64,000 nt of DNA from positions 62,001 to 126,000 of the forward strand of contig NZ_JADKRX010000003.1 in NCBI RefSeq assembly GCF_015350975.1, read 5' to 3'. The translations under genes were made by a program, and so were the position numbers. The notes below the pieces were generated by a model. The model was not told the origin of the DNA. It saw nothing but the letters and a program-made list of their open reading frames with translations, and did no database searches. This stretch comes from Curtobacterium sp. VKM Ac-1395. GTDB lineage: Bacteria; Actinomycetota; Actinomycetes; Actinomycetales; Microbacteriaceae. Every line of letters begins with the position of its first letter. Positions within the stretch are counted from its first letter, which is position 1. Positions 1-64,000 of this stretch are shown here, one piece after another.

Positions 1-1194
1 GGGACGCTCCTGCAGTACGCCGAGCTCGGCCCGCTGCACCGCGGTGAGGCCCTCCGCGGCCAGCACGGCGCCGCGGACTGGACCGTGCCGCACCCGCGCG
101 GCGTCGTCCTGGCGCTCACCCCGTGGAACGACCCGGTCGCCGTCGCTCTCGGCATCATCGGCGCCGCCGTCGTCACCGGCAACACCGTCGTGCACAAGGG
201 CAGCGAGCGGTGCCCCGCGACCTTCGCGCGCCTCAACGAACTGCTGGCCGAGGCCCTGCCCGCCGGCGTGTTCGTCGGGGTCGACGGCGACGCCGCCACC
301 GGCGAGGCGCTCCTCGCCGAGGACGGCATCGCGGTCTACGCGCACGTCGGCTCCACCGCCACCGGCGACCGGCTCAGCGAGGTCGCCGCCGGCACCCGCG
401 CGCACGTCGTCCGTGAGAACGGCGGGAACGACGCGCTCGTCGTGGACGCCGGCGTCGACCCCGTGTGGGCCGCCGGGCAGGCCGCCCTGGGTGCCTTCGC
501 GAACACCGGCCAGATCTGCACGAGCGTGGAGCGCGTCTACGTGCACCGCGACGTCGCCGATGCCTTCGTCGAGGCACTCGTCGCCGAGGCCGAGGCGAAG
601 ACCGCCGCCCCCGCCGCCCAGTACGGCCCGCTCGTCGACGACCGGCTCCGCGTCCTCGTGCAGCAGCACGTCGACGACGCCGTCGCCAAGGGCGCCGAGG
701 TCCGCACGGGCGGCTCCGTGCCGGACGGCGCCGGGACGTTCTACCCCGCGACCGTGCTCACCCGGTGCTCCGACGACGCGCTCGTGCTGACCGAGGAGAC
801 CTTCGGCCCGATCGCCCCCGTCCGCGTGGTCGACTCGTTCGAGGAGGGCCTGGAGCTCGCCGCCGCCGACCGGTACGGCCTCGCTGCCTCGGTCCTGACG
901 AACGACACCGCGCACGCGCTGCTCGCCGCCGCGACGCTCCCCGTCGGCACGGTGAAGGTGAACGCCGTCTTCGGTGGCGCTCCCGGTGGCAGCGCCGAGC
1001 CCCGCGGCGCCTCGGGCTCCGGCTTCGGGTACGGCCCGCACCTGCTCGACGAGATGACGACGACCACGGTCGTGCACCTCGAAGCGGCCCCCGCCACACC
1101 GGCTGCACCGGCCGCACCGGCCGCAGCCGCAGCCGCAGCGTCGTCGGCGTCCGACGAGGGCGTCACCGCACCCGCCGAGGGCTTCGACCGATGA
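1..1194 (+). CDS. Aldehyde dehydrogenase family protein (5' end outside window)
   Basis: The reading frame is open from base 1, so the N-terminus (part of the NAD-binding domain) lies outside the window and about 397 residues remain. The fragment reads as an NAD(P)-dependent aldehyde dehydrogenase, which oxidises an aldehyde to the acid in the cytoplasm. The ENGGN motif (Glu139 of the fragment, equivalent to ELGGK) and the NTGQICTS motif (nucleophile Cys173) are 34 residues apart, as in the family. The last 35 or so residues are an Ala/Pro-rich tail outside the catalytic fold. Its stop overlaps the next gene's ATG by 4 nt (ATGA), so it is probably co-translated with the heptose gene. The substrate is unknown. 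Confidence 0.85.
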   Translation, partial: GTLLQYAELGPLHRGEALRGQHGAADWTVPHPRGVVLALTPWNDPVAVALGIIGAAVVTGNTVVHKGSERCPATFARLNELLAEALPAGVFVGVDGDAATGEALLAEDGIAVYAHVGSTATGDRLSEVAAGTRAHVVRENGGNDALVVDAGVDPVWAAGQAALGAFANTGQICTSVERVYVHRDVADAFVEALVAEAEAKTAAPAAQYGPLVDDRLRVLVQQHVDDAVAKGAEVRTGGSVPDGAGTFYPATVLTRCSDDALVLTEETFGPIAPVRVVDSFEEGLELAAADRYGLAASVLTNDTAHALLAAATLPVGTVKVNAVFGGAPGGSAEPRGASGSGFGYGPHLLDEMTTTTVVHLEAAPATPAAPAAPAAAAAAASSASDEGVTAPAEGFDR

Positions 1195-2684
1195 CCGCCG
1201 ACGTCCGCCTGGTCCGCGACCTCATCGGGCGCATCGACGACCGCGAGCCGCTCGTCGTCGTGATCGGCGACTGCATCCTGGACCGCTGGACGATCGGGGA
1301 GGCCGAGCGCGTCTCCCGCGAGGCCCCCGCCCCCGTCGTCCGCGTCACCGAGACCATCGCGGTCCCCGGCGGTGCGGCGAACACCGCCGTGAACGCCCGC
1401 GCCCTGGGTGCCCGCGTCCGCATGGTCGGCCTGCTCGGGGACGACGAGGCCGGTGCGGTCCTCCGCCAGCGTCTCGACGCGGCCGGGGTGGACACCTCGT
1501 ACATGGTGACGATCCCGGGGGCGACGACCACGTCGAAGTCCCGGATCGTCGGCGGCGACCGCGTGGTCGTCCGCGTGGACGAGCTCGCCGCGATGCCGAC
1601 CGACGGGCACACCGAGCAGCTCGCCGCCGCCGTGGCCCGCGCCATCCGCGCCGCCGACGCCGCCGTGGTCTGCGACTACGGCCTCGGGGTCACGCCGGAG
1701 AGCGTCCTGCCCGTGATCGACCGGGACCGACCCGACGTGGTCGTGGTCGACGCCCACGACCTCGGTGGCTGGCGCGAGCTGCGCCCCGACCTCGTCACGC
1801 CGAACGCCGGTGAGGCCGCCGCGCTGCTCGGCCGCCCCCTCGGCGACGGTGTCGAACGCGCCGCGACCGTCGTCGCCGCTCGCGACGAGGTCTTCGCCGC
1901 CACCGGTGCCCGTGCCGTCGTCGTCACCCTCGACCGCAACGGCACCGTGCTCCTGGAGCCGGGCGAGGACACCGGCTTCCGCACCCGCGCCACCCCGGCC
2001 TCCGAGCAGCAGGCATCCGGCGCTGGCGACACGTTCTGCGCCGCCGCCTCGGTCGCCCTGGCCGTCGGCGCCCCCGCGCGCGAGGCCGTCGCCTTCGCGC
2101 AGGCCGCCGCCGACGTCGTCGTCCGTGAGGCCGGCACGTCCACCTGCGACGCCGCCGCGCTGCTCCGCTCCGTCGAGGCCCCCGCGGAGACAGTCGTCGA
2201 CCACGACGACCTCGCCGCCGCGGTGGCCGTCGCCCGCAGCGAGGGTCGCCGGGTCGTGTTCACGAACGGCTGCTTCGACGTCGTGCACCGCGGGCACACC
2301 TCGTACCTCCGCCAGGCCAAGGAGCTCGGGGACCTGCTCGTCGTCGCGCTGAACGACGACGACTCGGTGCGCCGACTCAAGGGCCCCGAGCGGCCGATCA
2401 ACACCGCCGAGGACCGCGCCGGTGTCCTCGCGGCCCTGGCGTGCGTCGACCTGGTGACGGTCTTCGCGACGGACACCCCCATCCCGCTCATCGAACGCGT
2501 GCAGCCCGACGTCTACGTCAAGGGCGGCGACTACTCCCCCGAGATGCTCCGCGAGACCGAGGTCGTGCGCAGCTACGGCGGCGAGGTCGTCATGGTCGAC
2601 TACGTCCCCGAGCACTCCACGAGTGCCGTGGTCCGTCGCATCCGCGAGACGTCGGGAGGGGCGACGGGAGGCGAGGCCGTGTGA
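1191..2684 (+). CDS. hldE: Bifunctional heptose-7-phosphate kinase / heptose-1-phosphate adenylyltransferase (HldE/RfaE type)
   Basis: The protein has 497 residues. The N-terminal part (about 1-310) is a PfkB/ribokinase-type kinase with an early GGAANTAVNA substrate-side motif and the ASGAGDTF anion-hole/catalytic-Asp motif near residues 275-282. The C-terminal part (about 345-497) is a nucleotidyltransferase with FTNGCFDVVHRGH, placing the HxGH signature at 366-369. In E. coli HldE (477 aa) these domains make ADP-activated heptose; the length here agrees. In a Gram-positive the product would feed a glycoprotein, cell-wall or capsular heptose, not LPS; that is inference. It overlaps both neighbours by 4 nt, so it sits in one operon with the dehydrogenase and the glycosyltransferase. 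Confidence 0.88.
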   Translation: MTADVRLVRDLIGRIDDREPLVVVIGDCILDRWTIGEAERVSREAPAPVVRVTETIAVPGGAANTAVNARALGARVRMVGLLGDDEAGAVLRQRLDAAGVDTSYMVTIPGATTTSKSRIVGGDRVVVRVDELAAMPTDGHTEQLAAAVARAIRAADAAVVCDYGLGVTPESVLPVIDRDRPDVVVVDAHDLGGWRELRPDLVTPNAGEAAALLGRPLGDGVERAATVVAARDEVFAATGARAVVVTLDRNGTVLLEPGEDTGFRTRATPASEQQASGAGDTFCAAASVALAVGAPAREAVAFAQAAADVVVREAGTSTCDAAALLRSVEAPAETVVDHDDLAAAVAVARSEGRRVVFTNGCFDVVHRGHTSYLRQAKELGDLLVVALNDDDSVRRLKGPERPINTAEDRAGVLAALACVDLVTVFATDTPIPLIERVQPDVYVKGGDYSPEMLRETEVVRSYGGEVVMVDYVPEHSTSAVVRRIRETSGGATGGEAV

Positions 2685-3547
2685 GCACCGCCCGCTGGTC
2701 AGGAGCCTGGGCGCGCGACGGCCGACCCGACGACGCGCCGGACGTCGACGTCCTCATCCCCACCGTGGGACGCACCGCCGAGCTGGCGACCACCCTCGCC
2801 GGGCTCGCCGCCCAGACGGACGCCTCGTTCCGCGTGGTCCTCAGCGACCAGTCGGAGACCAGCGACGTCGCGTCACGTCCGGCGGTCGCCGCGATGGTGC
2901 GCGTCCTGGAGGCCCAGGGCCGCCCCGTCACGCTGCTCACCCACCCGGAACGGCGTGGCCTGGCGGAACACCGGCAGTTCCTGCTGGACCGTGCGTCAGC
3001 GCCGGCCGTGCTCTTCCTCGACGACGACGTGTGGCTCGAACCCGGGTCCGTGTCCCGGATGCTCGACGCCCTGCGCACGCTCGGCTGCGGTTTCGTCGGC
3101 AGCGCCGTGCAGGGGTTGTCGTACCTGGCCGACCGCCGACCGCACGAGATTGCCCTGTTCGAGCCGTGGGACGGTCAGGTGGTGCCCGAGGTGATCCGCC
3201 GCGGCTCCCCCGGCTTCGAGCGCTGGTCGCTGCACAACGCCGCGAACCTCGCGCACGTCGCCGCCGGTCTCGACGTCGACCCGGGCGGGTGGATGCCGTA
3301 CCACGTCGCCTGGGTCGGGGCCTGCGCGCTGTACGACCGGGCCGCGCTCGTCGAGGTCGGCGGGTTCGAGTTCTGGGACACCCTGCCGGTCGGCCACGCA
3401 GGCGAGGACGTCGTCGCGCAGTGGCGGGTCATGGAGCGCTTCGGCGGCGCGGGGATCGTGCCGTCCGGCGCCGTGCACCTCGAGGCCCCGACGACCGTCA
3501 CCGACCGCTCGGTGGACGCCCCCGACGTCGTGCTCGGACCGGCCTGA
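2681..3547 (+). CDS. Family 2 glycosyltransferase
   Basis: The protein has 288 residues and starts at a GTG that overlaps the previous stop (GTGA). It has a GT-A fold: DVLIPTVGR at the first beta strand, and LFLDDDVW with an Asp triad at 114-116 that would bind the metal and nucleotide sugar. A C-terminal acceptor region includes GHAGEDVVAQWR. No signal peptide or membrane helix is evident, so it is probably cytoplasmic or peripheral. Position directly behind the HldE-type gene suggests it transfers a heptose or related sugar; the actual donor and acceptor cannot be read from the sequence. The operon appears to end here, since the next gene is convergent. Confidence 0.82.
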   Translation: MSTARWSGAWARDGRPDDAPDVDVLIPTVGRTAELATTLAGLAAQTDASFRVVLSDQSETSDVASRPAVAAMVRVLEAQGRPVTLLTHPERRGLAEHRQFLLDRASAPAVLFLDDDVWLEPGSVSRMLDALRTLGCGFVGSAVQGLSYLADRRPHEIALFEPWDGQVVPEVIRRGSPGFERWSLHNAANLAHVAAGLDVDPGGWMPYHVAWVGACALYDRAALVEVGGFEFWDTLPVGHAGEDVVAQWRVMERFGGAGIVPSGAVHLEAPTTVTDRSVDAPDVVLGPA

Positions 3548-3563
3548 CCGGTCCGACCGGCGC

Positions 3564-3986
3564 TCAGCCGCCGAACTCGACCTGGACCTGCTGGCCGGCG
3601 TCGGTGAGTCCGTGCTGCACCGCAGCCCGGGTCTGCTCGATCCAGGGGCTGTCCGAGCACCCGATCCAGACGACCGTGCGCGGCTCGGAGTCGGTGACGC
3701 ACCACTCGCCCGCCCACGCGAGCACGGCGGCCGCCAGGGCCTCACCGTGGTCGGCGAAGCAGAGCGACGGCACCGCGGACGGACGGTCGCTGCGGACGAG
3801 CCACGACACCGTCACACGCGGGGGTGCCGGCAGGATGCGGACCTGTTCCTCGAGCGCGACCTCGACGAAGACCTGGCCGTAGGCGGTCTCGGGCAGGTCC
3901 TCGAGCAGCCGGTGGATCTCCGGCAGGTCCTCGACCGCCCCGGCGATGAGCACGCGGTCGCTGGGCTGTCGAGGGGTGCGGTCCAT
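3564..3986 (-). CDS. SIP-like Rossmann domain protein (siderophore-interacting C-terminal domain only)
   Basis: This 140-residue protein resembles the NAD(P)H-binding half of siderophore-interacting flavin reductases. It has VLIAGAVEDLPEIHRLLEDLP near the N-terminus, an ALAAAVLAWAG helix, and WIGCSDSPWIEQTRAAV near the C-terminus. The flavin-binding barrel is missing, so it is unlikely to reduce ferric siderophores alone. Stand-alone SIP domains of this length are common in actinobacteria, but their role is not established. It lies 21 nt downstream of the TetR gene on the same strand, so it may be the last gene of the peptide-uptake operon. Confidence 0.6.
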   Translation of the reverse strand: MDRTPRQPSDRVLIAGAVEDLPEIHRLLEDLPETAYGQVFVEVALEEQVRILPAPPRVTVSWLVRSDRPSAVPSLCFADHGEALAAAVLAWAGEWCVTDSEPRTVVWIGCSDSPWIEQTRAAVQHGLTDAGQQVQVEFGG

Positions 3987-4007
3987 GTCCCAACGGTAGG
4001 ACCGCCC

Positions 4008-4658
4008 TCAGCCCAGGACAACCCCGAGTTGCTGGGAGAGGAACTCCCACATCCACGTCAGCGCCACCGCGTGGGTCAGCCCCGGGGCGTTCTGCGCGAT
4101 CTGGGTCGCCACGCCGTCGCTGTACGCGGCGAGCTTGAGCGCCACGACGGACGGGTCGATGCCGCCGGGGGCCGTGAACGTGCCGTCGGCGACCCCGCGG
4201 CGGACGACCCGCACCAGGCAGGCCTCCCACACGCGGATGCGTTCGGCGTACTCCTCGGCGACCTCGGGCCGACGGGCGACGGCGGTCCAGTAGTCCGACC
4301 AGATGCGCCAGTGCTGCCGGACCTGTTCGCTGTCGTCGAAGAGCGGCTCGACGAGCATCCGCAGGGCCACGACCGCGTCGGGTTCGGCGTCGACCGCGGC
4401 GACGATCGCGCCGTAGAACCGCTCGGTCTCGAGCACGACGACCTCGTTGAGGATCTCCGCGACGCTCGCGAAGTGGTACGTCACCGTGCCCACCGAGACG
4501 CCCGCCTCGGCCGCGATGTCGCGGAGGCCCGTGGCGCCGAGCCCCTGCCGGACGATGACCGCCCGCGCGGCGCGGACGATCATGGCGCGACGGACCTCGG
4601 GGCGCTGTCGCACGCGTGGCGCCGGGGACCCGGGCTGCGCGGGCACCGCGGCGCTCAC
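4008..4658 (-). CDS. TetR/AcrR family transcriptional regulator
   Basis: The protein has 216 residues from a GTG that overlaps the upstream stop by 4 nt. The N-terminal helix-turn-helix (about residues 20-65) reads RRAMIVRAARAVIVRQGLG, then LRDIAAEAGVSVGTVTYHF, the classic TetR recognition helix. The C-terminal helical region (70-216) would bind a ligand and dimerise. It is the distal gene of the peptide ABC/hydrolase operon and so most likely represses that operon. An 18-bp inverted repeat ahead of the first operon gene is the natural candidate operator. The inducer is unknown; a peptide or its hydrolysis product is a guess. Confidence 0.88.
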   Translation of the reverse strand: MSAAVPAQPGSPAPRVRQRPEVRRAMIVRAARAVIVRQGLGATGLRDIAAEAGVSVGTVTYHFASVAEILNEVVVLETERFYGAIVAAVDAEPDAVVALRMLVEPLFDDSEQVRQHWRIWSDYWTAVARRPEVAEEYAERIRVWEACLVRVVRRGVADGTFTAPGGIDPSVVALKLAAYSDGVATQIAQNAPGLTHAVALTWMWEFLSQQLGVVLG

Positions 4659-6706
4659 GCGGACGTCCTCGGGACCTCGTCGTGGTGGGTGTGCTCGGCG
4701 ACGAGCTCCTCCCGGGTGCCGTCGACGCCGCCCCGTGCCCAGGCCCGGACGGTGTTGACGACCGTGAACGCCTCGGCCGTGGCCGAGACGCGCGAGGTGG
4801 TCTCGAGCCGTGCGGCCCAGTCCGTGTGCGTCAGCCCGATCGCCCACCGCGACTCGGCGACGGCGGAGGTCGGGTCGCCGCTGACGATGCGGTACGTCTC
4901 GCGGGCGTCCTCGTGGAACACCAGGCCGTCCGGGTAGACCCGACCGCCGCCGTACCCCGGGTCGACGTCGAGCGTCCACGCCCCCGTCTCGACATCGTGC
5001 GTGACGGTGCGCTGCGGCAGTGCATCGGTCGGTTCGACGCGCGTGATCGCGAGCGGCGTCGACCGGGTCGGCTCCTCGAAGTGGACGCCGTCGTCGGTCG
5101 AGCGTGTCCAGACCGGCAGCGTCACCGTGCTGGCGGCGGGGTCGACCGTGACGGTCGCCGCCGTGCCGTGCGGCCAGACCCACGGCCAGTACGCGGTCGA
5201 CACGGCGAGGCGCAGGCGGTGTCCGGCGACGAACCGGTGCCCGGTCGAGACGAGCCGCACGGGCAGCGTCGTCGGCTCCCCCGGCACGAGCGGCACCGAG
5301 GCGTCCATGCCCGTCCGCCGGAGTCCGTTCAGCACGCCGCGGGTGACGAGGGTCGAGCTGCCGTCCGGGGCCACGTCGCACAGCCGCACGGTCACGGTCG
5401 CCCGTGGTTGGTCGCTCGTGAGGGCGAGGTCCAGCAGGACGTTCCCGAGCAGGTCGAAGGATGTCTCGACGGGCAGGTCGAAGCACACGGAGCGGCCGTC
5501 CTCGGCGCGCTGGTCCGGCGGCAGGTCGGTCTGGTTGCCGAACGGGAAGAACCGTCCGGCGTCCGCACCGGTCTCCTGCGGGGACGCGACGACGACGGGG
5601 CCGTCCCCGCCGCCGCGCAGGGCGTCGAGCGCGGTGGTCCTCTGGGCCGTGGCGGCGTCGGGCCACGAGGACGCTCCGACCCAACGACCGGAGCGCACGG
5701 GGTAGTACGTGGCGGGCGGCTCCGGGTCGTTGATCCACGCGCGGAGTGCCGGTTCGTCCTCGACGCCGGTGTCGACGCCGCGCAGCCAGCGGTCCCACCA
5801 GCGCAGCGACTCCTGCAGGAACCCGATCGACGGCCCCGGAGCGAGCCCGCGGTCCGGGTACTGGTGCGACCACGGCCCGACGATCCCCCTGACGGGCGCG
5901 TCGACGTGTTCCACCAGTCGGAGCACGGCGTCCCGGTACGGGTCCGCCCACCCGCCGACGGCGAGCACCGCGGCGGAGATGCCCGCGTAGTCCTCGGCGG
6001 CGCTGCCGTGGCGCCAGTAGTCGTCGCGCTCCTGGTGCGACAGCCACACCGGCGTCATCGGCCGGTTCGACGCCAGACGCGCACGCCACTGCTCCACCCA
6101 CGACGGCCCGACGACCTCGGGGCGCGGGGGCCGTGCGTTGAACGCGAACATCGTCCCGCCCCACGCCGCCATGTCGATCCCGAGGACCGCACCGCCGACG
6201 TAGTGCACGTCGTTGTCGTAGCGGTCGTCGGTGGAGCACACCGTGACGACGGCCTTGAGCGCTGCCGGTGCGCGGGCGGCGAGCTGCAGGGCGTTGAAGC
6301 CGCCCCACGAGATGCCGAACATGCCGACGGCGCCGGTCGACCACGTCTGCGCGGCCAGCCAGGCGATCACGGCCTCGCCGTCGGAGAGCTCCTGCTCGCT
6401 GTACTCGTCGTCGAAGACACCGTCCGAGGACCCCGTGCCGCGGATGTCGACCCGGACCGAGGCGTACCCGTGCTGGGCGTACCAGGGGTGTCGCTCCGAG
6501 TCACGGGGGGCCGTCCAGTCGTCGAGCCGGTACGGCAGGTACTCCAGCAGCACGGGGACACGGGCGTCCGGTCCGGCGGTGCTCGGTGCCCAGATCCGGG
6601 TGTGCAGGCGCACCCCGTCGGGCATCGGGATCCAGGTGTCGCGGACGGTCACCCCGTCGGGCAGGTCGACCGGCACCCCGATCCCCGTGAACGAACCGTC
6701 GGTCAT
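4655..6706 (-). CDS. CocE/NonD family alpha/beta hydrolase (X-Pro dipeptidyl-peptidase-like)
   Basis: The protein has 683 residues. The ATG follows a GGGAGGA ribosome site and overlaps the ABC ATPase stop (ATGA). The N-terminal alpha/beta-hydrolase (about 20-370) has the RGTGSSDG motif and FGISWGG, placing the nucleophile at Ser133. The C-terminal region (about 400-680) is the jelly-roll domain of the X-Pro dipeptidyl-peptidase/cocaine-esterase family. No signal peptide is seen, so it acts in the cytoplasm. Encoded together with an oligopeptide importer, it plausibly cleaves the imported peptide, ester or amide (for example a beta-lactam-like or Pro-containing compound). The substrate is inference. 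Confidence 0.85.
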   Translation of the reverse strand: MTDGSFTGIGVPVDLPDGVTVRDTWIPMPDGVRLHTRIWAPSTAGPDARVPVLLEYLPYRLDDWTAPRDSERHPWYAQHGYASVRVDIRGTGSSDGVFDDEYSEQELSDGEAVIAWLAAQTWSTGAVGMFGISWGGFNALQLAARAPAALKAVVTVCSTDDRYDNDVHYVGGAVLGIDMAAWGGTMFAFNARPPRPEVVGPSWVEQWRARLASNRPMTPVWLSHQERDDYWRHGSAAEDYAGISAAVLAVGGWADPYRDAVLRLVEHVDAPVRGIVGPWSHQYPDRGLAPGPSIGFLQESLRWWDRWLRGVDTGVEDEPALRAWINDPEPPATYYPVRSGRWVGASSWPDAATAQRTTALDALRGGGDGPVVVASPQETGADAGRFFPFGNQTDLPPDQRAEDGRSVCFDLPVETSFDLLGNVLLDLALTSDQPRATVTVRLCDVAPDGSSTLVTRGVLNGLRRTGMDASVPLVPGEPTTLPVRLVSTGHRFVAGHRLRLAVSTAYWPWVWPHGTAATVTVDPAASTVTLPVWTRSTDDGVHFEEPTRSTPLAITRVEPTDALPQRTVTHDVETGAWTLDVDPGYGGGRVYPDGLVFHEDARETYRIVSGDPTSAVAESRWAIGLTHTDWAARLETTSRVSATAEAFTVVNTVRAWARGGVDGTREELVAEHTHHDEVPRTSA

Positions 6707-8493
6707 GCGTCCTCCCAGTTCCGGATGCGGTGCCCGTCCCCGTGGTCGGTCCACCCGTCGGCGTGCCTCCAGTGCTGCACACCGTCGTCGACATCCGGCA
6801 GGTCGGTCACGCCCGGTTCGAGCGTCGCGGCGAGCAGCGTCCGCGTGTACGGGTGGTTCGGGCCGGTGAAGACCCGCTCGGTCGGTCCGATCTCGACGAT
6901 CCGGCCGCCGGTCATCACGGCCACCCGGTCGGCGACGCCGCGGACCACGGCGAGGTCGTGGCTGATGAACAGGCAGCTCAGCCCGTTCTCGCGCTGCAGG
7001 TCGGCGAGCAGCGCCAGGATCCCGGCCTGCACCTGCACGTCGAGCGCGGTCGTGATCTCGTCGGCGATCACCAGCCGGGGTCCGGCGGCCAGTGCGCGGG
7101 CGATGCCGACGCGCTGTCGCTGCCCGCCCGAGAGCTGTGCGGGCAGCCGGGTCGCGAACTCCGGCCCGAGGCCGACCTGGGTCAGCAGGTCCGCCACCCG
7201 CGCGCGGGACGACGACCCGGTGAACAGCCGCAGCGGGCGGGCGATCGCCGCGCCGACGGTCCGCCGTGGGTTCAGCGAGGTGTCCGCGTTCTGGAACACC
7301 AGCTGCACGGCACGACGGAGCTCCGGGGAGCGCGCACCGACCGGCTGGCGCAGGTCACCCGTCGCGGCGTCGTCGGCGTACGTGAAGGTGCCGGACTCGG
7401 CGGGCACCAGACCCGCCATCGCCGTCGCGAGCGTCGACTTGCCGCTCCCCGACTCGCCCACCACGGCGAGCGTCTCGCGCGCACCGATCTCGAAGGACAC
7501 GCCGTCGACGGCAGCAGGCAGGCCGCGTCCGTAGCGGACGACCAGGTCGCGTGCGGTCACGACCGGACGGCCTGGAGGCCCGGTGTGCGCAGTCGTGTCG
7601 GTGACCGTCCCGGGGACGGCCGGGTCCTGGTCGCGGTGATCCGGGCCTCCCGTCCGGGTGCGGCCGTCGGGGACGGCTGCCAACAGGGCGCGCGTGTACT
7701 CGTGCTGCGGGTCCGCGAAGAGCGCGGCGGTGTCGCGGTGCTCGACCACCTCGCCGTCCCGCATCACCGCGATCTCGTCCGCCATCGCGGACACCACGCC
7801 GAGGTCGTGGCTGACGAGGAGGACGGCCATGCCGAGCTCACGACCGAGGTCGGCGACCAGGTCGAGGACCGCCGCCTGGGTGACGACGTCGAGCGCGGTG
7901 GTCGGCTCGTCGAGGACGAGCACCCGCGGCCGGGCGGCGACGGCCATCGCGATCGCGACCCGCTGCTGCTGCCCGCCGGAGAGCTGGTGCGGGTAGCGGC
8001 GGACGATCGTGTCCGGGTCGGGCAGCCGGACGAGCCGGACCAGCTCGGCCACGCGCTCCGGGGAGTCGGGCTCGCCGTGGGCGCTGAGCGCCTCGCGGAT
8101 CTGGGCGCCGACCCGCATCGACGGGGTCAGCGCCTGCCCGGCGTTCTGCGCGACCACCGACGCCGTGCCGCCGCGGAGGGCGCGCGTGGCCGAGGGCGAC
8201 AGGGCGAAGACGTCCTGGTCGGCGACGACGACCGAGCCGCGGACGATCCGGGAGCCGGTGCGGAGGTGCGCGAGCAGCGTCCTGGCGACGGTGGACTTGC
8301 CGGAGCCGGACTCGCCGACCAGCCCGAGGGTGCGGCCGGCCGCGATCGTGAACGAGACGCCGCGGACGACGGGGACCTCGCTGCGTCCGGCGGCGTAGGA
8401 GATCGCGAGGTCGTCGACGCGGACGGCGGCGGTGGTGCCGTCCTGCGTCGTCGTGCTCGTGGTGGTGTCGGTTGCTGGGGTGTCGCGGTTCAT
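6703..8493 (-). CDS. Peptide ABC transporter ATP-binding protein, two fused ATPase domains (DppD-DppF type)
   Basis: The 596-residue protein joins two complete ABC ATPases. Domain 1 has Walker A GESGSGKST near residue 60, signature LSGGQQQR and Walker B VLVLDEPTTALD. Domain 2 has Walker A near residue 346, signature LSGGQRQR and Walker B LVIADEITTALD. Each domain ends in the extension typical of oligopeptide/nickel-type ATPases. The fusion replaces the usual DppD and DppF pair and would energise the two permeases encoded upstream. Domain 2 has IADEITTALD where DEPT is usual; the catalytic Glu is kept. Both junctions are 4-nt overlaps, so expression is coupled. Confidence 0.92.
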   Translation of the reverse strand: MNRDTPATDTTTSTTTQDGTTAAVRVDDLAISYAAGRSEVPVVRGVSFTIAAGRTLGLVGESGSGKSTVARTLLAHLRTGSRIVRGSVVVADQDVFALSPSATRALRGGTASVVAQNAGQALTPSMRVGAQIREALSAHGEPDSPERVAELVRLVRLPDPDTIVRRYPHQLSGGQQQRVAIAMAVAARPRVLVLDEPTTALDVVTQAAVLDLVADLGRELGMAVLLVSHDLGVVSAMADEIAVMRDGEVVEHRDTAALFADPQHEYTRALLAAVPDGRTRTGGPDHRDQDPAVPGTVTDTTAHTGPPGRPVVTARDLVVRYGRGLPAAVDGVSFEIGARETLAVVGESGSGKSTLATAMAGLVPAESGTFTYADDAATGDLRQPVGARSPELRRAVQLVFQNADTSLNPRRTVGAAIARPLRLFTGSSSRARVADLLTQVGLGPEFATRLPAQLSGGQRQRVGIARALAAGPRLVIADEITTALDVQVQAGILALLADLQRENGLSCLFISHDLAVVRGVADRVAVMTGGRIVEIGPTERVFTGPNHPYTRTLLAATLEPGVTDLPDVDDGVQHWRHADGWTDHGDGHRIRNWEDA

Positions 8494-9353
8494 GCGCGGG
8501 TCGCTCCCTGCGTGGCGCGGTCGACGCCGAGCGACTTGCTCAGTCCGTCGGCGGCGAGGTTCAGGCCGACCACGAGCGTCGCCAGCGCCACGATGGGCGC
8601 CAGCGTGCCGAGCGGCACGACGGTGAGTGCGGTGCGGTTCTCCTGCACCATGAGGCCCCAGTCCGGCGTCGGCGGGTTCGCCCCGAAGCCGAGGAAGGAC
8701 AGCGACGCCACGAGCAGCACGATCCACGACGCCCGCATCGCGTACTCGACGAGGACGACGTCGAGGACGTTCGGCAGGATCTCGCGGAACACGATCGACA
8801 GCGGCTTCTCGCCCCGGGCCCTGGCCGCGGTGACGTAGTCCTGCGTGATGACGGTGCGGGCGGCACCGCGGACGACCCGGGTGACGGCGGGGGCGTAGAC
8901 GACGGTGACGGCGAGCACGATGACCCAGAGCCCGGCGTCGAAGACGGTCACGACGACGAGCAGCGCCAGGATCGACGGCACGCTGAGCAGGGCGTCGACG
9001 ACCCGCATCACGACCTCGTCGAACCAGTTGTCGGCGTAGGCGGTGACGGCGCCGAGCACGGTGCCGACGGCGACCGCGATCGTCGTGGCGAGGAAGGTCA
9101 CGAGCAGCGCGTACCGGCCGCCGTTCAGCGTGCGGGACAGGATGTCGCGGCCGTACTGGTCGGTGCCGAGCCAGTGCGTCCACTCGGGGCCGGCGAGCAC
9201 GTCGGCGGAGTCGGTGGCGACGGGGTCGTGCACGCCGATGACCGGGGCGAGGACGGCGAGGACGAGGTGCAGGGCGATGAGCCCGAGGCCGACGGAGAGT
9301 GCCGTCGAGCTGCGGAGCGGCGCGACGACGCTGCCGATGACGCTGGTGCTCAT
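8490..9353 (-). CDS. Peptide ABC transporter permease, DppC type
   Basis: The protein has 287 residues with an N-terminal membrane helix (about 15-40) followed by a soluble loop containing GTDQYGRDILSR, diagnostic of DppC/OppC-type permeases. Five further helices include the EAA loop region ARARGEKPLSIVFREILPN that docks on the ATPase. It forms the heterodimeric membrane channel with the DppB-type protein encoded immediately upstream. Start ATG overlaps the DppB stop and its own stop overlaps the ATPase ATG. Confidence 0.92.
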   Translation of the reverse strand: MSTSVIGSVVAPLRSSTALSVGLGLIALHLVLAVLAPVIGVHDPVATDSADVLAGPEWTHWLGTDQYGRDILSRTLNGGRYALLVTFLATTIAVAVGTVLGAVTAYADNWFDEVVMRVVDALLSVPSILALLVVVTVFDAGLWVIVLAVTVVYAPAVTRVVRGAARTVITQDYVTAARARGEKPLSIVFREILPNVLDVVLVEYAMRASWIVLLVASLSFLGFGANPPTPDWGLMVQENRTALTVVPLGTLAPIVALATLVVGLNLAADGLSKSLGVDRATQGATRA

Positions 9354-10366
9354 GCGGAGACCTTCCCTTCGGGTGCGCGACGTCGCCGGGCCGGCGGGCG
9401 GACGCGGGTGCGTCGCTGCCGGGTGCGGAGCCGCGGGTCGAGCGCGAGTGCCACCAGGTCGGCGGCGAGGTTGCACACGACGTAGACGACGGCGCTGAGG
9501 AGCGCGATGGCCTCGATCACGGGCAGGTCCCGGTTGAAGACCGACTCGAGCATGAGCTTGCCCATGCCGGGGTAGTTGAAGACGTTCTCCACGACGACCA
9601 CGCCGCCGAGCAGCCACGCCACGTTGAGCGCGACGACGTTGAGCGTCGGGAGCAGCGCACTCGGCACGGCGTGCTTCCACACCACCCGACGCATCGTCAG
9701 GCCCTTCAGCTCGGCGGTCGTGACGAACTCGGACGCCATCACGTCGATCGTCGACGAGCGGGCGGTGCGCACGATGTACGCCGCCATCGCCAGGGTCAGC
9801 ACGATGATCGGCAGCCAGATCGTCGGCAGCAGCTCCCCCACGGTCGCGTCGCTGCCGCGGAGCACCACGGCCGGGAACAGCGGGATGCCGATCGCGAAGA
9901 GCAGGACGAGCACGGTCGCGACCATGAACTCGGGGACGCTCATCACGACCAGGCTGACGATCGAGATGACCCGGTCGGTCGGCCGTCCGCGACGGACACC
10001 GGCGACCACGCCGAGCGTGAGCGACAGGGTCACGCCGACGAGCATCGCGGGCACGGCGATGAGCATGCTGTTGCGGAACGCGGTGAACAGCGTCGGGGCG
10101 ACGGGCTCCCCGCTGACGAGCGAGGTGCCGAAGTCGCCGTGTGCCGCGCCGACGAGCCACTGCCCGTAGCGGAGCCACACGTTCTGGTCGAGCCCGAGCG
10201 TCTCGCGGAGCTGCTTGACGGCGTCGGGCGTGGCGTTCTGCCCGAGGAGCTGCTGCGCGACGTCGCCGGGCAGGGCCTGCACGGCGAGGAACACGAACAG
10301 GGACGCCAGGACCACCGTCAGCAGGGCGATCCCGACGCGCCGGAGCACGGGGAGGAGGACGTTCAT
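9350..10366 (-). CDS. Peptide ABC transporter permease, DppB type
   Basis: The protein has 338 residues. The first helix (about 10-30) is followed by ALPGDVAQQLLGQNATPDAV and the LGLDQNVWLRYGQWL segment, both typical of DppB/OppB permeases. The EAA-type cytoplasmic loop is LKGLTMRRVVWKHAVPSALLP. Six helices are predicted by eye. It is the second gene of the operon, overlapping the binding-protein stop by 4 nt, and pairs with the DppC-type permease. Confidence 0.92.
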   Translation of the reverse strand: MNVLLPVLRRVGIALLTVVLASLFVFLAVQALPGDVAQQLLGQNATPDAVKQLRETLGLDQNVWLRYGQWLVGAAHGDFGTSLVSGEPVAPTLFTAFRNSMLIAVPAMLVGVTLSLTLGVVAGVRRGRPTDRVISIVSLVVMSVPEFMVATVLVLLFAIGIPLFPAVVLRGSDATVGELLPTIWLPIIVLTLAMAAYIVRTARSSTIDVMASEFVTTAELKGLTMRRVVWKHAVPSALLPTLNVVALNVAWLLGGVVVVENVFNYPGMGKLMLESVFNRDLPVIEAIALLSAVVYVVCNLAADLVALALDPRLRTRQRRTRVRPPARRRRAPEGKVSA

Positions 10367-11982
10367 CGGGCCAGTCCGATCCTGAGGTAGTCGAACTCGA
10401 AGCCGAACTCCGCGTAGTTGACGACGTCGTGGGACAGCCCGACCAGGCGGTCGCCGAACATCGGGGTCATGTCCGCGCCGTCCGCGACGACGAGCCGCTG
10501 CGCGTCCTGGTAGAGCGTCAGTCGCTTGGCGTCGTCCATCTCGGCGCGGGCGTCGTCGAGGAGTGCGTCGAAGGTCGGGTTCGACCAGGCGCTCTCGTTG
10601 TAGGACGACCCGGAGCGGAAGATCTGGTTGAGCAGCTGGTCGATCGGACGCCCGGTGAAGAAGTAGCTCACCATGAGTGGCTTCTGCATCCAGATCTGCG
10701 TGTAGTACGAGTCCGCCGACGCGTTCTTCACGGTCAGGTCGATGCCGGCCGCCTTGACCTGGTCGCGGTAGGCGACGGCGAGGGGCGTGAACACCGACTC
10801 GTAGCTCGACGTGTAGATCGAGGTCTGGAAGCGTTCGTGGCCGGCCCGCTTGAGCAGGCTCCTGGCCTTGTCCGGGTCGTGCTCGCGGGGTTCGTCGAGG
10901 AACGCGGCGAGCTGCGGCGGGACGGGGTTGTCCCACCCGGGCGACCCGGTTCCCTGGACCGCCGTGTCGACGATCTTCCGCGGGTCGTACGCGAGCTTCA
11001 TGGCCTGGCGCACCAGCGGGTCGGAGAACTGCTCGCTCGTCGCGAGCATCGGCATCGTGTACCACTGCGCGTTCACGACCCGGGCGACGGTGGCGCGCTG
11101 GGACGCGGCGACGACCCGCGCGGTGGCGAAGTCGAGGTTCGTCTGTGAGATGAGGTCGATCTGGCCCGCGAGCAGCGCGTTCACCCGCGCGGTGGTGTCC
11201 TGGATCGAGAAGAAGTCGATGCCGTCGAGTGCGGGACGTCCGGCGAAGTGGTCGTCGAAGGCCTCGATGCTGCCGGTGCCGGCCGGTGCGAAGGACGAGA
11301 GCCTGAACGGGCCGGTGCCGATGCCGGTCGTGCCGATGGTGTCGATCGCCCCGGCTGGCACGATGTAGCACTGGTACGCCGTCAGCAGCGAGGGGAACTC
11401 CGCGTTCGGCTTCGTCAGCTCGAACCGCAGTGTGTACGGGTCGAGCGCCCGCATCGAGTCGGCGGTCATCACCTCGCCGAGCACCCCGGCCTGCGGCGAC
11501 GCGGTCTTCTCGTCGAGGATGTGCCGGATGCTGGCGATCGCGTCGTCGGCGGTGAACCGGGAGCCGTCGTGGAAGCGGACCCCCCGGCGGAGCTCGAACG
11601 TCCACACGGTGCCGTCGTCGTTGCCGGACCACTCGCGTGCCAGGTCGGGGACGGTCTGCCCGGACTCGTCGAGCCGGACCAGGCGGTTGTAGAGCGCGCC
11701 GAGGTACTCGTAGGCGGAGAGCGAGCTCGCCGAGTCGAGGGTCTCGGCGGCGGACGCGGCCGGTCGGGCGATGCGCAGCCGACCACCGCGGCGGGCGACG
11801 CCGGTGGCGGCCTGCTCCGGGATGGTGACGGCACCGGCGCCGGTGCTGCACCCGGTGAGGGTGAGGAGTCCGAGGCCGGCGAGCCCGGCGGCGCCGGTGA
11901 GGAGCGCGCGGCGGCTGGGACCACGGCCGTCTCGGGCGGCTCGCTGGTCGGGGTGGTGGTGCTGCTGGACGACGTGCTGCAT
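10363..11982 (-). CDS. ABC transporter substrate-binding protein, family 5 (peptide), Tat-type lipoprotein
   Basis: The protein has 539 residues. The N-terminus has twin arginines (24-25) before a hydrophobic stretch and the lipobox LTGC, so Cys45 should be lipidated after probable Tat export. The mature part is a family 5 extracellular solute-binding protein, with RFTADDAIASIRHIL and the LRFELTKPNAEFPSLL region. It would capture oligopeptides or related solutes at the membrane surface. It is the first gene of the six-gene minus-strand operon. About 20 nt upstream of its start is the inverted repeat proposed as the TetR operator. Confidence 0.9.
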   Translation of the reverse strand: MQHVVQQHHHPDQRAARDGRGPSRRALLTGAAGLAGLGLLTLTGCSTGAGAVTIPEQAATGVARRGGRLRIARPAASAAETLDSASSLSAYEYLGALYNRLVRLDESGQTVPDLAREWSGNDDGTVWTFELRRGVRFHDGSRFTADDAIASIRHILDEKTASPQAGVLGEVMTADSMRALDPYTLRFELTKPNAEFPSLLTAYQCYIVPAGAIDTIGTTGIGTGPFRLSSFAPAGTGSIEAFDDHFAGRPALDGIDFFSIQDTTARVNALLAGQIDLISQTNLDFATARVVAASQRATVARVVNAQWYTMPMLATSEQFSDPLVRQAMKLAYDPRKIVDTAVQGTGSPGWDNPVPPQLAAFLDEPREHDPDKARSLLKRAGHERFQTSIYTSSYESVFTPLAVAYRDQVKAAGIDLTVKNASADSYYTQIWMQKPLMVSYFFTGRPIDQLLNQIFRSGSSYNESAWSNPTFDALLDDARAEMDDAKRLTLYQDAQRLVVADGADMTPMFGDRLVGLSHDVVNYAEFGFEFDYLRIGLAR

Positions 11983-12003
11983 TCGGGGTGACCCCTCCTG
12001 GTA

Positions 12004-12021
12004 ATCGTTCCGGTGAACGAT
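12004..12021. promoter_or_regulatory. Candidate TetR operator
   Basis: The sequence is a perfect inverted repeat with 7-bp arms, ATCGTTC and GAACGAT, separated by CGGT, 18 bp overall. Its nearest end is 21 nt upstream of the binding-protein ATG. The size and symmetry fit a TetR dimer, and the operon carries its own TetR gene at its end. Assignment is inference from position. Confidence 0.6.
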
Positions 12022-12143
12022 AGAGGGCTTCGCGCTCCCTGGCCAATCCCGGGACGGGTCCGGGCGCGAGGATTCACGAATCCGTTACACGCGGACCGTG
12101 TCGACGGGCCAGGATCGACAGGAGCAACGACGAGGAGCAACCG

Positions 12144-12737
12144 ATGGCGACCTTCACCCGCGGGTTCGGCGGACGACGACGCAACGAGGACGACGACCGC
12201 ACTCCGCCCGGGCAGACGCTCGTGCGCGACTGGCCCGTGCTCTCGGCCGGCGCCACGCCGGAGATCGCACCGGCGGACTGGAGCTTCTCCATCCAGACCG
12301 AGTCCGGACTGCACGAGTGGACGTGGGACGAGGTCCACGCACTCGGTGTCGAGGACGTCACCGTCGACATCCACTGCGTGACGCACTGGTCGAAGCTCGA
12401 CATGCCGTGGCGCGGGGTCCCGCTCGACGCCCTGTTCGCCCAGGTGGAGACGTCGCTGGACTACTGCATGGTGCACAGCTTCGGCGGCTACACGACGAAC
12501 GTCCCCCTCGACGAACTGCTCGGTGGCAAGGCCTGGGTCGCGTTCGAGGCCGACGGCGAACCCCTCGAGCCCGAGCACGGCGGCCCGGCACGGCTGCTGG
12601 TCCCCGCCCTGTACTTCTGGAAGAGCGCGAAGTGGGTGCGCGGCATCGTCATGCAGGCCGACGACGAACCGGGCTTCTGGGAGAACGCGGGCTACAACAT
12701 GCACGGCGACCCCTGGAAGGAAGAGCGGTACTGGTGA
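12144..12737 (+). CDS. Sulfite-oxidase-like molybdopterin oxidoreductase
   Basis: The protein has 197 residues and is essentially one oxidoreductase molybdopterin-binding domain of the sulfite oxidase/YedY superfamily. The VDIHCVTHWSK motif supplies the Mo-ligating Cys78, followed by WRGVPLDALF and a CMVHSFGGYTTNVPLDEL stretch. No Tat signal is present, so unlike periplasmic YedY it probably works in the cytoplasm. The C-terminal GFWENAGYNMHGDPWKEERYW resembles the family. It overlaps the flavin reductase gene that would supply electrons. The physiological substrate (sulfite, a sulfoxide or another oxo compound) is not known. Confidence 0.88.
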   Translation: MATFTRGFGGRRRNEDDDRTPPGQTLVRDWPVLSAGATPEIAPADWSFSIQTESGLHEWTWDEVHALGVEDVTVDIHCVTHWSKLDMPWRGVPLDALFAQVETSLDYCMVHSFGGYTTNVPLDELLGGKAWVAFEADGEPLEPEHGGPARLLVPALYFWKSAKWVRGIVMQADDEPGFWENAGYNMHGDPWKEERYW

Positions 12738-13570
12738 GCGCACCCATGTCCGTCGAGTCCGTGTCGGTCCGGTCCGCCGAGACCCCGGAGACCGGCCAGG
12801 AGGCTCCCCCGTCGCCCGCCACGCCAGCTCGCGTCCGCAGGCGGCCGGACTGGCACGCCGCGACCGTCGCCGCCGTGCGTGCCGAGAGCCCGACCGCGCG
12901 ACGCCTGGTGCTCGACGTCCCCACCTGGCCGGGCAACGACCCCGGGCAGCACCTCGACCTGCGGCTCACGGCCGAGGACGGCTACCAGGCGACCCGCGCG
13001 TACTCCGTGGCGTCCGCCGGTGACGACCCGCGCGTGACCCTGGCGGTCGACCGCGTCGACGACGGCGAGGTCTCGCCGTTCCTGGTCGACGCGATCGAGG
13101 TCGGCGACGCCCTGGAGGTCCACGGACCCCTCGGCGGCTGGTTCGTGTGGCGCCCGTCCGCGGAGTCGACGCGGCCCGTGCAGCTCATCGCGGGCGGGTC
13201 CGGGATCGTGCCGCTCGTGGCGATGGTCACCGCGCACGCCGAGGCCGACGACCCCACGCCCTTCCGGCTCCTCTACGCCGTCCGCACCCCCGAGGACGTC
13301 TTCTTCCGCCCGGAGCTCGACGCCGCCCTCGCTGCCACGGCCCCGCTGGACGTCACGGTCGTGTACAGCCGCACGGCACCGGCGGACTCCACCCTTCCGC
13401 CGGGTCGACTCACGAAGGAGACCCTGGCCACGGCGGTGCTGCCCCCGGAGGACGGCGCCCTGGTCTACGTGTGCGGGTCGACGCCGTTCGTCGAACAGGT
13501 CCTCCGGTGGCTCGGCGAGCTCGGGCACGACGTGGCGGACGTCCGCGCAGAACGGTTCGGAGGCAGCTGA
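12734..13570 (+). CDS. Ferredoxin-reductase-type FAD/NAD(P) oxidoreductase
   Basis: The protein has 278 residues from GTG 12734 (overlapping the upstream stop), or 274 from an in-frame ATG at 12746. The FAD-binding barrel (about 30-150) carries TRAYSVASA, the RxYS flavin motif. The NAD(P)-binding domain has QLIAGGSGIVPLVAMV and ends with VYVCGSTPFVEQVLRWL. There is no 2Fe-2S domain. Overlap on both sides with the molybdoenzyme and the zinc-ribbon gene suggests it is the electron-transfer partner of the molybdoenzyme in the cytoplasm; that pairing is inference. Confidence 0.85.
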   Translation: MSAPMSVESVSVRSAETPETGQEAPPSPATPARVRRRPDWHAATVAAVRAESPTARRLVLDVPTWPGNDPGQHLDLRLTAEDGYQATRAYSVASAGDDPRVTLAVDRVDDGEVSPFLVDAIEVGDALEVHGPLGGWFVWRPSAESTRPVQLIAGGSGIVPLVAMVTAHAEADDPTPFRLLYAVRTPEDVFFRPELDAALAATAPLDVTVVYSRTAPADSTLPPGRLTKETLATAVLPPEDGALVYVCGSTPFVEQVLRWLGELGHDVADVRAERFGGS

Positions 13571-13821
13571 TGACCCTGCTCGACGGCAATGCCCTCGCCG
13601 GTGAGCTGGCGGACGTGCTCGGAGCCGACCCCACGACGGCGCGCCTGCGGTGCACCGGCTGCGGGTCGCTCGGGTCCCTCGGCGAGACCCGGGTGTACCG
13701 CACGGCGATGGGGTCGGTGGCCCGGTGCCACGGCTGCGACACGGTGCTCGTCACGGTGGTGTCGGACGGTGTCCGGCGTCGCGTCGGGCTGCCGGGGGTC
13801 CGAGCCGCGTCGATCGCCTGA
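13570..13821 (+). CDS. DUF6510-type small zinc-ribbon protein
   Basis: The protein has 83 residues and two CxxC pairs, Cys28/Cys31 and Cys53/Cys56, spaced as a zinc ribbon (RCTGCGSLG and ARCHGCDTVL). It starts at an ATG sharing one base with the previous stop (TGATG). Small proteins of this kind occur beside sulfite-oxidase-like and flavin-reductase genes in actinobacteria and are named DUF6510. Function is unknown; an assembly or electron-transfer accessory role is possible. It ends the three-gene operon. Confidence 0.75.
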   Translation: MTLLDGNALAGELADVLGADPTTARLRCTGCGSLGSLGETRVYRTAMGSVARCHGCDTVLVTVVSDGVRRRVGLPGVRAASIA

Positions 13822-13883
13822 CGGCCCGTACCCGCTCGCCTGACCGCCCGTCCCGGTTCGCCGGACCGCTCCGGGAACCAGAA

Positions 13884-13905
13884 AACCCCGACCGAGGTCG
13901 GGGTT
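13884..13905 (-). terminator. Rho-independent terminator of tRNA-Gly
   Basis: Perfect 10-bp stem, AACCCCGACC / GGTCGGGGTT, with a 2-nt loop. On the minus strand it is followed by GGTTTTC, giving a short T run. It lies about 30 nt beyond the 3' end of the minus-strand tRNA-Gly. Confidence 0.75.
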
Positions 13906-13937
13906 GTCCAGGGGCCGGGTGGAGCCGGTTGTTCCCG

Positions 13938-14009
13938 AGCGGATGACGAGATTCGAACTCGCGACCCTCACCTTGGCAAGGTGATGCGCTACCACTGCGC
14001 CACATCCGC
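13938..14009 (-). tRNA. tRNA-Gly(GCC), copy 1
   Basis: The 72-nt cloverleaf on the minus strand has acceptor arms GCGGATG/CATCCGC. The anticodon stem-loop is TCACC-TTGCCAA-GGTGA with anticodon GCC, and the T-loop is TTCGAAT. No CCA is encoded. The tRNA body is identical to the copy at 35754-35825. Confidence 0.97.
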
Positions 14010-14108
14010 ATGCGCTGCCTGACGGCCGCGCTCGGATGACGATACCAGTGTTCTCGGGTGCCGCCGACGCACGGCCGGTGCCGGGCGTGTCCGTGTTGGA
14101 TGGAGGGC

Positions 14109-14324
14109 ATGAGCGACTTCGTGAAGGAAGTACCGGCGCACCAGCCGGACGAACCAGACGCGCACGGCGTGGACCTGGTGGACGGCGACGAACCGGCGGT
14201 GCGCATCCTGGTCCGGGGCGTCCTGCCCGCGACCCTCGAACACGACGGCCGCACCTGGGCAGCGACGGACGAGACCCACGACGCCGGGGACGCCCCGGCG
14301 ATCTCGGTCTACCGACCGGCCTGA
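14109..14324 (+). CDS. Small hypothetical protein
   Basis: The protein has 71 residues and is acidic, beginning MSDFVKEVPAHQPDEPDAHG and ending in ISVYRPA. No membrane helix or known motif is visible. The ATG is preceded almost immediately by GGAGGG, which is closer than usual for a ribosome site. Third-position GC is high, as in its neighbours. It stands alone between the tRNA-Gly promoter side and a convergent membrane-protein gene. I do not recognise it. Confidence 0.5.
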   Translation: MSDFVKEVPAHQPDEPDAHGVDLVDGDEPAVRILVRGVLPATLEHDGRTWAATDETHDAGDAPAISVYRPA

Positions 14325-14328
14325 CGCC

Positions 14329-15009
14329 TCAGAGCCCGGCTCGGGGTTCGGCGTCCTGCCGGACCCCGGCGGCCACCGCGACCGCTCGGACGCGTTCGGT
14401 GAGCTCCTCGCCGCGGAGCGTCTTGGCGAAGCCGACGACGGTGCGGTAGAGCGGCAGGTCGACCGCTGCCCACTGGCCGGTGTCGACCAGCACGCGGAGG
14501 GCGTCGACGGTGCCGAACGCGTACCGTCCGGCTGCCGAGGTCTCGCCGTTGCCGACCGACCGCACTGCGGACCGTTGGATGCCGAGCAGCAGGCGCGGGG
14601 TGCTCCCGCCGACGTACAGGCCGAGTCCCTGGTGGTCGGCGACGAGCGTCGCCAGGCCCCGGCGAGGCACGTCGCCGTCGGGCGTCGTCCCGAGCATCGC
14701 CGCCGTCCGCCGGATCTCCAGCACGAGGTCGCGCCCGAGCTGCACCGGGGCCAGGTGCGCGCCGGGGTGCAGCTGTGCCAGGGCCGACTCGCGCTGCCGG
14801 GTCCTGGCGTTCTGGATCCCCAGGACGATCTGCAGGACGACGAAGATGCCGGCCGCGTAGAGCACGAGCGTGCCGATGACCGCCGCCGTCGACATCCCCT
14901 GCTCGTGCTCGCGCCAGGCGAGGAACCCGAAGCGCAGCACGAGGTACCCCCCGACCACGAGCATCGTGATGCGTCCCCCGCGTCGGCCGCTGCTGTTCCC
15001 GTTCCCCAT
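14329..15009 (-). CDS. Hypothetical membrane protein
   Basis: The protein has 226 residues. After a short basic N-terminus there are two hydrophobic segments, about residues 14-30 (ITMLVVGGYLVLRFGFL) and 42-62 (AVIGTLVLYAAGIFVVLQIV). The remaining 160 residues are soluble and hydrophilic. No catalytic motif is recognised. The stop codon falls 4 nt beyond the convergent small gene's stop. It probably forms a membrane-anchored protein with a cytoplasmic domain; function unknown. Confidence 0.7.
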   Translation of the reverse strand: MGNGNSSGRRGGRITMLVVGGYLVLRFGFLAWREHEQGMSTAAVIGTLVLYAAGIFVVLQIVLGIQNARTRQRESALAQLHPGAHLAPVQLGRDLVLEIRRTAAMLGTTPDGDVPRRGLATLVADHQGLGLYVGGSTPRLLLGIQRSAVRSVGNGETSAAGRYAFGTVDALRVLVDTGQWAAVDLPLYRTVVGFAKTLRGEELTERVRAVAVAAGVRQDAEPRAGL

Positions 15010-15102
15010 CCTCGACACCCTAGGTCGACGGTCGCTGGCGGACGCGCATCCTGCACGTCCTCTCAACCGCGGTCTGTCGGCGGCTCTCGGTAGCGTGCCA
15101 CC

Positions 15103-15900
15103 GTGCCAGAGGGTGACTCCGTCTTCCGCCTCGCCGCACGGCTGCGTCAGGTCGACGGCGCTCGGGTCCTCAGCGGGGAACTCCGCTCCGGTGGTGCCGC
15201 TGGGCGCTCCCTGGCCGGGCTGCGGGTCGTCGGCCACGCCACGCACGGCAAGCACCTGCTGACGCGCTTCGACGACGGCACCACCCTGCACACCCACCTC
15301 CGGATGCAGGGCTCGTGGACGGTCACGGCGCCGGGCCGACGACTCCCCGCGGCGGCGGCTCGCAGGGCCCGGGTGCGGCTGGCGCTCGAGGACGGCCGCA
15401 CGGTCTGGGGCCTCGACCTGCCCGTCGTGGACCTCCTCGACACCGCGGACGAGTCCCGGGTGCTCGGCCACCTCGGCCCGGACCTGCTCCACGACGACTT
15501 CGACGCGGACGTGGCCACCGCCCGGCTCCTCAGCGACCCGACGGCCCCGGTGCGGCGCGTCCTGCTCGACCAGCGGAACGTGGCCGGCCTCGGCAACCTC
15601 TGGGTCAACGAGCTCGGGTTCCTCCGCGGCCTGCACCCCGACCGCATGATCGGGACCGTGGACGTGCCGGCGCTGCTCGGCCTCGCGCGCCGCATGCTCG
15701 TGCGGTCCGCCACGGTCCCCGACGCCTACCAGGTGACGACCGGTGTCCGGCGTCGCGGGGAGCGGCACTGGGTCGTCGGCCGCGCTGGGCGTCCGTGCCT
15801 GCGGTGCCGGACGCCGGTGCTCGGTCGTGACGCCGTCGAGGTCGTCGGCTCGGCACCGCGGCGCACCTGGTGGTGTCCGCGGTGCCAGCCGACGGCCTGA
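15103..15900 (+). CDS. nei: Fpg/Nei family DNA glycosylase (endonuclease VIII-like)
   Basis: The protein has 265 residues from a GTG start. After removal of Met the protein begins PEGDSV, giving the catalytic Pro (Schiff-base nucleophile) and Glu of the Nei branch. The helix-two-turn-helix region contains LDQRNVAGLGNLWVNE. The C-terminal zinc finger is C232-x2-C235-x22-C258-x2-C261. It excises oxidised bases and cleaves the abasic site in base-excision repair. It is transcribed alone, convergent with the GH43 gene 19 nt away. Confidence 0.92.
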   Translation: MPEGDSVFRLAARLRQVDGARVLSGELRSGGAAGRSLAGLRVVGHATHGKHLLTRFDDGTTLHTHLRMQGSWTVTAPGRRLPAAAARRARVRLALEDGRTVWGLDLPVVDLLDTADESRVLGHLGPDLLHDDFDADVATARLLSDPTAPVRRVLLDQRNVAGLGNLWVNELGFLRGLHPDRMIGTVDVPALLGLARRMLVRSATVPDAYQVTTGVRRRGERHWVVGRAGRPCLRCRTPVLGRDAVEVVGSAPRRTWWCPRCQPTA

Positions 15901-15919
15901 CCGGCTGGGGCGTCGCGCC

Positions 15920-17851
15920 TCAGCGGTGGGAGGGCCTGACCGTGCTGACGCGCAGGTCCTGGAAGGTGCTGGTGAAGCCGGACCCGCCGAGCGAGATCAG
16001 CCCGACGCGCGGGCTGTCCCCGAGGTCGGCCGTCCACGTCCCACCGCGGACGAAGTGCCGGCCGTCGGCGCTCGTGTACGCGGTGTACTGCCCCTCACCC
16101 CGCACGGTGCGGTGCACGATCCGCAGCGTCGTGGTGTCCCCGACCGGGCCGACGACCATGTTGCCGTAGGTGGGCGCCCCGGCCGGCTGCCCGGACACCT
16201 GCTTGCCGAACTCCGTCTGCCGCGTGTTGAAGATCGAGTTCGACACCAGCCGGACGTAGTTGCCGTCGTCCCCGTAGACGATCAGGCCGCCCTGGACGTA
16301 GTTCACGCCGTCGCCGGTGGCCGGGGTGTCGACCGCGACCGTCGTCTGCAGCACCCAGTCCCCGCGGGGTGCCGGCTCGGTGAGCACGGACGCGAGCGGG
16401 GTCTGCGGCGGGTGCAGGTCCGCGGCCTGGGTCTGCCAGCGGAACGTGCTGTCCCGGACCGAGTACGTCGAGGCGTCGGGCTCCCGCGTCCACGTCAGCT
16501 GGGACGGCAGCGTCGAGCCGTCGAACCCGGTCGAGGCCGAGCGGATGAGCCGTCCGGGTTCGTCGACGGGTGCGCTGGTCGCTCGGTACGTGGGTCGTTG
16601 CCCGGGCTGAGCGACCGGACCCGGTTGCACCGTGTCGGACGGTCCCGCTCCCCCGCGGACGACGGGCCAGCCGCCCTGCCAGTCCAGCGGGTCGATCAAC
16701 ACCGGCCGCTTCGTGTAGGTGGCCTGCCCCGCGTAGTACGGGTCGTTGCGGTCCACCGCGTGGTAGATGATCCAGTCCTGACCCGCGAAGTCGGTGACCA
16801 CGGTGTTGTGACCGGTGCCCACCCAGCGGTTGCCGTTCTGCGCGAGCAGGGGCGAGCCTCCGACCCGGGTGCTGGTGATCGCGACCCCGTCGCGGTCGAC
16901 GAACGGTCCGAGGGGGCTCCGTGACCGGGCGACGAACACGCCGTAGCCCGTGAGCGAACCGGCGCAGCAGTTCGTCGCCGACCCCATGAAGTACCACCAG
17001 CCGGCATGGCGCATCAGGTAGGCGCCCTCGTAGCGGTTGTCGATCGCGATCTGCCGCTCGCTCGCCGGGTCGGAGCGGAGCCCGTCGGCGCTCAGCGTCC
17101 GCACGACCACGCCGCCGAAGTAGCTGCCGAAGTACAGGTAGGTGGTCCCGCGGTCGGTGACGACCTCGGGGTCGAACTCCCACCGGTCCCCGCCCGTCGG
17201 TCCGGAGCGCGGTGCCACGACCGGCGCTCCCGAGTCCGTCCACGGGCCAGTCGGGCTCGAGCTCGTCGCCACGCCGACGGCCGACCCGCCGCCGGTCGGA
17301 CCCGTCGCGCTCGGGGTGTCCGAGGCGGCGTAGTACAGGTACCAGGTCCCCGCACGCGCGTGCGAGCCCGCGCGGTACACGACGTCGGGCGCCCAGATGC
17401 CGTTGGCGTCCCCCACCCAGGCGGGCTTCGCGCTGAAGGCGTCGCCGACGTACGTCCAGTTCGTGAGGTCCGTCGAACGGTACGTCGGCACGGTGTGCTG
17501 CACGAGCGTGCCGTCGGGGTTCTCCTCCGTCGCCGACAGCGCGTCGGTCGTGCAGTACAGGTACCAGTTCCGGTCGCGCCCGACCCCGTGGATCGCGGTC
17601 GGGTCCGCGCAGCTCGCCGCCGTCTCCCCGTCCGGCAGGCGGAGGGCCATCGGGTTCTGGTGCGTCGGCGCGGCGCGGCCGCCCCGCGACGCGATCGACG
17701 ACGCCGCGGTGATGGAGGCCGTGTCGGTGGAGCTGGTGGTGGTGGTGGTCGCGCTGACGGCGGGTGCCGCCACGGCCGCAGCCGGGAGGCCCGGGGTCGC
17801 GACCCCGGCCAGTGTCGCGATCGCGATCAGTGCGGTGAGTGCTCGGCGCAC
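15920..17851 (-). CDS. Secreted glycoside hydrolase family 43 protein (arabinanase/xylosidase-like)
   Basis: The protein has 643 residues from a GTG that opens a signal peptide (RRALTALIAIATLAGVATPG, Ala-rich cleavage zone), so it is secreted. A Ser/Thr/Ala-rich linker leads to a five-bladed propeller region (about 70-390) with SCADPTAIHG (likely catalytic base Asp), IWAPDVVYRAG and EFDPEVV, typical of GH43. A C-terminal beta-sandwich (about 440-640) has FRWQTQAADL and LRIVHRTV. It probably cuts arabinan or arabinoxylan of plant cell walls. The exact specificity cannot be decided from sequence. There is no obvious sugar-uptake partner next to it. Confidence 0.85.
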   Translation of the reverse strand: MRRALTALIAIATLAGVATPGLPAAAVAAPAVSATTTTTSSTDTASITAASSIASRGGRAAPTHQNPMALRLPDGETAASCADPTAIHGVGRDRNWYLYCTTDALSATEENPDGTLVQHTVPTYRSTDLTNWTYVGDAFSAKPAWVGDANGIWAPDVVYRAGSHARAGTWYLYYAASDTPSATGPTGGGSAVGVATSSSPTGPWTDSGAPVVAPRSGPTGGDRWEFDPEVVTDRGTTYLYFGSYFGGVVVRTLSADGLRSDPASERQIAIDNRYEGAYLMRHAGWWYFMGSATNCCAGSLTGYGVFVARSRSPLGPFVDRDGVAITSTRVGGSPLLAQNGNRWVGTGHNTVVTDFAGQDWIIYHAVDRNDPYYAGQATYTKRPVLIDPLDWQGGWPVVRGGAGPSDTVQPGPVAQPGQRPTYRATSAPVDEPGRLIRSASTGFDGSTLPSQLTWTREPDASTYSVRDSTFRWQTQAADLHPPQTPLASVLTEPAPRGDWVLQTTVAVDTPATGDGVNYVQGGLIVYGDDGNYVRLVSNSIFNTRQTEFGKQVSGQPAGAPTYGNMVVGPVGDTTTLRIVHRTVRGEGQYTAYTSADGRHFVRGGTWTADLGDSPRVGLISLGGSGFTSTFQDLRVSTVRPSHR

Positions 17852-18206
17852 AGGGTCTCGCTCTCTCTCGTCGTTGAGGAGGTGCTCGGACACCGCTTCC
17901 GTTCCGGCGGTGCTGGGCGCGAGCGTACGCCCCGGCCGCGGGGACGACCAGGCGCACTGCGTCCTTCGACCTGCACCGCGCGTCAGACAACCCGCAACGC
18001 ACGGTCGTGCCCATGACGCCCGCGATGGGGAGCGGCATCGCGCGTTGGTGGTCGGAACGAACGACCTCCTGCGCGCGATCCGCCCTGCCGAGCGCGGGAC
18101 GACGCACCACGCGCGGAACGACCCGCTTCTGTGACGGCGTGACGGCGTGACGTCGTCCCCACTCCCCCCACCCCGATCTCCGGACGACGGAGTCCGTCGA
18201 GGAGGA
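17852..18206. other. Gene-free stretch upstream of the GH43 gene
   Basis: No gene is supported in these 355 bases. It must hold the minus-strand promoter of the GH43 gene, but I cannot pick out convincing -35 and -10 boxes. Near 18131-18154 there is a short 8-bp tandem array (GTGACGGC twice, then GTGACGTC). The repeats that follow are listed separately. Confidence 0.5.
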
Positions 18207-18254
18207 TGACGAATCTGGTCGGCTCGGCCCGAGTTTCGTGAACCGGATTCGTCA
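18207..18254. repeat. Dispersed palindromic repeat, diverged copy
   Basis: Arms TGACGAATCTGGT and ACCGGATTCGTCA enclose a 22-nt loop, with one mismatch in 13 bp. The copies at 46764-46811 and 46929-46976 have the same arm length and the same loop length. The bases to its right (AAAACGGAAACCGGTTCTCCG) also match the right flank of those copies. It lies just 3' of the histidine kinase gene. Confidence 0.75.
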
Positions 18255-18280
18255 GCGCGGAAAACGGAAACCGGTTCTCC

Positions 18281-18319
18281 GCCGCGACGACACTGAGTCC
18301 GCCGCGACGACACTGAGTC
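18281..18319. repeat. Tandem 20-bp direct repeat
   Basis: The 19-nt string beginning GCCGCGACGACACTGAGTC occurs at 18281-18299 and again at 18301-18319, a 20-bp period. The second copy touches the stop codon of the histidine kinase. It joins the palindromic repeat to the gene end. Confidence 0.85.
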
Positions 18320-19844
18320 AGCGCCGGAGGCCCACCCCTGCGGTCGCTCGCTCGGATTCCGGCACGGGCGCGGGCGCGGGCACGGGCACGACGACGGGGA
18401 GCGTGAGGACGAAGGCGGTGTCCCCGCCGGGCGGGCAGACCAGGTCGCCGCCGTGGGCCCGGGCGATGCCACGAGCGATCGGCAGCCCGAGTCCGGCACC
18501 ACCGCGACGGTCGTCCCGCCCGGCGTCGAGGCGCACGAGCCGGTCGAACACGCGCTCCCGGTCGGCCTCGGGGATCCCGGGTCCGTCGTCGGTCACCCGC
18601 ACGACGCCGTGCCCGTCGGCCGAGGTCACGACCACGGAGACGACACCGCTGCCGCCAGTGGCCCGCGCCGCGTTCTCGAGCAGGTTCCCGAGGACCTGCC
18701 CGAGCCGGTCGTCGTCGCCGGGGACACCGACGGCACCGTCCGGCTCCACGACCTCGACCCGGAGCGCGGGGGCCCGGAGGAGCGCTCGCGACGCCTCGAG
18801 GCGAGCGACGGCACCGAGGTCGACGGGCGCCAGGTCGAGCTCGAGCCCGCGGTCGACCCGTGCCATCAGCAGCAGGTCGTCGACGAGCCGGCCGGCGCGA
18901 CCCGCCTGCCGGACGACGTGCACGGCGAGGTCCTCGCGTTCCGCGGGGTCGAGCGGCGTCCGCACGAGGGTGTCCGCCGCGGCACGGATGCCGGCGACCG
19001 GGGTGCGGAGCTCGTGGGCGGCGTCCGAGAGGAACGCGCGCATCCGGGCCTCGGCGGCGAGGGCTTGGTGCTCGGCTCCCTCGACCGCGTCGAGCATCTC
19101 GTCGAAGGCCACGGCCACGCGGCCGATCTCGGTGTCCCGACGTGCCGGACGGAGCCGTCGGCCCCGGTCACCGTGCGCGATCGACCGCGCGGCCCGCGTC
19201 ATCGTGTCGAGCGGCCGCATCGTGCGCCGCACCACGAGCACCAGCCCGACGGCAGCGACGAGCAGGAACACCGCGGAGGCGCCGAGCATCACCCAGCGGA
19301 GTTCCCCGAGCACCTCGTCGACCGACCCGGTCCCCGCAGTCAGTCGGATCGTCGAACCGTCACTGAGCCGGGAGACCAGCGTCACGAGCCGCCCCTCCTC
19401 ACGCACGGAGGAGGACGTGATCCGAACCTGCCCGGCCGCGGCGGCGGACCCGGCCGCCCCGTCGGCGGTGGCCGACCCGCTGGCTGGTGTCGAGCCTCCC
19501 GGCCCGGCCGGACCGGACAGTCCCGGTGGCTCGGGCGGACCCTGCCGGAGCTGCTCCGGGGTGGGGCCGGCCTCGACGGAGCCACCGTCGCTCGTGGTGA
19601 TCGTGACGGCGAGGCCCTGCATCGACAGCCGGTCGGCCAGGTCGTCCGCGTCCACCGTGCCGACGAGGGCCGCTGCGGCGGAGGCCCGGTCGCGCAGGCG
19701 GTCCTCGATCTGGGTGCGGAGGCGCTCGCCGAGTGTCGCCTGCACTGCAACGGACAGCAGGCCGAGGAGCACCGCGAGCAGCACCAGGACGGCGACCACC
19801 GTCCGCGCGCGCAGCGATCCCGTCCGGAGCGGTCCGGCGATCAC
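18318..19844 (-). CDS. Two-component sensor histidine kinase
   Basis: The protein has 508 residues from a GTG overlapping the response-regulator stop by 4 nt. A first membrane helix (about 12-32, VVAVLVLLAVLLGLLSVAV) and a second (about 185-210, VFLLVAAVGLVLVV) bracket an extracellular sensor domain of about 150 residues with a Pro/Gly/Ser-rich patch. A HAMP segment leads to the H-box AHELRTPVAGIRA with His277. The N-box is NLLENAARAT, followed by DDGPGIP and GAGLGLPIA. It phosphorylates the response regulator encoded just upstream. The signal is unknown. The divergent membrane-protein gene is a likely target. Confidence 0.93.
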   Translation of the reverse strand: MIAGPLRTGSLRARTVVAVLVLLAVLLGLLSVAVQATLGERLRTQIEDRLRDRASAAAALVGTVDADDLADRLSMQGLAVTITTSDGGSVEAGPTPEQLRQGPPEPPGLSGPAGPGGSTPASGSATADGAAGSAAAAGQVRITSSSVREEGRLVTLVSRLSDGSTIRLTAGTGSVDEVLGELRWVMLGASAVFLLVAAVGLVLVVRRTMRPLDTMTRAARSIAHGDRGRRLRPARRDTEIGRVAVAFDEMLDAVEGAEHQALAAEARMRAFLSDAAHELRTPVAGIRAAADTLVRTPLDPAEREDLAVHVVRQAGRAGRLVDDLLLMARVDRGLELDLAPVDLGAVARLEASRALLRAPALRVEVVEPDGAVGVPGDDDRLGQVLGNLLENAARATGGSGVVSVVVTSADGHGVVRVTDDGPGIPEADRERVFDRLVRLDAGRDDRRGGAGLGLPIARGIARAHGGDLVCPPGGDTAFVLTLPVVVPVPAPAPVPESERATAGVGLRR

Positions 19845-20554
19845 GCGGCGACCGCGCTCATGCGGTAGCCGAGCCCGCGGACGGTGTGGATGAGCCGAGG
19901 CCCGTGCGCCTCCATCTTGCGGCGGACGGCACTGAGGTGGACCTCGACGAGGTTCGGGTCGACGCTGTCGTACCCCCACACCTGCGTCAGGATCTGGGTC
20001 TTGGAGAGCGTGCGCCCGCGGCTCTCTGCCAGGAACGCGAGCAGCCGGAACTCCGTCGCGGTGAGGTCGAGCGTGATGCCGGCGCGACGGACCACGGCGG
20101 CGTCCGGGTCGAGCACGAGGTCCGCCACCTCGACCACCGACGGGATCCGACCCCGGCGTCGCAGCACCGCCGTGACCCGCGCGACGAGCTCGGCCATCGC
20201 GAACGGCTTCACCACGTAGTCGTCGGCGCCCTCGGCGAAGCCGCGCAGCCGGTCGTCGACCTCGTCCCGCGCGGTGAGCATGACGATGGCGGCGTCGGAC
20301 GTGGTCCGCACCCGGCCGGCGAGCTGGATGCCGCTCGCACCGGGCAGCATCCAGTCGAGGACGACCAGGTCGGGCACGAACCGGGCGAGGTCCTGCTGCA
20401 GGGCGTCCCCGTCGGGTGCGTCGAGGACCACGAGTCCCTCGTCACGGAGGGACCGGGCCACGGACAGGCGGATGGTCTCGTCGTCGTCGATGAGCAGGAC
20501 GCGGGCAGGGGTGGGCACGGCGACACGCTGGTCGATGCGGCAATCACCGGGCAT
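19841..20554 (-). CDS. OmpR/PhoB-type response regulator
   Basis: The protein has 237 residues from ATG 20554; a shorter GTG start near residue 12 is possible. The receiver domain begins VLLIDDDET and carries the phosphoacceptor in VVLDWMLPG (Asp67 with the long start), with LTARDEVDDRLRGFAEGADDYVVKPF following. The winged-helix DNA-binding domain (about 140-235) includes LLAFLAESRGRTLSKTQIL and ends HTVRGLGYRM. It is the first gene of the two-component operon and is divergently transcribed from the Gly/Pro-rich membrane protein, whose promoter shares the 133-bp intergenic region. Confidence 0.93.
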   Translation of the reverse strand: MPGDCRIDQRVAVPTPARVLLIDDDETIRLSVARSLRDEGLVVLDAPDGDALQQDLARFVPDLVVLDWMLPGASGIQLAGRVRTTSDAAIVMLTARDEVDDRLRGFAEGADDYVVKPFAMAELVARVTAVLRRRGRIPSVVEVADLVLDPDAAVVRRAGITLDLTATEFRLLAFLAESRGRTLSKTQILTQVWGYDSVDPNLVEVHLSAVRRKMEAHGPRLIHTVRGLGYRMSAVAA

Positions 20555-20687
20555 GGAGCCACCTGGGCAGCACCTGGGCTTCAGTCCTGCTTCAGATTGG
20601 ACTTCGAGCGTGGTCGTCACCGGCAGGACCGCCGGACCGGCACGTCGGCCGGTCCGGCTCACCGCCGGACGACGAACTGGAGCGATC

Positions 20688-21365
20688 ATGACCACGAACC
20701 ACGACCACCACGACGACGCCGACGAGCCCACCCGCGAGTACCCCCGCGACGGCTTCGCCCGTGACGCACAGCCGACCGAGCAGTTCCCGCAGGCCTCCGA
20801 GACCCGGCCGGGAGGCTCGGCACCGGTCGCGTCCTCGGCCGCCGCTGGGGAGCGGGGTCGCCGCCAGGGCCTCGGCCGCCGACTCGGGATCGGTGCGGCC
20901 GTCGTGGCCGTGCTGATCGGCGGAGTCGGTGTCACCGCGGCGGTCGCCGCGGGCAACGACGGTGGGGGCAGCAGTGCGGTGGGGGTGCCGACGGGGGCGC
21001 CGACCGGAGCGCCGTCGGGGGCTCCTTCCGGTGCGCCGAGCGGTGCGCCGAGTGGTGCGCCGAGTGAGGGGCCCGGCGCGGGCGGTGCCGCTGGTGGGCC
21101 CGCCGCCGGCGGTCCTGCTGCCGGTGGTCCTGCTGCCGGTGGTCCCGGCGGGACGTGCGGGCCGGTCGGTGGCGCGGCTGGTGGCGCGGCTGGTGCTCCC
21201 GAGGGCGACGCCGCACCGAAGCCGTCGGCCGGGGCACCGAAGCCGGGCGCGGACGCACCGAAGCCGGGTGCGGACGCACCGAAGCCGCCGAAGCCGGGGA
21301 AGGACGCACCGAAGCCGACCGATGCACCGTCCGCTCCGACCGAGGCTCCGACGACCGGGTCCTGA
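20688..21365 (+). CDS. Low-complexity single-pass membrane protein, Gly/Pro/Ala repeats
   Basis: The protein has 225 residues. The hydrophilic N-terminus (1-65) is His/Asp-rich at its start. One membrane helix follows (about 66-88, IGAAVVAVLIGGVGVTAAVAA), then an external tail built of short repeats: PTGAPSGAP units, AAGGP units and GADAPKP units. The topology suggests a short cytoplasmic N-terminus and a cell-wall-spanning tail. A single Cys sits in GGTCGPVGG. It is divergent from the two-component system and may be its regulatory target; that is inference from position. No enzymatic domain is seen. Confidence 0.7.
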   Translation: MTTNHDHHDDADEPTREYPRDGFARDAQPTEQFPQASETRPGGSAPVASSAAAGERGRRQGLGRRLGIGAAVVAVLIGGVGVTAAVAAGNDGGGSSAVGVPTGAPTGAPSGAPSGAPSGAPSGAPSEGPGAGGAAGGPAAGGPAAGGPAAGGPGGTCGPVGGAAGGAAGAPEGDAAPKPSAGAPKPGADAPKPGADAPKPPKPGKDAPKPTDAPSAPTEAPTTGS

Positions 21366-21416
21366 CGCCCGGGTCCTGATCCGGGTCAGGACCTGCCGGC
21401 GCTGCTCCGGACGTAC

Positions 21417-21440
21417 CCGACGAGCACCGGCTCGTCGGGC
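21417..21440. terminator. Bidirectional terminator between convergent genes
   Basis: Perfect 10-bp stem, CCCGACGAGC / GCTCGTCGGG, with a 4-nt loop. It is further flanked by CCGGACG and CGTCCGG that can extend the helix. It sits in the 99-bp gap between the plus-strand repeat protein and the minus-strand membrane protein. Confidence 0.65.
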
Positions 21441-21464
21441 CGTCCGGTCACGCGTGCAGCAGGA

Positions 21465-22016
21465 CTACCGGGGCTCGGCGTCGTGCCGCTCGAACCAGGT
21501 GTCGGCCTGTTCCCGTTCGTCCTCCGCCAGGAGCCGCCGGGCGCGCGGCATCGACCGTCGGGCGAACACCAGCGTCGAGACGCCGATCCCCGTGAAGCTC
21601 ACCGCCGCCACGAACGAGAAGACGCTCGACCACGGGTCCTCACCCTCGAAGACCGTCGCCACACCACCGACTGCATTGAGCAGGCCCGCCGCGAGGCTCA
21701 CCCAGCCGACCCACGCGCCGCGCTCGGTGACCCGCCGGAGGTACCGGATGCGGACGGGAACGGGCACCTCGGCCGGGAGGTCGCTCCCCCGGACCCAGGC
21801 CTCCAGCCGGCGCTGCTGGCGGTACCCACCCGCGACCGCCCAGCTCGTGACGACCGCGGCGACCAGGACCACCAGCACGGCCGCGGCGACGAGCACCACG
21901 ACGACGGGTGCCAGGGCGAAGTCCTTCACCGCGAGGAGCGTCCAGAGGCCCGCGGAGAGGAGTCCCAACCCGAGCAGTCGGACCCACCCGCCGGTGTCGA
22001 TCTCACGGAGTCGCAT
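21465..22016 (-). CDS. Hypothetical four-helix membrane protein
   Basis: The protein has 183 residues. Hydrophobic segments lie at about 12-30, 35-60, 98-118 and 130-150, then a basic, charged C-terminal tail (RRSMPRARRLLAEDEREQADTW). No conserved motif is recognised. It follows the esterase gene on the same strand after a 26-nt gap, so the two may be co-transcribed. Function unknown. Confidence 0.65.
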   Translation of the reverse strand: MRLREIDTGGWVRLLGLGLLSAGLWTLLAVKDFALAPVVVVLVAAAVLVVLVAAVVTSWAVAGGYRQQRRLEAWVRGSDLPAEVPVPVRIRYLRRVTERGAWVGWVSLAAGLLNAVGGVATVFEGEDPWSSVFSFVAAVSFTGIGVSTLVFARRSMPRARRLLAEDEREQADTWFERHDAEPR

Positions 22017-22042
22017 GGGCCGAGCGTAGCCATCGGCGCGCA

Positions 22043-23032
22043 TCACGACTCCGGGCCCTCCGGGAGCGACCCTGCGAGCAGTCGCGTCGTCCAGTCGGCG
22101 AGTGCGGCGACCGCCCGGCGGGACACGACCGCGTGCGGCACCATGCTGGTGAACCCGTGGAAGGCCCCGGGCCAGACGTGCAGCTCGGTGTCGACCCCTG
22201 CCGCCCACAGCCGGGTGGCGAAGGCGACGGTCTCGTCGCGGAACACCTCGGCGCTGCCACAGTCGAGGTACGTGGGCGGCATCCCGCGCAGATCGGTCGC
22301 GCGTGCCGGTGCCGCATGCACGGAGACCTCACCGTCGCGGTGGTCCCCGAGGTACGCGTCCCAGCCGAACCGGGTCATCGCCCGGTCGGCCACGCCGATG
22401 CCGTCGATCTGGTGGGTGGACGTCGTCGAGTCGCTGTCGTCGAGCATCGGCGAGACCAGGACCTGGGCGTGGACAGCGGGCCCGCCACGGTCCCGGGCGA
22501 GGAGCGCCGTCCCCGCGGCCAGGCCACCGCCGGCACTCTGTCCGACGAGCACGATGCGTGCCGGGTCGATCCCGAGTTCCTCGGCGTGGTCGGCGGTCCA
22601 GACCAGGCCGGCGTAGCAGTCCTCCACCGGCACCGGGTCCGGGTGCTCCGGCGCGAGACGGTAGTCGATGCTCAGCAGGACCACGTCATGGGTCAGCAGC
22701 CAGTCGTCGTAGGACTCGAGGTTGCCGAGGTGGTGCCCGAACATCATCCCGCCGCCGTGGATGGTGAAGAACGCCGGTGCTGTGCCCGTCCGACCGATGC
22801 GCTGGATGACCGCGAGGGCGATCGTCGTGCCGTCGTCGACCGGCACGCGAACCGACCGGCGTTCGAGCCCGCGTTCCCGGAGTCGGTCGTCGAGCTCGGC
22901 TTCGGACACGTCCAGCGCTCGCATCGCCGGCAGCATCTCGCGCGTGAGCACGAACGGCCCGCGGGCATGGAGGCGGTCGAGGAAGCCCTGCAGCTCCGGG
23001 TCGAACGGGGGACGGGGCATCGTTTCCGTCAC
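22043..23032 (-). CDS. Alpha/beta hydrolase, HSL-type esterase/lipase
   Basis: The protein has 329 residues. The GTG at 23032 is chosen because AGGAG lies 6 nt upstream; an ATG four codons later is possible. The oxyanion-hole motif is FFTIHGGGMM, the nucleophile elbow is GQSAGGG (Ser166), and the likely catalytic His is in WPGAFHGFTSM. This is the hormone-sensitive-lipase branch of esterases. No signal peptide is present, so it is cytoplasmic. It probably hydrolyses short acyl esters; the natural substrate is unknown. Confidence 0.88.
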   Translation of the reverse strand: MTETMPRPPFDPELQGFLDRLHARGPFVLTREMLPAMRALDVSEAELDDRLRERGLERRSVRVPVDDGTTIALAVIQRIGRTGTAPAFFTIHGGGMMFGHHLGNLESYDDWLLTHDVVLLSIDYRLAPEHPDPVPVEDCYAGLVWTADHAEELGIDPARIVLVGQSAGGGLAAGTALLARDRGGPAVHAQVLVSPMLDDSDSTTSTHQIDGIGVADRAMTRFGWDAYLGDHRDGEVSVHAAPARATDLRGMPPTYLDCGSAEVFRDETVAFATRLWAAGVDTELHVWPGAFHGFTSMVPHAVVSRRAVAALADWTTRLLAGSLPEGPES

Positions 23033-23151
23033 GGCACACTCCTGATGATCCAGAAGTGGCGGTCCACTCGGACCACGTGTCGCCACGGCTGACGACAGCC
23101 GCGTTTTTCCCTCCCGAGAACCATACCCTGCTGGGAGGTGGCGGCCGGTCG

Positions 23152-24420
23152 TCAGGGGAACAGGGCGCGGACGCGGTCCTCGAACTCCGCAGCCGCATCG
23201 CGTCGCGACCGGGGAGCGTCGTCCTGGAGCCGCCTGGCGAGGTCGACCGCAGCGGTGAGCACGAGGGGGTGCTCCTGCCCGTAGGTGGCCACGCCGTCGA
23301 AGACCGTGCCGACCAGGTCCTCGATCTCCGGCCAGTGCGGGAGCACCCGGGCGACGCCGTCGTCGTCGAGACACGCGGTGACGGTCGCCCGGTCGCGCCA
23401 GGTCGGGACCAGCGCAGCGGAGGCGAGTTCCAGTGCCCCGACGGCCGTGTACGGGTCGTTCGTCCCGCTGGCCAGTCCGCGGACCGCGATCTCCACGAGC
23501 TGCTGCAGCGCGAACCGGACGTCCTGGTACGGGGTCCTCGCGGTGCCCGTCGTGACACACGCGCGCAGCTGCCGGACCGCGCGGTCGTCGAGGTCGACGC
23601 GCTCGCCGGCCTCGGTCGTGACGACCAGGACCGGGTCGCCGCGGAGCACGTGCCGCCCCGGCATCGCACGCACGTCGACGACCGCGTGCTGGTCCACCGC
23701 CCAGCGGACGAGCCGACGCCAGGCCACGGACTGCACGTAGCCGTCCTCCCCCGCCCGGATCGTCGTGCCCAGGGCAACGCTCGACGAGCGCGGCGTGGTG
23801 CTCACCCGGTCGTCGTCCGTCGCGAACGCCTCGTCGAGGGCCGCAGCGAGCTCCACCTGCACGCGTTTCTGCAGGGAGGTGATCTGCACGCTCGACGCGA
23901 TGTGGTGGATGAAGAACACCAGGACGGCGACGTCGACGAGCCCGATGAGGACCGCGACGTGCACCGCGATCACCGGCACGAACGCCGTGCCGTCGTCGAC
24001 GTCGGTGTGCACCGAACGCAGCACGACGACGGCGTAGACGAAGGTCGACGTGAACACCGCGAGCACGAGCTGGTTGGCCCGGTCCGCCATGAAGTTGCGC
24101 ACCAGGCGAGGACCGTACGTGGAGGAGGTGGTGGCGAGGACCGAGATGGTGATGGAGAACGACGTCCCCGCCACGGTGAGCATCGCCGTCCCGATCGTGG
24201 TGAGGATCGACCGGCCACCGCTCGCACTCAGCGCGTCCAGCACGGCGATCTGGATCCCGTGGTCGATGACGACCCGGTCCACCGCGACCAGCACCTCGGC
24301 CAGCACGATCGCCCCGAGACCGAACACGGCCGGCAGGAACCAGAACGACTCACGGATGCGGAGCGCCAGAGCCTGCACGCTGACCACCAGCCTCTCGGGA
24401 CGCACGACGGGGTCCAGCAC
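23152..24420 (-). CDS. DUF2254 family membrane protein
   Basis: The protein has 422 residues from GTG 24420; later GTGs are possible starts. The N-terminal half has four membrane segments (about 20-40, 60-85, 105-125 and 135-160), including TVAGTSFSITISVLATTSSTYGPRL, a stretch I associate with DUF2254. The C-terminal half is soluble and contains RFALQQLVEIAVRGLASGTNDPYTA. It is probably an inner-membrane protein of unknown function. It is transcribed away from the BCCT gene, with only about 67 nt between starts, so the promoters overlap. Confidence 0.75.
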   Translation of the reverse strand: MLDPVVRPERLVVSVQALALRIRESFWFLPAVFGLGAIVLAEVLVAVDRVVIDHGIQIAVLDALSASGGRSILTTIGTAMLTVAGTSFSITISVLATTSSTYGPRLVRNFMADRANQLVLAVFTSTFVYAVVVLRSVHTDVDDGTAFVPVIAVHVAVLIGLVDVAVLVFFIHHIASSVQITSLQKRVQVELAAALDEAFATDDDRVSTTPRSSSVALGTTIRAGEDGYVQSVAWRRLVRWAVDQHAVVDVRAMPGRHVLRGDPVLVVTTEAGERVDLDDRAVRQLRACVTTGTARTPYQDVRFALQQLVEIAVRGLASGTNDPYTAVGALELASAALVPTWRDRATVTACLDDDGVARVLPHWPEIEDLVGTVFDGVATYGQEHPLVLTAAVDLARRLQDDAPRSRRDAAAEFEDRVRALFP

Positions 24421-24487
24421 CACCGAGTGCCGGCAACAGTACCGGGCGACACGCCTGGGTGAACGCACAGCAACGCGAGCAGGCACC

Positions 24488-26320
24488 ATGGAGTGCATGG
24501 CAAGCACAGCTCCACCCCTGCCCGATCCCGTCACCACCACCCCGCAGCTCCGGCGGTGGGTGTTCTGGCCCGCAGCCGTCATCGTGCTCGGCTTCGTGGC
24601 GTTCACCCTCGTCTCCCCCTCCACCGCCGAGGGGCTGTTCCTCGGGCTGCAGGACGGCATCGTCCGCAACTTCAGCTGGTACTACGTCCTGGTCGCCGCG
24701 TTCTTCGTCGGCTTCTCCCTCTTCGTCGGCTTCAGCCGGTACGGCGACATCAAGCTCGGGAAGGACGCGGACGAGCCCGAGTTCTCCACCGGGTCCTGGT
24801 TCGCCCTGCTCTTCGCGGCGGGCATGGGCATCGGCCTGGTGTTCTACGGCGTCTCCGAACCACTCAGCCACTTCGCGTCGCCGCGTCCCGGGGTCACCGG
24901 GACCGAGAAGGAACTCGCGCAGCAGGCCCTGACCCAGACGTTCCTGCACTGGGGACTGCACGCCTGGGCGATCTACGTGGTCCTCGGGCTGGCGCTCGCC
25001 TACGCCATCCACCGCCGCGGCCGGCCGGTGTCGATCCGGTGGGCGCTCGAGCCGTTGCTCGGCAACCGCGTCCGCGGCGGCTGGGGCAACCTCATCGACG
25101 TCATCGCCCTGGTCGGCACCCTGTTCGGCGTCGCCACCTCGCTCGGTCTCGGCGTCATCCAGATCGGCGCGGGTCTGGAGGCCGCCGGCATCGCCGAGAG
25201 CAGCATCGTCAGCCAGGTCGCCATCATCGCCGTCATCACCGCGGTGACCATCGTCTCCCTCGTGACCGGCGTGACCAAGGGGATGAAGATCCTCTCGAAC
25301 TTCAACCTCCTCCTCGCGGCCGCGCTGCTGCTGTTCGTGCTCATCGTCGGACCGTCACAGTTCCTGCTCCGCGACTTCGTGCAGTCGATCGGGTCCTACC
25401 TGCAGAACATCGTCGGCCTCTCCTTCAACGTCACCGCCCAGCAGGGTGCCGAGGGCGAGGCCTGGCAGGGCGCGTGGACCACGTTCTACTGGGGCTGGTG
25501 GATGTCCTGGGCGCCGTTCGTCGGCGTCTTCATCGCGCGCATCTCGAAGGGACGCACGGTCCGTCAGTTCGTGTTCGGGGTGCTCCTCGTGCCGACCCTG
25601 CTCACCTTCCTCTGGTTCGCGGTCCTCGGCGGCACGGCGATCCACCGCCAGACGGACGGCGCGGGCGGCCTGGTCGGGTCCGACGGTTCGGTCGACGTCG
25701 AGGGATCGCTCTTCGCGCTCCTCGGCGACCTGCCCGCCGGTGCCGTCCTGACGTTCGGGGCGATCCTGCTCATCGGCGTCTTCTTCGTCACGTCGTCCGA
25801 CTCCGGTTCCCTGGTGATGGCCATGATCGCGTCGGGTGGCGACATCGAGCCGAAGAACTGGCTCCGCGTGTTCTTCGCCGGCGTCTCGGCCCTCCTCGCG
25901 GTCGCCCTGCTGCTCAGCGGTGGTCTCAACGCCCTCAAGACCGCGGCGATCACCACCGCGCTGCCGTTCAGCATCGTCCTGCTGCTCACCTGTTGGTCGA
26001 CGATCATCGCGTTCTCGCGAGAGCGCCGGGCGTACGACAAGGCCGAGCGGGACGTCCTGCTCGAGCACGTCGGCGCGTACTACGGCCTCGAGGTCGAGGC
26101 GCCCAGCGAGAGAGCTCCTCGCTCCGGCCTCGCCCGTCCGTGGGCAGCGGTGAAGAACCGGGTCCGCGGCGGCCGCCCGACTGGAACCCCGGGGAGCGGC
26201 ACGGCCACGATGGACGACTTCCCCGTCCGGCCGGGGACCGTCTCGTCCGACCCCGCGACGGACGCGGGGCTCGACGCCACCACGGAGCCGACGACCGGGC
26301 ACCCGGGCCAGACGGACTGA
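24488..26320 (+). CDS. BCCT family betaine/choline/carnitine transporter
   Basis: The protein has 610 residues from ATG 24488 (607 from ATG 24497; neither has an ideal ribosome site). There are twelve membrane helices, with SWFALLFAAGMGIGLVFYGVSEP and the diagnostic TTFYWGWWMSWAPFVGVFIARISKGRT segment (Trp-rich substrate helix and loop). SSDSGSLVMAMI follows. The last 100 residues are a charged cytoplasmic tail. Such carriers import glycine betaine or related osmolytes with Na+ or H+, often in response to osmotic stress. It is a single-gene unit ending near a strong hairpin. Confidence 0.93.
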   Translation: MECMASTAPPLPDPVTTTPQLRRWVFWPAAVIVLGFVAFTLVSPSTAEGLFLGLQDGIVRNFSWYYVLVAAFFVGFSLFVGFSRYGDIKLGKDADEPEFSTGSWFALLFAAGMGIGLVFYGVSEPLSHFASPRPGVTGTEKELAQQALTQTFLHWGLHAWAIYVVLGLALAYAIHRRGRPVSIRWALEPLLGNRVRGGWGNLIDVIALVGTLFGVATSLGLGVIQIGAGLEAAGIAESSIVSQVAIIAVITAVTIVSLVTGVTKGMKILSNFNLLLAAALLLFVLIVGPSQFLLRDFVQSIGSYLQNIVGLSFNVTAQQGAEGEAWQGAWTTFYWGWWMSWAPFVGVFIARISKGRTVRQFVFGVLLVPTLLTFLWFAVLGGTAIHRQTDGAGGLVGSDGSVDVEGSLFALLGDLPAGAVLTFGAILLIGVFFVTSSDSGSLVMAMIASGGDIEPKNWLRVFFAGVSALLAVALLLSGGLNALKTAAITTALPFSIVLLLTCWSTIIAFSRERRAYDKAERDVLLEHVGAYYGLEVEAPSERAPRSGLARPWAAVKNRVRGGRPTGTPGSGTATMDDFPVRPGTVSSDPATDAGLDATTEPTTGHPGQTD

Positions 26321-26420
26321 CCGACCCCGACTGTGTCACCGGGCACAGTTCGTCCTCACGGCTGATGTGCGGTGTCCGTCCCGGGGCCAGAGTGGTCCGT
26401 GGGATGGGGAATCCGGTCGA

Positions 26421-26453
26421 CCGCGACCGCTGCCGTGGGGGCAGCGGTCGCGG
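26421..26453. terminator. Strong hairpin terminator after the BCCT gene
   Basis: Perfect 14-bp stem, CCGCGACCGCTGCC / GGCAGCGGTCGCGG, with a 5-nt loop. It lies between the convergent BCCT and lipoprotein genes. There is no T run, as is usual in high-GC actinobacteria. Confidence 0.75.
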
Positions 26454-26483
26454 CGCACCCCTCGTGGATCCGTCAGGACCGGG

Positions 26484-27943
26484 TCAGCCGTTCCAGGCGT
26501 CGCGGACAGCGTCGCCCAGACGTGTCCGGGTGTCGTTCCGCTCGGACACCGACCGGAGCGCGTCGACGCTCAGGGTGCCGTCGCGCAGGGTGAGCTCCGC
26601 TGACGTCTCGGACGGCTGGCCCGCCAACTGCACCTGCAACGCTGTCCTACTCGGCACGACCGGCTTCAGCGCCGCGACGAGGGCCGGGGCGTCCTCCGCC
26701 GTCGTCAGCGTGACCGTGACGGCGGCGTTCGCGTCGAACAGGGACACCCGAGCGGGCAGGAACCCCGTGAGCTGCCGACCCACGTGACCGAGTCACGGAA
26801 CCGCGTCGAGGAGCCACTCAGCAGCAGGCCGGCCTCCGCGCGGTCCTCGAGCGCGGCCTTCGACGAGCCGACCTCGAGGGTCTGCACCGGTGCCGCCGGG
26901 GACGCGGCCACGAGCGTCGCCGCAGCGCTGAGCGCGTTGTCCGTCCCGTCGGCGGTGACCGTCACCCAGGCCGGCTTCACGACGATCGCCGAGACTCCCG
27001 GACGGTCGATCGTGTGGGCGAGACGGTTCGCTTCGCCGTACTCCGCGGGGTCGGCCTTCTGCCCGGCGTCGCCGGAGTCATCGGTGGTGATGATGCCGCC
27101 GTCGACGACCGCTGCTGTGTCCGGTGCTGCCCGCGTGATCAGCGCAGTGGCATCGGCGATGTCCGCGCCGTCAGCGAGGTGGACGTGGATGCGTCCGGAC
27201 TGGACGGAGGCGCTGGTCACCGCGTGCGCCGCGCTCACCGCCCGGTACGCGGCGACCTCAGCGGACGGGTCACCGTTGACGTCCTCGGCACGGCTGTCGG
27301 CGTTCGCGATGCTGTAGTCGGGGTTGTGCCGGGTGAGCGTGCTCTTCTCCGGCGTGTTCCAGGCATCGGCCGACAGGGACACGTCCTTCCACCCGGACGT
27401 CGCGGCGACTCGCTGGACCGTGTCCCATCCCCTGACGAGGTCCGACGGGCGCTCCACGTCGAGCTGGATCGAGGAGCTCCCCCGACCGGACGCATCCGGA
27501 GCACTGACGCTGCCGCCGAGCCAGTGCCCGCTCGCGCGGAGGTCGTCGACGACGCCGAGGACATCCTTGCTCTCCGACGCGTGCCGGCCGACGAAGAAGC
27601 CGAACCCGTCCGCGTCGATGCGTGCCGAGTACGACACGGAGGCTCCGGTGTGCTGCACTGCCCACCGGCCGACCGCGTCGGTGACGGTCTGCAGTTCCCG
27701 GTTCGACAGGTCGTCGTCGGTGACGACGAACGCCGTGACGGTGCCGGCGAACGGGAGGTTGTTCGTCCCCAGGCCGGAGACCGACCGCACGCCGTCGATC
27801 TTCGCCAGCGCCTGCTCCGCCTTCACCGCGCCGGCCGAACCAGCGTCGACGTGGACCGAACAGCCGCTGACCATCAGCACAGAGGCGACCCCCACAGCCG
27901 TCAGCACCGTCACCGAACGTGTCCGTCGTCTCCCCCAGAGCAT
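26484..27943 (-). pseudogene. Putative lipoprotein gene split by a frameshift
   Basis: The first part (27943 down to 26705, ATG start) has basic residues, a hydrophobic stretch and the lipobox VSGC with Cys28, so it would be a surface lipoprotein. It then carries repeated alpha/beta modules such as LAKIDGVRSVSGLG and DVERPSDLVRGW. After the DSVTW segment near 26785 the frame reads a short nonsense tail. The adjacent frame continues naturally from VGRQLTGFLPARVSLFD to AVRDAWNG at 26484. A TGA blocks that frame just upstream, so the shift lies within about 26765-26795. Real mutation and assembly error cannot be separated here. I do not recognise the family. Confidence 0.7.
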
Positions 27944-27989
27944 GGCGGGAGCGTAACGCAGTCGCCTGACCGGACCAGACGGCCGTCCT

Positions 27990-28022
27990 GGAGGCTCGGT
28001 GACGGACCCGTGTCGAGCCTCC
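27990..28022 (-). terminator. Hairpin with GGAGGCTCG stem
   Basis: Arms GGAGGCTCG and CGAGCCTCC are separated by 15 nt. It lies in the gap between the kinase gene (ending at 28060) and the lipoprotein gene, so it probably ends the amino-sugar operon transcript. It shares its stem sequence with the hairpins at 57671 and 62735. Confidence 0.55.
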
Positions 28023-28059
28023 CGGCCCTGCCTGGTCGCCTCCACCACCGACCACGCGG

Positions 28060-29055
28060 TCAGCGCTGGACGGGGGCCGCGTCGCGCCACGTGCCGGGGA
28101 CCGGGTCACCTGCTCGTCGGATCGCGTAGACGACCGCGCCGAGCTCGGGAGGCAGCACCGGTTCGACCAGGGTGAAGCGCGGGCGCGCGCCCGCGTCGCG
28201 TTCGGCTGCGACCCGAGCGACGAACCGGTCCCGGAAGCCGTCGTCGGAGAACATGCCGCCGGAGGACGACACGGCCGTCGGCGCGCCGTCGGGACGGTCT
28301 CCGATGCGGTCCGCGACGGCGCGGACCTGCTGGACGAGCTCGTCGACGGCGTCGTCGAGGACCGCGGCGGCCACGGGGTCACTCGCGGCGGCCGCAGCGG
28401 TGACGACCCGGGAGAACGCGGCGACGGCCGCGCGCTCGGCCTGGAGGTCCTGCATCAGCAGGCCGACGAGGTCCAGGTCCTCCGCGATGCCGGTGTGTTC
28501 CCGCACGAGTCCGTACAACGCGGTCCGTGGGAGGCGGCCGTCCGCCATCCTGCTGAAGGCGTTGAGGCCGCGCCGGGCCACCCAGTGCGCGGAGCCCTCG
28601 TCGCCGATGAGCTCGCTCCAGCCGCCGACACGGTGGGTGTGCGTGCCGCGTTCGCCGTAGGTGATCGAGCCCGTGCCCGCGACGACGTTGATGCCGTCCC
28701 GGCCGCCGAGGGAGCCGGCCCACCCGGCGAGCACGTCGTTGCCGACGGTGGCGCGGTCGTGCCCGAGGGCGTCACGCGGCAGTGCGTCGAGCAGGACGTC
28801 GGTGCTCGCGGACTCGCCGTGACCGGGGAGGCCGTAGAACGCGTGCGCGACCTCGTCGGCGGACCGTCCCGCCGCAGCGAGGACCTGGCGGGTCCCCTGC
28901 CGGACGACGGCGGCCGCAGCGTCGACGCCGTCGTCCAGCCAGGAGCACCCCGGGCCCCGCCACCGCGCGAGGACCGCTCCCTCATCGCCGTCCGCCTCGA
29001 CGAGCACGACGGCCGTCTTGGTCCCTCCGCCGTCGAGGCCGAGGAACAGCGTCAT
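28060..29055 (-). CDS. BadF/BadG-type ATPase, probable N-acetylglucosamine kinase
   Basis: The protein has 331 residues. The N-terminal phosphate-binding loop LGLDGGGTKTAVVL (about 5-18) and a second motif NVVAGTGSITYGERG, followed by GGWSELIGDEGSAHWVARRGL, fit the ASKHA-fold kinases related to N-acetylglucosamine kinase. It would phosphorylate an imported amino sugar at the 6-position in the cytoplasm. ATG overlaps the stop of the SIS-domain gene by 4 nt. The cluster context (sugar ABC importer, SIS isomerase, DeoR regulator) supports a sugar-kinase role over an enzyme-activase role. Confidence 0.82.
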   Translation of the reverse strand: MTLFLGLDGGGTKTAVVLVEADGDEGAVLARWRGPGCSWLDDGVDAAAAVVRQGTRQVLAAAGRSADEVAHAFYGLPGHGESASTDVLLDALPRDALGHDRATVGNDVLAGWAGSLGGRDGINVVAGTGSITYGERGTHTHRVGGWSELIGDEGSAHWVARRGLNAFSRMADGRLPRTALYGLVREHTGIAEDLDLVGLLMQDLQAERAAVAAFSRVVTAAAAASDPVAAAVLDDAVDELVQQVRAVADRIGDRPDGAPTAVSSSGGMFSDDGFRDRFVARVAAERDAGARPRFTLVEPVLPPELGAVVYAIRRAGDPVPGTWRDAAPVQR

Positions 29056-30200
29056 GCCCGCGCTCCGCGCTCGCCGTCGAGGGGGTGGATGACGACGCCG
29101 CGGACGACCCGGTTCACGGAGCCGTCCGGGAACGGGTTGTCGGGCGTGCAGCCGAGTCGCACCGAGGCGTGCAGCGCGAGGAGCTGCGCGACGGCGACGA
29201 GCGCGACGGCACGGAGGCCGTCGTCGAGTCCCTCTGCCTCCGGGAAGGCGAGGTCCAGGTCCGTCCCTGGCGTCCCCGACAGCCCGTCGGCGCCGACCAC
29301 GACCACCTGCCCGGGCCGGTCGGCTCGGAGTTCGCGGACGATGTCGTCGTCGTACCGGCGCACGGTCGGGTCCGCCGAGCGCAGGACGACCACGACCGTG
29401 TCGTCGTCGAGCACCGCCTTCGGACCGTGTCGGAACCCGAGCGGGGTGTCGTGGAACGCCGCGATGGTGCCGGCGGTCAGTTCGAGGGTCTTGAGCGCGC
29501 ACTCCTCGGCGAGCCCGGCGAGGGTGCCTCCGCCCAGGAAGACGATGCGCCGCGGCGAGGCGTCGAGGACCCGCTGCAGGACGTCCTCGGTGCCGAGCGC
29601 ACGCTCGCCCGAGGCGACGACCCGGTCGAGCGCGGCAGCGTCCGACGGGACGAACGCCACGAGGGCGGCGAGCAGCATGCTGGAGAAGCTCGACGTCATC
29701 GCGAAGCCGGTGTCGTTGGTCTGCGGCGGCATCACGAGCACGAACGAGTCCTCGCGGTCGTGGTGTGCGACGGCCAGCGCACCGGAGGGGTCGCACGTGA
29801 CGACGAGGTGGTGCGCGGTGGGGGCCAGCGCGTCCACGAGCTCCGTCGCCGCAGTGCTCTCCGGCGAGTTGCCCGACCGGGCGAACGACACCAGCAGGAC
29901 GGGGACGTCCTCCGCGAGCACCGTCCGTGGTGCCGCGACGATGTCGGTGCTCGCCACGGCGTCGAAGCGGCGGCCGGACCGACCGCGCAGCGACTCGGCG
30001 GCGATGCGGCCGGCGAAGGCCGACGTCCCGGCTCCGGTGAAGACCACGCGGGTGCGGGGGTCCTCGAGTGCTCGGCCGAGGAAGGCGTCGAGGTCCTCCC
30101 GTGCCTGGTCGAGGAGCACGGCGAGGTCGCGCCACGCCTGCGGTTGCTGGTGGATCTCGCCGAGGGTGGCGCTGGCGGGGATGGTGACGTCTGTGGTCAC
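29052..30200 (-). CDS. SIS domain protein, AgaS-like sugar-phosphate isomerase/deaminase
   Basis: The protein has 382 residues from a GTG start. Two SIS domains are visible. The first holds VVFTGAGTSAFAGRIAAESL and LLVSFARSGNSPES, the second IVFLGGGTLAGLAEECALKTLEL. This matches AgaS-type proteins, which convert amino-sugar 6-phosphates to keto-sugar phosphates with loss of ammonia. The catalytic assignment is family knowledge, not visible chemistry. It overlaps the kinase gene (ATGA) and lies 45 nt after the permease, so it belongs to the import operon. No N-acetylglucosamine-6-phosphate deacetylase is present in the cluster. Confidence 0.8.
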   Translation of the reverse strand: MTTDVTIPASATLGEIHQQPQAWRDLAVLLDQAREDLDAFLGRALEDPRTRVVFTGAGTSAFAGRIAAESLRGRSGRRFDAVASTDIVAAPRTVLAEDVPVLLVSFARSGNSPESTAATELVDALAPTAHHLVVTCDPSGALAVAHHDREDSFVLVMPPQTNDTGFAMTSSFSSMLLAALVAFVPSDAAALDRVVASGERALGTEDVLQRVLDASPRRIVFLGGGTLAGLAEECALKTLELTAGTIAAFHDTPLGFRHGPKAVLDDDTVVVVLRSADPTVRRYDDDIVRELRADRPGQVVVVGADGLSGTPGTDLDLAFPEAEGLDDGLRAVALVAVAQLLALHASVRLGCTPDNPFPDGSVNRVVRGVVIHPLDGERGARA

Positions 30201-30245
30201 GGTCTTCCTTTCCGGTGGTGACGTGTGGTGGGGCTCGCCGGGCGG

Positions 30246-31145
30246 TCAGCCCTTGAGGCCCGCCGACGCCATGGTCGCGACGAACTGTTTCTGAGCGACG
30301 AGGAACAGCAGGATGAGCGGGAGCGTCGCGACGACGTTCCCCGCCATGAGCAACGACCAGTCGGTCCTCCTGGACCCCTGGAAGTTGGTGAGACCGAGCT
30401 GCAGCGTGAAGGCGTGGTCGTTGTTGATGGCGACGAGCGGCCAGACCAGGTCGTTCCATGAGCCCAGCAGGGTGAAGATCGCCAGGGTCGCCAGGGCCGG
30501 GCGTGCGAGCGGCAGCACGATGCGGAAGAAGACCTGCAGCCGGTTGCAGCCGTCGATCATCCCCGCCTCCTCGAGCTCCGCCGGCAGCGACAGGAAGAAC
30601 TGGCGCATCAGGAATATCCCGAACGCGGACGCGAGCCACGGGACGATCGCGGCGCCGAGGTGGTCGACCAGGTGCAGCCGCGCGAACATCACGTACGTCG
30701 GGATCATCAGCAGCTGCGACGGGATCATGATCGTCGCCAGGATCGCGAGGAAACCGAACGTGCGCCCCGGGAACCGCAACCGCGCGAAGCCGTAGCCGGC
30801 GAGTGAGCAGAGCACGAGGTGGGACACGATGGCCGACGCAGAGACGATCACCGTGTTGAGCAGCCAGTGCAGGATGTCCGAGTCGGCGAAGAGCCGCGCG
30901 TACCCACTGAGCGTGAACTGCGTCGGGATGAACGACGGCGGGAACCTGTTGATCTCCGACGCCGGTTCGACGGACGTCAGGAACATCTCGACGAACGGCA
31001 GCAGGAAGAGCAGCGACACCGGCAGGAGCAGCAGGTGCCACGGGCTGAAGGGCCAGCGGCGGCGACGGACGGCGCCGTCCGCACGGGAGGCCGTCACGAC
31101 CCCGTTCCGGAGCGGGGTGTCGAGGACCTGGGTCTCGGTGGACAT
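30246..31145 (-). CDS. Carbohydrate ABC transporter permease, MalG type
   Basis: The protein has 299 residues and six membrane helices. The first (about 35-58) follows a basic N-terminus. The EAA loop is ELEEAGMIDGCNRLQVFFRIVLPLARPAL. It partners the MalF-type permease upstream, whose stop shares one base with this ATG (TGATG). The ending MASAGLKG is typical of MalG-type permeases. Confidence 0.92.
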   Translation of the reverse strand: MSTETQVLDTPLRNGVVTASRADGAVRRRRWPFSPWHLLLLPVSLLFLLPFVEMFLTSVEPASEINRFPPSFIPTQFTLSGYARLFADSDILHWLLNTVIVSASAIVSHLVLCSLAGYGFARLRFPGRTFGFLAILATIMIPSQLLMIPTYVMFARLHLVDHLGAAIVPWLASAFGIFLMRQFFLSLPAELEEAGMIDGCNRLQVFFRIVLPLARPALATLAIFTLLGSWNDLVWPLVAINNDHAFTLQLGLTNFQGSRRTDWSLLMAGNVVATLPLILLFLVAQKQFVATMASAGLKG

Positions 31146-32101
31146 CAGGAGGGGGTCCTTCCTGCGCGGCGCTGCACGAGCGTGACGACGACGGTGGCGA
31201 GGAGCGTGACGAAGAACATCCCGTACGCGATCGCCGAGCCGTAGCCGAACTGGAGGTTCTGGAACGCGGTCTTCCAGAGGTAGTAGACGATGGTCTGCGT
31301 GGCGTCGAGGGGGCCGCCGCGGGTGGTGGCGTAGACGAGGTCGAAGAGCTGCACCGCCTGGAGGGTCTGGTAGATCGCGACGAACGCGGTGACCGGGCCG
31401 AGGTGCGGCCAGACCACCCGCCAGAAGGTCTGCCACGCGTTCGCGCCGTCGATCCGGGCCGCCTCGATGACGTCTCCCGGGACGTCCTGCAGCGCCGCGA
31501 GGTAGATCACGGTCGTGAAGGCGGCCTGGCCCCAGAGCGACATGACGACGATCACGAGCATGGCCTCGCCGCGGTCCTCCAGCCAGCCCTGCTGCGGCAG
31601 GTGCAGGACCCGCAGCACGTTGTTCACGATGCCGAACTGCGGGCTGAACAGGTACGTGGTCAGGATGCCGGTGGCGGCTGCCGAGGCGACGAACGGTACG
31701 AAGATCGCGGTGCGGTAGAGCCCGATGAAGCGGATGCGCCGGTTCAGGGCGACGGCGAGGGCCAGTCCGAGGAGCAACGAGGCCGGCACGAAGAGCACGG
31801 TGTAGAGGACCGTGTGCACGACGGCGGCGCGGACGCCCTCGTCGGTCACCAGGTCGGCGTAGTTCTGCCCACCGATGAAGGTCGCCGGGCTGAAGCCGTC
31901 CCAGCTCTGGAACGACAGGAGCAGGGCCCACACTCCGGGGAAGACGGTGAGTCCGAGCACGATGAGCAGTGCCGGGCCGACGAAGCCCCACCCGGCGAGT
32001 CCTTCGCGGACGGACGCGGCGGACCGACGGCGACGTCGTGGCGTCCCGGGGTCGTCCGGGCGCTTCGCGGGTTCGGTGGGGCGGAGTGCGAACGTGGTCA
32101 T
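31145..32101 (-). CDS. Carbohydrate ABC transporter permease, MalF type
   Basis: The protein has 318 residues, a basic N-terminal tail (PRRRRRSAASV) and six membrane helices. FSPQFGIVNNVLRVLHLPQQGWLED is a typical periplasmic-side segment. The EAA loop is DVIEAARIDGANAWQTFWRVVWPHLGP. It lies 8 nt after the binding-protein gene. Together with the MalG-type protein it makes the channel. No ATPase gene is in the cluster, so a shared ATPase such as MsiK encoded elsewhere is probably used. Confidence 0.92.
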   Translation of the reverse strand: MTTFALRPTEPAKRPDDPGTPRRRRRSAASVREGLAGWGFVGPALLIVLGLTVFPGVWALLLSFQSWDGFSPATFIGGQNYADLVTDEGVRAAVVHTVLYTVLFVPASLLLGLALAVALNRRIRFIGLYRTAIFVPFVASAAATGILTTYLFSPQFGIVNNVLRVLHLPQQGWLEDRGEAMLVIVVMSLWGQAAFTTVIYLAALQDVPGDVIEAARIDGANAWQTFWRVVWPHLGPVTAFVAIYQTLQAVQLFDLVYATTRGGPLDATQTIVYYLWKTAFQNLQFGYGSAIAYGMFFVTLLATVVVTLVQRRAGRTPS

Positions 32102-32109
32102 GGGTCCTC

Positions 32110-33468
32110 CTAGCCTTGGCGGAGTGCCTTGTCGGCGGCGACGCTCGCCTGCCGCAGGGCGGTCTTCGGGGTGCCCTCGCCCTGGAGCACGTGGGCGACG
32201 GCGTTGCCGAACGCCTCGGACAGGCCGTTGTAACCGGGGACGGTCGGCCTGGTCTGCTTCGCGTTCGCGGAGTTGGCCTGCATGACGTCGAGTCCGGGGA
32301 GGGTCTTCGCCTGCCGCAGGAACGCCTCGCTGGTCGCTTCGCTGGAGCGCAGCGGCAGGTTGCCCACCGCGACGTTGAAGCGTTCGTCCTGCTCCTTCGC
32401 GGTCAGCCACGTGGTGAAGTCCGTCGCCCAGTAGGCGCGGTTCACGTCGTGGTTGTCGAAGAGGGTCCAGAGGTCGGGACCGGACACGGTCTGGTGGTCG
32501 CCGTCGGTCCCGGGGAGCTGGACGACGCCGTAGGACGTGCCGGCGGTCTTCAGGGCGGAGAGCTCCCACGGTCCGGAGGTGATCATGCCGATCCGGTCGC
32601 TCTCGAACAGCTGCGCGAACTTGGTGTCCGTCTGGTCGAGGTACACGCTCTTGTCCTTGACGGCCATGTCGCGGAGGAAGCCGAGCGACTCCACCCCGGC
32701 CCGGGAGTCGAACGCGGCCCGCTTGCCGTCCTTCGACAGGATCGACCCGCCGTTCTGCCAGAGGTGCGGCCACATCTGCCAGGTGGTCTCCTCGCTGCCG
32801 GACACGGAGTAGCCGTAGCCGAACGTGTTGCTGTCCTTGTCGGTGAGCTGCTTCGCGGCCTTCCGGAAGTCCGCCCACGTCCAGTCCGCCGTCGGGTACG
32901 CGACGTGGGCGCGGTCGAAGACCTCGGTGTTGTAGAGCAGCGAGATGTTGTCCACCACCGCCGGGAACCCGATCACCTTGCGACCGGTCGGTTGCGCGGT
33001 GTTGCGGGCAGCGGCGGTGAACTCGTCCCAGTGCACGGCCGGGTCGGCGACGGTCTCGCGGAGGTCGAGCGTGCGGTCCGACCGCTCCAGCTGGCTCGCC
33101 CACGACCCGAAGGTGTACGAGATGTCCGGCGAGTCGTTGCCCGCGAACGACGCGGCGAGCTTCTGCAGGAGCTCGTCCGTCGAGGAGGCGCCTGGCGACA
33201 TGTCGATCGTCACGTTCGGGTGATCGCGCTCGTACTCGTCGACGAGGGCCTGCAGCAGCTTCTCGGCCTGGTCGCTCTGCCCCGACCACATCGTGAGGTG
33301 CACCGGCGCCTCCGTGTCGAGGGTGGTCGCTCCCCGGGTGGCGCAGCCGGCGAGTGCGGACGCGGTCACCGCGAGGACAGCGGCCGCGGCGATCCACCGC
33401 GCACGGCGGCGACGACTGGCCGAGGCGCGGCGGGTTCCTGTTCGTGCCACTGCGGACTCCTTCGTCAT
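32110..33468 (-). CDS. Sugar ABC transporter substrate-binding lipoprotein (family 1)
   Basis: The protein has 452 residues. An Arg-rich N-terminus, a hydrophobic stretch and the lipobox LAGC give a lipidated Cys42. The mature part begins with VHLTMWSGQSDQAEKLLQALVDEYER and has the SPDISYTFGSWASQLERS and NVAVGNLPLRSSEAT segments of family 1 binding proteins. It captures an oligosaccharide or amino sugar at the membrane. It is the first gene of the minus-strand operon, divergent from the DeoR regulator across a 162-bp shared control region. Confidence 0.9.
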   Translation of the reverse strand: MTKESAVARTGTRRASASRRRRARWIAAAAVLAVTASALAGCATRGATTLDTEAPVHLTMWSGQSDQAEKLLQALVDEYERDHPNVTIDMSPGASSTDELLQKLAASFAGNDSPDISYTFGSWASQLERSDRTLDLRETVADPAVHWDEFTAAARNTAQPTGRKVIGFPAVVDNISLLYNTEVFDRAHVAYPTADWTWADFRKAAKQLTDKDSNTFGYGYSVSGSEETTWQMWPHLWQNGGSILSKDGKRAAFDSRAGVESLGFLRDMAVKDKSVYLDQTDTKFAQLFESDRIGMITSGPWELSALKTAGTSYGVVQLPGTDGDHQTVSGPDLWTLFDNHDVNRAYWATDFTTWLTAKEQDERFNVAVGNLPLRSSEATSEAFLRQAKTLPGLDVMQANSANAKQTRPTVPGYNGLSEAFGNAVAHVLQGEGTPKTALRQASVAADKALRQG

Positions 33469-33630
33469 CGCATCAGAGCAGGTCGGCCAGCAGCGGTCGC
33501 GGGGAGCACGACGCTGCCGGCGCCGGTGGAGGGGACACGGGTCATGCTCAGGAATCCTGGAACCTCGGCCGCGATTCGACCAGCATTCCGAGCGAAACGA
33601 TCAGAATGACTGACCGGTACGCTCGATCTC

Positions 33631-34470
33631 ATGGTCGACGACTCCGCCTCCGCCCTCGTGTCGGCGTCTCCGGCCTCGGGCTCGGGCAAGCGGTCCCGCC
33701 GCATGCTCGCGATCCTCGAGCTCCTCACCGACCAGGGCGCCGTGACCCTGCAGGACCTCGTCACCACGCTCGGGGTCTCCCCCGCGACCGCCCGCCGCGA
33801 CCTCGCCGACCTCGAGCAGCAGGGACTGCTCGCGCGGACGCACGGCGGCGCGCGGATCGCGCTGCCGACCTCGGAGATCCCGGTCCGCCTGCGGGAGGGG
33901 CGGTCGCGCGGGGTGAAGCAGCGCATCGGACGAGCCGCAGCCGCACTCCTGCCCGACGGACCCTTCGCCGTGGCGATCGGCGGCGGCACCACGGCGGCGA
34001 GCGTCGCCCGGTCCCTCGTGTTCCGGAACGGCCTGACCATCGTGACGAACTCGCTCACGACCGCCAGTGAGATCGGTGCCCGACCGAACCTGCGCGTCGT
34101 GATGACTGGGGGCACGATCCGGCCGCACTCGTTCGAACTCGTCGGCGTGCTGGCCGAGAACGCCTTCGCGGCGATGAACGTCGGGGCGGCCATCGTCGGC
34201 ATGGACGGGGTGAGTGCCGCTGGCGGTGCCACCACCCACGACGAGACCGAGGCCAGGACGAACGCGGCGATGATCGGCAACGCGCAGCGGACCATCGTCG
34301 TGGCCGACTCGTCCAAGATCGGCCGGACGACGCTGGCGCCCGTGGTCGGCATGCGTGGTGTCCACGACCTGGTCACGGACGACGGGGCCGACCCGGCGGA
34401 GCTCGGACGGATCGCCGACCTCGGGGTGCGCGTGCACGTGGTCGAGCGGCGGTCGCGGGCGACGGACTGA
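33631..34470 (+). CDS. DeoR/GlpR family transcriptional regulator
   Basis: The protein has 279 residues. The N-terminal helix-turn-helix (about 24-75) includes LLTDQGAVTLQDLVTTLGVSPATARRDLADLEQQGLLARTHGGA, the DeoR signature. The C-terminal sugar-phosphate sensor domain has AIGGGTTAASVARSL and VVMTGGTIRPHSFELVG. It is divergent from the sugar-uptake operon and most likely represses it until the cognate sugar phosphate binds. No convincing ribosome site precedes the ATG, so the mRNA may be short-leadered. Confidence 0.9.
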   Translation: MVDDSASALVSASPASGSGKRSRRMLAILELLTDQGAVTLQDLVTTLGVSPATARRDLADLEQQGLLARTHGGARIALPTSEIPVRLREGRSRGVKQRIGRAAAALLPDGPFAVAIGGGTTAASVARSLVFRNGLTIVTNSLTTASEIGARPNLRVVMTGGTIRPHSFELVGVLAENAFAAMNVGAAIVGMDGVSAAGGATTHDETEARTNAAMIGNAQRTIVVADSSKIGRTTLAPVVGMRGVHDLVTDDGADPAELGRIADLGVRVHVVERRSRATD

Positions 34471-34578
34471 TGCGGCGCACCACGACGACGTCCCCGTCGG
34501 CAACCGCTCCCCGACACCGCAGGGGACCTCCACCTCGCCGGCCCCACCGTGGCATGATCGGCCACGAGGGGGTGCACG

Positions 34579-34734
34579 ATGCGGTTCGTCAACTGGTTGG
34601 TGAACACACTCGGTCTGCTCGCGCGCGGCTTCGACGTGTCCAACTGGACCGGCCCTGGGTTTCGCGGCGACGAGGCGAAACGGCGTGCAGACCAGGACGA
34701 CGCACACCGACGGCGGCGGGACTACCGGCCGTAG
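34579..34734 (+). CDS. Small hypothetical protein (51 aa)
   Basis: A 51-codon frame opens with ATG after a GAGGGGGT ribosome-site-like run 6 nt upstream. The N-terminus MRFVNWLVNTLGLLARGFDV is an amphipathic or short hydrophobic segment. The rest is strongly charged and ends DAHRRRRDYRP. No homologue is known to me. The 378-bp gap around it has no other supported gene. The ribosome site and codon choice favour it being real, but this is not certain. Confidence 0.45.
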   Translation: MRFVNWLVNTLGLLARGFDVSNWTGPGFRGDEAKRRADQDDAHRRRRDYRP

Positions 34735-34848
34735 CCGGACCGGTGCCCGGTGCTCCTGTCCTCGTCGACGCTGCTCTGATCAGCGGTCAGGTGGACGCCG
34801 TCGTCTCCGCGCTGTTGGCCTGTCGGGTCGGCGTGCCACGCTGAGGTC

Positions 34849-35325
34849 ATGACGACGGACCTGGTGCGACTGGCTCACGAGGTGGCGACCCGCGCGCACG
34901 CCGGGCAGGTGGACAAGGTCGGCCGGCCGTACATCGAGCATCCGACCGCGGTCGCAGAGCGGCTCACCACCCACGACGAGCAGGTCGTCGGGTTCCTCCA
35001 CGACGTCGTCGAGGACACCGACATCACCCTCGCCGAACTCCGAGCGATGGGGTTCTCCGTGGAGCAGGTCCTCGCGGTCGACGCGGTGACGAAGCGCCGT
35101 GGCGAGACGCTCGAGCAGTCGATCGCTCGGGTCGTCGCCGATCCGTCGGGCATCGCACTCCGGGTGAAGCGCGCCGACGTCAGCCACAACGGTGACCCGG
35201 CTCGGCTCGCGATGATCGCCGACGAGGACACCCGCGCACGGCTCCAGCAGAAGTACGAACGGACCGCTGCGCTGCTGGGGACGACACTCGACGACGTGCT
35301 CGACGAGTTCGGGGTGCCGCGGTAA
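34849..35325 (+). CDS. HD-domain protein, SpoT/MESH1-like hydrolase fold
   Basis: The protein has 158 residues. It begins LAHEVATRAHAGQVDKVGRPYIEHP and continues with GFLHDVVEDTDIT, where His-Asp and Glu-Asp are the metal-binding HD and ED residues of (p)ppGpp hydrolases. There is no synthetase or regulatory domain, so it is a small stand-alone HD enzyme. It may act on ppGpp or another nucleotide; small HD proteins of this type are not all alarmone hydrolases. It is monocistronic and followed by the tRNA cluster. Confidence 0.75.
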   Translation: MTTDLVRLAHEVATRAHAGQVDKVGRPYIEHPTAVAERLTTHDEQVVGFLHDVVEDTDITLAELRAMGFSVEQVLAVDAVTKRRGETLEQSIARVVADPSGIALRVKRADVSHNGDPARLAMIADEDTRARLQQKYERTAALLGTTLDDVLDEFGVPR

Positions 35326-35435
35326 CGCTTCCGCTTCAGCGGTCGTCGTCGAGGTGGGCGCACGACTGGCAGATGGAGGCACCGTCCCACCCGCCGTTGT
35401 CGGTCCGTCGCGTGGTGATGTCGCCGGCACCGGGA

Positions 35436-35485
35436 ACGACGAAGCCCCCGACCGGACCTGGTGGTCCTGCCGGGGGCTTCGTCGT
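35436..35485 (-). terminator. Terminator of the minus-strand tRNA cluster
   Basis: Perfect 15-bp stem, ACGACGAAGCCCCCG / CGGGGGCTTCGTCGT. The intervening 20 nt contains a further small helix (GGACC/GGTCC). It lies just beyond the 3' end of tRNA-Val(GAC). Confidence 0.75.
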
Positions 35486-35490
35486 GCTGG

Positions 35491-35562
35491 TGGGCGATAC
35501 TGGGATCGAACCAGTGACCTCTTCCGTGTCAGGGAAGCGCGCTACCGCTGCGCCAATCGCCC
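35491..35562 (-). tRNA. tRNA-Val(GAC)
   Basis: On the minus strand, acceptor arms GGGCGAT/ATCGCCC pair with discriminator A, and CCA is encoded directly after it (35488-35490). The anticodon stem-loop is CTTCC-CTGACAC-GGAAG, anticodon GAC. The T-loop is TTCGATC. Confidence 0.97.
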
Positions 35563-35600
35563 AGAGAGTCCCTGCAGACCGAGGTCCGACAGAGTCTTGG

Positions 35601-35671
35601 AGGTGGGGACGGGATTCGAACCCGCGTGGACGGCTTTGCAGGCCGCTGCCTAGCCTCTCGGCCACCCCACC
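35601..35671 (-). tRNA. tRNA-Cys(GCA)
   Basis: On the minus strand, acceptor arms GGTGGGG/CCCCACC pair. The anticodon loop CTGCAAA sits between CGGC and GCCG and gives anticodon GCA. The T-loop is TTCGAAT. It is 71 nt long with no encoded CCA. Confidence 0.96.
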
Positions 35672-35753
35672 ATCGAGGTTCACGTCTCCGTGAGTACCCG
35701 AACGGTGGGATACCCTCTGGTGAGAAACCGGCCCCCGAGGGAACCAGTACTCG

Positions 35754-35825
35754 AGCGGATGACGAGATTCGAACTCGCGACCCTCACCTTGGCAAGGTGA
35801 TGCGCTACCACTGCGCCACATCCGC
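35754..35825 (-). tRNA. tRNA-Gly(GCC), copy 2
   Basis: The 72-nt body is the same sequence as the copy at 13938-14009, with anticodon GCC in TTGCCAA. It is the promoter-proximal gene of the minus-strand Gly-Cys-Val cluster. Confidence 0.97.
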
Positions 35826-35857
35826 ATGTCGTTGTCCGCTCTCGCGGCGACTCGTAA

Positions 35858-35887
35858 ACTGTATCCGACTCAGGGCCCTTTCTCCAA
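35858..35887 (-). promoter_or_regulatory. Candidate promoter of the tRNA Gly-Cys-Val cluster
   Basis: On the minus strand, TTGGAG and TACAGT are separated by 18 nt. The -10 box ends 33 nt upstream of the mature tRNA-Gly 5' end, a plausible distance. Consensus match is moderate. Confidence 0.5.
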
Positions 35888-36027
35888 AATCCTTCCCGTT
35901 CACCGGGCGTGTCCCCCGGGTTCATGCGGATCGGGGGCGTTCGGGCGAGCACGACGCGCGCGAGGGCGACACGTGGTTCGGCACACCGCCGCGCATCCGC
36001 TACTATCGATCCGCACGCAAGTGCGAG

Positions 36028-36100
36028 GGGCGATTGGCGCAGTTGGTAGCGCGCTTCGTTCACACCGAAGAGGTCATCAGTTCGAGTCTGGTATCGCCCA
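36028..36100 (+). tRNA. tRNA-Val(CAC)
   Basis: Plus strand. Acceptor arms GGGCGAT/ATCGCCC pair and the discriminator is A. The anticodon stem-loop is CTTCG-TTCACAC-CGAAG, anticodon CAC. No CCA is encoded. A TACTAT box at 36001-36006 could serve as its -10 element. Confidence 0.97.
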
Positions 36101-36109
36101 CGTACCGCC

Positions 36110-36139
36110 AAGAGCCCGACGCAGCCGCGTCGGGCTCTT
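36110..36139 (+). terminator. Terminator after tRNA-Val(CAC)
   Basis: Perfect 13-bp stem, AAGAGCCCGACGC / GCGTCGGGCTCTT, with a 4-nt loop and a T at the end. It ends 50 nt before the jetA start codon, so the jet operon needs its own promoter in that gap or depends on read-through. Confidence 0.85.
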
Positions 36140-36189
36140 TGCATCCCAGGACACCACCGACCACGACCCGACCGACCACCAGGGGCAGC

Positions 36190-37743
36190 ATGACCGACGT
36201 CGACCTCGAGTACGCACGCGTCCGTGCCGTGCTCGACCGTCCGACGCTCCGGCTGATGTCCCGCCCGACGAGCGGTGTCGTGCTCGCCGTCTTCCGCACG
36301 GTGTTCGACCGCGACGTGCAGTACGTCCCCGCCGACCGGATGCACCTGCAGGTCGAGGAGCACGTCACCCGCCTGCAGGCCACGGGCGCCCGCGTCCCCG
36401 CGAGCGAGCAGCCAGCACCACAAGCACAAGCACAAGCACAAGCACCCGACGAGAACCGCCCGAACGGCCGCGCTCTCTGCCGCGAATGGGTGACGGCGCA
36501 GTGGCTCGTCCGCTCGAACTCCCCCGACGGTGACGAGCAGTACTCGCTGACGTCGCACGCGCTCGAGGCCCTGAGCCTCGTCGACGCCCTGTCCTCCGAC
36601 CGGGCGCTCATCAGCGAGAGCCGCCTGGCGATGATCGTCGACGCCGTACATCGATGGGCTGCCCGCGCCGAGCCCGACCCCGCGGTGCAGATCCGCCGCC
36701 TGGACGCCCAGATCGCGGAACTCCAGGCCGAGCGCGACCGCCTGGCGTCCGGCGACGAGCCCGCCGTGGTCGACGCCGACCGGATGCGCGACGGCTACAC
36801 GAACATCACCGACCTGATCCGGCAGCTACCCAGCGACTTCAAGCGCGTCGAGGAAGCGGTGGCGTCGATGCACCGCGCGATCGTCGAGGACTTCCGCAAC
36901 GAGGTCCGTCCGATCGGCGAGATCCTCGACGACTACCTCGCCCGCACGGACACCCTGATGGAGGCCACCCCCGAGGGCCGGGCCTTCGAGGGCGCCTTCG
37001 AGCTGCTCCGCGACGACGCCCTGCTCCTGCGCCTCCGCGACGACATCGCCACGATCCTCGAGCACCCCTTCGCCGCGGGACTCACCGCCGCCGAACGCCG
37101 GACCTTCCGCAACACGGTCAGCATCCTGCGCCAGGGCATCGAGGACGTGCTCGCCCAGCGACGGCTCCTGACCGGCACGCTGCGCGACCAGATCGTCGCG
37201 CACGACGTCGTCCGGGACCGCGAACTCGACGCCGTCCTCCGCAGCGTCAACCGCCGGCTCGCCGCGCTCATGGACGGCGGCGGCGCTCGGGACCGCGTCC
37301 CGCTGGAGCTCCTGCCCCCGGTCGCCGAGGTCGGCACCCTGCGCGAGCGCTTCTACGACCCCGACACCGAGGCGGTGCCGCCGCTCATCGAGGAACCCGA
37401 CGACGACGTCTTCGAGGAGCTCGACGTCGAGTCCCTCCGGCGGCACGGCGGTCCGCTGCTGGCAGAGCTCCGCACCGTGCTCCGGTCGGGCGCCGCCGAG
37501 TCGAGTGACCGCGCGTTCCACGGGCTGCCGCCCGAGCACCGCCGCCCCGTCGAGCTCTTCGGCCTGGCACACCTGCTCACGGGCCGCCCCGACTTCGAGA
37601 CCGCGGCCGCCACCGTCCCGCACCACACGGTGCGCCCGGACGGCACCGCGGTCACCTTCGCCATGCCGACGGCGGACCTGGCAGCACCGGTCCCGTCCGG
37701 CGACGACGACGACGACGACGACGACACCCTGGAGGCCCGGTGA
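36190..37743 (+). CDS. jetA: DUF3375 protein, JetA/MksF (kleisin-type subunit of Wadjet/MksBEF SMC complex)
   Basis: The protein has 517 residues from an ATG preceded by AGGGG. The N-terminal helical region (1-190) has LMSRPTSGVVLAVFRTVFDRD. A central region matches DUF3375: GYTNITDLIRQLPSDFKRVEEAV, then GEILDDYLARTDTLMEATPEGRAFEGAFELL. The C-terminus is acidic and ends in eight Asp. In Wadjet this kleisin bridges the heads of the SMC-like JetC and binds JetB. Two low-complexity stretches stand out: Gln-Ala repeats at about 77-86, encoded by a 6-bp DNA repeat, and the Asp run. It overlaps jetB by 4 nt. Confidence 0.85.
   Translation: MTDVDLEYARVRAVLDRPTLRLMSRPTSGVVLAVFRTVFDRDVQYVPADRMHLQVEEHVTRLQATGARVPASEQPAPQAQAQAQAPDENRPNGRALCREWVTAQWLVRSNSPDGDEQYSLTSHALEALSLVDALSSDRALISESRLAMIVDAVHRWAARAEPDPAVQIRRLDAQIAELQAERDRLASGDEPAVVDADRMRDGYTNITDLIRQLPSDFKRVEEAVASMHRAIVEDFRNEVRPIGEILDDYLARTDTLMEATPEGRAFEGAFELLRDDALLLRLRDDIATILEHPFAAGLTAAERRTFRNTVSILRQGIEDVLAQRRLLTGTLRDQIVAHDVVRDRELDAVLRSVNRRLAALMDGGGARDRVPLELLPPVAEVGTLRERFYDPDTEAVPPLIEEPDDDVFEELDVESLRRHGGPLLAELRTVLRSGAAESSDRAFHGLPPEHRRPVELFGLAHLLTGRPDFETAAATVPHHTVRPDGTAVTFAMPTADLAAPVPSGDDDDDDDDTLEAR
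36421..36444 (+). repeat. Hexanucleotide tandem repeat inside jetA
   Basis: Four perfect CAAGCA units, encoding alternating Gln and Ala. Changes in unit number would stay in frame and lengthen or shorten a linker. Confidence 0.9.
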
Positions 37744-38561
37744 CCGACACGACGCCCGCATCCGTCGACGAGACGGACGAGTTCGACGGCATCGACCCCT
37801 TCGACGACGCCGCTTCCGTCCCCGAGGACGACCGCGACGAGTCGAGCTTCGCCCTCTTCGAGGGCGACGAGGGCCGGCTCGACGACGCGCAGCGCCGTGC
37901 GCTCGTCGCGCTCCTGCGGCACTCCTACGTCAGCGCCCGGACGCACGCGGACGAGTGGCGGGCCGTGCTCGACGCCGAACACCAGCTCCGGTCCCGCCTG
38001 AACGACCTGTTCCTCGAACTGCACGTGGACCGCGACCGCGAGGTGGCGTGGAAGCGCCAGGCCCGCTCGGAGAGCCAGCGCCGGGGCTTCCCGACGCTGC
38101 TCCGCGACGTGCCGTACACCCGCGAGGAGACGATCGTCCTCGTCTGGCTCCGCATGCGCCTGCGCGCCGACACCCGACCGGGCCCCGACCAGGTGGTGGT
38201 CGACCGATCCGAGATCCTCGCGCACGTGGCGGGCTTCCGACCGGCGACCGCGACCGACCGCACCCGCGACGAGGGCCGCGTGGCGAAGGCCGTCGAACGA
38301 CTCGTCACCGCCCGGGTGCTCCTGAAGACGAGCGACCCGGACCGCTTCCGGATCGCGAGCGTCGTGGAGGTGCTGCTCCCCCTCGAACGGCTGCTCGAAC
38401 TCGACGCCTGGTTGGCGAGCACAGCGTTGGCGAGCACGGCGTTGGCCGGCGCGACCACCGCGGGTGGTGACGCTCCCGACGGAGCCGAGCCGAGCCTCCC
38501 GGCGGACCTGGACCTGGACCTGGACGCCGAGACCGACGACACCGAGGAGGGGTCCGCGTGA
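37740..38561 (+). CDS. jetB: DUF4194 protein, JetB/MksE (winged-helix subunit)
   Basis: The protein has 273 residues from a GTG overlapping the jetA stop. After an acidic N-terminus (about 1-50) comes the DUF4194 core (about 55-215) with RRALVALLRHSYVSARTHADEW, RGFPTLLRDVPYTREETIVLVWLRMRL and EGRVAKAVERLVTARVLLKT, a helix-turn-helix-like arrangement. The tail has small repeats (LASTA twice) and an Asp-Leu run. JetB dimers bind the kleisin in the SMC complex and probably contact DNA. Both junctions are 4-nt overlaps, implying fixed stoichiometry with JetA and JetC. Confidence 0.83.
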   Translation: MTDTTPASVDETDEFDGIDPFDDAASVPEDDRDESSFALFEGDEGRLDDAQRRALVALLRHSYVSARTHADEWRAVLDAEHQLRSRLNDLFLELHVDRDREVAWKRQARSESQRRGFPTLLRDVPYTREETIVLVWLRMRLRADTRPGPDQVVVDRSEILAHVAGFRPATATDRTRDEGRVAKAVERLVTARVLLKTSDPDRFRIASVVEVLLPLERLLELDAWLASTALASTALAGATTAGGDAPDGAEPSLPADLDLDLDAETDDTEEGSA

Positions 38562-41500
38562 GCGACCACCGGATGGACGGCGGGATCCCCGCGTTGTTCG
38601 ACACCGTCGCGCAGTGGCGCGCCGAGTCCATGCAGGTCGTGAACTGGGGCGGCTTCCACGGCCACCGGCAGATCGAGCTGTCCGGTACCGCGACGCTCAT
38701 CTCCGGCGCCTCCGGAACGGGCAAGTCCACGCTGATGGACGCCTACCTCGCCGTGATGATGCCGTCGGACGTGCCGTTCAACGGCGCCTCGAACGACGCC
38801 ACCACCGGTCGGGCGCGCAGCGCGGACCAGCGCAACCTGCTCACGTACCTACGCGGCAAGGTCGACACCCGGCGCGACCCGGAGTCGGGCAGCCTCCGCG
38901 ACGTCAACCTGCGCGGCGACGACACGACGACGTGGGGCGCGGCCGCGGTGACGTTCCGCAACGACGACGAGCGTCAGTTCACCGTGCTGCGGGCGTACGT
39001 CGTGCCGAAGCGGGCCCGCGGGGTCGGCGACATCCAGATGACGATGGCGACGGTCGACGACGCCTTCGACCTGCGGCGGCTCGAGGACTTCGTGCCGTCG
39101 CGGTTCAGCCACCTCGAGCTGACCGGTCGGGTGCCGGGACTCGTCATCCGCGACACGTACCAGGAGCTCGCGTACACGCTGCAGACGCGGCTCGGGATCG
39201 GCGACTCCGGCGGAGGCAACCGGGCGATGCGCCTGCTCGCGCGGATCCAGGCCGGGCAGCACATGCCGACGGTCGACTCGCTCTACAAGTCGCTCGTGCT
39301 CGAGACCCCGGGCACGTACGAGGCCGCCGACCGGGCGCTGGCCCACTTCGCCGCGCTCGACGACGCGTACGAGGCGATGGACACCGAGGAGCGCAAGGTC
39401 CGGATCCTCTCCCCGATCACCGAGCTGCACCTGGAGATCGAACGCTCCCGTGCCGCGGCCGAGGCCCTCGGCGGGATCGCCACGGGGTCCGAGGTCTCCC
39501 CGTTCGCGCACTGGACGGCATCGAGGAAGCGGGAGCTGCTCGACGACGAGGTCGCGCGGAACGGCCGGGAGCGCACCGCTGCCCGCGCCGAGGTCGAGGC
39601 AGCGTCCGCCCGGCACGCCGCCGTCGAGATCGAGCTCCGCGAGGCCGAGGCCCGGCTCCGCGACTCCGGCGGCAACGCCCTCGCCCAGCTCGAGGACCGG
39701 ATCGACCGACGGACCCGGGAGCGTGAGGTCGTCGCCCGCGCGCGGGCGACCTTCGACGACCGGACGGACGTGCTCGGGGCGGCGGTGGCATCCGAGCAGG
39801 AGTTCGTCGGGGCGCAGCGCGCGTCCCACGAGTTCCTCGGCACCTTCGCCGCCGCCCGCGACGACCTCGACGCCCGACGCGACGCCCTGACGCGCGAGGA
39901 GTACCCGCTCCTGGACCGTGAACGCTCGCTGCGCCAGGAACGTCAGTCGCTCGAGCACCGCCAGGGCGCGATGCCGCTGCCGATGCACGAGGCCCGGGTC
40001 GCGATGGCGCGCGCCGCCGGGATCGACCCCGCGGACCTGCCCTACGTGGCCGAGCTCCTCGACGTCCTGCCTGGAGAGGAGCGCTGGCGCACGGCGATCG
40101 AGTCCGTGCTCGCGCCCGTCGCCCGCACGCTGCTCGTCGACCAGGACCGGCTCGACGACTTCAGCGCCGCGATCGACGCCCTGCAGCTGAGCGTCCGCGT
40201 GCAGTTCGAGGGCGTACCAGCGGGCCCGCACCTCGACGTCGACGGCAACCCGGCGATGGTGTCCGGCAAGCTCGCGATCAAGGACTCCCCCTTCAGCACC
40301 TGGGTGCGGTCCCGGATCGAGTCGGACCGGATCGACGCCAGGTGTGTGACGTCCGCCGCCGAGCTCGGTGGTGGTGGCCGTCGGGTCACCGAGTCCGGCC
40401 AGCTCCGCGACGGCCGACGTGGCGCGCACGGCGACCGGCGTCAGGCCAACGTGATCGGGTTCACGAACGAGGCGCGGGTCGTCGCCGTGGAGACCGAGCT
40501 CGCGTCGATCGCCCAGGACCTCGCGACGCTCGAGGCCCGGCGCACCGACGTCGCGCAGGACATCGCCGCACTCGACGCCCTCCGAGCGGCACACCAGCAC
40601 CGCGTCGACACCACGTGGGACGGCATCGACGTCGCCGGTGTCGACGCGTCACTGGCTCGGCTGTCGGCGGAGCGGGACGCCGTCCTCGCGGCCGACGACG
40701 GCCTGCGGACGCTGCGGGCCTCGGTCGCCCGGCTCCGCGCATCGCTCGACGAGGCCGCTGACCGCCGTGCCGCCGCACGCCTGTCCGTGCAGCGGCTCGA
40801 GGAGCGCCACGGCGTGCTCGTCGACGGCCAGGACGCCGCCGCGGAGATCCTGTCGCGCTTCGACGACGCCCCCGCGGCGTTGCCGGACGAAGAGCAGGCG
40901 CGGCTGCTGGCCGAGACGTTCGAGGAGGTCGGTGCCCCGGCAGGGGTCGACGGCTTCGATGACGCCACGAAGCGTCTGCGCCGCCGGCTGGAGGAACGCC
41001 TGACCCAGGCGCTCGACGGAGCCGCCTCGGCGTCCCACGCGCTGACCCTGACGTTCCAGCGGTACCAGGACGCCTGGGCCGACCCGAACCTCGGCACCGG
41101 GGTTGCGTCGTACCCGGACTACCGGGCGATCCTCGACCAGATCGTCGCGACCGGCCTGCACGCCCGTCGCAGCGAGTGGCGCCGTCGGCTGTCGCAGTGG
41201 AGCGGCGAGGACCTCGTCCCGCTCGCCGGCGCCTTCGACCGGGCCGTCGTGGAGATCGAGGAGCGCCTGGAGCCGGTCAACGAGATCCTCCGCGACCTGC
41301 CCTTCGGCGCGAACCGGGACCGCCTGAAGATCGTCATCCGCCGGGTCACGCGCGAGGACGTCTCGCAGTTCCGCCGGGAGCTCCGGGCGCTGTCCGCGTC
41401 GGTCGACACCGAGCTGACCGACGACGTGCTGGAGACCCGCTTCCGCCGACTCCGGCGCTTCATGGCCGTCATCCGGGTCGAGCCGGACGCCGCCCGCGGC

Positions 41501-41935
41501 CGCACGACCCAGCGCGACGCGGTGCTCGACGTCCGCCGGCACATGGAGATCACCGCCGTGCGCTACGACACCGAGGGCAACGACCTGGGCGTGTACTCGT
41601 CCCTCGGCGACAAGTCCGGCGGCGAGACGCAGGAGCTCGTCGCGTTCATCGTCGGGGCCGCGCTGCGCTACCAGCTCGGCGACGAGACCCGGCCGCGGCC
41701 CCGGTTCGCGCCGGTGTTCCTCGACGAGGCGTTCATCAAGGCGGACTCGGAGTTCGCCGGGCGTGCCGTGACGGCGTGGCTCCGGCTCGGGTTCCAGCTC
41801 GTGGTGAGTGCGCCGCTCGACAAGGTCACGGCGCTGGAGCCGTCGATGGAGCGCCTGCTCTCGATGCGGAAGCACCCGGACACGGGCCACTCGTCCGTGA
41901 CGGAGATCCGTCGGGAGCCCGCGCTGACGTCCTGA
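38558..41935 (+). CDS. jetC: SMC-like ATPase, JetC/MksB (MukB/SbcC-type ABC ATPase)
   Basis: The protein has 1125 residues. Walker A GASGTGKST is at residues 50-58. Long charged, Glu/Arg/Ala-rich coiled-coil stretches span about 290-480 and 630-830, with a hinge-like region between them (about 490-620). The ABC signature DKSGGETQ is near residue 1019 and Walker B FAPVFLDEAF has the catalytic Asp-Glu at 1056-1057. This is the motor of the Wadjet/MksBEF complex, which loops DNA. Head and coil lengths are complete, so the gene looks functional. The gene that usually accompanies it, jetD (DUF3322/DUF2220 nuclease), is not found downstream or upstream. Confidence 0.88.
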   Translation: MSDHRMDGGIPALFDTVAQWRAESMQVVNWGGFHGHRQIELSGTATLISGASGTGKSTLMDAYLAVMMPSDVPFNGASNDATTGRARSADQRNLLTYLRGKVDTRRDPESGSLRDVNLRGDDTTTWGAAAVTFRNDDERQFTVLRAYVVPKRARGVGDIQMTMATVDDAFDLRRLEDFVPSRFSHLELTGRVPGLVIRDTYQELAYTLQTRLGIGDSGGGNRAMRLLARIQAGQHMPTVDSLYKSLVLETPGTYEAADRALAHFAALDDAYEAMDTEERKVRILSPITELHLEIERSRAAAEALGGIATGSEVSPFAHWTASRKRELLDDEVARNGRERTAARAEVEAASARHAAVEIELREAEARLRDSGGNALAQLEDRIDRRTREREVVARARATFDDRTDVLGAAVASEQEFVGAQRASHEFLGTFAAARDDLDARRDALTREEYPLLDRERSLRQERQSLEHRQGAMPLPMHEARVAMARAAGIDPADLPYVAELLDVLPGEERWRTAIESVLAPVARTLLVDQDRLDDFSAAIDALQLSVRVQFEGVPAGPHLDVDGNPAMVSGKLAIKDSPFSTWVRSRIESDRIDARCVTSAAELGGGGRRVTESGQLRDGRRGAHGDRRQANVIGFTNEARVVAVETELASIAQDLATLEARRTDVAQDIAALDALRAAHQHRVDTTWDGIDVAGVDASLARLSAERDAVLAADDGLRTLRASVARLRASLDEAADRRAAARLSVQRLEERHGVLVDGQDAAAEILSRFDDAPAALPDEEQARLLAETFEEVGAPAGVDGFDDATKRLRRRLEERLTQALDGAASASHALTLTFQRYQDAWADPNLGTGVASYPDYRAILDQIVATGLHARRSEWRRRLSQWSGEDLVPLAGAFDRAVVEIEERLEPVNEILRDLPFGANRDRLKIVIRRVTREDVSQFRRELRALSASVDTELTDDVLETRFRRLRRFMAVIRVEPDAARGRTTQRDAVLDVRRHMEITAVRYDTEGNDLGVYSSLGDKSGGETQELVAFIVGAALRYQLGDETRPRPRFAPVFLDEAFIKADSEFAGRAVTAWLRLGFQLVVSAPLDKVTALEPSMERLLSMRKHPDTGHSSVTEIRREPALTS

Positions 41936-42132
41936 GCGGTCACGACGCCCCGCTCACCTCCGCCGAGGGGTCAGGAACCGTCGGCGTCGGCGCGTCCGGG
42001 CGACGGTTCGTGGCCGCCCGACGCCGCACGAACGGGGTGTCGTGTCCGGTCGGCGGGGCCTGGTGCGCGGGAGACCGACGATCCGTGGCCGCTCATGGGA
42101 GCACCGGGGGCGCGCGGTACGGTCGTCGGGTG

Positions 42133-42450
42133 ATGTGGAACCGGAAGAGACGACCCGCGGCGGCCGAGCAGCACGGCGCACTCGGCATCGGCGCTCTGGT
42201 GCGGGTCGTCGATGCGACGTCGGGCGGCGAGCAGTGGGTGGACTCGATCGGCTCGAGCGACGTCGTCGGCGTCATCGTCGCACCCGGCGGCAACCAGCTG
42301 GTCGGCTACCCCGGCGTCGGCGAGCCGCTGTCGTGGACCGTCGCGTTCGACGAGCCCGTGTACACGAAGGACGGCCGCGGCCCCTTCGAGCGCGCGACCG
42401 TCCTGAGTCGTCAACTGGTCCCGGTGGAACCCGTGCAGCCTGAGGCCTAG
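42133..42450 (+). CDS. Hypothetical protein (105 aa)
   Basis: The protein has 105 residues. A basic N-terminus (MWNRKRRPA) is followed by a small beta-rich sequence with LVRVVDATSGGEQWVDSIGSSDVVGVIVAPGGNQLVGYPGVGEPLSW. No membrane helix or cysteine pattern is seen. It is about 200 nt after jetC, with its own start, and its TAG stop overlaps the stop of the minus-strand small gene. It is too short and has none of the residues expected for a JetD nuclease. Function unknown. Confidence 0.6.
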   Translation: MWNRKRRPAAAEQHGALGIGALVRVVDATSGGEQWVDSIGSSDVVGVIVAPGGNQLVGYPGVGEPLSWTVAFDEPVYTKDGRGPFERATVLSRQLVPVEPVQPEA

Positions 42451-42554
42451 TACTCGTCCCCACCGCTCTTGAGCATGGCCGCCATGGCCATGCAGGTCCC
42501 GACGCCACCGATGACGCCGATGCCGATGATGACTGCGCCGACGAGTTCGAGCAT
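42447..42554 (-). CDS. Small membrane protein (35 aa)
   Basis: A 35-codon gene on the minus strand has an AGGAG ribosome site 6 nt before its ATG. Residues 3-28 form one hydrophobic helix rich in Gly, Ile and Val (LELVGAVIIGIGVIGGVG), followed by CMAMAAMLKSGGDEY. This is a single-pass membrane miniprotein. It sits 56 nt after the POT transporter gene on the same strand and may be co-transcribed with it, possibly as a small partner of the carrier. Function unknown. Confidence 0.6.
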   Translation of the reverse strand: MLELVGAVIIGIGVIGGVGTCMAMAAMLKSGGDEY

Positions 42555-42610
42555 GGTGGTCTCCTGGTTCCGCGGGTCCGACGAGGTTCGCCTCCAGGCT
42601 ACCGGAAGCG

Positions 42611-44077
42611 CTACCGGATGCCGCGCATCAGGCGCAGCACGGGGTGCGCGGTCACGAGCAGCAGCACGCCGACGACGACTGCCACGGAGCCGAGGACGGC
42701 GAAGTACGGCACCTCGTTGGTCGGGTCGTAGTACTTCGAGAGCACGCCGGTCACCGCGGTGCCGAGCGACACCGACAGGAAGAAGAGCGCCACCATCTGC
42801 GTCTGGAACTTCGGCGGCGCGAGCTTCGTGGCGACGGACTGCCCGATCGGGGAGAGCAGCAGCTCGGCGACCGTGAAGACGAGCAGGATGCCGGCGAGGA
42901 CGAGCACGGGGGTGCCGTTCCGGCCGGTCCCGGTGAACGGCAGGAAGAGCAGGAACGCGACGCCCATGATCCCGGTGCCGAGCGCGAACTTCGTCGGGGT
43001 GGACGGCTGCCGGTCCCCCAGCCGGGTCCACAGCGCGGCGAAGACCCCGGACAGCACGATGATCATGATCGGGTTGATCGACTGCACCCACGACACGGGC
43101 ATCTCGAACCCGCCGATCGACCGGTCGAGGCGCTGGTCGGAGTAGATCGTCACGACGGTGAACTGCTGCTGGTACAGCGACCAGAACACGGCGCTGCCGA
43201 TGAACAGCGGGATGAAGGCGAGCACCCGCGACCGCTCGTCGGCGGTGATGCCGCTCGTCAGGATCACGATGAAGTAGGACACGGTCGCGACGACCACGAC
43301 GGCGACCACGACGAGTGGCAGGGTGCCGACGGTCAGCAGCCCGGTGACGACGGCGACCACGACGACCACGAGCGCCACGACGACGCCGACCGCGACCAGG
43401 GGGTACCGACGCCGGTCGAGCGGGTTCGCGACCTGCCGGACGACGTCGGGGAGCTTCCGTCGGCGGATCGCGTACTGCACGAGCCCGGCGGCCATGCCGA
43501 CCGCGGCGAGCCCGAACCCGACGTGGAAGCCCGCTCGGCTCTGCAGCAGGCCGGTGAGGATCGGTCCGGCGAACGCGCCGATGTTCACGCCGAGGTAGTA
43601 CAGGGAGAACCCGGCGTCACGGCGGGGGTCCTCCTTCGTGTAGAGCCCGCCGACGATCGTGGTGGCCGTCGCCTTGAGCCCGCCGGACCCGAGGGCGATG
43701 AGCACGAGGCCGACCCCGACGCCCGCGACACCCGGCAGCACCGCGAGGGCGATGTGCCCCAGCATCACGACGACCGCGCTGCCGAACAGCGTGCGGTCGG
43801 CCCCGATCAGCCGGTCGGCCGTCCAGGCGCCGAGGATCGTGAACAGGTAGACGGACCCGCCGTACGCGCCCATGATCCCGGTGGCGACGGTCTGGTCGAT
43901 GCCCAGCCCGCCGCGGGTGAGCGAGTAGTACATGTAGATGAGGACGATGCCCTGCATCCCGTAGAACGAGAACCGCTCCCAGAGCTCGACCGCGAAGGGC
44001 GTGGACAACTCGAACGGCTGACCGAAGAACGTGCGCTCGGGTCGCGTCCCGGGCTCGGGGGTGGTGGTGCCTGACAT
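42611..44077 (-). CDS. POT family proton-dependent peptide transporter (DtpT-like)
   Basis: The protein has 488 residues and 12-14 membrane helices of the major facilitator fold. Family motifs are visible: ELWERFSFYGMQGIVLIYMYY (ExxERFxYYG type) in helix 1, and SLYYLGVNIGAFAGPILTG (the second POT signature region). It imports di- and tripeptides with protons. It is followed on the same strand by the 35-aa membrane protein and is divergent from the acyl-CoA oxidase gene. Confidence 0.93.
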   Translation of the reverse strand: MSGTTTPEPGTRPERTFFGQPFELSTPFAVELWERFSFYGMQGIVLIYMYYSLTRGGLGIDQTVATGIMGAYGGSVYLFTILGAWTADRLIGADRTLFGSAVVVMLGHIALAVLPGVAGVGVGLVLIALGSGGLKATATTIVGGLYTKEDPRRDAGFSLYYLGVNIGAFAGPILTGLLQSRAGFHVGFGLAAVGMAAGLVQYAIRRRKLPDVVRQVANPLDRRRYPLVAVGVVVALVVVVVAVVTGLLTVGTLPLVVVAVVVVATVSYFIVILTSGITADERSRVLAFIPLFIGSAVFWSLYQQQFTVVTIYSDQRLDRSIGGFEMPVSWVQSINPIMIIVLSGVFAALWTRLGDRQPSTPTKFALGTGIMGVAFLLFLPFTGTGRNGTPVLVLAGILLVFTVAELLLSPIGQSVATKLAPPKFQTQMVALFFLSVSLGTAVTGVLSKYYDPTNEVPYFAVLGSVAVVVGVLLLVTAHPVLRLMRGIR

Positions 44078-44217
44078 GCCAGCCAGTCTGGCCCGGAGGC
44101 GTACGGGGCGGCCAGTCGACGAGGACCGCTCGTGATTGGAGGGTTCCCACGAGCCGCCGTGCACCGGCCGCGCCACGCGTTGTCGTGCCGGTACCGCTCT
44201 CGTGCGGCTCACGGCCA

Positions 44218-44237
44218 GGGTGCATAGCGTTGCACCC
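44218..44237. promoter_or_regulatory. Inverted repeat upstream of the acyl-CoA oxidase gene
   Basis: Arms GGGTGCA and TGCACCC are perfect, separated by 6 nt (TAGCGT), 65 nt before the oxidase ATG. The spacer region resembles a -10 box, so a bound repressor could block RNA polymerase. The cognate regulator is not identified. Confidence 0.45.
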
Positions 44238-44301
44238 AGGAACGTCGTCGTGCGCCCCTGCGCGGACGACACCGGACAGTGCAGTTCAGGAGGCACCCCC
44301 G

Positions 44302-46413
44302 ATGGTCGACATCGCACCCGGCACGAAGCAGACCGACCGTGCGCAGCGCGGCACGAGCCCGAAGGCCGACGCCGCCGGTGACCCGGCACGCGGGACACCG
44401 ACGGCGGGCACCGACCGCGAGGTCCGCATCGACGTCGACCTGCTCGCGGAGCACCTGCTCGGACGCTGGGCCGAGGACCGCCGGATCTCTCGTCGGCTCG
44501 TGCTCGACCCCGCGCTGCACAAGACCGAGGGACTCGGCACGATCGAGCACCGCCAGCGCGCCTTCGAGCAGCTGCAGGTCCTGGTCGACGCCGGGGCGAT
44601 CCAGCGGCCCTACCCGGTCGAGCTCGGCGGCCAGGACAACCACGGCGGCAACCTCGCCGCGTTCGAGGAACTGACGACGGCGGACCCGTCGCTGCAGATC
44701 AAGGCCGGCGTGCAGTGGGGCCTGTTCGGTTCGGCCGTGCACCACCTCGGCACCGCCAGGAACCACGACGAGTTCCTGCCGGGCATCATCCGCTTCGACG
44801 TGCCCGGCTGCTTCGCGATGACCGAGACCGGGCACGGCTCGGACGTGCAGAGCATCGCCACCTCGGCGACGTACGACCCGGACACGCGGGAGTTCGTCGT
44901 GCACACGCCGTTCCGCGGCGCGTGGAAGGACTACATCGGCAACGCCGCGCTGCACGGCAAGGCGGCCGTCGTGTTCGCCAAGCTCGTCACGCAGGGCGTC
45001 GACCACGGCGTGCACGCGTTCTACGTCCCGCTCCGCGACGACGACGGGGAGTTCCTGCCGGGTGTCGGCGGCGAGGACGACGGCGTCAAGGGCGGCCTCA
45101 ACGGCATCGACAACGGCCGGCTGCACTTCGACCACGTCCGCATCCCCCGCACGAACCTGCTCAACCGCTACGGCGACGTCGCCGAGGACGGCACCTACAG
45201 CTCCCCGATCGACTCCCCCGGCCGCCGCTTCTTCACGATGCTCGGCACCCTGGTGCAGGGGCGCGTGTCACTCGACGGCGCGGCCGTGGTCGCGCAGAAG
45301 ATCGGGCTGCAGATCGCCCTGACGTACGCGATGGAACGCCGCCAGTTCCCGACCGGCGGCGGCACCGAGGGCGTGCTGCTCGACTACGGTCGGCACCAGC
45401 GCCGGCTCATCCCCCGCCTGGCCACCGTGTTCGCCCAGTCCTTCGCGCACGAGCAGCTGCTCCGCACGTTCGACGACGTCTTCAGCGGCCGCCTCGACAC
45501 CCCGGAGCGCCGCGAGGACCTCGAGACCCAGGCAGCGGCGTTCAAGTCGCTGTCCACGTGGTCAGCGCTCGACACCCTGCAGGAGTGCCGCGAGGCCTGC
45601 GGCGGCGCGGGCTTCCTCGCCGAGAACCGGCTGACCAGTCTCCGCGCCGACCTCGACGTCTACGTGACGTTCGAGGGCGACAACACCGTGCTGCTGCAGC
45701 TCGTCGGCAAGCGCTTGCTCACCGACTTCCGGAAGAAGGCGCCGAAGGACGCGGCCTCGACCGCGAAGTTCGTCGCCGCGCAGGTCGGCGCCAAGCTCGC
45801 GGACGCCTCGGGCATCCGCCGCCTGGGCCAGACGGTCGCCGACCGCGGGTCGCTCGCCGCGAGCGTCACGGACCTCCGCGACGCCGGGACCCAGCGGGCG
45901 CTGCTCGCGGGCCGGGTGGACACGATGGTGAGCGAGATCGGCATGCGGCTGAACACCGCCGGCAAGGACCGCGCACGCGCCGCCCTGCTGCTGAACCGCT
46001 CGCAGCACGAGCTCATCGAGGCCGCCAGGGCACATGCCGAGCTCATGCAGTGGGACGCTTTCACGGCCGCGATCGAGGAGGTCCCCGAGGGCGACACCCG
46101 CCGCGTGCTCGTCCGGCTCCGCGACCTGTTCGCACTCGGGCTGCTCGAACAGCACCTGGAGTGGTACCTCGTGCACGGACGGCTCTCGGCGCAGCGTGCC
46201 CGCGCGGTGTCGGCGTCCATCGACCGCCTGGTCGCACGGCTCCGCCCGCTCGTGCCGCAGCTGCTCGAGACGTTCGGCTACGAGCCCGGACACGTCCGCG
46301 CCCCGATCGCCCTCGGCGAGGAGCGCGCACGGCAGGAGGAGGCCGCCGCGTGGTTCGCCACGGAGCGCGCCGCGGGACGGCTGCCGGAGCAGGAGAAGAA
46401 GCCCCGCCCCTAG
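44302..46413 (+). CDS. Acyl-CoA oxidase
   Basis: The protein has 703 residues, with AGGAGG 8 nt before the ATG. The acyl-CoA dehydrogenase-like core has CFAMTETGHGSDVQSIATSATYD (FAD/substrate loop), a middle beta domain with FRGAWKDYIGNAALHGKAAVVFAK, and ERRQFPTGGG. The C-terminal oxidase domain has ECREACGGAGFLAENRLTSLRADLDVYVTFEGDNTVLLQLVGKRLL, characteristic of acyl-CoA oxidases. The length is right for the oxidase family rather than the ~380-aa dehydrogenases. It performs the first step of fatty-acid beta-oxidation, giving hydrogen peroxide. It is monocistronic. Confidence 0.92.
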   Translation: MVDIAPGTKQTDRAQRGTSPKADAAGDPARGTPTAGTDREVRIDVDLLAEHLLGRWAEDRRISRRLVLDPALHKTEGLGTIEHRQRAFEQLQVLVDAGAIQRPYPVELGGQDNHGGNLAAFEELTTADPSLQIKAGVQWGLFGSAVHHLGTARNHDEFLPGIIRFDVPGCFAMTETGHGSDVQSIATSATYDPDTREFVVHTPFRGAWKDYIGNAALHGKAAVVFAKLVTQGVDHGVHAFYVPLRDDDGEFLPGVGGEDDGVKGGLNGIDNGRLHFDHVRIPRTNLLNRYGDVAEDGTYSSPIDSPGRRFFTMLGTLVQGRVSLDGAAVVAQKIGLQIALTYAMERRQFPTGGGTEGVLLDYGRHQRRLIPRLATVFAQSFAHEQLLRTFDDVFSGRLDTPERREDLETQAAAFKSLSTWSALDTLQECREACGGAGFLAENRLTSLRADLDVYVTFEGDNTVLLQLVGKRLLTDFRKKAPKDAASTAKFVAAQVGAKLADASGIRRLGQTVADRGSLAASVTDLRDAGTQRALLAGRVDTMVSEIGMRLNTAGKDRARAALLLNRSQHELIEAARAHAELMQWDAFTAAIEEVPEGDTRRVLVRLRDLFALGLLEQHLEWYLVHGRLSAQRARAVSASIDRLVARLRPLVPQLLETFGYEPGHVRAPIALGEERARQEEAAAWFATERAAGRLPEQEKKPRP

Positions 46414-46417
46414 GGGC

Positions 46418-46678
46418 TCAGGCGCTCGGGTCGTCCGTGGGGGCGGGCGACCCGCCGAGCGCCGCGCGCAGCCGAGCCTCGGCGTCGTCGGACGCCGCAC
46501 GGGTGGCCTCGACGTTGGCCTCGGTCACCGCGCGGACCACTTCCTCGCGCTGGATCTTGACGCCGCGGGGGGCATCGATGCCGATGCGGACGCCGTCGCC
46601 CCGGGAGTCGAGCACCGTGATGACGATGTCGTCCCCGATGAGGATCCGCTCGCCGACCTTCCGCGTGAGTACCAGCAC
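46418..46678 (-). CDS. csrA: Carbon storage regulator CsrA (flagellar RNA-binding repressor)
   Basis: The protein has 86 residues from a GTG start. The N-terminal 55 residues are canonical CsrA (LVLTRKVGERILIGDDIVI, then GVRIGIDAPRGVKIQREEV), including the RNA-contacting Arg residues at both ends of the fold. A 30-residue acidic/Ala tail follows. CsrA binds GGA motifs near ribosome sites and in Gram-positives controls flagellin translation through FliW. fliW is not in the window. It lies at the 3' end of the flagellar gene block, separated from it by repeats. Confidence 0.93.
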   Translation of the reverse strand: MLVLTRKVGERILIGDDIVITVLDSRGDGVRIGIDAPRGVKIQREEVVRAVTEANVEATRAASDDAEARLRAALGGSPAPTDDPSA

Positions 46679-46730
46679 CCGACCAGCCTAACCACGATGT
46701 CCGGTGAGGCTCGCCCGCGGCGCGGCGGCC

Positions 46731-46856
46731 GGCCGACCGGACGCCGGTTCCCGAAGCGAGACATGACGGATCCGGTCGGCGAACGTCGGAGATCGTGAAC
46801 CGGATCCGTCACGGCGCAAACGGAACGCTGGTTCACCGTCAGCGCGGCCGGACCGG
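46731..46856. repeat. Palindromic repeat element, copy 1
   Basis: This 126-bp unit is nearly identical to 46896-47021. Its core is a perfect inverted repeat, TGACGGATCCGGT (46764-46776) and ACCGGATCCGTCA (46799-46811), around a 22-nt loop. The flanks carry GGACGCCGGTTCCCG on the left and GGAACGCTGGTTCACCG on the right, similar to each other. It falls in the gap between csrA and the FlhF-like gene. No gene is supported in it. Confidence 0.85.
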
Positions 46857-46895
46857 TACGACCGGCGCGGCGGTCAGTCGACCGGCGCGGCAGTC

Positions 46896-47021
46896 GGCCG
46901 ACCGGACGCCGGTTCCCGAAGCGAGACATGACGGATCCGGTCGGCCAACGTCGGAGATCGTGAACCGGATCCGTCACCGCGTAAACGGAACGCCGGCTCA
47001 CCGTCAGCGCGGCCGGACCGG
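46896..47021. repeat. Palindromic repeat element, copy 2
   Basis: This is the second copy, offset by 165 bp, with only a few differences. The same perfect 13-bp arms lie at 46929-46941 and 46964-46976. A 39-bp spacer of ACCGGCGCGGC-like sequence joins it to copy 1. Its right end contains the stop codon (47004-47006) and last residues of the minus-strand FlhF-like gene. Confidence 0.85.
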
Positions 47022-48005
47022 CAGCCCGAGCTCGTGCACGCTGTCCGGCGTGGTCGTCTCCCGGGTGCCGACGGCGAGCACCCCGGCGACCGGCACCACC
47101 GCGGCGACGGCGTGCACCATGAGGAGCGAGTCCTCGTGCTTCCGCCCCGCGTCGACGACGACCCACACCTGGTCCGGCGCCAGGCCCTCGAGCGCCGCGT
47201 GGTCGTCCCAGGCGACGGCACCGAGCAGCGCGTGGCCCGCGCGGACCCCGTCGGCCCGCGCCAGGATCCCACCACGGCGGTCGAGGGCGTCGGTCTCCCG
47301 CAGGTCGTGCCGCGCGGCGAACGCGGCACGGGCAGCGCCGACGTCGGCGCCGCGCCCGACGAGCAGCACCAGGTCGCCGTCACCCGACAGGACCGGCGGC
47401 ACCGGGGGCCGCCCCGCGGCCAGCGCACGCCGTCCGCGACGCGTGGTGAGGTCGTGGACGGGAGCCGCGCCTCCAGTCGGTCCGGCCAGGAGGACCGGCG
47501 CGGCCTCCAGGGGCGGGCGCGACCCCGAGACGGGGTCGGTGGGGAACGGGATCGCCTCCGGCACCGGGACGGGCGCTGCGACGGGCGCGGGGCCGGTCGC
47601 AGGGCCGGTCGCGAGGACGGGGACCGGGCCGCTGGGCACGGCCGGGGCGATGCCGTCGGCGGCGAACCCGCCGAGCACGGACGCGAACGCGTCGGCCCGG
47701 GCCTCGCGCGCGCCGTCACCGCCGGCGATGCGGGCCTCCGCCTCGTCGGCGTCGGCGAGGAGCGCGGCGATCCCGATCCGGGTGGCGGGTCCGTCGGCGA
47801 TGGCGACGCGGGCGGTCGGGACCTCGTCGGGGTCGAGCACCTCGACGGTGGCCTCGACGTGCGCACGGCGGAAGAGCCCGCCGACACCGCCGCTGGTGAC
47901 GCGCTCGGCGGCGATGATCCGCGCGCCGGCACCGAACTCGGCTCGGACGGCGTCGCGGACGTCGTCGAGCGTCGCGCCGCTACGCTGCAATCGGGTCGGC
48001 GGCAC
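47004..48005 (-). CDS. FlhF-like protein lacking the SRP-type GTPase domain
   Basis: The protein has 333 residues from a GTG start, overlapping flhA by 26 nt. The N-terminal segment (about 10-55: GATLDDVRDAVRAEFGAGARIIAAERV, then GGVGGLFRRAHVEATVEV) resembles the N-terminal domain of FlhF. A Pro/Ala/Val-rich linker (about 110-180) follows. The C-terminal region (about 200-330: DLVLLVGRGADVGAARAAF and DQVWVVVDAGRKHEDSLLMVHAVAAVVPVAGVLAVG) keeps a Rossmann-like rhythm, but no P-loop GxxxxGKT is seen. It may be a degenerate FlhF GTPase. Its C-terminus runs into the repeat element. Confidence 0.6.
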   Translation of the reverse strand: MPPTRLQRSGATLDDVRDAVRAEFGAGARIIAAERVTSGGVGGLFRRAHVEATVEVLDPDEVPTARVAIADGPATRIGIAALLADADEAEARIAGGDGAREARADAFASVLGGFAADGIAPAVPSGPVPVLATGPATGPAPVAAPVPVPEAIPFPTDPVSGSRPPLEAAPVLLAGPTGGAAPVHDLTTRRGRRALAAGRPPVPPVLSGDGDLVLLVGRGADVGAARAAFAARHDLRETDALDRRGGILARADGVRAGHALLGAVAWDDHAALEGLAPDQVWVVVDAGRKHEDSLLMVHAVAAVVPVAGVLAVGTRETTTPDSVHELGLPVRPR

Positions 48006-50034
48006 GGACCACTCCCACGGTCTCGATGGTGGAGCCCGCCGCCGTTGCCTCCTGGTAGGAGAGCACGGGGAGGCCGTCGGACTGGGCGGACACCATGCGG
48101 TGCACGGCCGGGCGGAGCTGCGGGGCGCAGACGAGCACGGCGGACAGGCCCTGCTCCTCGACGCTCCGGACGGCGTCGCGCACAGAGCCGAGGACCTGTT
48201 CGATGCGGTGGGCGTCGAGGACGATCTGGGTGCCCTGCTCGGACGGCCGGAGCCCCTCGAGCATGGCCTGTTCGAGCAGCGGGTCGATCATGATCACGCG
48301 GAGGACGCCCTGGTCGAGGTGTCGTGCCGGCAGCGCCGGGCCGAGTGCGGCGCGGGCGGACTCGACGAGCCCCTCGGGGTCGGTCGACACCTTCGCGCGG
48401 AGCGTCAGCGCCTCGCAGATCCGGCCGAGGTCGTTGATCGGCACGCGCTCGACGAGCAGCCCCTGCAGCACGCGCTGGAGCTCGGCCATCGAGAGCATGC
48501 CGGGGACGAGCTCCTCGACGGCGGCGGGGTTGACCTGCTTGACGCCCTCGGCCAGGACCTTGACGTCCTCGCGGGTGAGCAGTCGGGCGGCGTTGTCGCC
48601 GATGACGGCCTGCAGGTGGGTGACGAGCACGGACACGCGGTCGATCACGGTCGCACCGGTCATCTCCGCCGCGTGCCGGAGCTCGGCGGGGACCCACTTG
48701 CCGGCCAGACCGAAGACCGGTTCGACGGTGGCGTCGCCCGGCAGGCCGTCGAGCTGGTCGCCGAGGGCCAGGACGCTCCGCGCGGGGGCGGTGCCGCGAC
48801 CGGCTTCGACGCCGGCGATCCGGATGGCGTACGTCGACGGCGGCAGCTCGATGCTGTCCCGCGTGCGGACGGGCGGCACGACGATGCCCATGTCCATCGC
48901 GATCTTGCGGCGGAGCGCCCGCACGCGGCCGAGCAGGTCGTCCGAGGCACCGGAGACCATGTCGACCAGGTCGGGGGCGAGCTGGATCTCGAGGGCGTGC
49001 ACGCGCATCTGCTCGACGAGGTCCTCGGTGGTGTCGCCCGACGGTGCGGCAGCGGCGAGGGCCTGCTGCTCGGCCGCGGTGGCCTCGGCCTTCGCGGTGT
49101 TCTGCCCGATGCGCCAGCTCGTGAACAGCAGCGTCGCGCCGACGAGCAGGAACGGCACGATCGGCATCCCGGGGATGAAGCCCATCGCGATGGCGGCGAC
49201 GCCGGCGATCATGAGCGCGTTCCTGGACTGCCCGAGCTGCTTCGTCGCCGAGGCGCCCATCTCGCTCTCGGCGCCGGAGCGGGTGACGATCATGCCCGTC
49301 GAGACCGCCATCAGGAGCGCGGGGATCTGGGTGACCAGGCCGTCGCCGATCGTCAGGATGCCGTACTTCGACAGCGCGTCCGTGACCGAGAGGCCGTTCT
49401 GCAGCATGCCGATCGCGATGCCGCCGATGAGGTTGATGATGATGATCAGGATGCCGGCGATGGCGTCGCCCTTGACGAACTTCGACGCACCGTCCATGGC
49501 GCCGTAGAAGTCGGCCTCGGCGGACACCGACGCGCGGCGCTCCTTGGCCTCGGCGTCGGTGATGAGCCCGGCGTTCAGGTCGGCGTCGATCGCCATCTGC
49601 TTGCCCGGCATCGCGTCGAGGGTGAAGCGCGCCCCGACCTCGGCGACGCGCTCGGCGCCCTTCGTCACGACGACGAACTGGATGACGATGAGGATGAGGA
49701 AGATCACCGCGCCGATGATGATCGACCCGGAGACGGCGACGTGCCCGAACGCCTGGATGACGTCGCCGGCGAACCCCTCGCCGAGCACGAGCCGGGTCGA
49801 CGCGACGTTGAGCCCGAGCCGGAACAGCGTCGCGACGAGGAGCAGCGACGGGAACACCGAGAAGTCGAGCGGCTTCTTCACGAACAGCGTCGTGAGCAGG
49901 ATCACCAGCGCCAGCAGGATGTTGCAGATGATGAGGAAGTCCAGCAGGAACGACGGCACCGGCAGGATCAGCAGCAGGATGATGCCGACGATGAGCACCG
50001 GGACGGCGAGCTTCGGCAGGTCCTTGAGCTTCAT
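47980..50034 (-). CDS. flhA: Flagellar export apparatus protein FlhA
   Basis: The protein has 684 residues. Eight N-terminal membrane helices (1-330) begin PKLAVPVLIVGIILLLILP. The conserved FHIPEP-like region here reads FVVVTKGAERVAEVGARFTLDAMPGKQMAIDADLNAGLI. The C-terminal cytoplasmic domain (about 360-684) contains RVPINDLGRICEAL and LVCAPQLRPAVHRMV, the export-chaperone platform. It is the large gate component of the type III flagellar secretion machine. ATG overlaps the flhB stop by 4 nt. Confidence 0.97.
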   Translation of the reverse strand: MKLKDLPKLAVPVLIVGIILLLILPVPSFLLDFLIICNILLALVILLTTLFVKKPLDFSVFPSLLLVATLFRLGLNVASTRLVLGEGFAGDVIQAFGHVAVSGSIIIGAVIFLILIVIQFVVVTKGAERVAEVGARFTLDAMPGKQMAIDADLNAGLITDAEAKERRASVSAEADFYGAMDGASKFVKGDAIAGILIIIINLIGGIAIGMLQNGLSVTDALSKYGILTIGDGLVTQIPALLMAVSTGMIVTRSGAESEMGASATKQLGQSRNALMIAGVAAIAMGFIPGMPIVPFLLVGATLLFTSWRIGQNTAKAEATAAEQQALAAAAPSGDTTEDLVEQMRVHALEIQLAPDLVDMVSGASDDLLGRVRALRRKIAMDMGIVVPPVRTRDSIELPPSTYAIRIAGVEAGRGTAPARSVLALGDQLDGLPGDATVEPVFGLAGKWVPAELRHAAEMTGATVIDRVSVLVTHLQAVIGDNAARLLTREDVKVLAEGVKQVNPAAVEELVPGMLSMAELQRVLQGLLVERVPINDLGRICEALTLRAKVSTDPEGLVESARAALGPALPARHLDQGVLRVIMIDPLLEQAMLEGLRPSEQGTQIVLDAHRIEQVLGSVRDAVRSVEEQGLSAVLVCAPQLRPAVHRMVSAQSDGLPVLSYQEATAAGSTIETVGVVRAADPIAA

Positions 50035-51242
50035 GCGGGGACTCCCTGGGTGGTGGACGCGGCGGGCGTCGGGTTCGTGGTGGGTCTGGGGGTGCGGAGC
50101 TTGCGGGGTCTGAGGTCCCCGGTGAGCGTGGCGGGGTCGAGCACGGTGGCGACCTCGTCGGGCGTGGTGGGCCGGGGCGGGGCGTGCGTGCCGGCCGCTG
50201 CTCCCCTGGCCTTGAGCGCCATCACGAAGGACAGCACCCGGGCGACGGGCGTGTAGAGGTCGACGGGGACCTCGTGGCCGAGCTCGCACGCGGCGTGCAG
50301 GGCGCGGGTGAGGGGCACGTCGCGGACGATCGGCACACGAGACTCCTCGGCGCGGGCACGGATGACGTCGGCGACCGGACCGGCCCCCTTCGCCACGACC
50401 CGCGGCGCGGACTTGCCCGGCTCGTACTTCAGCGCGACGGCGTAGTGCGTCGGGTTCGTCATCACGACGTCCGCGTCGCCGACGGCCTGGATCATCCGGT
50501 TGCGGCTCATCGCGAGCTGGCGGGAGCGCCGCTGGCCCTTGACGTGCGGGTCGCCCTCGGCGGACTTGTTCTCGTCCTTGACCTCGCGCTTGGTCATCAT
50601 GGTGCGCTTGCGGTTGCGGCGGATGACGACGAACACGTCGAGCGCGGCGAGCACCAGGCCCGCTGCGATCGCGGCGCGGAGGAGCGTCCCCGCGCCCTCG
50701 CCGGCGGCGCCGAGCACGGCCGACAGGGGCAGCGACCCGCTCGTCATGAGGACGGGCACGAGTCCCTGCACGGCGAACCAGAGCACGAGGCCGACGACGG
50801 CCGTCTTCACGAGGGCCTTCACGCCGTTCCAGAGCGCCTGGGTGCCGAAGACCCGCTTGAGGCCCTGCACGGGGTCGAAGTGCTCGGGCGTCGGGGCGAT
50901 GGAGCGGACGTGCACGCCGCCCTGGGCGACGGCGGTCGCGGTGACGGCGACGAGCACGACGAGGAGCAGCGGGCCGAGCGTCGCCGCCATAGATCCCATC
51001 GCGTCCTCGAAGACGCCGCGCATGGTGCCGATCGACGGGTCGGCGATGACGGTCTTGACGGCGTCGAGCTGTTCCTGCCCGGCACCGGCGGCGCGGCCGA
51101 TCGTGGCCGGGATCATCAGCGCCGCGACGGCGATGCCGATCCACGCGCCGAGGTCCTGGGACCGGCCGAGCTGGCCCTTCTTGTGGACCTCCTTCATCCG
51201 CTTGGAGGTGGCCTTCTCGGACTTCTCACCGCTGTCGGACAT
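50031..51242 (-). CDS. flhB: Flagellar export switch protein FlhB
   Basis: The protein has 403 residues. It begins with the charged EKSEKATSKRMKEVHKKGQLGRSQD typical of FlhB. Four membrane helices follow, then a cytoplasmic domain. The autocleavage motif NPTH is intact at residues 263-266, so substrate-specificity switching from rod/hook to filament should be normal. The last 50 residues are a Pro/Thr-rich extension. It lies 3 nt after fliR. Confidence 0.97.
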   Translation of the reverse strand: MSDSGEKSEKATSKRMKEVHKKGQLGRSQDLGAWIGIAVAALMIPATIGRAAGAGQEQLDAVKTVIADPSIGTMRGVFEDAMGSMAATLGPLLLVVLVAVTATAVAQGGVHVRSIAPTPEHFDPVQGLKRVFGTQALWNGVKALVKTAVVGLVLWFAVQGLVPVLMTSGSLPLSAVLGAAGEGAGTLLRAAIAAGLVLAALDVFVVIRRNRKRTMMTKREVKDENKSAEGDPHVKGQRRSRQLAMSRNRMIQAVGDADVVMTNPTHYAVALKYEPGKSAPRVVAKGAGPVADVIRARAEESRVPIVRDVPLTRALHAACELGHEVPVDLYTPVARVLSFVMALKARGAAAGTHAPPRPTTPDEVATVLDPATLTGDLRPRKLRTPRPTTNPTPAASTTQGVPA

Positions 51243-51245
51243 GGC

Positions 51246-52022
51246 TCACCCCCTCCCGGTGATCGCCTGCACGGCATCACCCGTCAGGCTGGACACCACG
51301 GACGGCAGCGCCATGAAGAGCGCCCCGGCGAAGATGACGGTCAGGCCGATCTTGATCGGGAAGCCCATCTGGAAGGCGTTGAGCGCGGGGGCGACGCGGG
51401 TGAGCAGGCCGAGGCCGACGTCGGCGAGGAACAGCACGACGACGAGCGGGCCGGCGATCTGCAGCGTCGCGAGGAACATCTGCGACAGTGCGGCGACGAG
51501 GAGCCCGGCGACGCCGCCGAACGCCATCGTGCCGACGTGCCCGGTGCCGTCGACCAGGGGCACCGCGTCGAACGAGCGGACGATGCCGGCGACGATGAGC
51601 TGGTACCCACCGCTGGCGAAGAGCAATGCGAGCGCCGCCATCTGGAACAGGCGCGTGAACTGCGCACCGTTCACCTGCGACTGCGGGTCGTACGCCTGCG
51701 CGAGCGTGAAGCCGCCGAACAGGTCGATGAGGGCACCGGCCGACTGCACGGCGGAGAACACCAGGTACACCAGGAACCCGAGGACGAGTCCGACGCCGAG
51801 CTGCGTGACGAGCGCGACGAGGAAGGCGCCGGTGTCGAGCGAGGTGTACCCGGCGGTGACGCGCGGGGCGACCCCGACGGCGAGCCCGAGCGCCAGGATG
51901 AGCTTCGCCGTGGCGGGGAACGCCTTGTACGAGAACGGCGGGGCGATCATGAAGAACGCGATGAGCCGGACGCCGGCGAGCATGGTGCCCTCGAGCCCGT
52001 CGAAGTCGATCGCGAGCTCCAT
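51246..52022 (-). CDS. fliR: Flagellar export protein FliR
   Basis: The protein has 258 residues, close to E. coli FliR (261). Six to seven hydrophobic segments are visible, with VRLIAFFMIAPPFSYKAFPATAKLILALGLAVGV at the N-terminus and LFLADVGLGLLTRVAPALNAFQMGFPIKIGL, the conserved FliR stretch. It is part of the FliPQR export gate in the basal-body membrane. ATG shares a base with the fliQ stop. Confidence 0.96.
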   Translation of the reverse strand: MELAIDFDGLEGTMLAGVRLIAFFMIAPPFSYKAFPATAKLILALGLAVGVAPRVTAGYTSLDTGAFLVALVTQLGVGLVLGFLVYLVFSAVQSAGALIDLFGGFTLAQAYDPQSQVNGAQFTRLFQMAALALLFASGGYQLIVAGIVRSFDAVPLVDGTGHVGTMAFGGVAGLLVAALSQMFLATLQIAGPLVVVLFLADVGLGLLTRVAPALNAFQMGFPIKIGLTVIFAGALFMALPSVVSSLTGDAVQAITGRG

Positions 52023-52297
52023 CAGGCGGCCCCGAGCAGCTTCGGGATCTGGTCGAACGCGAAGTGCGTGAACCCGATCATCTCGGAGATCATCCAGTTG
52101 CCACAGACGACCAGCGCGACGGCGACCGCGAGGGCCTTCGGCACGAACGACAGCGTCACCTCCTGGATCTGGGTGACGGACTGGAAGAGCGAGATCGCGA
52201 AGCCCACGACGAGCGACGTGACGAGCACGGGCGCCGCGAGCTTGCCGGCGACGACGAGTGCCTGGAGGACGAGGTCGATGACCGCCTGCTGGTCCAT
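52022..52297 (-). CDS. fliQ: Flagellar export protein FliQ
   Basis: The protein has 91 residues, the usual size. Two membrane hairpins are seen (VAGKLAAPVLVTSLVVGFAIS and LAVAVALVVCGNWMISEMIG) joined by the conserved LFQSVTQIQEVTLSFVPK. It forms the export gate with FliP and FliR. Its ATG shares its last base with the fliP stop, so translation is coupled. Confidence 0.96.
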   Translation of the reverse strand: MDQQAVIDLVLQALVVAGKLAAPVLVTSLVVGFAISLFQSVTQIQEVTLSFVPKALAVAVALVVCGNWMISEMIGFTHFAFDQIPKLLGAA

Positions 52298-53118
52298 CAG
52301 TGCACCACCTGGTAGCTCTCGATGAGCGACTTGATGATGAGCCCCCACCCGTCGACGAGCACGAACAGCAGCACCTTGAACGGCAGCGAGATCATCACCG
52401 GCGGGAGCATCATCATGCCCATCGACATCAGGGCCGCGGACACGACGAGGTCGATCACGAGGAACGGGATGAAGATGACGAACCCGATGATGAACGCGCT
52501 GCGGAGCTCGGAGATGATGAACGCCGGGATCACGGTGGTCATCGGCACGTCGGCGAGCGTCTTCGGGTTGTCGAGGCCGGCGGCGCGGGTGATGAGCGCC
52601 ACGTCCTCCTCACGCGTCTGGTGCAGCATGAAGGTGCGGAGCGGCTTCGTGCCGATGTCGACGGCCTGCTGGAAGTCGAGGTGTCCGGCGAGGTAGGGCT
52701 GCAGCGCGTCGTCGTTGATGTGCCCGATCACCGGGGCCATCACGAACAGCGACAGGAACAGGGCGAGGCCGGCGATGACCTGGTTCGGCGGGATCGACTG
52801 CAGGCCGAGCGCGTTCCTGGTCATGGCGAGGACGACGAAGATCTTCGTGAACGACGTCGTCATCAGCATCAGCGCCGGGGCGACGCTCAGCAGCGTGATG
52901 CCGATCAGCGTGACGACGGCGGACGAGGGCGCCCCGTCCGGGCCGTTCACGTTCACCGAGAAGCCGCCGCCGGTGGGGGCGGTGGGCGTCGCGGGAGCGG
53001 TGGGCTCGACGACGCCGGCCGCGTGGGCGCCGGTCGCGGTGAGCATCAGGAACCCGGCCACCACCGCCACGCCGAGGATCGCGAGCAGGACGAGCCTGGC
53101 ACCGCGCGCCGCGGTCAC
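52297..53118 (-). CDS. fliP: Flagellar export protein FliP
   Basis: The protein has 273 residues from a GTG overlapping the fliO stop (GTGA). It has a cleavable signal sequence (LVLLAILGVAVVAGFLMLTA, then AHA), as in other FliP proteins. The conserved LMTTSFTKIFVVLAMTRNALGLQSIPPNQVI and RTFMLHQTREEDVALI regions follow. The C-terminal helices include MGMMMLPPVMISLPFKVLLFVLVDGW. It is the core of the export gate. Confidence 0.97.
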   Translation of the reverse strand: MTAARGARLVLLAILGVAVVAGFLMLTATGAHAAGVVEPTAPATPTAPTGGGFSVNVNGPDGAPSSAVVTLIGITLLSVAPALMLMTTSFTKIFVVLAMTRNALGLQSIPPNQVIAGLALFLSLFVMAPVIGHINDDALQPYLAGHLDFQQAVDIGTKPLRTFMLHQTREEDVALITRAAGLDNPKTLADVPMTTVIPAFIISELRSAFIIGFVIFIPFLVIDLVVSAALMSMGMMMLPPVMISLPFKVLLFVLVDGWGLIIKSLIESYQVVH

Positions 53119-53729
53119 CCGGCCCGCCGGGAGCGCAGCGCGGCGGCGGCCTGCCGCCAGGTGTCGGCGGACAGGAGCGAGCCCTGCAGCTGCGCGGACG
53201 TGGGGACGACGGTGCGCTGGGGGCGACGGTCGCGGTTGCGCGGACGCATCGGGAGCGGCTCGGCGACGGCGGGAACCGGGGCCACGGCCACGGCCACGGC
53301 CTGGAGGCTCGGCACGGCCCCGTCCTGCAGCGCGAGTTCCTGACGGAACGCCTCCGCCGACGGTGACGGGGTCGCCATCGGGACCGCAGTCGGGGCCGAG
53401 GTCGCGGCCTGGGTCGCGCGGACGGGCAGCTGGACCGGTCCGGTGACGATGGTGAGCTCGGGCGCGGGGGCCTCGCCGCTCGTGAGCAGGCTCACGCCGT
53501 GCTCGGTCACGCCGAGGACGAGGCGCTCGCCCTCCACGTCGACGACGACCACGCTGGCCTTGCCGCCGATGCCGGTGCGGCCGACGACCTCGATCGCGGC
53601 GGACCGACGACCCCTGGCCTTCGCCCGGCCGAACTGCCCCTTCGCCATGCGGCGGTGCAGCACCCACATCAGGGCGAGCACGACGCCGAGCGAGAGCGCG
53701 ACGCGGAGGGTGATGACGAGGGTGTCCAC
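53115..53729 (-). CDS. fliO: Flagellar biosynthesis protein FliO
   Basis: The protein has 204 residues from a GTG start. One N-terminal membrane helix (about 3-22, LVITLRVALSLGVVLALMWVL) is followed by the small FliO beta domain with IEVVGRTGIGGKASVVVVDVEGERLVLGVTEHGVSLL. A long Pro/Ala-rich C-terminal tail (about 100-200) is of variable type. FliO helps assemble FliP. Position between fliN and fliP supports the call, as this family is weakly conserved. Confidence 0.85.
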   Translation of the reverse strand: MDTLVITLRVALSLGVVLALMWVLHRRMAKGQFGRAKARGRRSAAIEVVGRTGIGGKASVVVVDVEGERLVLGVTEHGVSLLTSGEAPAPELTIVTGPVQLPVRATQAATSAPTAVPMATPSPSAEAFRQELALQDGAVPSLQAVAVAVAPVPAVAEPLPMRPRNRDRRPQRTVVPTSAQLQGSLLSADTWRQAAAALRSRRAG

Positions 53730-53734
53730 GCGGG

Positions 53735-54448
53735 TCAGACCGTCTCGGCGACGTCGAGGATCTTGGTGATGCGGACGGCGTAGTCCTGGTCGACGACGAC
53801 GACCTCGCCGTGGGCGATGAGGCGGCCGTTCAGCAGCACGTCGGCGGGGGCACCGGCGGAACGGTCGAGCTCGACGACGGCGCCGGGCTCCATGCCGAGC
53901 ACGTCGCGGACGGACATCCGGGTGCGGCCGATCTCGACCGTCAGGGTCATCTCGACGTTGTTGATTCGACCGAGGTTCCCGCTGGGGATCCCGAGCGCGG
54001 GCGCCTGGGTGGTGGCACCGAGGACGCCGTTCTCGCGGATGCGCACGGCGAACCAGCCACCGGGCACGCCGCCGGCGGTGAGCTCGAACACGACGGTGTC
54101 GGCGTCGGCGAAGAGCGACGCGGCGGACTCGCGGCGGGCCTCGCCGAGGACGCCCACGCCGAGGACGGACGCGGCGGCCTCGAGCGACGGACGGAGCACG
54201 TCGGTGACGTCGACCAGGCCGTGGTCGGTGCCGCCGGCGGCGGTGATCCCGTCGAGGTCGGTGAGGACCAGCGCGAGGTCCGCGGAGAGCCCGCCGACGA
54301 ACGAGGCGACCACGCCGTCGACCGCGGCCTGCATGCCGGCGGGGGTCGAGCCTCCCGGCAGGATCGACGCGTGCAGCGGGACCGTCGTCGGGAGCTGACC
54401 GACGAGTGCCTCGGCGGCGCCGGTGTGGAGGGTGGTGGTGGCGGTCAT
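53735..54448 (-). CDS. fliN: Flagellar motor switch protein FliN (with CheC-like N-terminal domain, FliY style)
   Basis: The protein has 237 residues, longer than E. coli FliN (137). The C-terminal 80 residues are the SpoA/FliN domain (INNVEMTLTVEIGRTRMSVRDVLGMEPGAVVELDRSAGAPADVLLNGRLIAHGEVVVVD). The N-terminal 140 residues look like a CheC/FliY-type domain (LALVLTDLDGITAAGG, then DVLRPSLEAAASVLG), without an evident phosphatase signature. It forms the C-ring with FliM. ATG overlaps the fliM stop. Confidence 0.92.
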   Translation of the reverse strand: MTATTTLHTGAAEALVGQLPTTVPLHASILPGGSTPAGMQAAVDGVVASFVGGLSADLALVLTDLDGITAAGGTDHGLVDVTDVLRPSLEAAASVLGVGVLGEARRESAASLFADADTVVFELTAGGVPGGWFAVRIRENGVLGATTQAPALGIPSGNLGRINNVEMTLTVEIGRTRMSVRDVLGMEPGAVVELDRSAGAPADVLLNGRLIAHGEVVVVDQDYAVRITKILDVAETV

Positions 54449-55323
54449 GCGGGCTGCTCCGATGTGGTGGTGACGACGATGCCGGCGAGGCGCGAGCCGT
54501 TCGCGCCGACGGCGGCGGTGCCGACGGGCTCGCCGTCGACCGCGATGGTGAGGGGACGGTGCTGCGGGTGGGGCAGCGGCAGGACGTCGCCGACGGCGAG
54601 CCGCAGCACCTGCGACGGCAGCACGGTGGCGGGTGCGAAGTGCAGGGCGACGCCGACGGGGACGCTGGCGAGCTGCACGTCGAGGAGCGCTCGGGCGTCG
54701 GCGGGCGTCACGGTCGCCGCGGCCTCGCCGAGCTGCGGCAGGACGGCCTCGGCGGGCAGGGCCAGCGTGCCGGGGGCGATGCGCTCCCCCACGCGGATGT
54801 CGAACGAGGCGACGATCATCAGGTCGCCCTTCTGCGCGGCCTGGGCGAACTGACTGTTGTACTGGAAGCCGCTCACGCCGATGTCCTGCGCGAGCAGGCC
54901 GCCGAACGAGTACCGGAGGTCGTCGAGGGCGTCCTCGACGAGCTTGCGGACCAGGGCCTGCTCGATGGGCGTGAAGGTGCGGTCCGGGGTGGGCAGCGGG
55001 CGCGAGGCGCCGAGCGCGTGCGACACCCAGGTCAGGGCGGCGTCGAGCGGGACCTGCAGCACGCCCTTCGGGGCCGTGTCGACGATCGGCAGCAGTGCCA
55101 TGCCCGTCAGTGCGGGCAGGGACGCGGCGTACTCGTCGTACGTCATCATCTGGACCTGCTCGCACGTGACCTGGCTCACGACGCGGACCTTCGCGGTCAG
55201 CTGCGTGCCCCACTGTCGGGCGAAGGTCTCGAAGGCGAGCTCGAGGACCCGGGCGTGCTCGCGGGCGAGCGTCGAGGGGCGCGCGAAGTCGTACACCTCG
55301 GGTGCGGGCAGGGTCTCGGTCAC
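54445..55323 (-). CDS. fliM: Flagellar motor switch protein FliM
   Basis: The protein has 292 residues from a GTG start, shorter than E. coli FliM (334). It opens close to the VYDFARPSTLAREHARVLELAFETFARQ region, so the N-terminal CheY-binding LSQxEIDALL segment is missing. The middle domain has YSFGGLLAQDIGVSGFQYNSQFAQ, where GGxG is degenerate. The C-terminal SpoA-like domain (about 200-290) binds FliN. A sigma-28-like promoter lies only a few bases upstream, so the mRNA may be leaderless. Confidence 0.93.
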   Translation of the reverse strand: MTETLPAPEVYDFARPSTLAREHARVLELAFETFARQWGTQLTAKVRVVSQVTCEQVQMMTYDEYAASLPALTGMALLPIVDTAPKGVLQVPLDAALTWVSHALGASRPLPTPDRTFTPIEQALVRKLVEDALDDLRYSFGGLLAQDIGVSGFQYNSQFAQAAQKGDLMIVASFDIRVGERIAPGTLALPAEAVLPQLGEAAATVTPADARALLDVQLASVPVGVALHFAPATVLPSQVLRLAVGDVLPLPHPQHRPLTIAVDGEPVGTAAVGANGSRLAGIVVTTTSEQPA

Positions 55324-55331
55324 GGAGGCGT

Positions 55332-55360
55332 CTATCGGCCGCCTGAGTGTCCTCCGTCAG
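55332..55360 (-). promoter_or_regulatory. Sigma-28 (FliA/SigD-type) promoter ahead of fliM
   Basis: On the minus strand, GCCGATAG matches the sigma-28 -10 box, with CTGA about 17 nt upstream as a weak -35. The context around it closely resembles the site ahead of flbD. The -10 box ends only 8 nt before the fliM GTG, so transcription would begin at or next to the start codon. Confidence 0.65.
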
Positions 55361-55390
55361 TGCTGTACCCCGTAGTGGGGCGGTGGGCGG

Positions 55391-56425
55391 TCAGTGCCCG
55401 GCATCGCTCCCGGGGTCGCCGTGGGTGTCGGCTGCGGCGGTGTCCTTGGTCGTCGTCGCCTTCTCCGTCGTGGTCGTGGTGGCGGCGGCGCTGCCGCCGG
55501 TCCCGCGGGCGTGGTCCTGCGCCGCGGCCAGTGCCGGCATCAGGGAGCTGACGTCCTGGTCCTGGTTCGACAGCACCACGATGTCGACCCGGCGGTTCAG
55601 GGCGAGGTCCGCGTCGGTCTCCCCCGTCGCCAGGGGACGGCTCGACCCGAACCCGACGCTCTGCACGTGGTCGCCCGGCATCCCGCCGCGCTCGACGAGG
55701 TCGCGCAGCACCCCGGTGGCCCGGGCCGAGCTGAGCTCCCAGTTGGTGGCGTACGGGGCGGTCGAGTTCCGCTGGTCGGCGTGGCCCTCGATGCTGACGT
55801 CGTGCCCGGCGGTCTTCAGCACCGGAGCGATGGCGTCCATGATCGTCTTGGCCTGGCCGGAGAGGTCCGCGCTGTTCGTGCCGAAGTACGTCTCGCTGCC
55901 GACCAGGCGGACGATGAGCCCGCGGGCGTCGACGGTGAACGTGACGTTGGCGGTCTGCCCGGCCTTCTGCAGGTTGCCCGTGATGGCCTTCTGGATGGCC
56001 TTGAGGTCGTCGAGCTCCTGCTCCGCCGCGGCGAGGTCCTTCTTCGTCGCGGTGACCGGCACGACGGTCGACGCGGGGTCGACGTTCGTGTCCTTCGCCC
56101 CGGACGCGGCCGTCGAGTGGTCCGCCTGGGCCTTGTCCGTGGAGTAGCCGGAGCCGTCCTCGACCTGGTCCTTCGTCACGACGGTGCCGCTGGCGGTGTC
56201 GACCTTCTGCGACTTCACCTCGCCGAAGCCCGTCGCCAGGGAGTTCTTCAGCGCGATGTACTTCTCCTGGTCGACCGTGGACATCGCGAAGAGCACCAGG
56301 AACATGCACATCAGCACGGTGATCATGTCCATGTAGGACGCCATCCACCGCTCGTCGGGATGCTCGGCGTCGTCGTGCCCGCCCTTCTTCCGGCCACGAC
56401 CGCGGCCGCGGGGGTTCGCGCTCAT
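55391..56425 (-). CDS. motB: Flagellar motor stator protein MotB
   Basis: The protein has 344 residues. A basic N-terminus leads to one membrane helix (about 28-50) containing SYMDMITVLMCMFLVLF, where Asp33 is the ion-carrying residue. A periplasmic linker precedes the OmpA-like peptidoglycan-binding domain (about 165-300) with VSIEGHADQRNS and LSSARATGVLRDLVERGG. A Thr/Ala-rich tail ends the protein. With MotA it forms the stator. The tail length is unusual but not diagnostic. The motA stop lies 2 nt upstream. Confidence 0.96.
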   Translation of the reverse strand: MSANPRGRGRGRKKGGHDDAEHPDERWMASYMDMITVLMCMFLVLFAMSTVDQEKYIALKNSLATGFGEVKSQKVDTASGTVVTKDQVEDGSGYSTDKAQADHSTAASGAKDTNVDPASTVVPVTATKKDLAAAEQELDDLKAIQKAITGNLQKAGQTANVTFTVDARGLIVRLVGSETYFGTNSADLSGQAKTIMDAIAPVLKTAGHDVSIEGHADQRNSTAPYATNWELSSARATGVLRDLVERGGMPGDHVQSVGFGSSRPLATGETDADLALNRRVDIVVLSNQDQDVSSLMPALAAAQDHARGTGGSAAATTTTTEKATTTKDTAAADTHGDPGSDAGH

Positions 56426-56427
56426 CG

Positions 56428-57246
56428 TCAGGCCGCCAGCTGCTGGTCGTCGGCCGTCGCGCCCTTGGCCGCCTTGCCCTTGCCGCCGGTGTCGTTGCGG
56501 GCGGCGGGTGGGACCATGGCCTTCAGGCGCTCCCCGAGCAGGCGGGGCTGACTGCCGGCCTGCACCGCGAGCAGCCCCTCCATCAGGAGCGTCTGACGGT
56601 CGGACTCGAGCTGCGCGAGCTTGCGGAGCTTGCCGCCGATCGGCAGCCACATGAAGTTGGCGGTGAGCAGGCCCCACAGCGTCGCCACGAAGGCGCTCGC
56701 GATGAGGGGGCCGAGCTCGTCCGGCTTGCCGAGGTTGGCGAGCACGTGGGTCAGCGACACGACGGTGCCGATGATGCCGACGGTCGGGGCGAACCCGCCG
56801 AGGCCCATGAAGAACGAGCTCGCGCTGCGCATCGGTGCGGCGTTCGACTCGATCTCGTCCTCGAGCAGGATCCGGAGCTCGTCGCCGTCGGTGCCGTCGG
56901 CGATGTTCTGCAGCGCCTTCTTCATGAACGGGTCGTCGTGCTTCTCGGCCTCCTGCTCCAGGGCGAGCAGGCCGTTCGAGCGGGCGACCTCGGCCAGGCC
57001 GACGACGTCCTCGATCACGGACGCCGGCGGGGTGACCTTGCCGGTGAAGGCCTTGGGCGCGGCCTTGAAGCTCGCGATGGCGTCCTTGAGCGTGGTGCTC
57101 GCGACCCCGGCGCCGATGGTGGCACCGAACACGAGCAGGATCGGCGCGGGGAGGAACAGTCCGCCCAGTTCGACGTGCTCCATCTCGATCATGCCGAAGA
57201 GGGCGCCGAAGGCGAGGAGGATGCCGACGATCGTCGCGATGTCCAT
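56428..57246 (-). CDS. motA: Flagellar motor stator protein MotA
   Basis: The protein has 272 residues. Four membrane helices are visible: the first (1-20), second (28-50), and a C-terminal pair (about 148-168 and 180-200) containing GGFAPTVGIIGTVVSLTHVLANLG with the conserved Pro. The cytoplasmic loop has SNGLLALEQEAEKHDDPFMKKALQNIADGTD, the region that contacts FliG. The C-terminus is Lys/Ala-rich. It forms a proton channel with MotB. It follows flbD after a 1-nt gap. Confidence 0.96.
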   Translation of the reverse strand: MDIATIVGILLAFGALFGMIEMEHVELGGLFLPAPILLVFGATIGAGVASTTLKDAIASFKAAPKAFTGKVTPPASVIEDVVGLAEVARSNGLLALEQEAEKHDDPFMKKALQNIADGTDGDELRILLEDEIESNAAPMRSASSFFMGLGGFAPTVGIIGTVVSLTHVLANLGKPDELGPLIASAFVATLWGLLTANFMWLPIGGKLRKLAQLESDRQTLLMEGLLAVQAGSQPRLLGERLKAMVPPAARNDTGGKGKAAKGATADDQQLAA

Positions 57247-57247
57247 G

Positions 57248-57550
57248 TCAGCGACCCCCGTCCTGCGTCCGGGCTGCTGCGTGCAGGGCGGGCGCTGCGT
57301 GCAGGGCGGCGACGGGAGCGAGCGTCGGCTGCGGCCCGGTGACGGTGCGCGGCTCGGTGCCGTAGGCCATGGTGACGATGCGGGCGCGGTACGCGGCGAT
57401 CCGCTCGATGACCTCGGCCATCGACTCGCGGACGATGTACTTCGCGCCGTCGACCATGATGAGGGTCGTGTCCGGCGTCTCCTGGATGCGCTCCACGAGG
57501 TCGGGGTTGACAGCGAAGCCGCTGCCGTTGAGTCGTGTGACGACGATCAT
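57248..57550 (-). CDS. flbD: Flagellar protein FlbD
   Basis: The protein has 100 residues. The first 60 are the FlbD/EndoR family (MIVVTRLNGSGFAVNPDLVERIQETPDTTLIMVDG, then YIVRESMAEVIERI), usually found just before motA in Gram-positive flagellar operons. A Pro/Ala-rich 40-residue tail is extra. Its exact role is not known. Here it is the first gene of the flagellar operon, behind a sigma-28-like promoter. Confidence 0.9.
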   Translation of the reverse strand: MIVVTRLNGSGFAVNPDLVERIQETPDTTLIMVDGAKYIVRESMAEVIERIAAYRARIVTMAYGTEPRTVTGPQPTLAPVAALHAAPALHAAARTQDGGR

Positions 57551-57633
57551 GGGGTCCGTCCCTGGGGTGTCTCACCTGCCACCGTCCGTGGGGCAGGTCG
57601 TCCGACCACCCGTCCGTGGGTGGTCAGTGCGCT

Positions 57634-57661
57634 CTATCGGCCGTCGGCGTGTCCCCGTTAG
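57634..57661 (-). promoter_or_regulatory. Sigma-28 (FliA/SigD-type) promoter ahead of flbD
   Basis: On the minus strand, CTAA and GCCGATAG are separated by 16 nt, close to the sigma-28 consensus TAAA-N15-GCCGATAA. It lies about 84 nt before the flbD ATG. The site ahead of fliM has nearly the same sequence, which strengthens both. Confidence 0.7.
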
Positions 57662-57670
57662 TGACGACAT

Positions 57671-57710
57671 GACGGGAGGCTCATGGCGGGGTCGCCACGA
57701 GCCTCCCGTC
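57671..57710. terminator. Hairpin between the zinc and flagellar loci (GGAGGCTCG family)
   Basis: An 18-bp stem with one mismatch (GACGGGAGGCTCATGGCG / CGCCACGAGCCTCCCGTC) and a 4-nt loop. It lies after the stop of the second AztD-like gene and before the flbD promoter, so it probably ends the zinc-locus transcript. Its sequence is shared with 62735-62776. Confidence 0.75.
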
Positions 57711-57733
57711 CGGTCCGGGTCACCTGACCAGCG

Positions 57734-58975
57734 TCAGCTGACCGCGATCTCGTTGGGGACGCCGGGCAGGCGGTCGCTGGAGGCGACCACGTCGCCGGAG
57801 GCGAGGTCCACCGCGTGCACGGTGCGCTCCGCAGGGTCGGTGACGTAGGCGGTCCCGCCGACCACCTTCAGCGCCGGGTGGGCGTCCTGCCACTCGGCCG
57901 GGCCCTCCCACGCGTCGATGACGTCGATGGTGCCGACGGGCTTGCCGGTCTCCTCGTCGAAGCGGTGCAGGGCGCCGTCGGAGCCGAGGACGAGGGCCTC
58001 GTCGTCGAGCCCGCGTGCGAGGCCCCGGAACGTGAAGCCGACACCGTCGGGCAGGTCGGCGACGCGGTGATCGTCACGCGCGGCGTCGACGAGCGCGACC
58101 TGGTCGAGCAGGTAGCCCTCGCTGTCCGGGTCGTCGTTGTAGTCGCCCACGGCGATGCTCGACGTGTCGGTGGTGAAGAGGTTGCCCGTGCGGCCGTACG
58201 GGGTCGGGGCGTCGATCTTGGTGAACGTGCCGTCCTGGTACACGAGCGCGCCGTCCGTGCAGCCGAAGACGGCGACGTCGCCGCGGACGGCCCCCTCGCC
58301 GTGCACGTCGGGGCAGACCTCGGAGCGGGCGGTCTCGGTGCCGTCGGCGTCGAGGGCGCGGACGCCGGAGCGGGACTCCTCGGTGCCGATGGTGGTCAGG
58401 AGCGTGCCGTCCTCGAGCTCGATCGCGACGCCGTGGTGGGCCGCCTCGGACTCGGTCGTGTCGACGTCCGGCAGCTCCCCGTCCGCGACGCTCGCGGCCA
58501 GGTCGGCGTGGTCGAAGGACGTCACGTCGCCGCTGCCGTCCGCGAAGAGCGCGGTGCGGTCGCCGTGCACGACCGCGTGCCCGCCGGTGTCGGCGGGGAA
58601 GGTGAGGTCGGTCAGGGTCGGCTCGCCGGTGGTGCCGGCCGCGGTGTCGAGCACGCGGAAGCCCTCGGGCACGGTGACGAGCACGTGGCGGTCGTCCCCG
58701 GCGGGGTTGACGCGGGTGAAGCCGTCGACCGGCTCGTCCCCGACGACGCGGAGGTCCTGGTCGAGGACGAGCAGGCCGCCGTCGTACGTCAGCGTGATGC
58801 GGGGGCCGGTGTCGGTGCGGCTGTCGGCGCCGCTGTCGGCGGTGGCGGATGGGCTGCCGGTCGCGGTGTCGCGGTCGGCGGTGTCGCGCGCGGCGGTGTC
58901 GCTCGCGCAGCCGGTGAGGAGGAGGGCGGTCGCGCCGAGCAGGACTGCGGGCGCGAGGATCGTTCGTCTGGTCAT
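57734..58975 (-). CDS. AztD-like zinc metallochaperone, second copy (lipoprotein)
   Basis: The protein has 413 residues. Signal and lipobox LTGC give Cys23. An Asp/Thr/Ser-rich linker (about 25-60) is followed by a beta-propeller-like region with repeated short beta strands (GGLLVLDQDLRVVG, GVRALDADGTETA, TVHAVDLASGDVVASS). HHGVAIELEDGTLL and other His/Asp residues may bind zinc. AztD proteins pass zinc to the AztC binding protein. ATG 58975 is chosen because the in-frame codons upstream lie within the Zur-box-like site. Confidence 0.72.
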   Translation of the reverse strand: MTRRTILAPAVLLGATALLLTGCASDTAARDTADRDTATGSPSATADSGADSRTDTGPRITLTYDGGLLVLDQDLRVVGDEPVDGFTRVNPAGDDRHVLVTVPEGFRVLDTAAGTTGEPTLTDLTFPADTGGHAVVHGDRTALFADGSGDVTSFDHADLAASVADGELPDVDTTESEAAHHGVAIELEDGTLLTTIGTEESRSGVRALDADGTETARSEVCPDVHGEGAVRGDVAVFGCTDGALVYQDGTFTKIDAPTPYGRTGNLFTTDTSSIAVGDYNDDPDSEGYLLDQVALVDAARDDHRVADLPDGVGFTFRGLARGLDDEALVLGSDGALHRFDEETGKPVGTIDVIDAWEGPAEWQDAHPALKVVGGTAYVTDPAERTVHAVDLASGDVVASSDRLPGVPNEIAVS

Positions 58976-58989
58976 GGACAACACTGTAT

Positions 58990-59004
58990 TGATTCTCATT
59001 CTCA
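58990..59004 (-). promoter_or_regulatory. Zur-box-like site ahead of the second AztD-like gene
   Basis: On the minus strand the sequence is TGAGAATGAGAATCA, with outer TGA/TCA symmetry and spacing like actinobacterial Zur boxes (TGAAAATGATTTTCA type). It overlaps the aztC stop and ends 15 nt before the gene's ATG, implying a separate zinc-controlled internal promoter. Confidence 0.6.
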
Positions 59005-59931
59005 TTTGCGAACCGACAGGCCAGTGACGATGTCCTCGGTGTTCGACCGCATCATCTCGAGGTAGGTGGCGGCGCCCTCGCCCGGGGGCGAGAGGGACTC
59101 GGTGGCGAGGGCGGTGACGTCGACGTGGACGTCGGCCTCCTGCGCGAGGACCTCGGCGAGGCGTGCGGGCTGCGAGGCGTCGACGAAGACCGTCCGCACC
59201 CCGGCCTCCTCGATCGCGGTGATGAGGTCGCGCAGGTCGGCGGCGCTCGGCGAGGCCAGCGTCGTGCCGCTCGGGATCACGGCGCCGACGACCCGGAAGT
59301 CGAACCGGTCGGCGAGGTACCCGAACACGTGGTGGTTCGTCACGAGGGCCCGGCGGTCCTCGGGCAGCGCGGCGAACGCGGTCGTCATGTCGTCGTCGAG
59401 GGCGTCGAGCTCGGCGCCGTACGCCCGGAGTCCGATGTCGAGCGCGGCGTCGTCGATGCCGTCGACCTCGTGGAGCTCCGCGCCGAGTGCGTCGACGACG
59501 TCCGCCATCCGGGCCGGGTCGGTCCAGAGGTGCGGGTCGACGCCGTGGTCGTCCTCGGTGGACCACTCCAGCGGTTCGATCGCGTCCCCGGCGGTGAACA
59601 CGGGCACGCCGTCGGCCGCGGCGGCAGCGACGTGCCGGGCGACGCCCTCCTCGAGGCCGATGCCGTTCTCCACGACGAGGTCGGCGCGACGGAGTTCGGC
59701 GGCCTCGCGGGCGGAGACCTCGAACGAATGCGGGTCGGCTCCGGGTGGCATGAGCACCATGACCTCGGCCTGCTCCCCCACGACCTGCTGCACGACGTCG
59801 CCGAGGACGTTCGTCGTCACCGCGACCAGGGGGCGGTCATCCGCGCCGGGGCTGCTGCACCCCGAGGCGCCCAGCACGAGCGTCACGGCGGTACCGACCG
59901 CCACCACCACCACCACCGCGCCGCGCCTCAT
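59002..59931 (-). CDS. aztC: Zinc ABC transporter substrate-binding protein AztC
   Basis: The protein has 309 residues. A hydrophobic signal and GASGC give a lipidated Cys25. This is a cluster A-I (ZnuA/TroA-type) metal-binding protein: MPPGADPHSFE with His68, VDPHLWTDP, and LVTNHHVFGYLADRFDF supply His ligands, and TVFVDASQPARLAEVLA leads to the acidic ligand region. It lacks the long His-rich loop of ZnuA, as expected for AztC. ATG overlaps the first aztD-like stop by 4 nt. Confidence 0.88.
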   Translation of the reverse strand: MRRGAVVVVVAVGTAVTLVLGASGCSSPGADDRPLVAVTTNVLGDVVQQVVGEQAEVMVLMPPGADPHSFEVSAREAAELRRADLVVENGIGLEEGVARHVAAAAADGVPVFTAGDAIEPLEWSTEDDHGVDPHLWTDPARMADVVDALGAELHEVDGIDDAALDIGLRAYGAELDALDDDMTTAFAALPEDRRALVTNHHVFGYLADRFDFRVVGAVIPSGTTLASPSAADLRDLITAIEEAGVRTVFVDASQPARLAEVLAQEADVHVDVTALATESLSPPGEGAATYLEMMRSNTEDIVTGLSVRK

Positions 59932-61148
59932 CGCCCGACCTCGGCCATCACGTCGGGGCGGACGGGCACCGCGATCGAGCGGGCCAGGCGCGCGTCGTCG
60001 GCGAAGTCCACCTCGTGCACCACCCGGTCGCCCGGGTCCGCCAGGTACGCCCGTTGGGCGTCGACCTGCAGCGCGGGGACGGAGCCCGCCGGCACGAGCG
60101 GTTCGGTCGTCACGGCGGTCCGGTCCGTCCCGCTCAGCACCCGCACGCGGCCGTCGGCGTCGAGTGCCACGACGTGCTCGTCGGTGTCGTCCACAGCGGT
60201 GACGGCGACGAGGGGGCGGTCCGTGGGGACGTGCTCCCAGGTGCGCTCTCGGGTGTCGAGGAGCCAGGCGCCGGTGTCCCCGGCGAGGGCCGCGACCGTC
60301 GGGCGACCGGTGCGGTTCGCGAACGCCGTGGCCCGCGGCAGGTCGGCGGGAGCGGCGAGGTGCTCGGCGGTGGGGGTGGCGTCCTCACCGGGCGCGTCCT
60401 CGGCCGTCACCAGGACCGCGCCGTCCGCACAGCCGACGACGGCGCCGACCCGGGTGACGATGCCACCGGCGGGGTCCGTGCACGCGGCGGCGACCCCGGT
60501 CGGCTTCCCCTGCGCGTCGAGCACCACCACCCGGTCACGCTCGGCGTCACCGGCGACGAGCAGGTCCCCGAGGGGCAGGAGCGCGGCGGCGTCGACCCGC
60601 ACGGTCGTCGTGACCTCCCCCTGCCCGAGTGCGGCCCGGTCGAGGGCGACCGCGGTGCCGGCGTCCGGCCAGGACACCGTCGTGGTGGACTCGGACGACG
60701 CCACGGCCACCGGTCCCCCACCCGGCAGTGTGCCGACCGTCCGCGCGGTGGCGTCGTAGTGGTGGGTGTGGTCCCCGTGGTCGACCGTCCATGCGCCACC
60801 GTCGACGATCGTCGTCCGGTCGGTGCCGCTCGTGACGAGGAACCGCCCGTCGGTGGCCGCGTGCTCGGGGGCGTCGACGGCGTCGAGGTCGGTGGCGTCG
60901 CCGGCGAGCAGGTCGTGCAGGGCGAGCGCGCCCGTGTCGTCCGCGACGAGCAGGCGGAGCTGGGGCTCGGCGGCCTCGGAGGCGCCCTCGACGAAGCCGT
61001 GGGGTCTCCCGGAGGACCCAGCATCGTCGGACGACGCAGCGGAGCCGGGTGGGCCGGCGGACCCGCCCGTGCAGGCGGTCAGGCCGAGCGTGACGGCTGC
61101 GGCGAGGCCGAGGCCGAGTGCGGTGCGGTGGTGCGGTGCGTGGAGCAT
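59928..61148 (-). CDS. aztD: AztD-like zinc metallochaperone, first copy (lipoprotein)
   Basis: The protein has 406 residues. Signal and TAC lipobox give Cys26. A Ser/Gly/Pro-rich linker precedes a beta-propeller-like region. A strongly His-rich patch, VDHGDHTHHYDATARTVG (about 121-138), is a clear metal-binding candidate. HVVALDADGRVRVLSGTDRT is one of the blade-like repeats. It lies between aztB and aztC in the operon. The two AztD-like proteins share architecture but differ in detail, so they look like an old duplication, not a recent one. Confidence 0.78.
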   Translation of the reverse strand: MLHAPHHRTALGLGLAAAVTLGLTACTGGSAGPPGSAASSDDAGSSGRPHGFVEGASEAAEPQLRLLVADDTGALALHDLLAGDATDLDAVDAPEHAATDGRFLVTSGTDRTTIVDGGAWTVDHGDHTHHYDATARTVGTLPGGGPVAVASSESTTTVSWPDAGTAVALDRAALGQGEVTTTVRVDAAALLPLGDLLVAGDAERDRVVVLDAQGKPTGVAAACTDPAGGIVTRVGAVVGCADGAVLVTAEDAPGEDATPTAEHLAAPADLPRATAFANRTGRPTVAALAGDTGAWLLDTRERTWEHVPTDRPLVAVTAVDDTDEHVVALDADGRVRVLSGTDRTAVTTEPLVPAGSVPALQVDAQRAYLADPGDRVVHEVDFADDARLARSIAVPVRPDVMAEVGR

Positions 61149-61978
61149 GGTTCCTTCCGGGTGGTGCGGACGTGGACGAGTCGGAGCGTGTGGGACAGGG
61201 CGACGACGGTGACCGCGACGGCGGCGATGCTCGCACCCGCTGCGGTGCCGAGGTGCCACGAGACGAGCAGCCCGGCGAGCACCGCCGCCGAGCCGAGGAC
61301 CGCGCCGAGGGCCATCGTCGCGAGCAGCCCGCCGGTCCAGGCCCGTGCGGCGGCGGCCGGCGCCAGGAGCAGCCCGACGACGAGCAGCGTGCCGACGGCC
61401 CGGTAGGACGCGACGACGGCGAGCGTCACGAGGGCGACCAGGACGACCTCGGCCAGTCGTGGACGCAGTCCGAGGGTGGTCGCCTTGCGGGGGTCGAACG
61501 CCGCCGCGGTGAAGGGCCGGTGGAACACCACCGCGACGAGCAGCGCCACGACGGTCGCGACCGCCAGCGTGCCGAGGTCGACCGGGGTGACGGCGAGCAC
61601 GTCCCCGAAGAGGATCGCCGTCACGTCGGTGGCGAAGGACCGTGAGCCGGAGACGATGATCACCCCGAGCGCGAGCATGCCGACGAAGAGCAGCCCGATC
61701 GCGGTGTCGTACGACAGGCCGCTCCGCCGCCGGAGGACCCCGACGCCGAGCACCATCGCCCCGGCACTGACCGCGGCGCCGAGCACGGCGGGTGCCCCGG
61801 TCAGCGTTGCGAGGGCGACACCAGGGAGCATGCCGTGCGCCAGCGCCTCGCCGAGGAACGCCATCCCGCGCACGAGGACCCACGTCCCGACGACGGCGCA
61901 GAGGACCGCCGCGAGCACCCCCGCCGCCAGGGCTCGGAGCATGAAGTCGACGGAGAACGGGTCGGTCAGCCAGGTCAC
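61079..61978 (-). CDS. aztB: Zinc ABC transporter permease AztB
   Basis: The protein has 299 residues from GTG 61978, chosen because upstream in-frame codons run through the Zur-box-like site. About eight membrane helices of the ZnuB/MntB type are seen, with FLGEALAHGMLPGVALA and YDTAIGLLFVGMLALGVIIV. The C-terminal tail (about 275-299) overlaps the aztD-like gene by 70 nt, an unusually long overlap, which suggests the last residues are not functionally constrained. Confidence 0.88.
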   Translation of the reverse strand: MTWLTDPFSVDFMLRALAAGVLAAVLCAVVGTWVLVRGMAFLGEALAHGMLPGVALATLTGAPAVLGAAVSAGAMVLGVGVLRRRSGLSYDTAIGLLFVGMLALGVIIVSGSRSFATDVTAILFGDVLAVTPVDLGTLAVATVVALLVAVVFHRPFTAAAFDPRKATTLGLRPRLAEVVLVALVTLAVVASYRAVGTLLVVGLLLAPAAAARAWTGGLLATMALGAVLGSAAVLAGLLVSWHLGTAAGASIAAVAVTVVALSHTLRLVHVRTTRKEPCSTHRTTAPHSASASPQPSRSA

Positions 61979-61994
61979 GGTCCCGAACGCTACA

Positions 61995-62009
61995 TGAAAA
62001 TGGTTCCCG
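61995..62009. promoter_or_regulatory. Zur-box-like site between aztB and aztA
   Basis: TGAAAATGGTTCCCG has a perfect first half of the actinobacterial Zur consensus and a weaker second half. It lies in the 50-bp divergent gap (19 nt before aztA GTG, 16 nt before aztB GTG), so one bound Zur dimer could shut both directions when zinc is plentiful. Confidence 0.6.
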
Positions 62010-62028
62010 TTACTGTTAACCTCCACAG

Positions 62029-62658
62029 GTGCCGCCCCAGCCCGTCCGCCTCCGTTCCGTGACCGTCCGCCGCGGCCAGCGCACCGTGCTCCACCGCACC
62101 GACGCCGTCTTCGAACCCGGCTCCGTCACCGTCGTCGCCGGCGCGAACGGCTCCGGCAAGTCCACACTCCTCGAGGCCGTCGCCGGCACCCTCCCCACGA
62201 CCGAGGGCAGCGTCACCGGAGCAGGACCACGCCGGGTCGCCCACGTCGCCCAGTCGGTCTCGACCCCCGGGCCACCCCTCACCGTGCACGCCGCCGTCGC
62301 CATGGGCCGGTGGGGCGCCCTCCCCTGGTGGCGTCCCCTCCGCGCCGCCGACCGCGCACTCGTCGACGACCAGCTCCAGCGCCTCGACCTCCTCGACCTC
62401 GCCACCCGCCCCCTCGCCGAGCTCTCGGGCGGCCAACGCCAGCGCACCCTCGTCGCGATGGGCCTCGCCCAGCGCGCCCCCGTGCTCCTCGTCGACGAGC
62501 CCACCGCCGGCGTCGACGCCCACTCGCTCCACCTGGTGCTCGCTGCGCTCGCCGCCGAGGCCGCCCGCGGCGCCGTCGTCGTGCACGCGGCGCACGACCC
62601 CGGGGCGCTCGCCGCAGCCGACCGCGTGCTCACCCTGCGCGACGGCGCCCTGCGCTGA
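62029..62658 (+). CDS. aztA: Zinc ABC transporter ATP-binding protein AztA
   Basis: The protein has 209 residues from a GTG start. Walker A GANGSGKST is at residues 38-46, signature LSGGQRQRTLVAMGLAQ, Walker B VLLVDEPTAGVD, and the switch His in VVVHAAHDP. It is shorter than ZnuC (about 250) and lacks a C-terminal extension. It energises AztB and is transcribed divergently from the rest of the zinc locus. Confidence 0.88.
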   Translation: MPPQPVRLRSVTVRRGQRTVLHRTDAVFEPGSVTVVAGANGSGKSTLLEAVAGTLPTTEGSVTGAGPRRVAHVAQSVSTPGPPLTVHAAVAMGRWGALPWWRPLRAADRALVDDQLQRLDLLDLATRPLAELSGGQRQRTLVAMGLAQRAPVLLVDEPTAGVDAHSLHLVLAALAAEAARGAVVVHAAHDPGALAAADRVLTLRDGALR

Positions 62659-62734
62659 CGCACCGCCCGCGCCGAGGGAGCAGGAATGGTCGCCTCCGCC
62701 GGGGCGACCCGACGATTCGTGCGCACCGGATGGC

Positions 62735-62776
62735 GGACGGGAGGGTCGTGGCGGGGCCGCCACGAGCCTCCAGTCC
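62735..62776. terminator. Hairpin after aztA (GGAGGCTCG family)
   Basis: A 20-bp imperfect stem (GGACGGGAGGGTCGTGGCGG / CCGCCACGAGCCTCCAGTCC, two mismatches) with a 2-nt loop. It is a close relative of the hairpin at 57671-57710 and lies between aztA and the DUF4397 gene. Confidence 0.7.
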
Positions 62777-62887
62777 GGCAGTTCCCGGGTGGGTGCATCC
62801 GGACGGGCCCTCCGGACGGTAGTGGAGGTGAGCGTCGATGACGACGCCCACCCGACCCGGCCCAGAGGGCCGACCTGGAGGCACACC

Positions 62888-63730
62888 ATGCGCAAGAACC
62901 TCGTGACCGGCATCGGCGCCGGCGCACTGCTCGCGGCGTTCGCGATCGCGGTCCCCGCGACCGCGGCGACCGCAGCACCCGGCGACGCCACGCTGAGCGT
63001 CCTGCACGCCGTCCCCGACACCACGGTCGACGTCTGGCTCGACGGCGCCCGGGCGATCGACGACTTCACGCCCGGCACGATGGCCGGACCGATGTCCGTC
63101 GCCGCCGGGGCGCACACGCTCGCGATCACGGCGAGTGACGCGACCGACGACTCGAAGCCCATCATCGGCCCGGCCGACGTGTCGTTCGCCGCCGGCAGCA
63201 ACTCGACCGCGGTGGCGCACCTGAAGGCCGACGGCACCCCGACGGCGACCGTCTTCAGGAACGACACCTCCGCGGTCCCCGCCGGGCAGGGTCGTCTCGT
63301 CGTGCGGCACGTCGCAGCCGCACCCGCGGTCGACGTCCTCGCGGGCGGGAAGGCCGTCGTGTCGAACCTGTCGAACCCGGACGAGCAGGCGCTCGTGCTC
63401 CCGGCCGGCACCGTGTCCGCCACGGTCGCGGCGACCGGGACGACCGCTCCGGTGATCGGCCCGGCCGACGTCGCCGTCGCCGCGGGTGCCGACACCATCG
63501 TGTACGCGTGGGGCAGCCTGGAGGACGACAACCTGATGCTCGCCACGCAGACGATCAGCGACCTCGGCGGTGACCCGAACGGCGTGCCGGCCGGGAACGC
63601 CGGACTCGTCGCGACGAACGGCACGGAGACCACCCCGCTCGTGATCGGCGGCAGCGCCGTCGTCCTCGCCGGGCTGGCGCTCCTGGTCCTCCGACGTCGC
63701 GTGAGCGCCGTCCGAGCCGCACGGCGCTGA
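62888..63730 (+). CDS. DUF4397 domain surface protein
   Basis: The protein has 280 residues, with GGAGG 7 nt before the ATG. The signal peptide (LVTGIGAGALLAAFAIAVPATA, then AA) is followed by two tandem repeats of the DUF4397 module: LSVLHAVPDTTVDVWLDG and, later, LVVRHVAAAPAVDVLAGG. Each is followed by an IGPADV segment. A C-terminal membrane helix (about 252-270) and basic tail end the protein like a sortase substrate, but no LPxTG motif is visible. The next gene is a sortase, so it may be an anchored surface protein with an unusual signal. Confidence 0.82.
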   Translation: MRKNLVTGIGAGALLAAFAIAVPATAATAAPGDATLSVLHAVPDTTVDVWLDGARAIDDFTPGTMAGPMSVAAGAHTLAITASDATDDSKPIIGPADVSFAAGSNSTAVAHLKADGTPTATVFRNDTSAVPAGQGRLVVRHVAAAPAVDVLAGGKAVVSNLSNPDEQALVLPAGTVSATVAATGTTAPVIGPADVAVAAGADTIVYAWGSLEDDNLMLATQTISDLGGDPNGVPAGNAGLVATNGTETTPLVIGGSAVVLAGLALLVLRRRVSAVRAARR

Positions 63731-63732
63731 CC

Positions 63733-64000
63733 GTGCACCACCGGGTCGGGGCGGCGACGGCGGTCCCCCTCGCCGCCGCCGTCGCCCTGGCCTGCCTGAC
63801 CGGGTGCTCGTCGGCGGACCGTGTCCCCGGCGGGCGCTCGCTCTCGGGGGACGGTGCGTGGTCGTCAGCGGCCGCCGCGCCGACACCGGCACCGGCACCG
63901 TCGGCGTTCTCCACCGCCGTGCCCCTGCGCGACGCGGCGCTCCCCGACGAGGTGCCGGTCGTGGTCGCCCCCGTGCGCGTCGCCGTCCCGGCCCTCGGCA
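63733..64000 (+). CDS. Class F sortase, N-terminal part (3' end outside window)
   Basis: The frame starts at a GTG 2 nt after the DUF4397 stop and is open to the window end (89 codons). The N-terminus has a hydrophobic stretch and LTGC lipobox (Cys25), then a Pro/Ala-rich linker and the motif PVRVAVPALG, the first strand of class F sortases. Catalytic His, Cys and Arg would lie beyond the window. Co-transcription with the DUF4397 gene suggests that protein is its substrate. Confidence 0.65.
   Translation, partial: MHHRVGAATAVPLAAAVALACLTGCSSADRVPGGRSLSGDGAWSSAAAAPTPAPAPSAFSTAVPLRDAALPDEVPVVVAPVRVAVPALG

Follow-up and report, generated by a model that had tools for sequence, protein, structure and literature searches.

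A JetABC (MksFEB) operon without the JetD nuclease gene in Curtobacterium, a likely accessory chromosome condensin

The closest described relatives of the operon considered here belong to the Wadjet family, in which a dimeric JetABC complex extrudes a plasmid and JetD cuts once extrusion is complete (PMC12647877; this and the other papers are cited from excerpts of their text). The nuclease gene is carried by the operons of both Corynebacterium glutamicum and Pseudomonas aeruginosa PA14 (PMC10123090), and the C. glutamicum MksBEFG system, as far as the excerpt of PMC7083940 extends, affects plasmids with no obvious effect on the nucleoid or chromosome; the motor is thus not a chromosome organiser by default. 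The MksBEF complex of P. aeruginosa functions in chromosome segregation (PMC7485682) and is thought to be derived from JetABCD via loss of JetD (PMC10586767). Whether condensins of the MukBEF and MksBEF types arose from a defence system through nuclease loss has been posed in print as an open question (PMC10586767). We recognised no paper on nuclease-free JetABC in the Actinomycetota in the excerpted open-licence literature; one Curtobacterium paper mentions Wadjet in passing (PMC11856565), and a mycobacterial study places DUF3375 and DUF4194 among the domains in which rapid and slow growers are unlike (PMC10551460).

The window, i.e. the whole 64,000-nucleotide stretch of Curtobacterium sp. 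VKM Ac-1395 DNA analysed here, encodes the three motor subunits in the order jetA-jetB-jetC (Table 1). As stated in the original prediction, all three genes are intact, with a 4-nt overlap at each of the two junctions, and the reading frames and the Pfam, PADLOC and PDB matches place each product within the JetABC families rather than outside them. The best matches among solved structures are 8dk2 and 8as8 for JetC, and 8dk1 and 8q72 for JetA. The Pfam matches of JetC include SbcC_Walker_B (79 bits) and AAA_29 (73 bits); in NCBIfam, JetC has no more than weak SMC matches, and JetA and JetB have no match. The JetC protein is 98% identical to that of Curtobacterium sp. VKM Ac-2865.

Table 1. Features of the jetABC locus; positions are counted from the first letter of the window
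Feature	Position	Strand	Evidence and remarks
tRNA-Val (anticodon cac), fixed left neighbour in Curtobacterium	36028..36101	+	ARAGORN; 88 bp before jetA
jetA / mksF, kleisin-type subunit, DUF3375	36190..37743	+	517 aa, ATG start; Pfam 316 bits; PADLOC JetA1 598 bits; PDB JetA
jetB / mksE, KITE-type subunit, DUF4194	37740..38561	+	273 aa, GTG start; Pfam 114 bits; PADLOC JetB1 363 bits
jetC / mksB, SMC-type ATPase	38558..41935	+	1125 aa, GTG start; Pfam; PADLOC JetC1 1362 bits; PDB JetC
JetC Walker A, GASGTGKS, aa 50-57	38705..38728	+	motif scan
JetC ABC signature, SGGE, aa 1020-1023	41615..41626	+	motif scan; KSGGE in relatives scanned
JetC Walker B, VFLDE, aa 1053-1057	41714..41728	+	motif scan
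105-aa protein, no family match	42133..42450	+	197 bp after jetC; no Pfam, PADLOC or NCBIfam match

In its subunit families, gene order, 4-nt overlaps and intact ATPase motifs the locus corresponds to type I Wadjet systems (C. glutamicum MksBEFG, Mycobacterium smegmatis EptABCD), but it differs from them in having no JetD at the operon or elsewhere in the genome, and in being vertically inherited and part of the core set of its genus. An mksF-mksE-mksB operon without mksG is the arrangement of the MksBEF type, and by composition it can be likened to P. aeruginosa MksBEF, which also has three subunits and no nuclease and also occurs beside Smc-ScpAB (PMC7485682, PMC10586767). Unlike the latter, the Curtobacterium set belongs to an actinobacterial lineage among JetD-bearing relatives, which suggests that its loss of the nuclease was independent. 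With Escherichia coli MukBEF it shares the plan of kleisin, KITE subunit and SMC-type ATPase, along with a weak match of JetC to the MukB N-terminal domain (29 bits), but it is far removed in sequence and coexists with the ScpA of Smc-ScpAB.

The original prediction left open that jetD might lie elsewhere in the genome. Profile searches of the whole assembly (18 contigs, 99.98% complete) for the two JetD domains detected neither JetD_C (PF09983) nor, down to E 10, DUF3322 (PF11795), and this option is not supported. Across the genus, JetD_C exceeded the cut-off in just one of 66 genomes (G002), where it lies within a second, separate operon of the usual Wadjet kind, and that strain also retains the operon without nuclease where it lies in the rest of the genus. 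Fifteen of the 65 genomes without JetD_C over the cut-off are single contigs, and a lone match in G046 (E 0.1) falls under it. The flanks gave the same picture: besides confirming that no JetD gene adjoins the operon in the window, a JetD profile built here found none after jetC in any of the 51 genus loci whose sequence continues for 2 kb or more past that gene (some strains are repeated and two close kin, L228 and L247, are included), while 21 of 84 other loci were positive at 268-460 bits. These are drawn from 141 loci with JetC, six of which were set aside for having less than 2 kb after jetC. As the profile recovered all 13 of 13 left-out JetD proteins at 268-340 bits, a JetD adjoining jetC would have been detected. 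In loci that lack JetD, faint matches of 39-115 bits across the 3' end of jetC are an artefact of stop-to-stop queries: the start of such a query overlaps jetC in a different frame, and the matches vanish when called JetD proteins are used.

Beyond the genus, the nuclease-free arrangement recurs. In 299 genomes of the family, DUF3375 was found in 71 (70 over the cut-off) and JetD_C in 32, all among the 71; two of these 32 (G192, G274) have only weak, partial JetD_C matches, and the DUF3375 match of G274 contains stops. Comparing the two genome lists by hand, 38 of the 70 have no JetD_C anywhere. Among 396 genomes from the phylum, DUF3375 exceeded the cut-off in 16, of which nine also have JetD_C and seven do not; one genome (G678) shows a short JetD match on a contig other than that of jetABC. 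Where flanks were read, nuclease-free loci occur in Isoptericola, Sanguibacter, Jonesia, Timonella, Luteimicrobium, Paraoerskovia and Microlunatus, and the Nocardioides cremeus locus has JetD. JetD-bearing and nuclease-free operons are found together in eight genomes (G002, G160, G198, G300, G320, G357, G365, G431), suggesting that the two kinds do different jobs. JetC relatives are present in 16 of 72,556 plasmid records, each at less than 60% identity; among 50,697 phage records, a single one has a relative. Among the top three plasmid matches, JetD accompanies those of Rhodococcus sp. USK13 and R. jostii RHA1, and that of M. fortuitum has none within 4 kb of jetC; as this last set lies on a 220-kb plasmid, the nuclease-free type is not always chromosomal.

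Within Curtobacterium jetABC is a core, vertically inherited set of genes under purifying selection. DUF3375 is present in 63 of 66 genomes, the others being G065 (73% complete) and the nearly complete G043 and G044. In the latter two, the same set of four tRNA genes and the gene for acyl-CoA oxidase are present and both jetABC and the gene for the 105-aa protein are absent, which indicates that the complex is dispensable. The distance from tRNA-Val(cac) to the start of jetA is 68-164 bp in each of the 12 other Curtobacterium loci that were measured. The distances between JetC proteins track those of the scpA region (Spearman 0.66, Mantel p 0.0009, ten genomes; 0.79 with G002 added). In six pairs of Curtobacterium picked for their closeness, dN/dS was 0.03-0.15 for jetC, 0.06-0.26 for jetA and 0.09-0.23 for jetB; for genes near scpA it was 0.02-0.26 in five pairs, similar to jetC. 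ScpA, searched as a marker of Smc-ScpAB, is found in 65 of 66 genomes, including that of the window, and the JetABC complex is therefore no replacement for Smc-ScpAB.

To trace the history of the nuclease we used a tree of 97 JetC rows, of which 21 have JetD and 76 do not, built by a quick method, unrooted, and with warnings on several long branches; 44 of 67 loci were left out of it as near-copies (Curtobacterium, two close kin and one partial locus), and loci in which no JetC reached 900 aa were dropped too. It implies at least ten changes of JetD state, nine of them forced by the starred branches. The JetC group of the window, with 20 rows from Curtobacterium, the genus labelled g50 and two other Microbacteriaceae, is entirely nuclease-free and has a support of 100. 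Distances between JetD proteins co-vary with those between their JetC partners over 23 systems (0.88, p 0.0002), and weakly so in the nine nearest (0.34, p 0.04). The number of state changes together with this co-variation makes recurrent loss of JetD likely. Among the five Microbacteriaceae with JetD that are closest to the window, four have a 4-nt overlap between jetC and jetD. In another genus (g48) two genomes have close JetC proteins, one followed by jetD (G235) and the other by different genes with no jetD remnant in a tblastn search (G181), and here the loss looks recent. We infer that JetD is an early partner of the motor and has disappeared repeatedly, and that an ancestor with JetD gave rise to a Curtobacterium lineage that lost it. 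A comparison of alignment columns between loci with and without JetD found no column linked to JetD in JetA and, when a loose criterion was applied, two isolated columns in JetC, with no sign in either protein of a lost docking site for JetD.

The operon also has a consistent position on the informative chromosomes. All 21 largest contigs that carry it in Curtobacterium genomes of three or fewer contigs were inspected; 12 of these begin with dnaA followed by dnaN (the identity of dnaA was confirmed by NCBIfam in four of four tested), and the other nine start elsewhere and are uninformative. In all 12 chromosomes started at dnaA, jetA lies at 0.463-0.502 of the contig, placing the operon opposite the origin in Curtobacterium; the terminus is inferred to be at this location. 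In G005 the GC skew around the locus was too weak for placing the terminus.

Taken together, the operon encodes an intact JetABC (MksFEB) of the type I Wadjet kind in a genome where no JetD was found, and on this comparative evidence it probably functions as an accessory condensin that organises the chromosome, and not as a defence that cuts plasmids. The fourth gene missing from the operon is the one for DNA cutting, so a part in ordering the host chromosome is more likely than the destruction of plasmids. Going by the family, JetC dimers with the JetA kleisin and JetB are predicted to use ATP, entrap DNA and extrude loops. Without JetD, the outcome of extrusion would be a loop instead of a double-strand break, and the motor could then work on the chromosome, in the manner of the nuclease-free MksBEF of P. 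aeruginosa. Such a complex would act beside Smc-ScpAB as an accessory condensin.

The strongest competing explanation, which we regard as less likely, is restriction without a dedicated nuclease, whereby JetABC would sense small DNA circles and compact or silence them, or leave them to a general host nuclease. Family members do act on plasmids (PMC10123090, PMC7083940), the action of Smc5/6 on circular viral DNA offers a precedent for silencing (PMC10586767), and no region of JetA or JetC is missing where JetD is absent. Set against this, the nuclease is required for restriction by purified Wadjet and in C. glutamicum (PMC10123090, PMC10586767), and the core, housekeeping-like inheritance of the Curtobacterium set is unlike the patchy occurrence of JetD-bearing operons, found in a single one of the 66 genus genomes.

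It is considerably less probable that JetABC works with a different effector, either the 105-aa protein or a nuclease encoded elsewhere, for which the search covered the JetD domains. A tRNA gene precedes the operon as originally predicted, but the terminator proposed there is supported by a stem-loop read by eye near positions 36112-36142, between tRNA-Val and jetA, and by nothing in a pattern scan of the locus. Scans for sigma-70 promoters and terminators led nowhere, nor did a search for a repeat of the 3' end of tRNA-Val as a sign of an integrated element. Downstream, the predicted pair of a 105-aa protein of no known family and a transporter was confirmed, the latter being a POT-family gene on the opposite strand. 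The gene for the 105-aa protein, 197 bp after jetC, occurs in 62 of the 66 genus genomes, and G043, G044 and G065 lack it together with jetABC, which speaks for such a role. Against it, G024 has jetABC without it, and its relatives, found in 67 of the 299 family genomes, include some in genomes without DUF3375 (e.g. G069, G073) and some far from jetABC (e.g. G114, G285), which argues against a dedicated effector. A common replacement gene after jetC was likewise rejected: in 46 nuclease-free operons outside Curtobacterium the next gene, as called by a simple caller made for this analysis, is on the opposite strand in 28 and lies 58-703 nt after jetC in 18, and the proteins are unlike one another. 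We therefore judge from these gene distributions that the 105-aa protein is linked to jetABC within the genus but is probably no dedicated partner or effector. Of the condensin-like complex first proposed, the composition (intact, under selection, vertically inherited and with no nuclease found) is upheld, a chromosome role is suggested by analogy, and the 105-aa protein is argued against as a different effector. That a JetD partner acting in trans was missed, through an assembly gap among the 18 contigs or excessive divergence, is highly improbable given the completeness of the assembly, the ease with which the profile detects JetD and its absence over the cut-off from 65 of 66 genus genomes, even with the separate-contig match of G678 in its favour. 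Decay of a Wadjet remnant, for which the seemingly recent loss in genus g48 and the stops in G274 might speak, is just as hard to credit for Curtobacterium, where purifying selection acts on genes that are intact apart from copies with broken frames in G010 (a 65% complete genome) and L269 and a copy that contig ends divide in G064.

The accessory-condensin reading might be extended to the phylum. Tentatively, Actinomycetota may have disarmed Wadjet repeatedly, with JetD lost many times and the motor domesticated as a second chromosome condensin, which in Curtobacterium became fixed as a core set on the terminus side. What is new here is the likely recurrent loss of the nuclease with maintenance of the motor in Actinomycetota. 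Related motors with and without the nuclease are available even within one genus (G235 and G181), which makes the switch from defence to housekeeping directly testable. Since 38 of the 70 sampled family genomes with DUF3375 lack JetD, JetABC alone should not be annotated as plasmid defence.

In Curtobacterium, the jetA gene lies at 0.463–0.502 of the chromosome length in all 12 chromosomes whose record begins at dnaA, the only ones included in this count, which places the operon opposite the origin. G043 and G044, two near-complete Curtobacterium genomes without jetABC, retain the clustered tRNA genes Val(gac)-Cys-Gly / Val(cac); beside these, different genes occupy the site of the operon and the gene for the 105-aa protein. 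This protein matched no Pfam family, and its relatives are encountered in 67 of the 299 family genomes, spread over 22 of 85 genera.

Features of the window outside the jetABC operon
Feature	Position	Strand	Remarks
tRNA cluster Val(gac)-Cys-Gly / Val(cac)	35488-36101		counterparts L194, L195
Gene for the 105-aa protein	42133-42450	+	
tRNA-like gene	47302-47394	-	anticodon unreadable; ARAGORN

A JetABC set is also borne on a 220-kb plasmid of Mycolicibacterium fortuitum (CP089609.1, 45367-56591; L292), whose annotation splits the DUF3375 gene into two pieces; no JetD was found near this set in the flanks at that locus (4 kb from jetC). The phylum-sample genome G678 carries a nuclease-free JetABC on one contig and a short JetD match, with no adjoining JetABC, on a different contig (L214, L223). 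Within a single genus, G181 and G235 possess near-identical jetABC operons, of which only that of G235 is followed by jetD (L134, L135). These two genomes constitute a natural pair for testing the effect of JetD loss.
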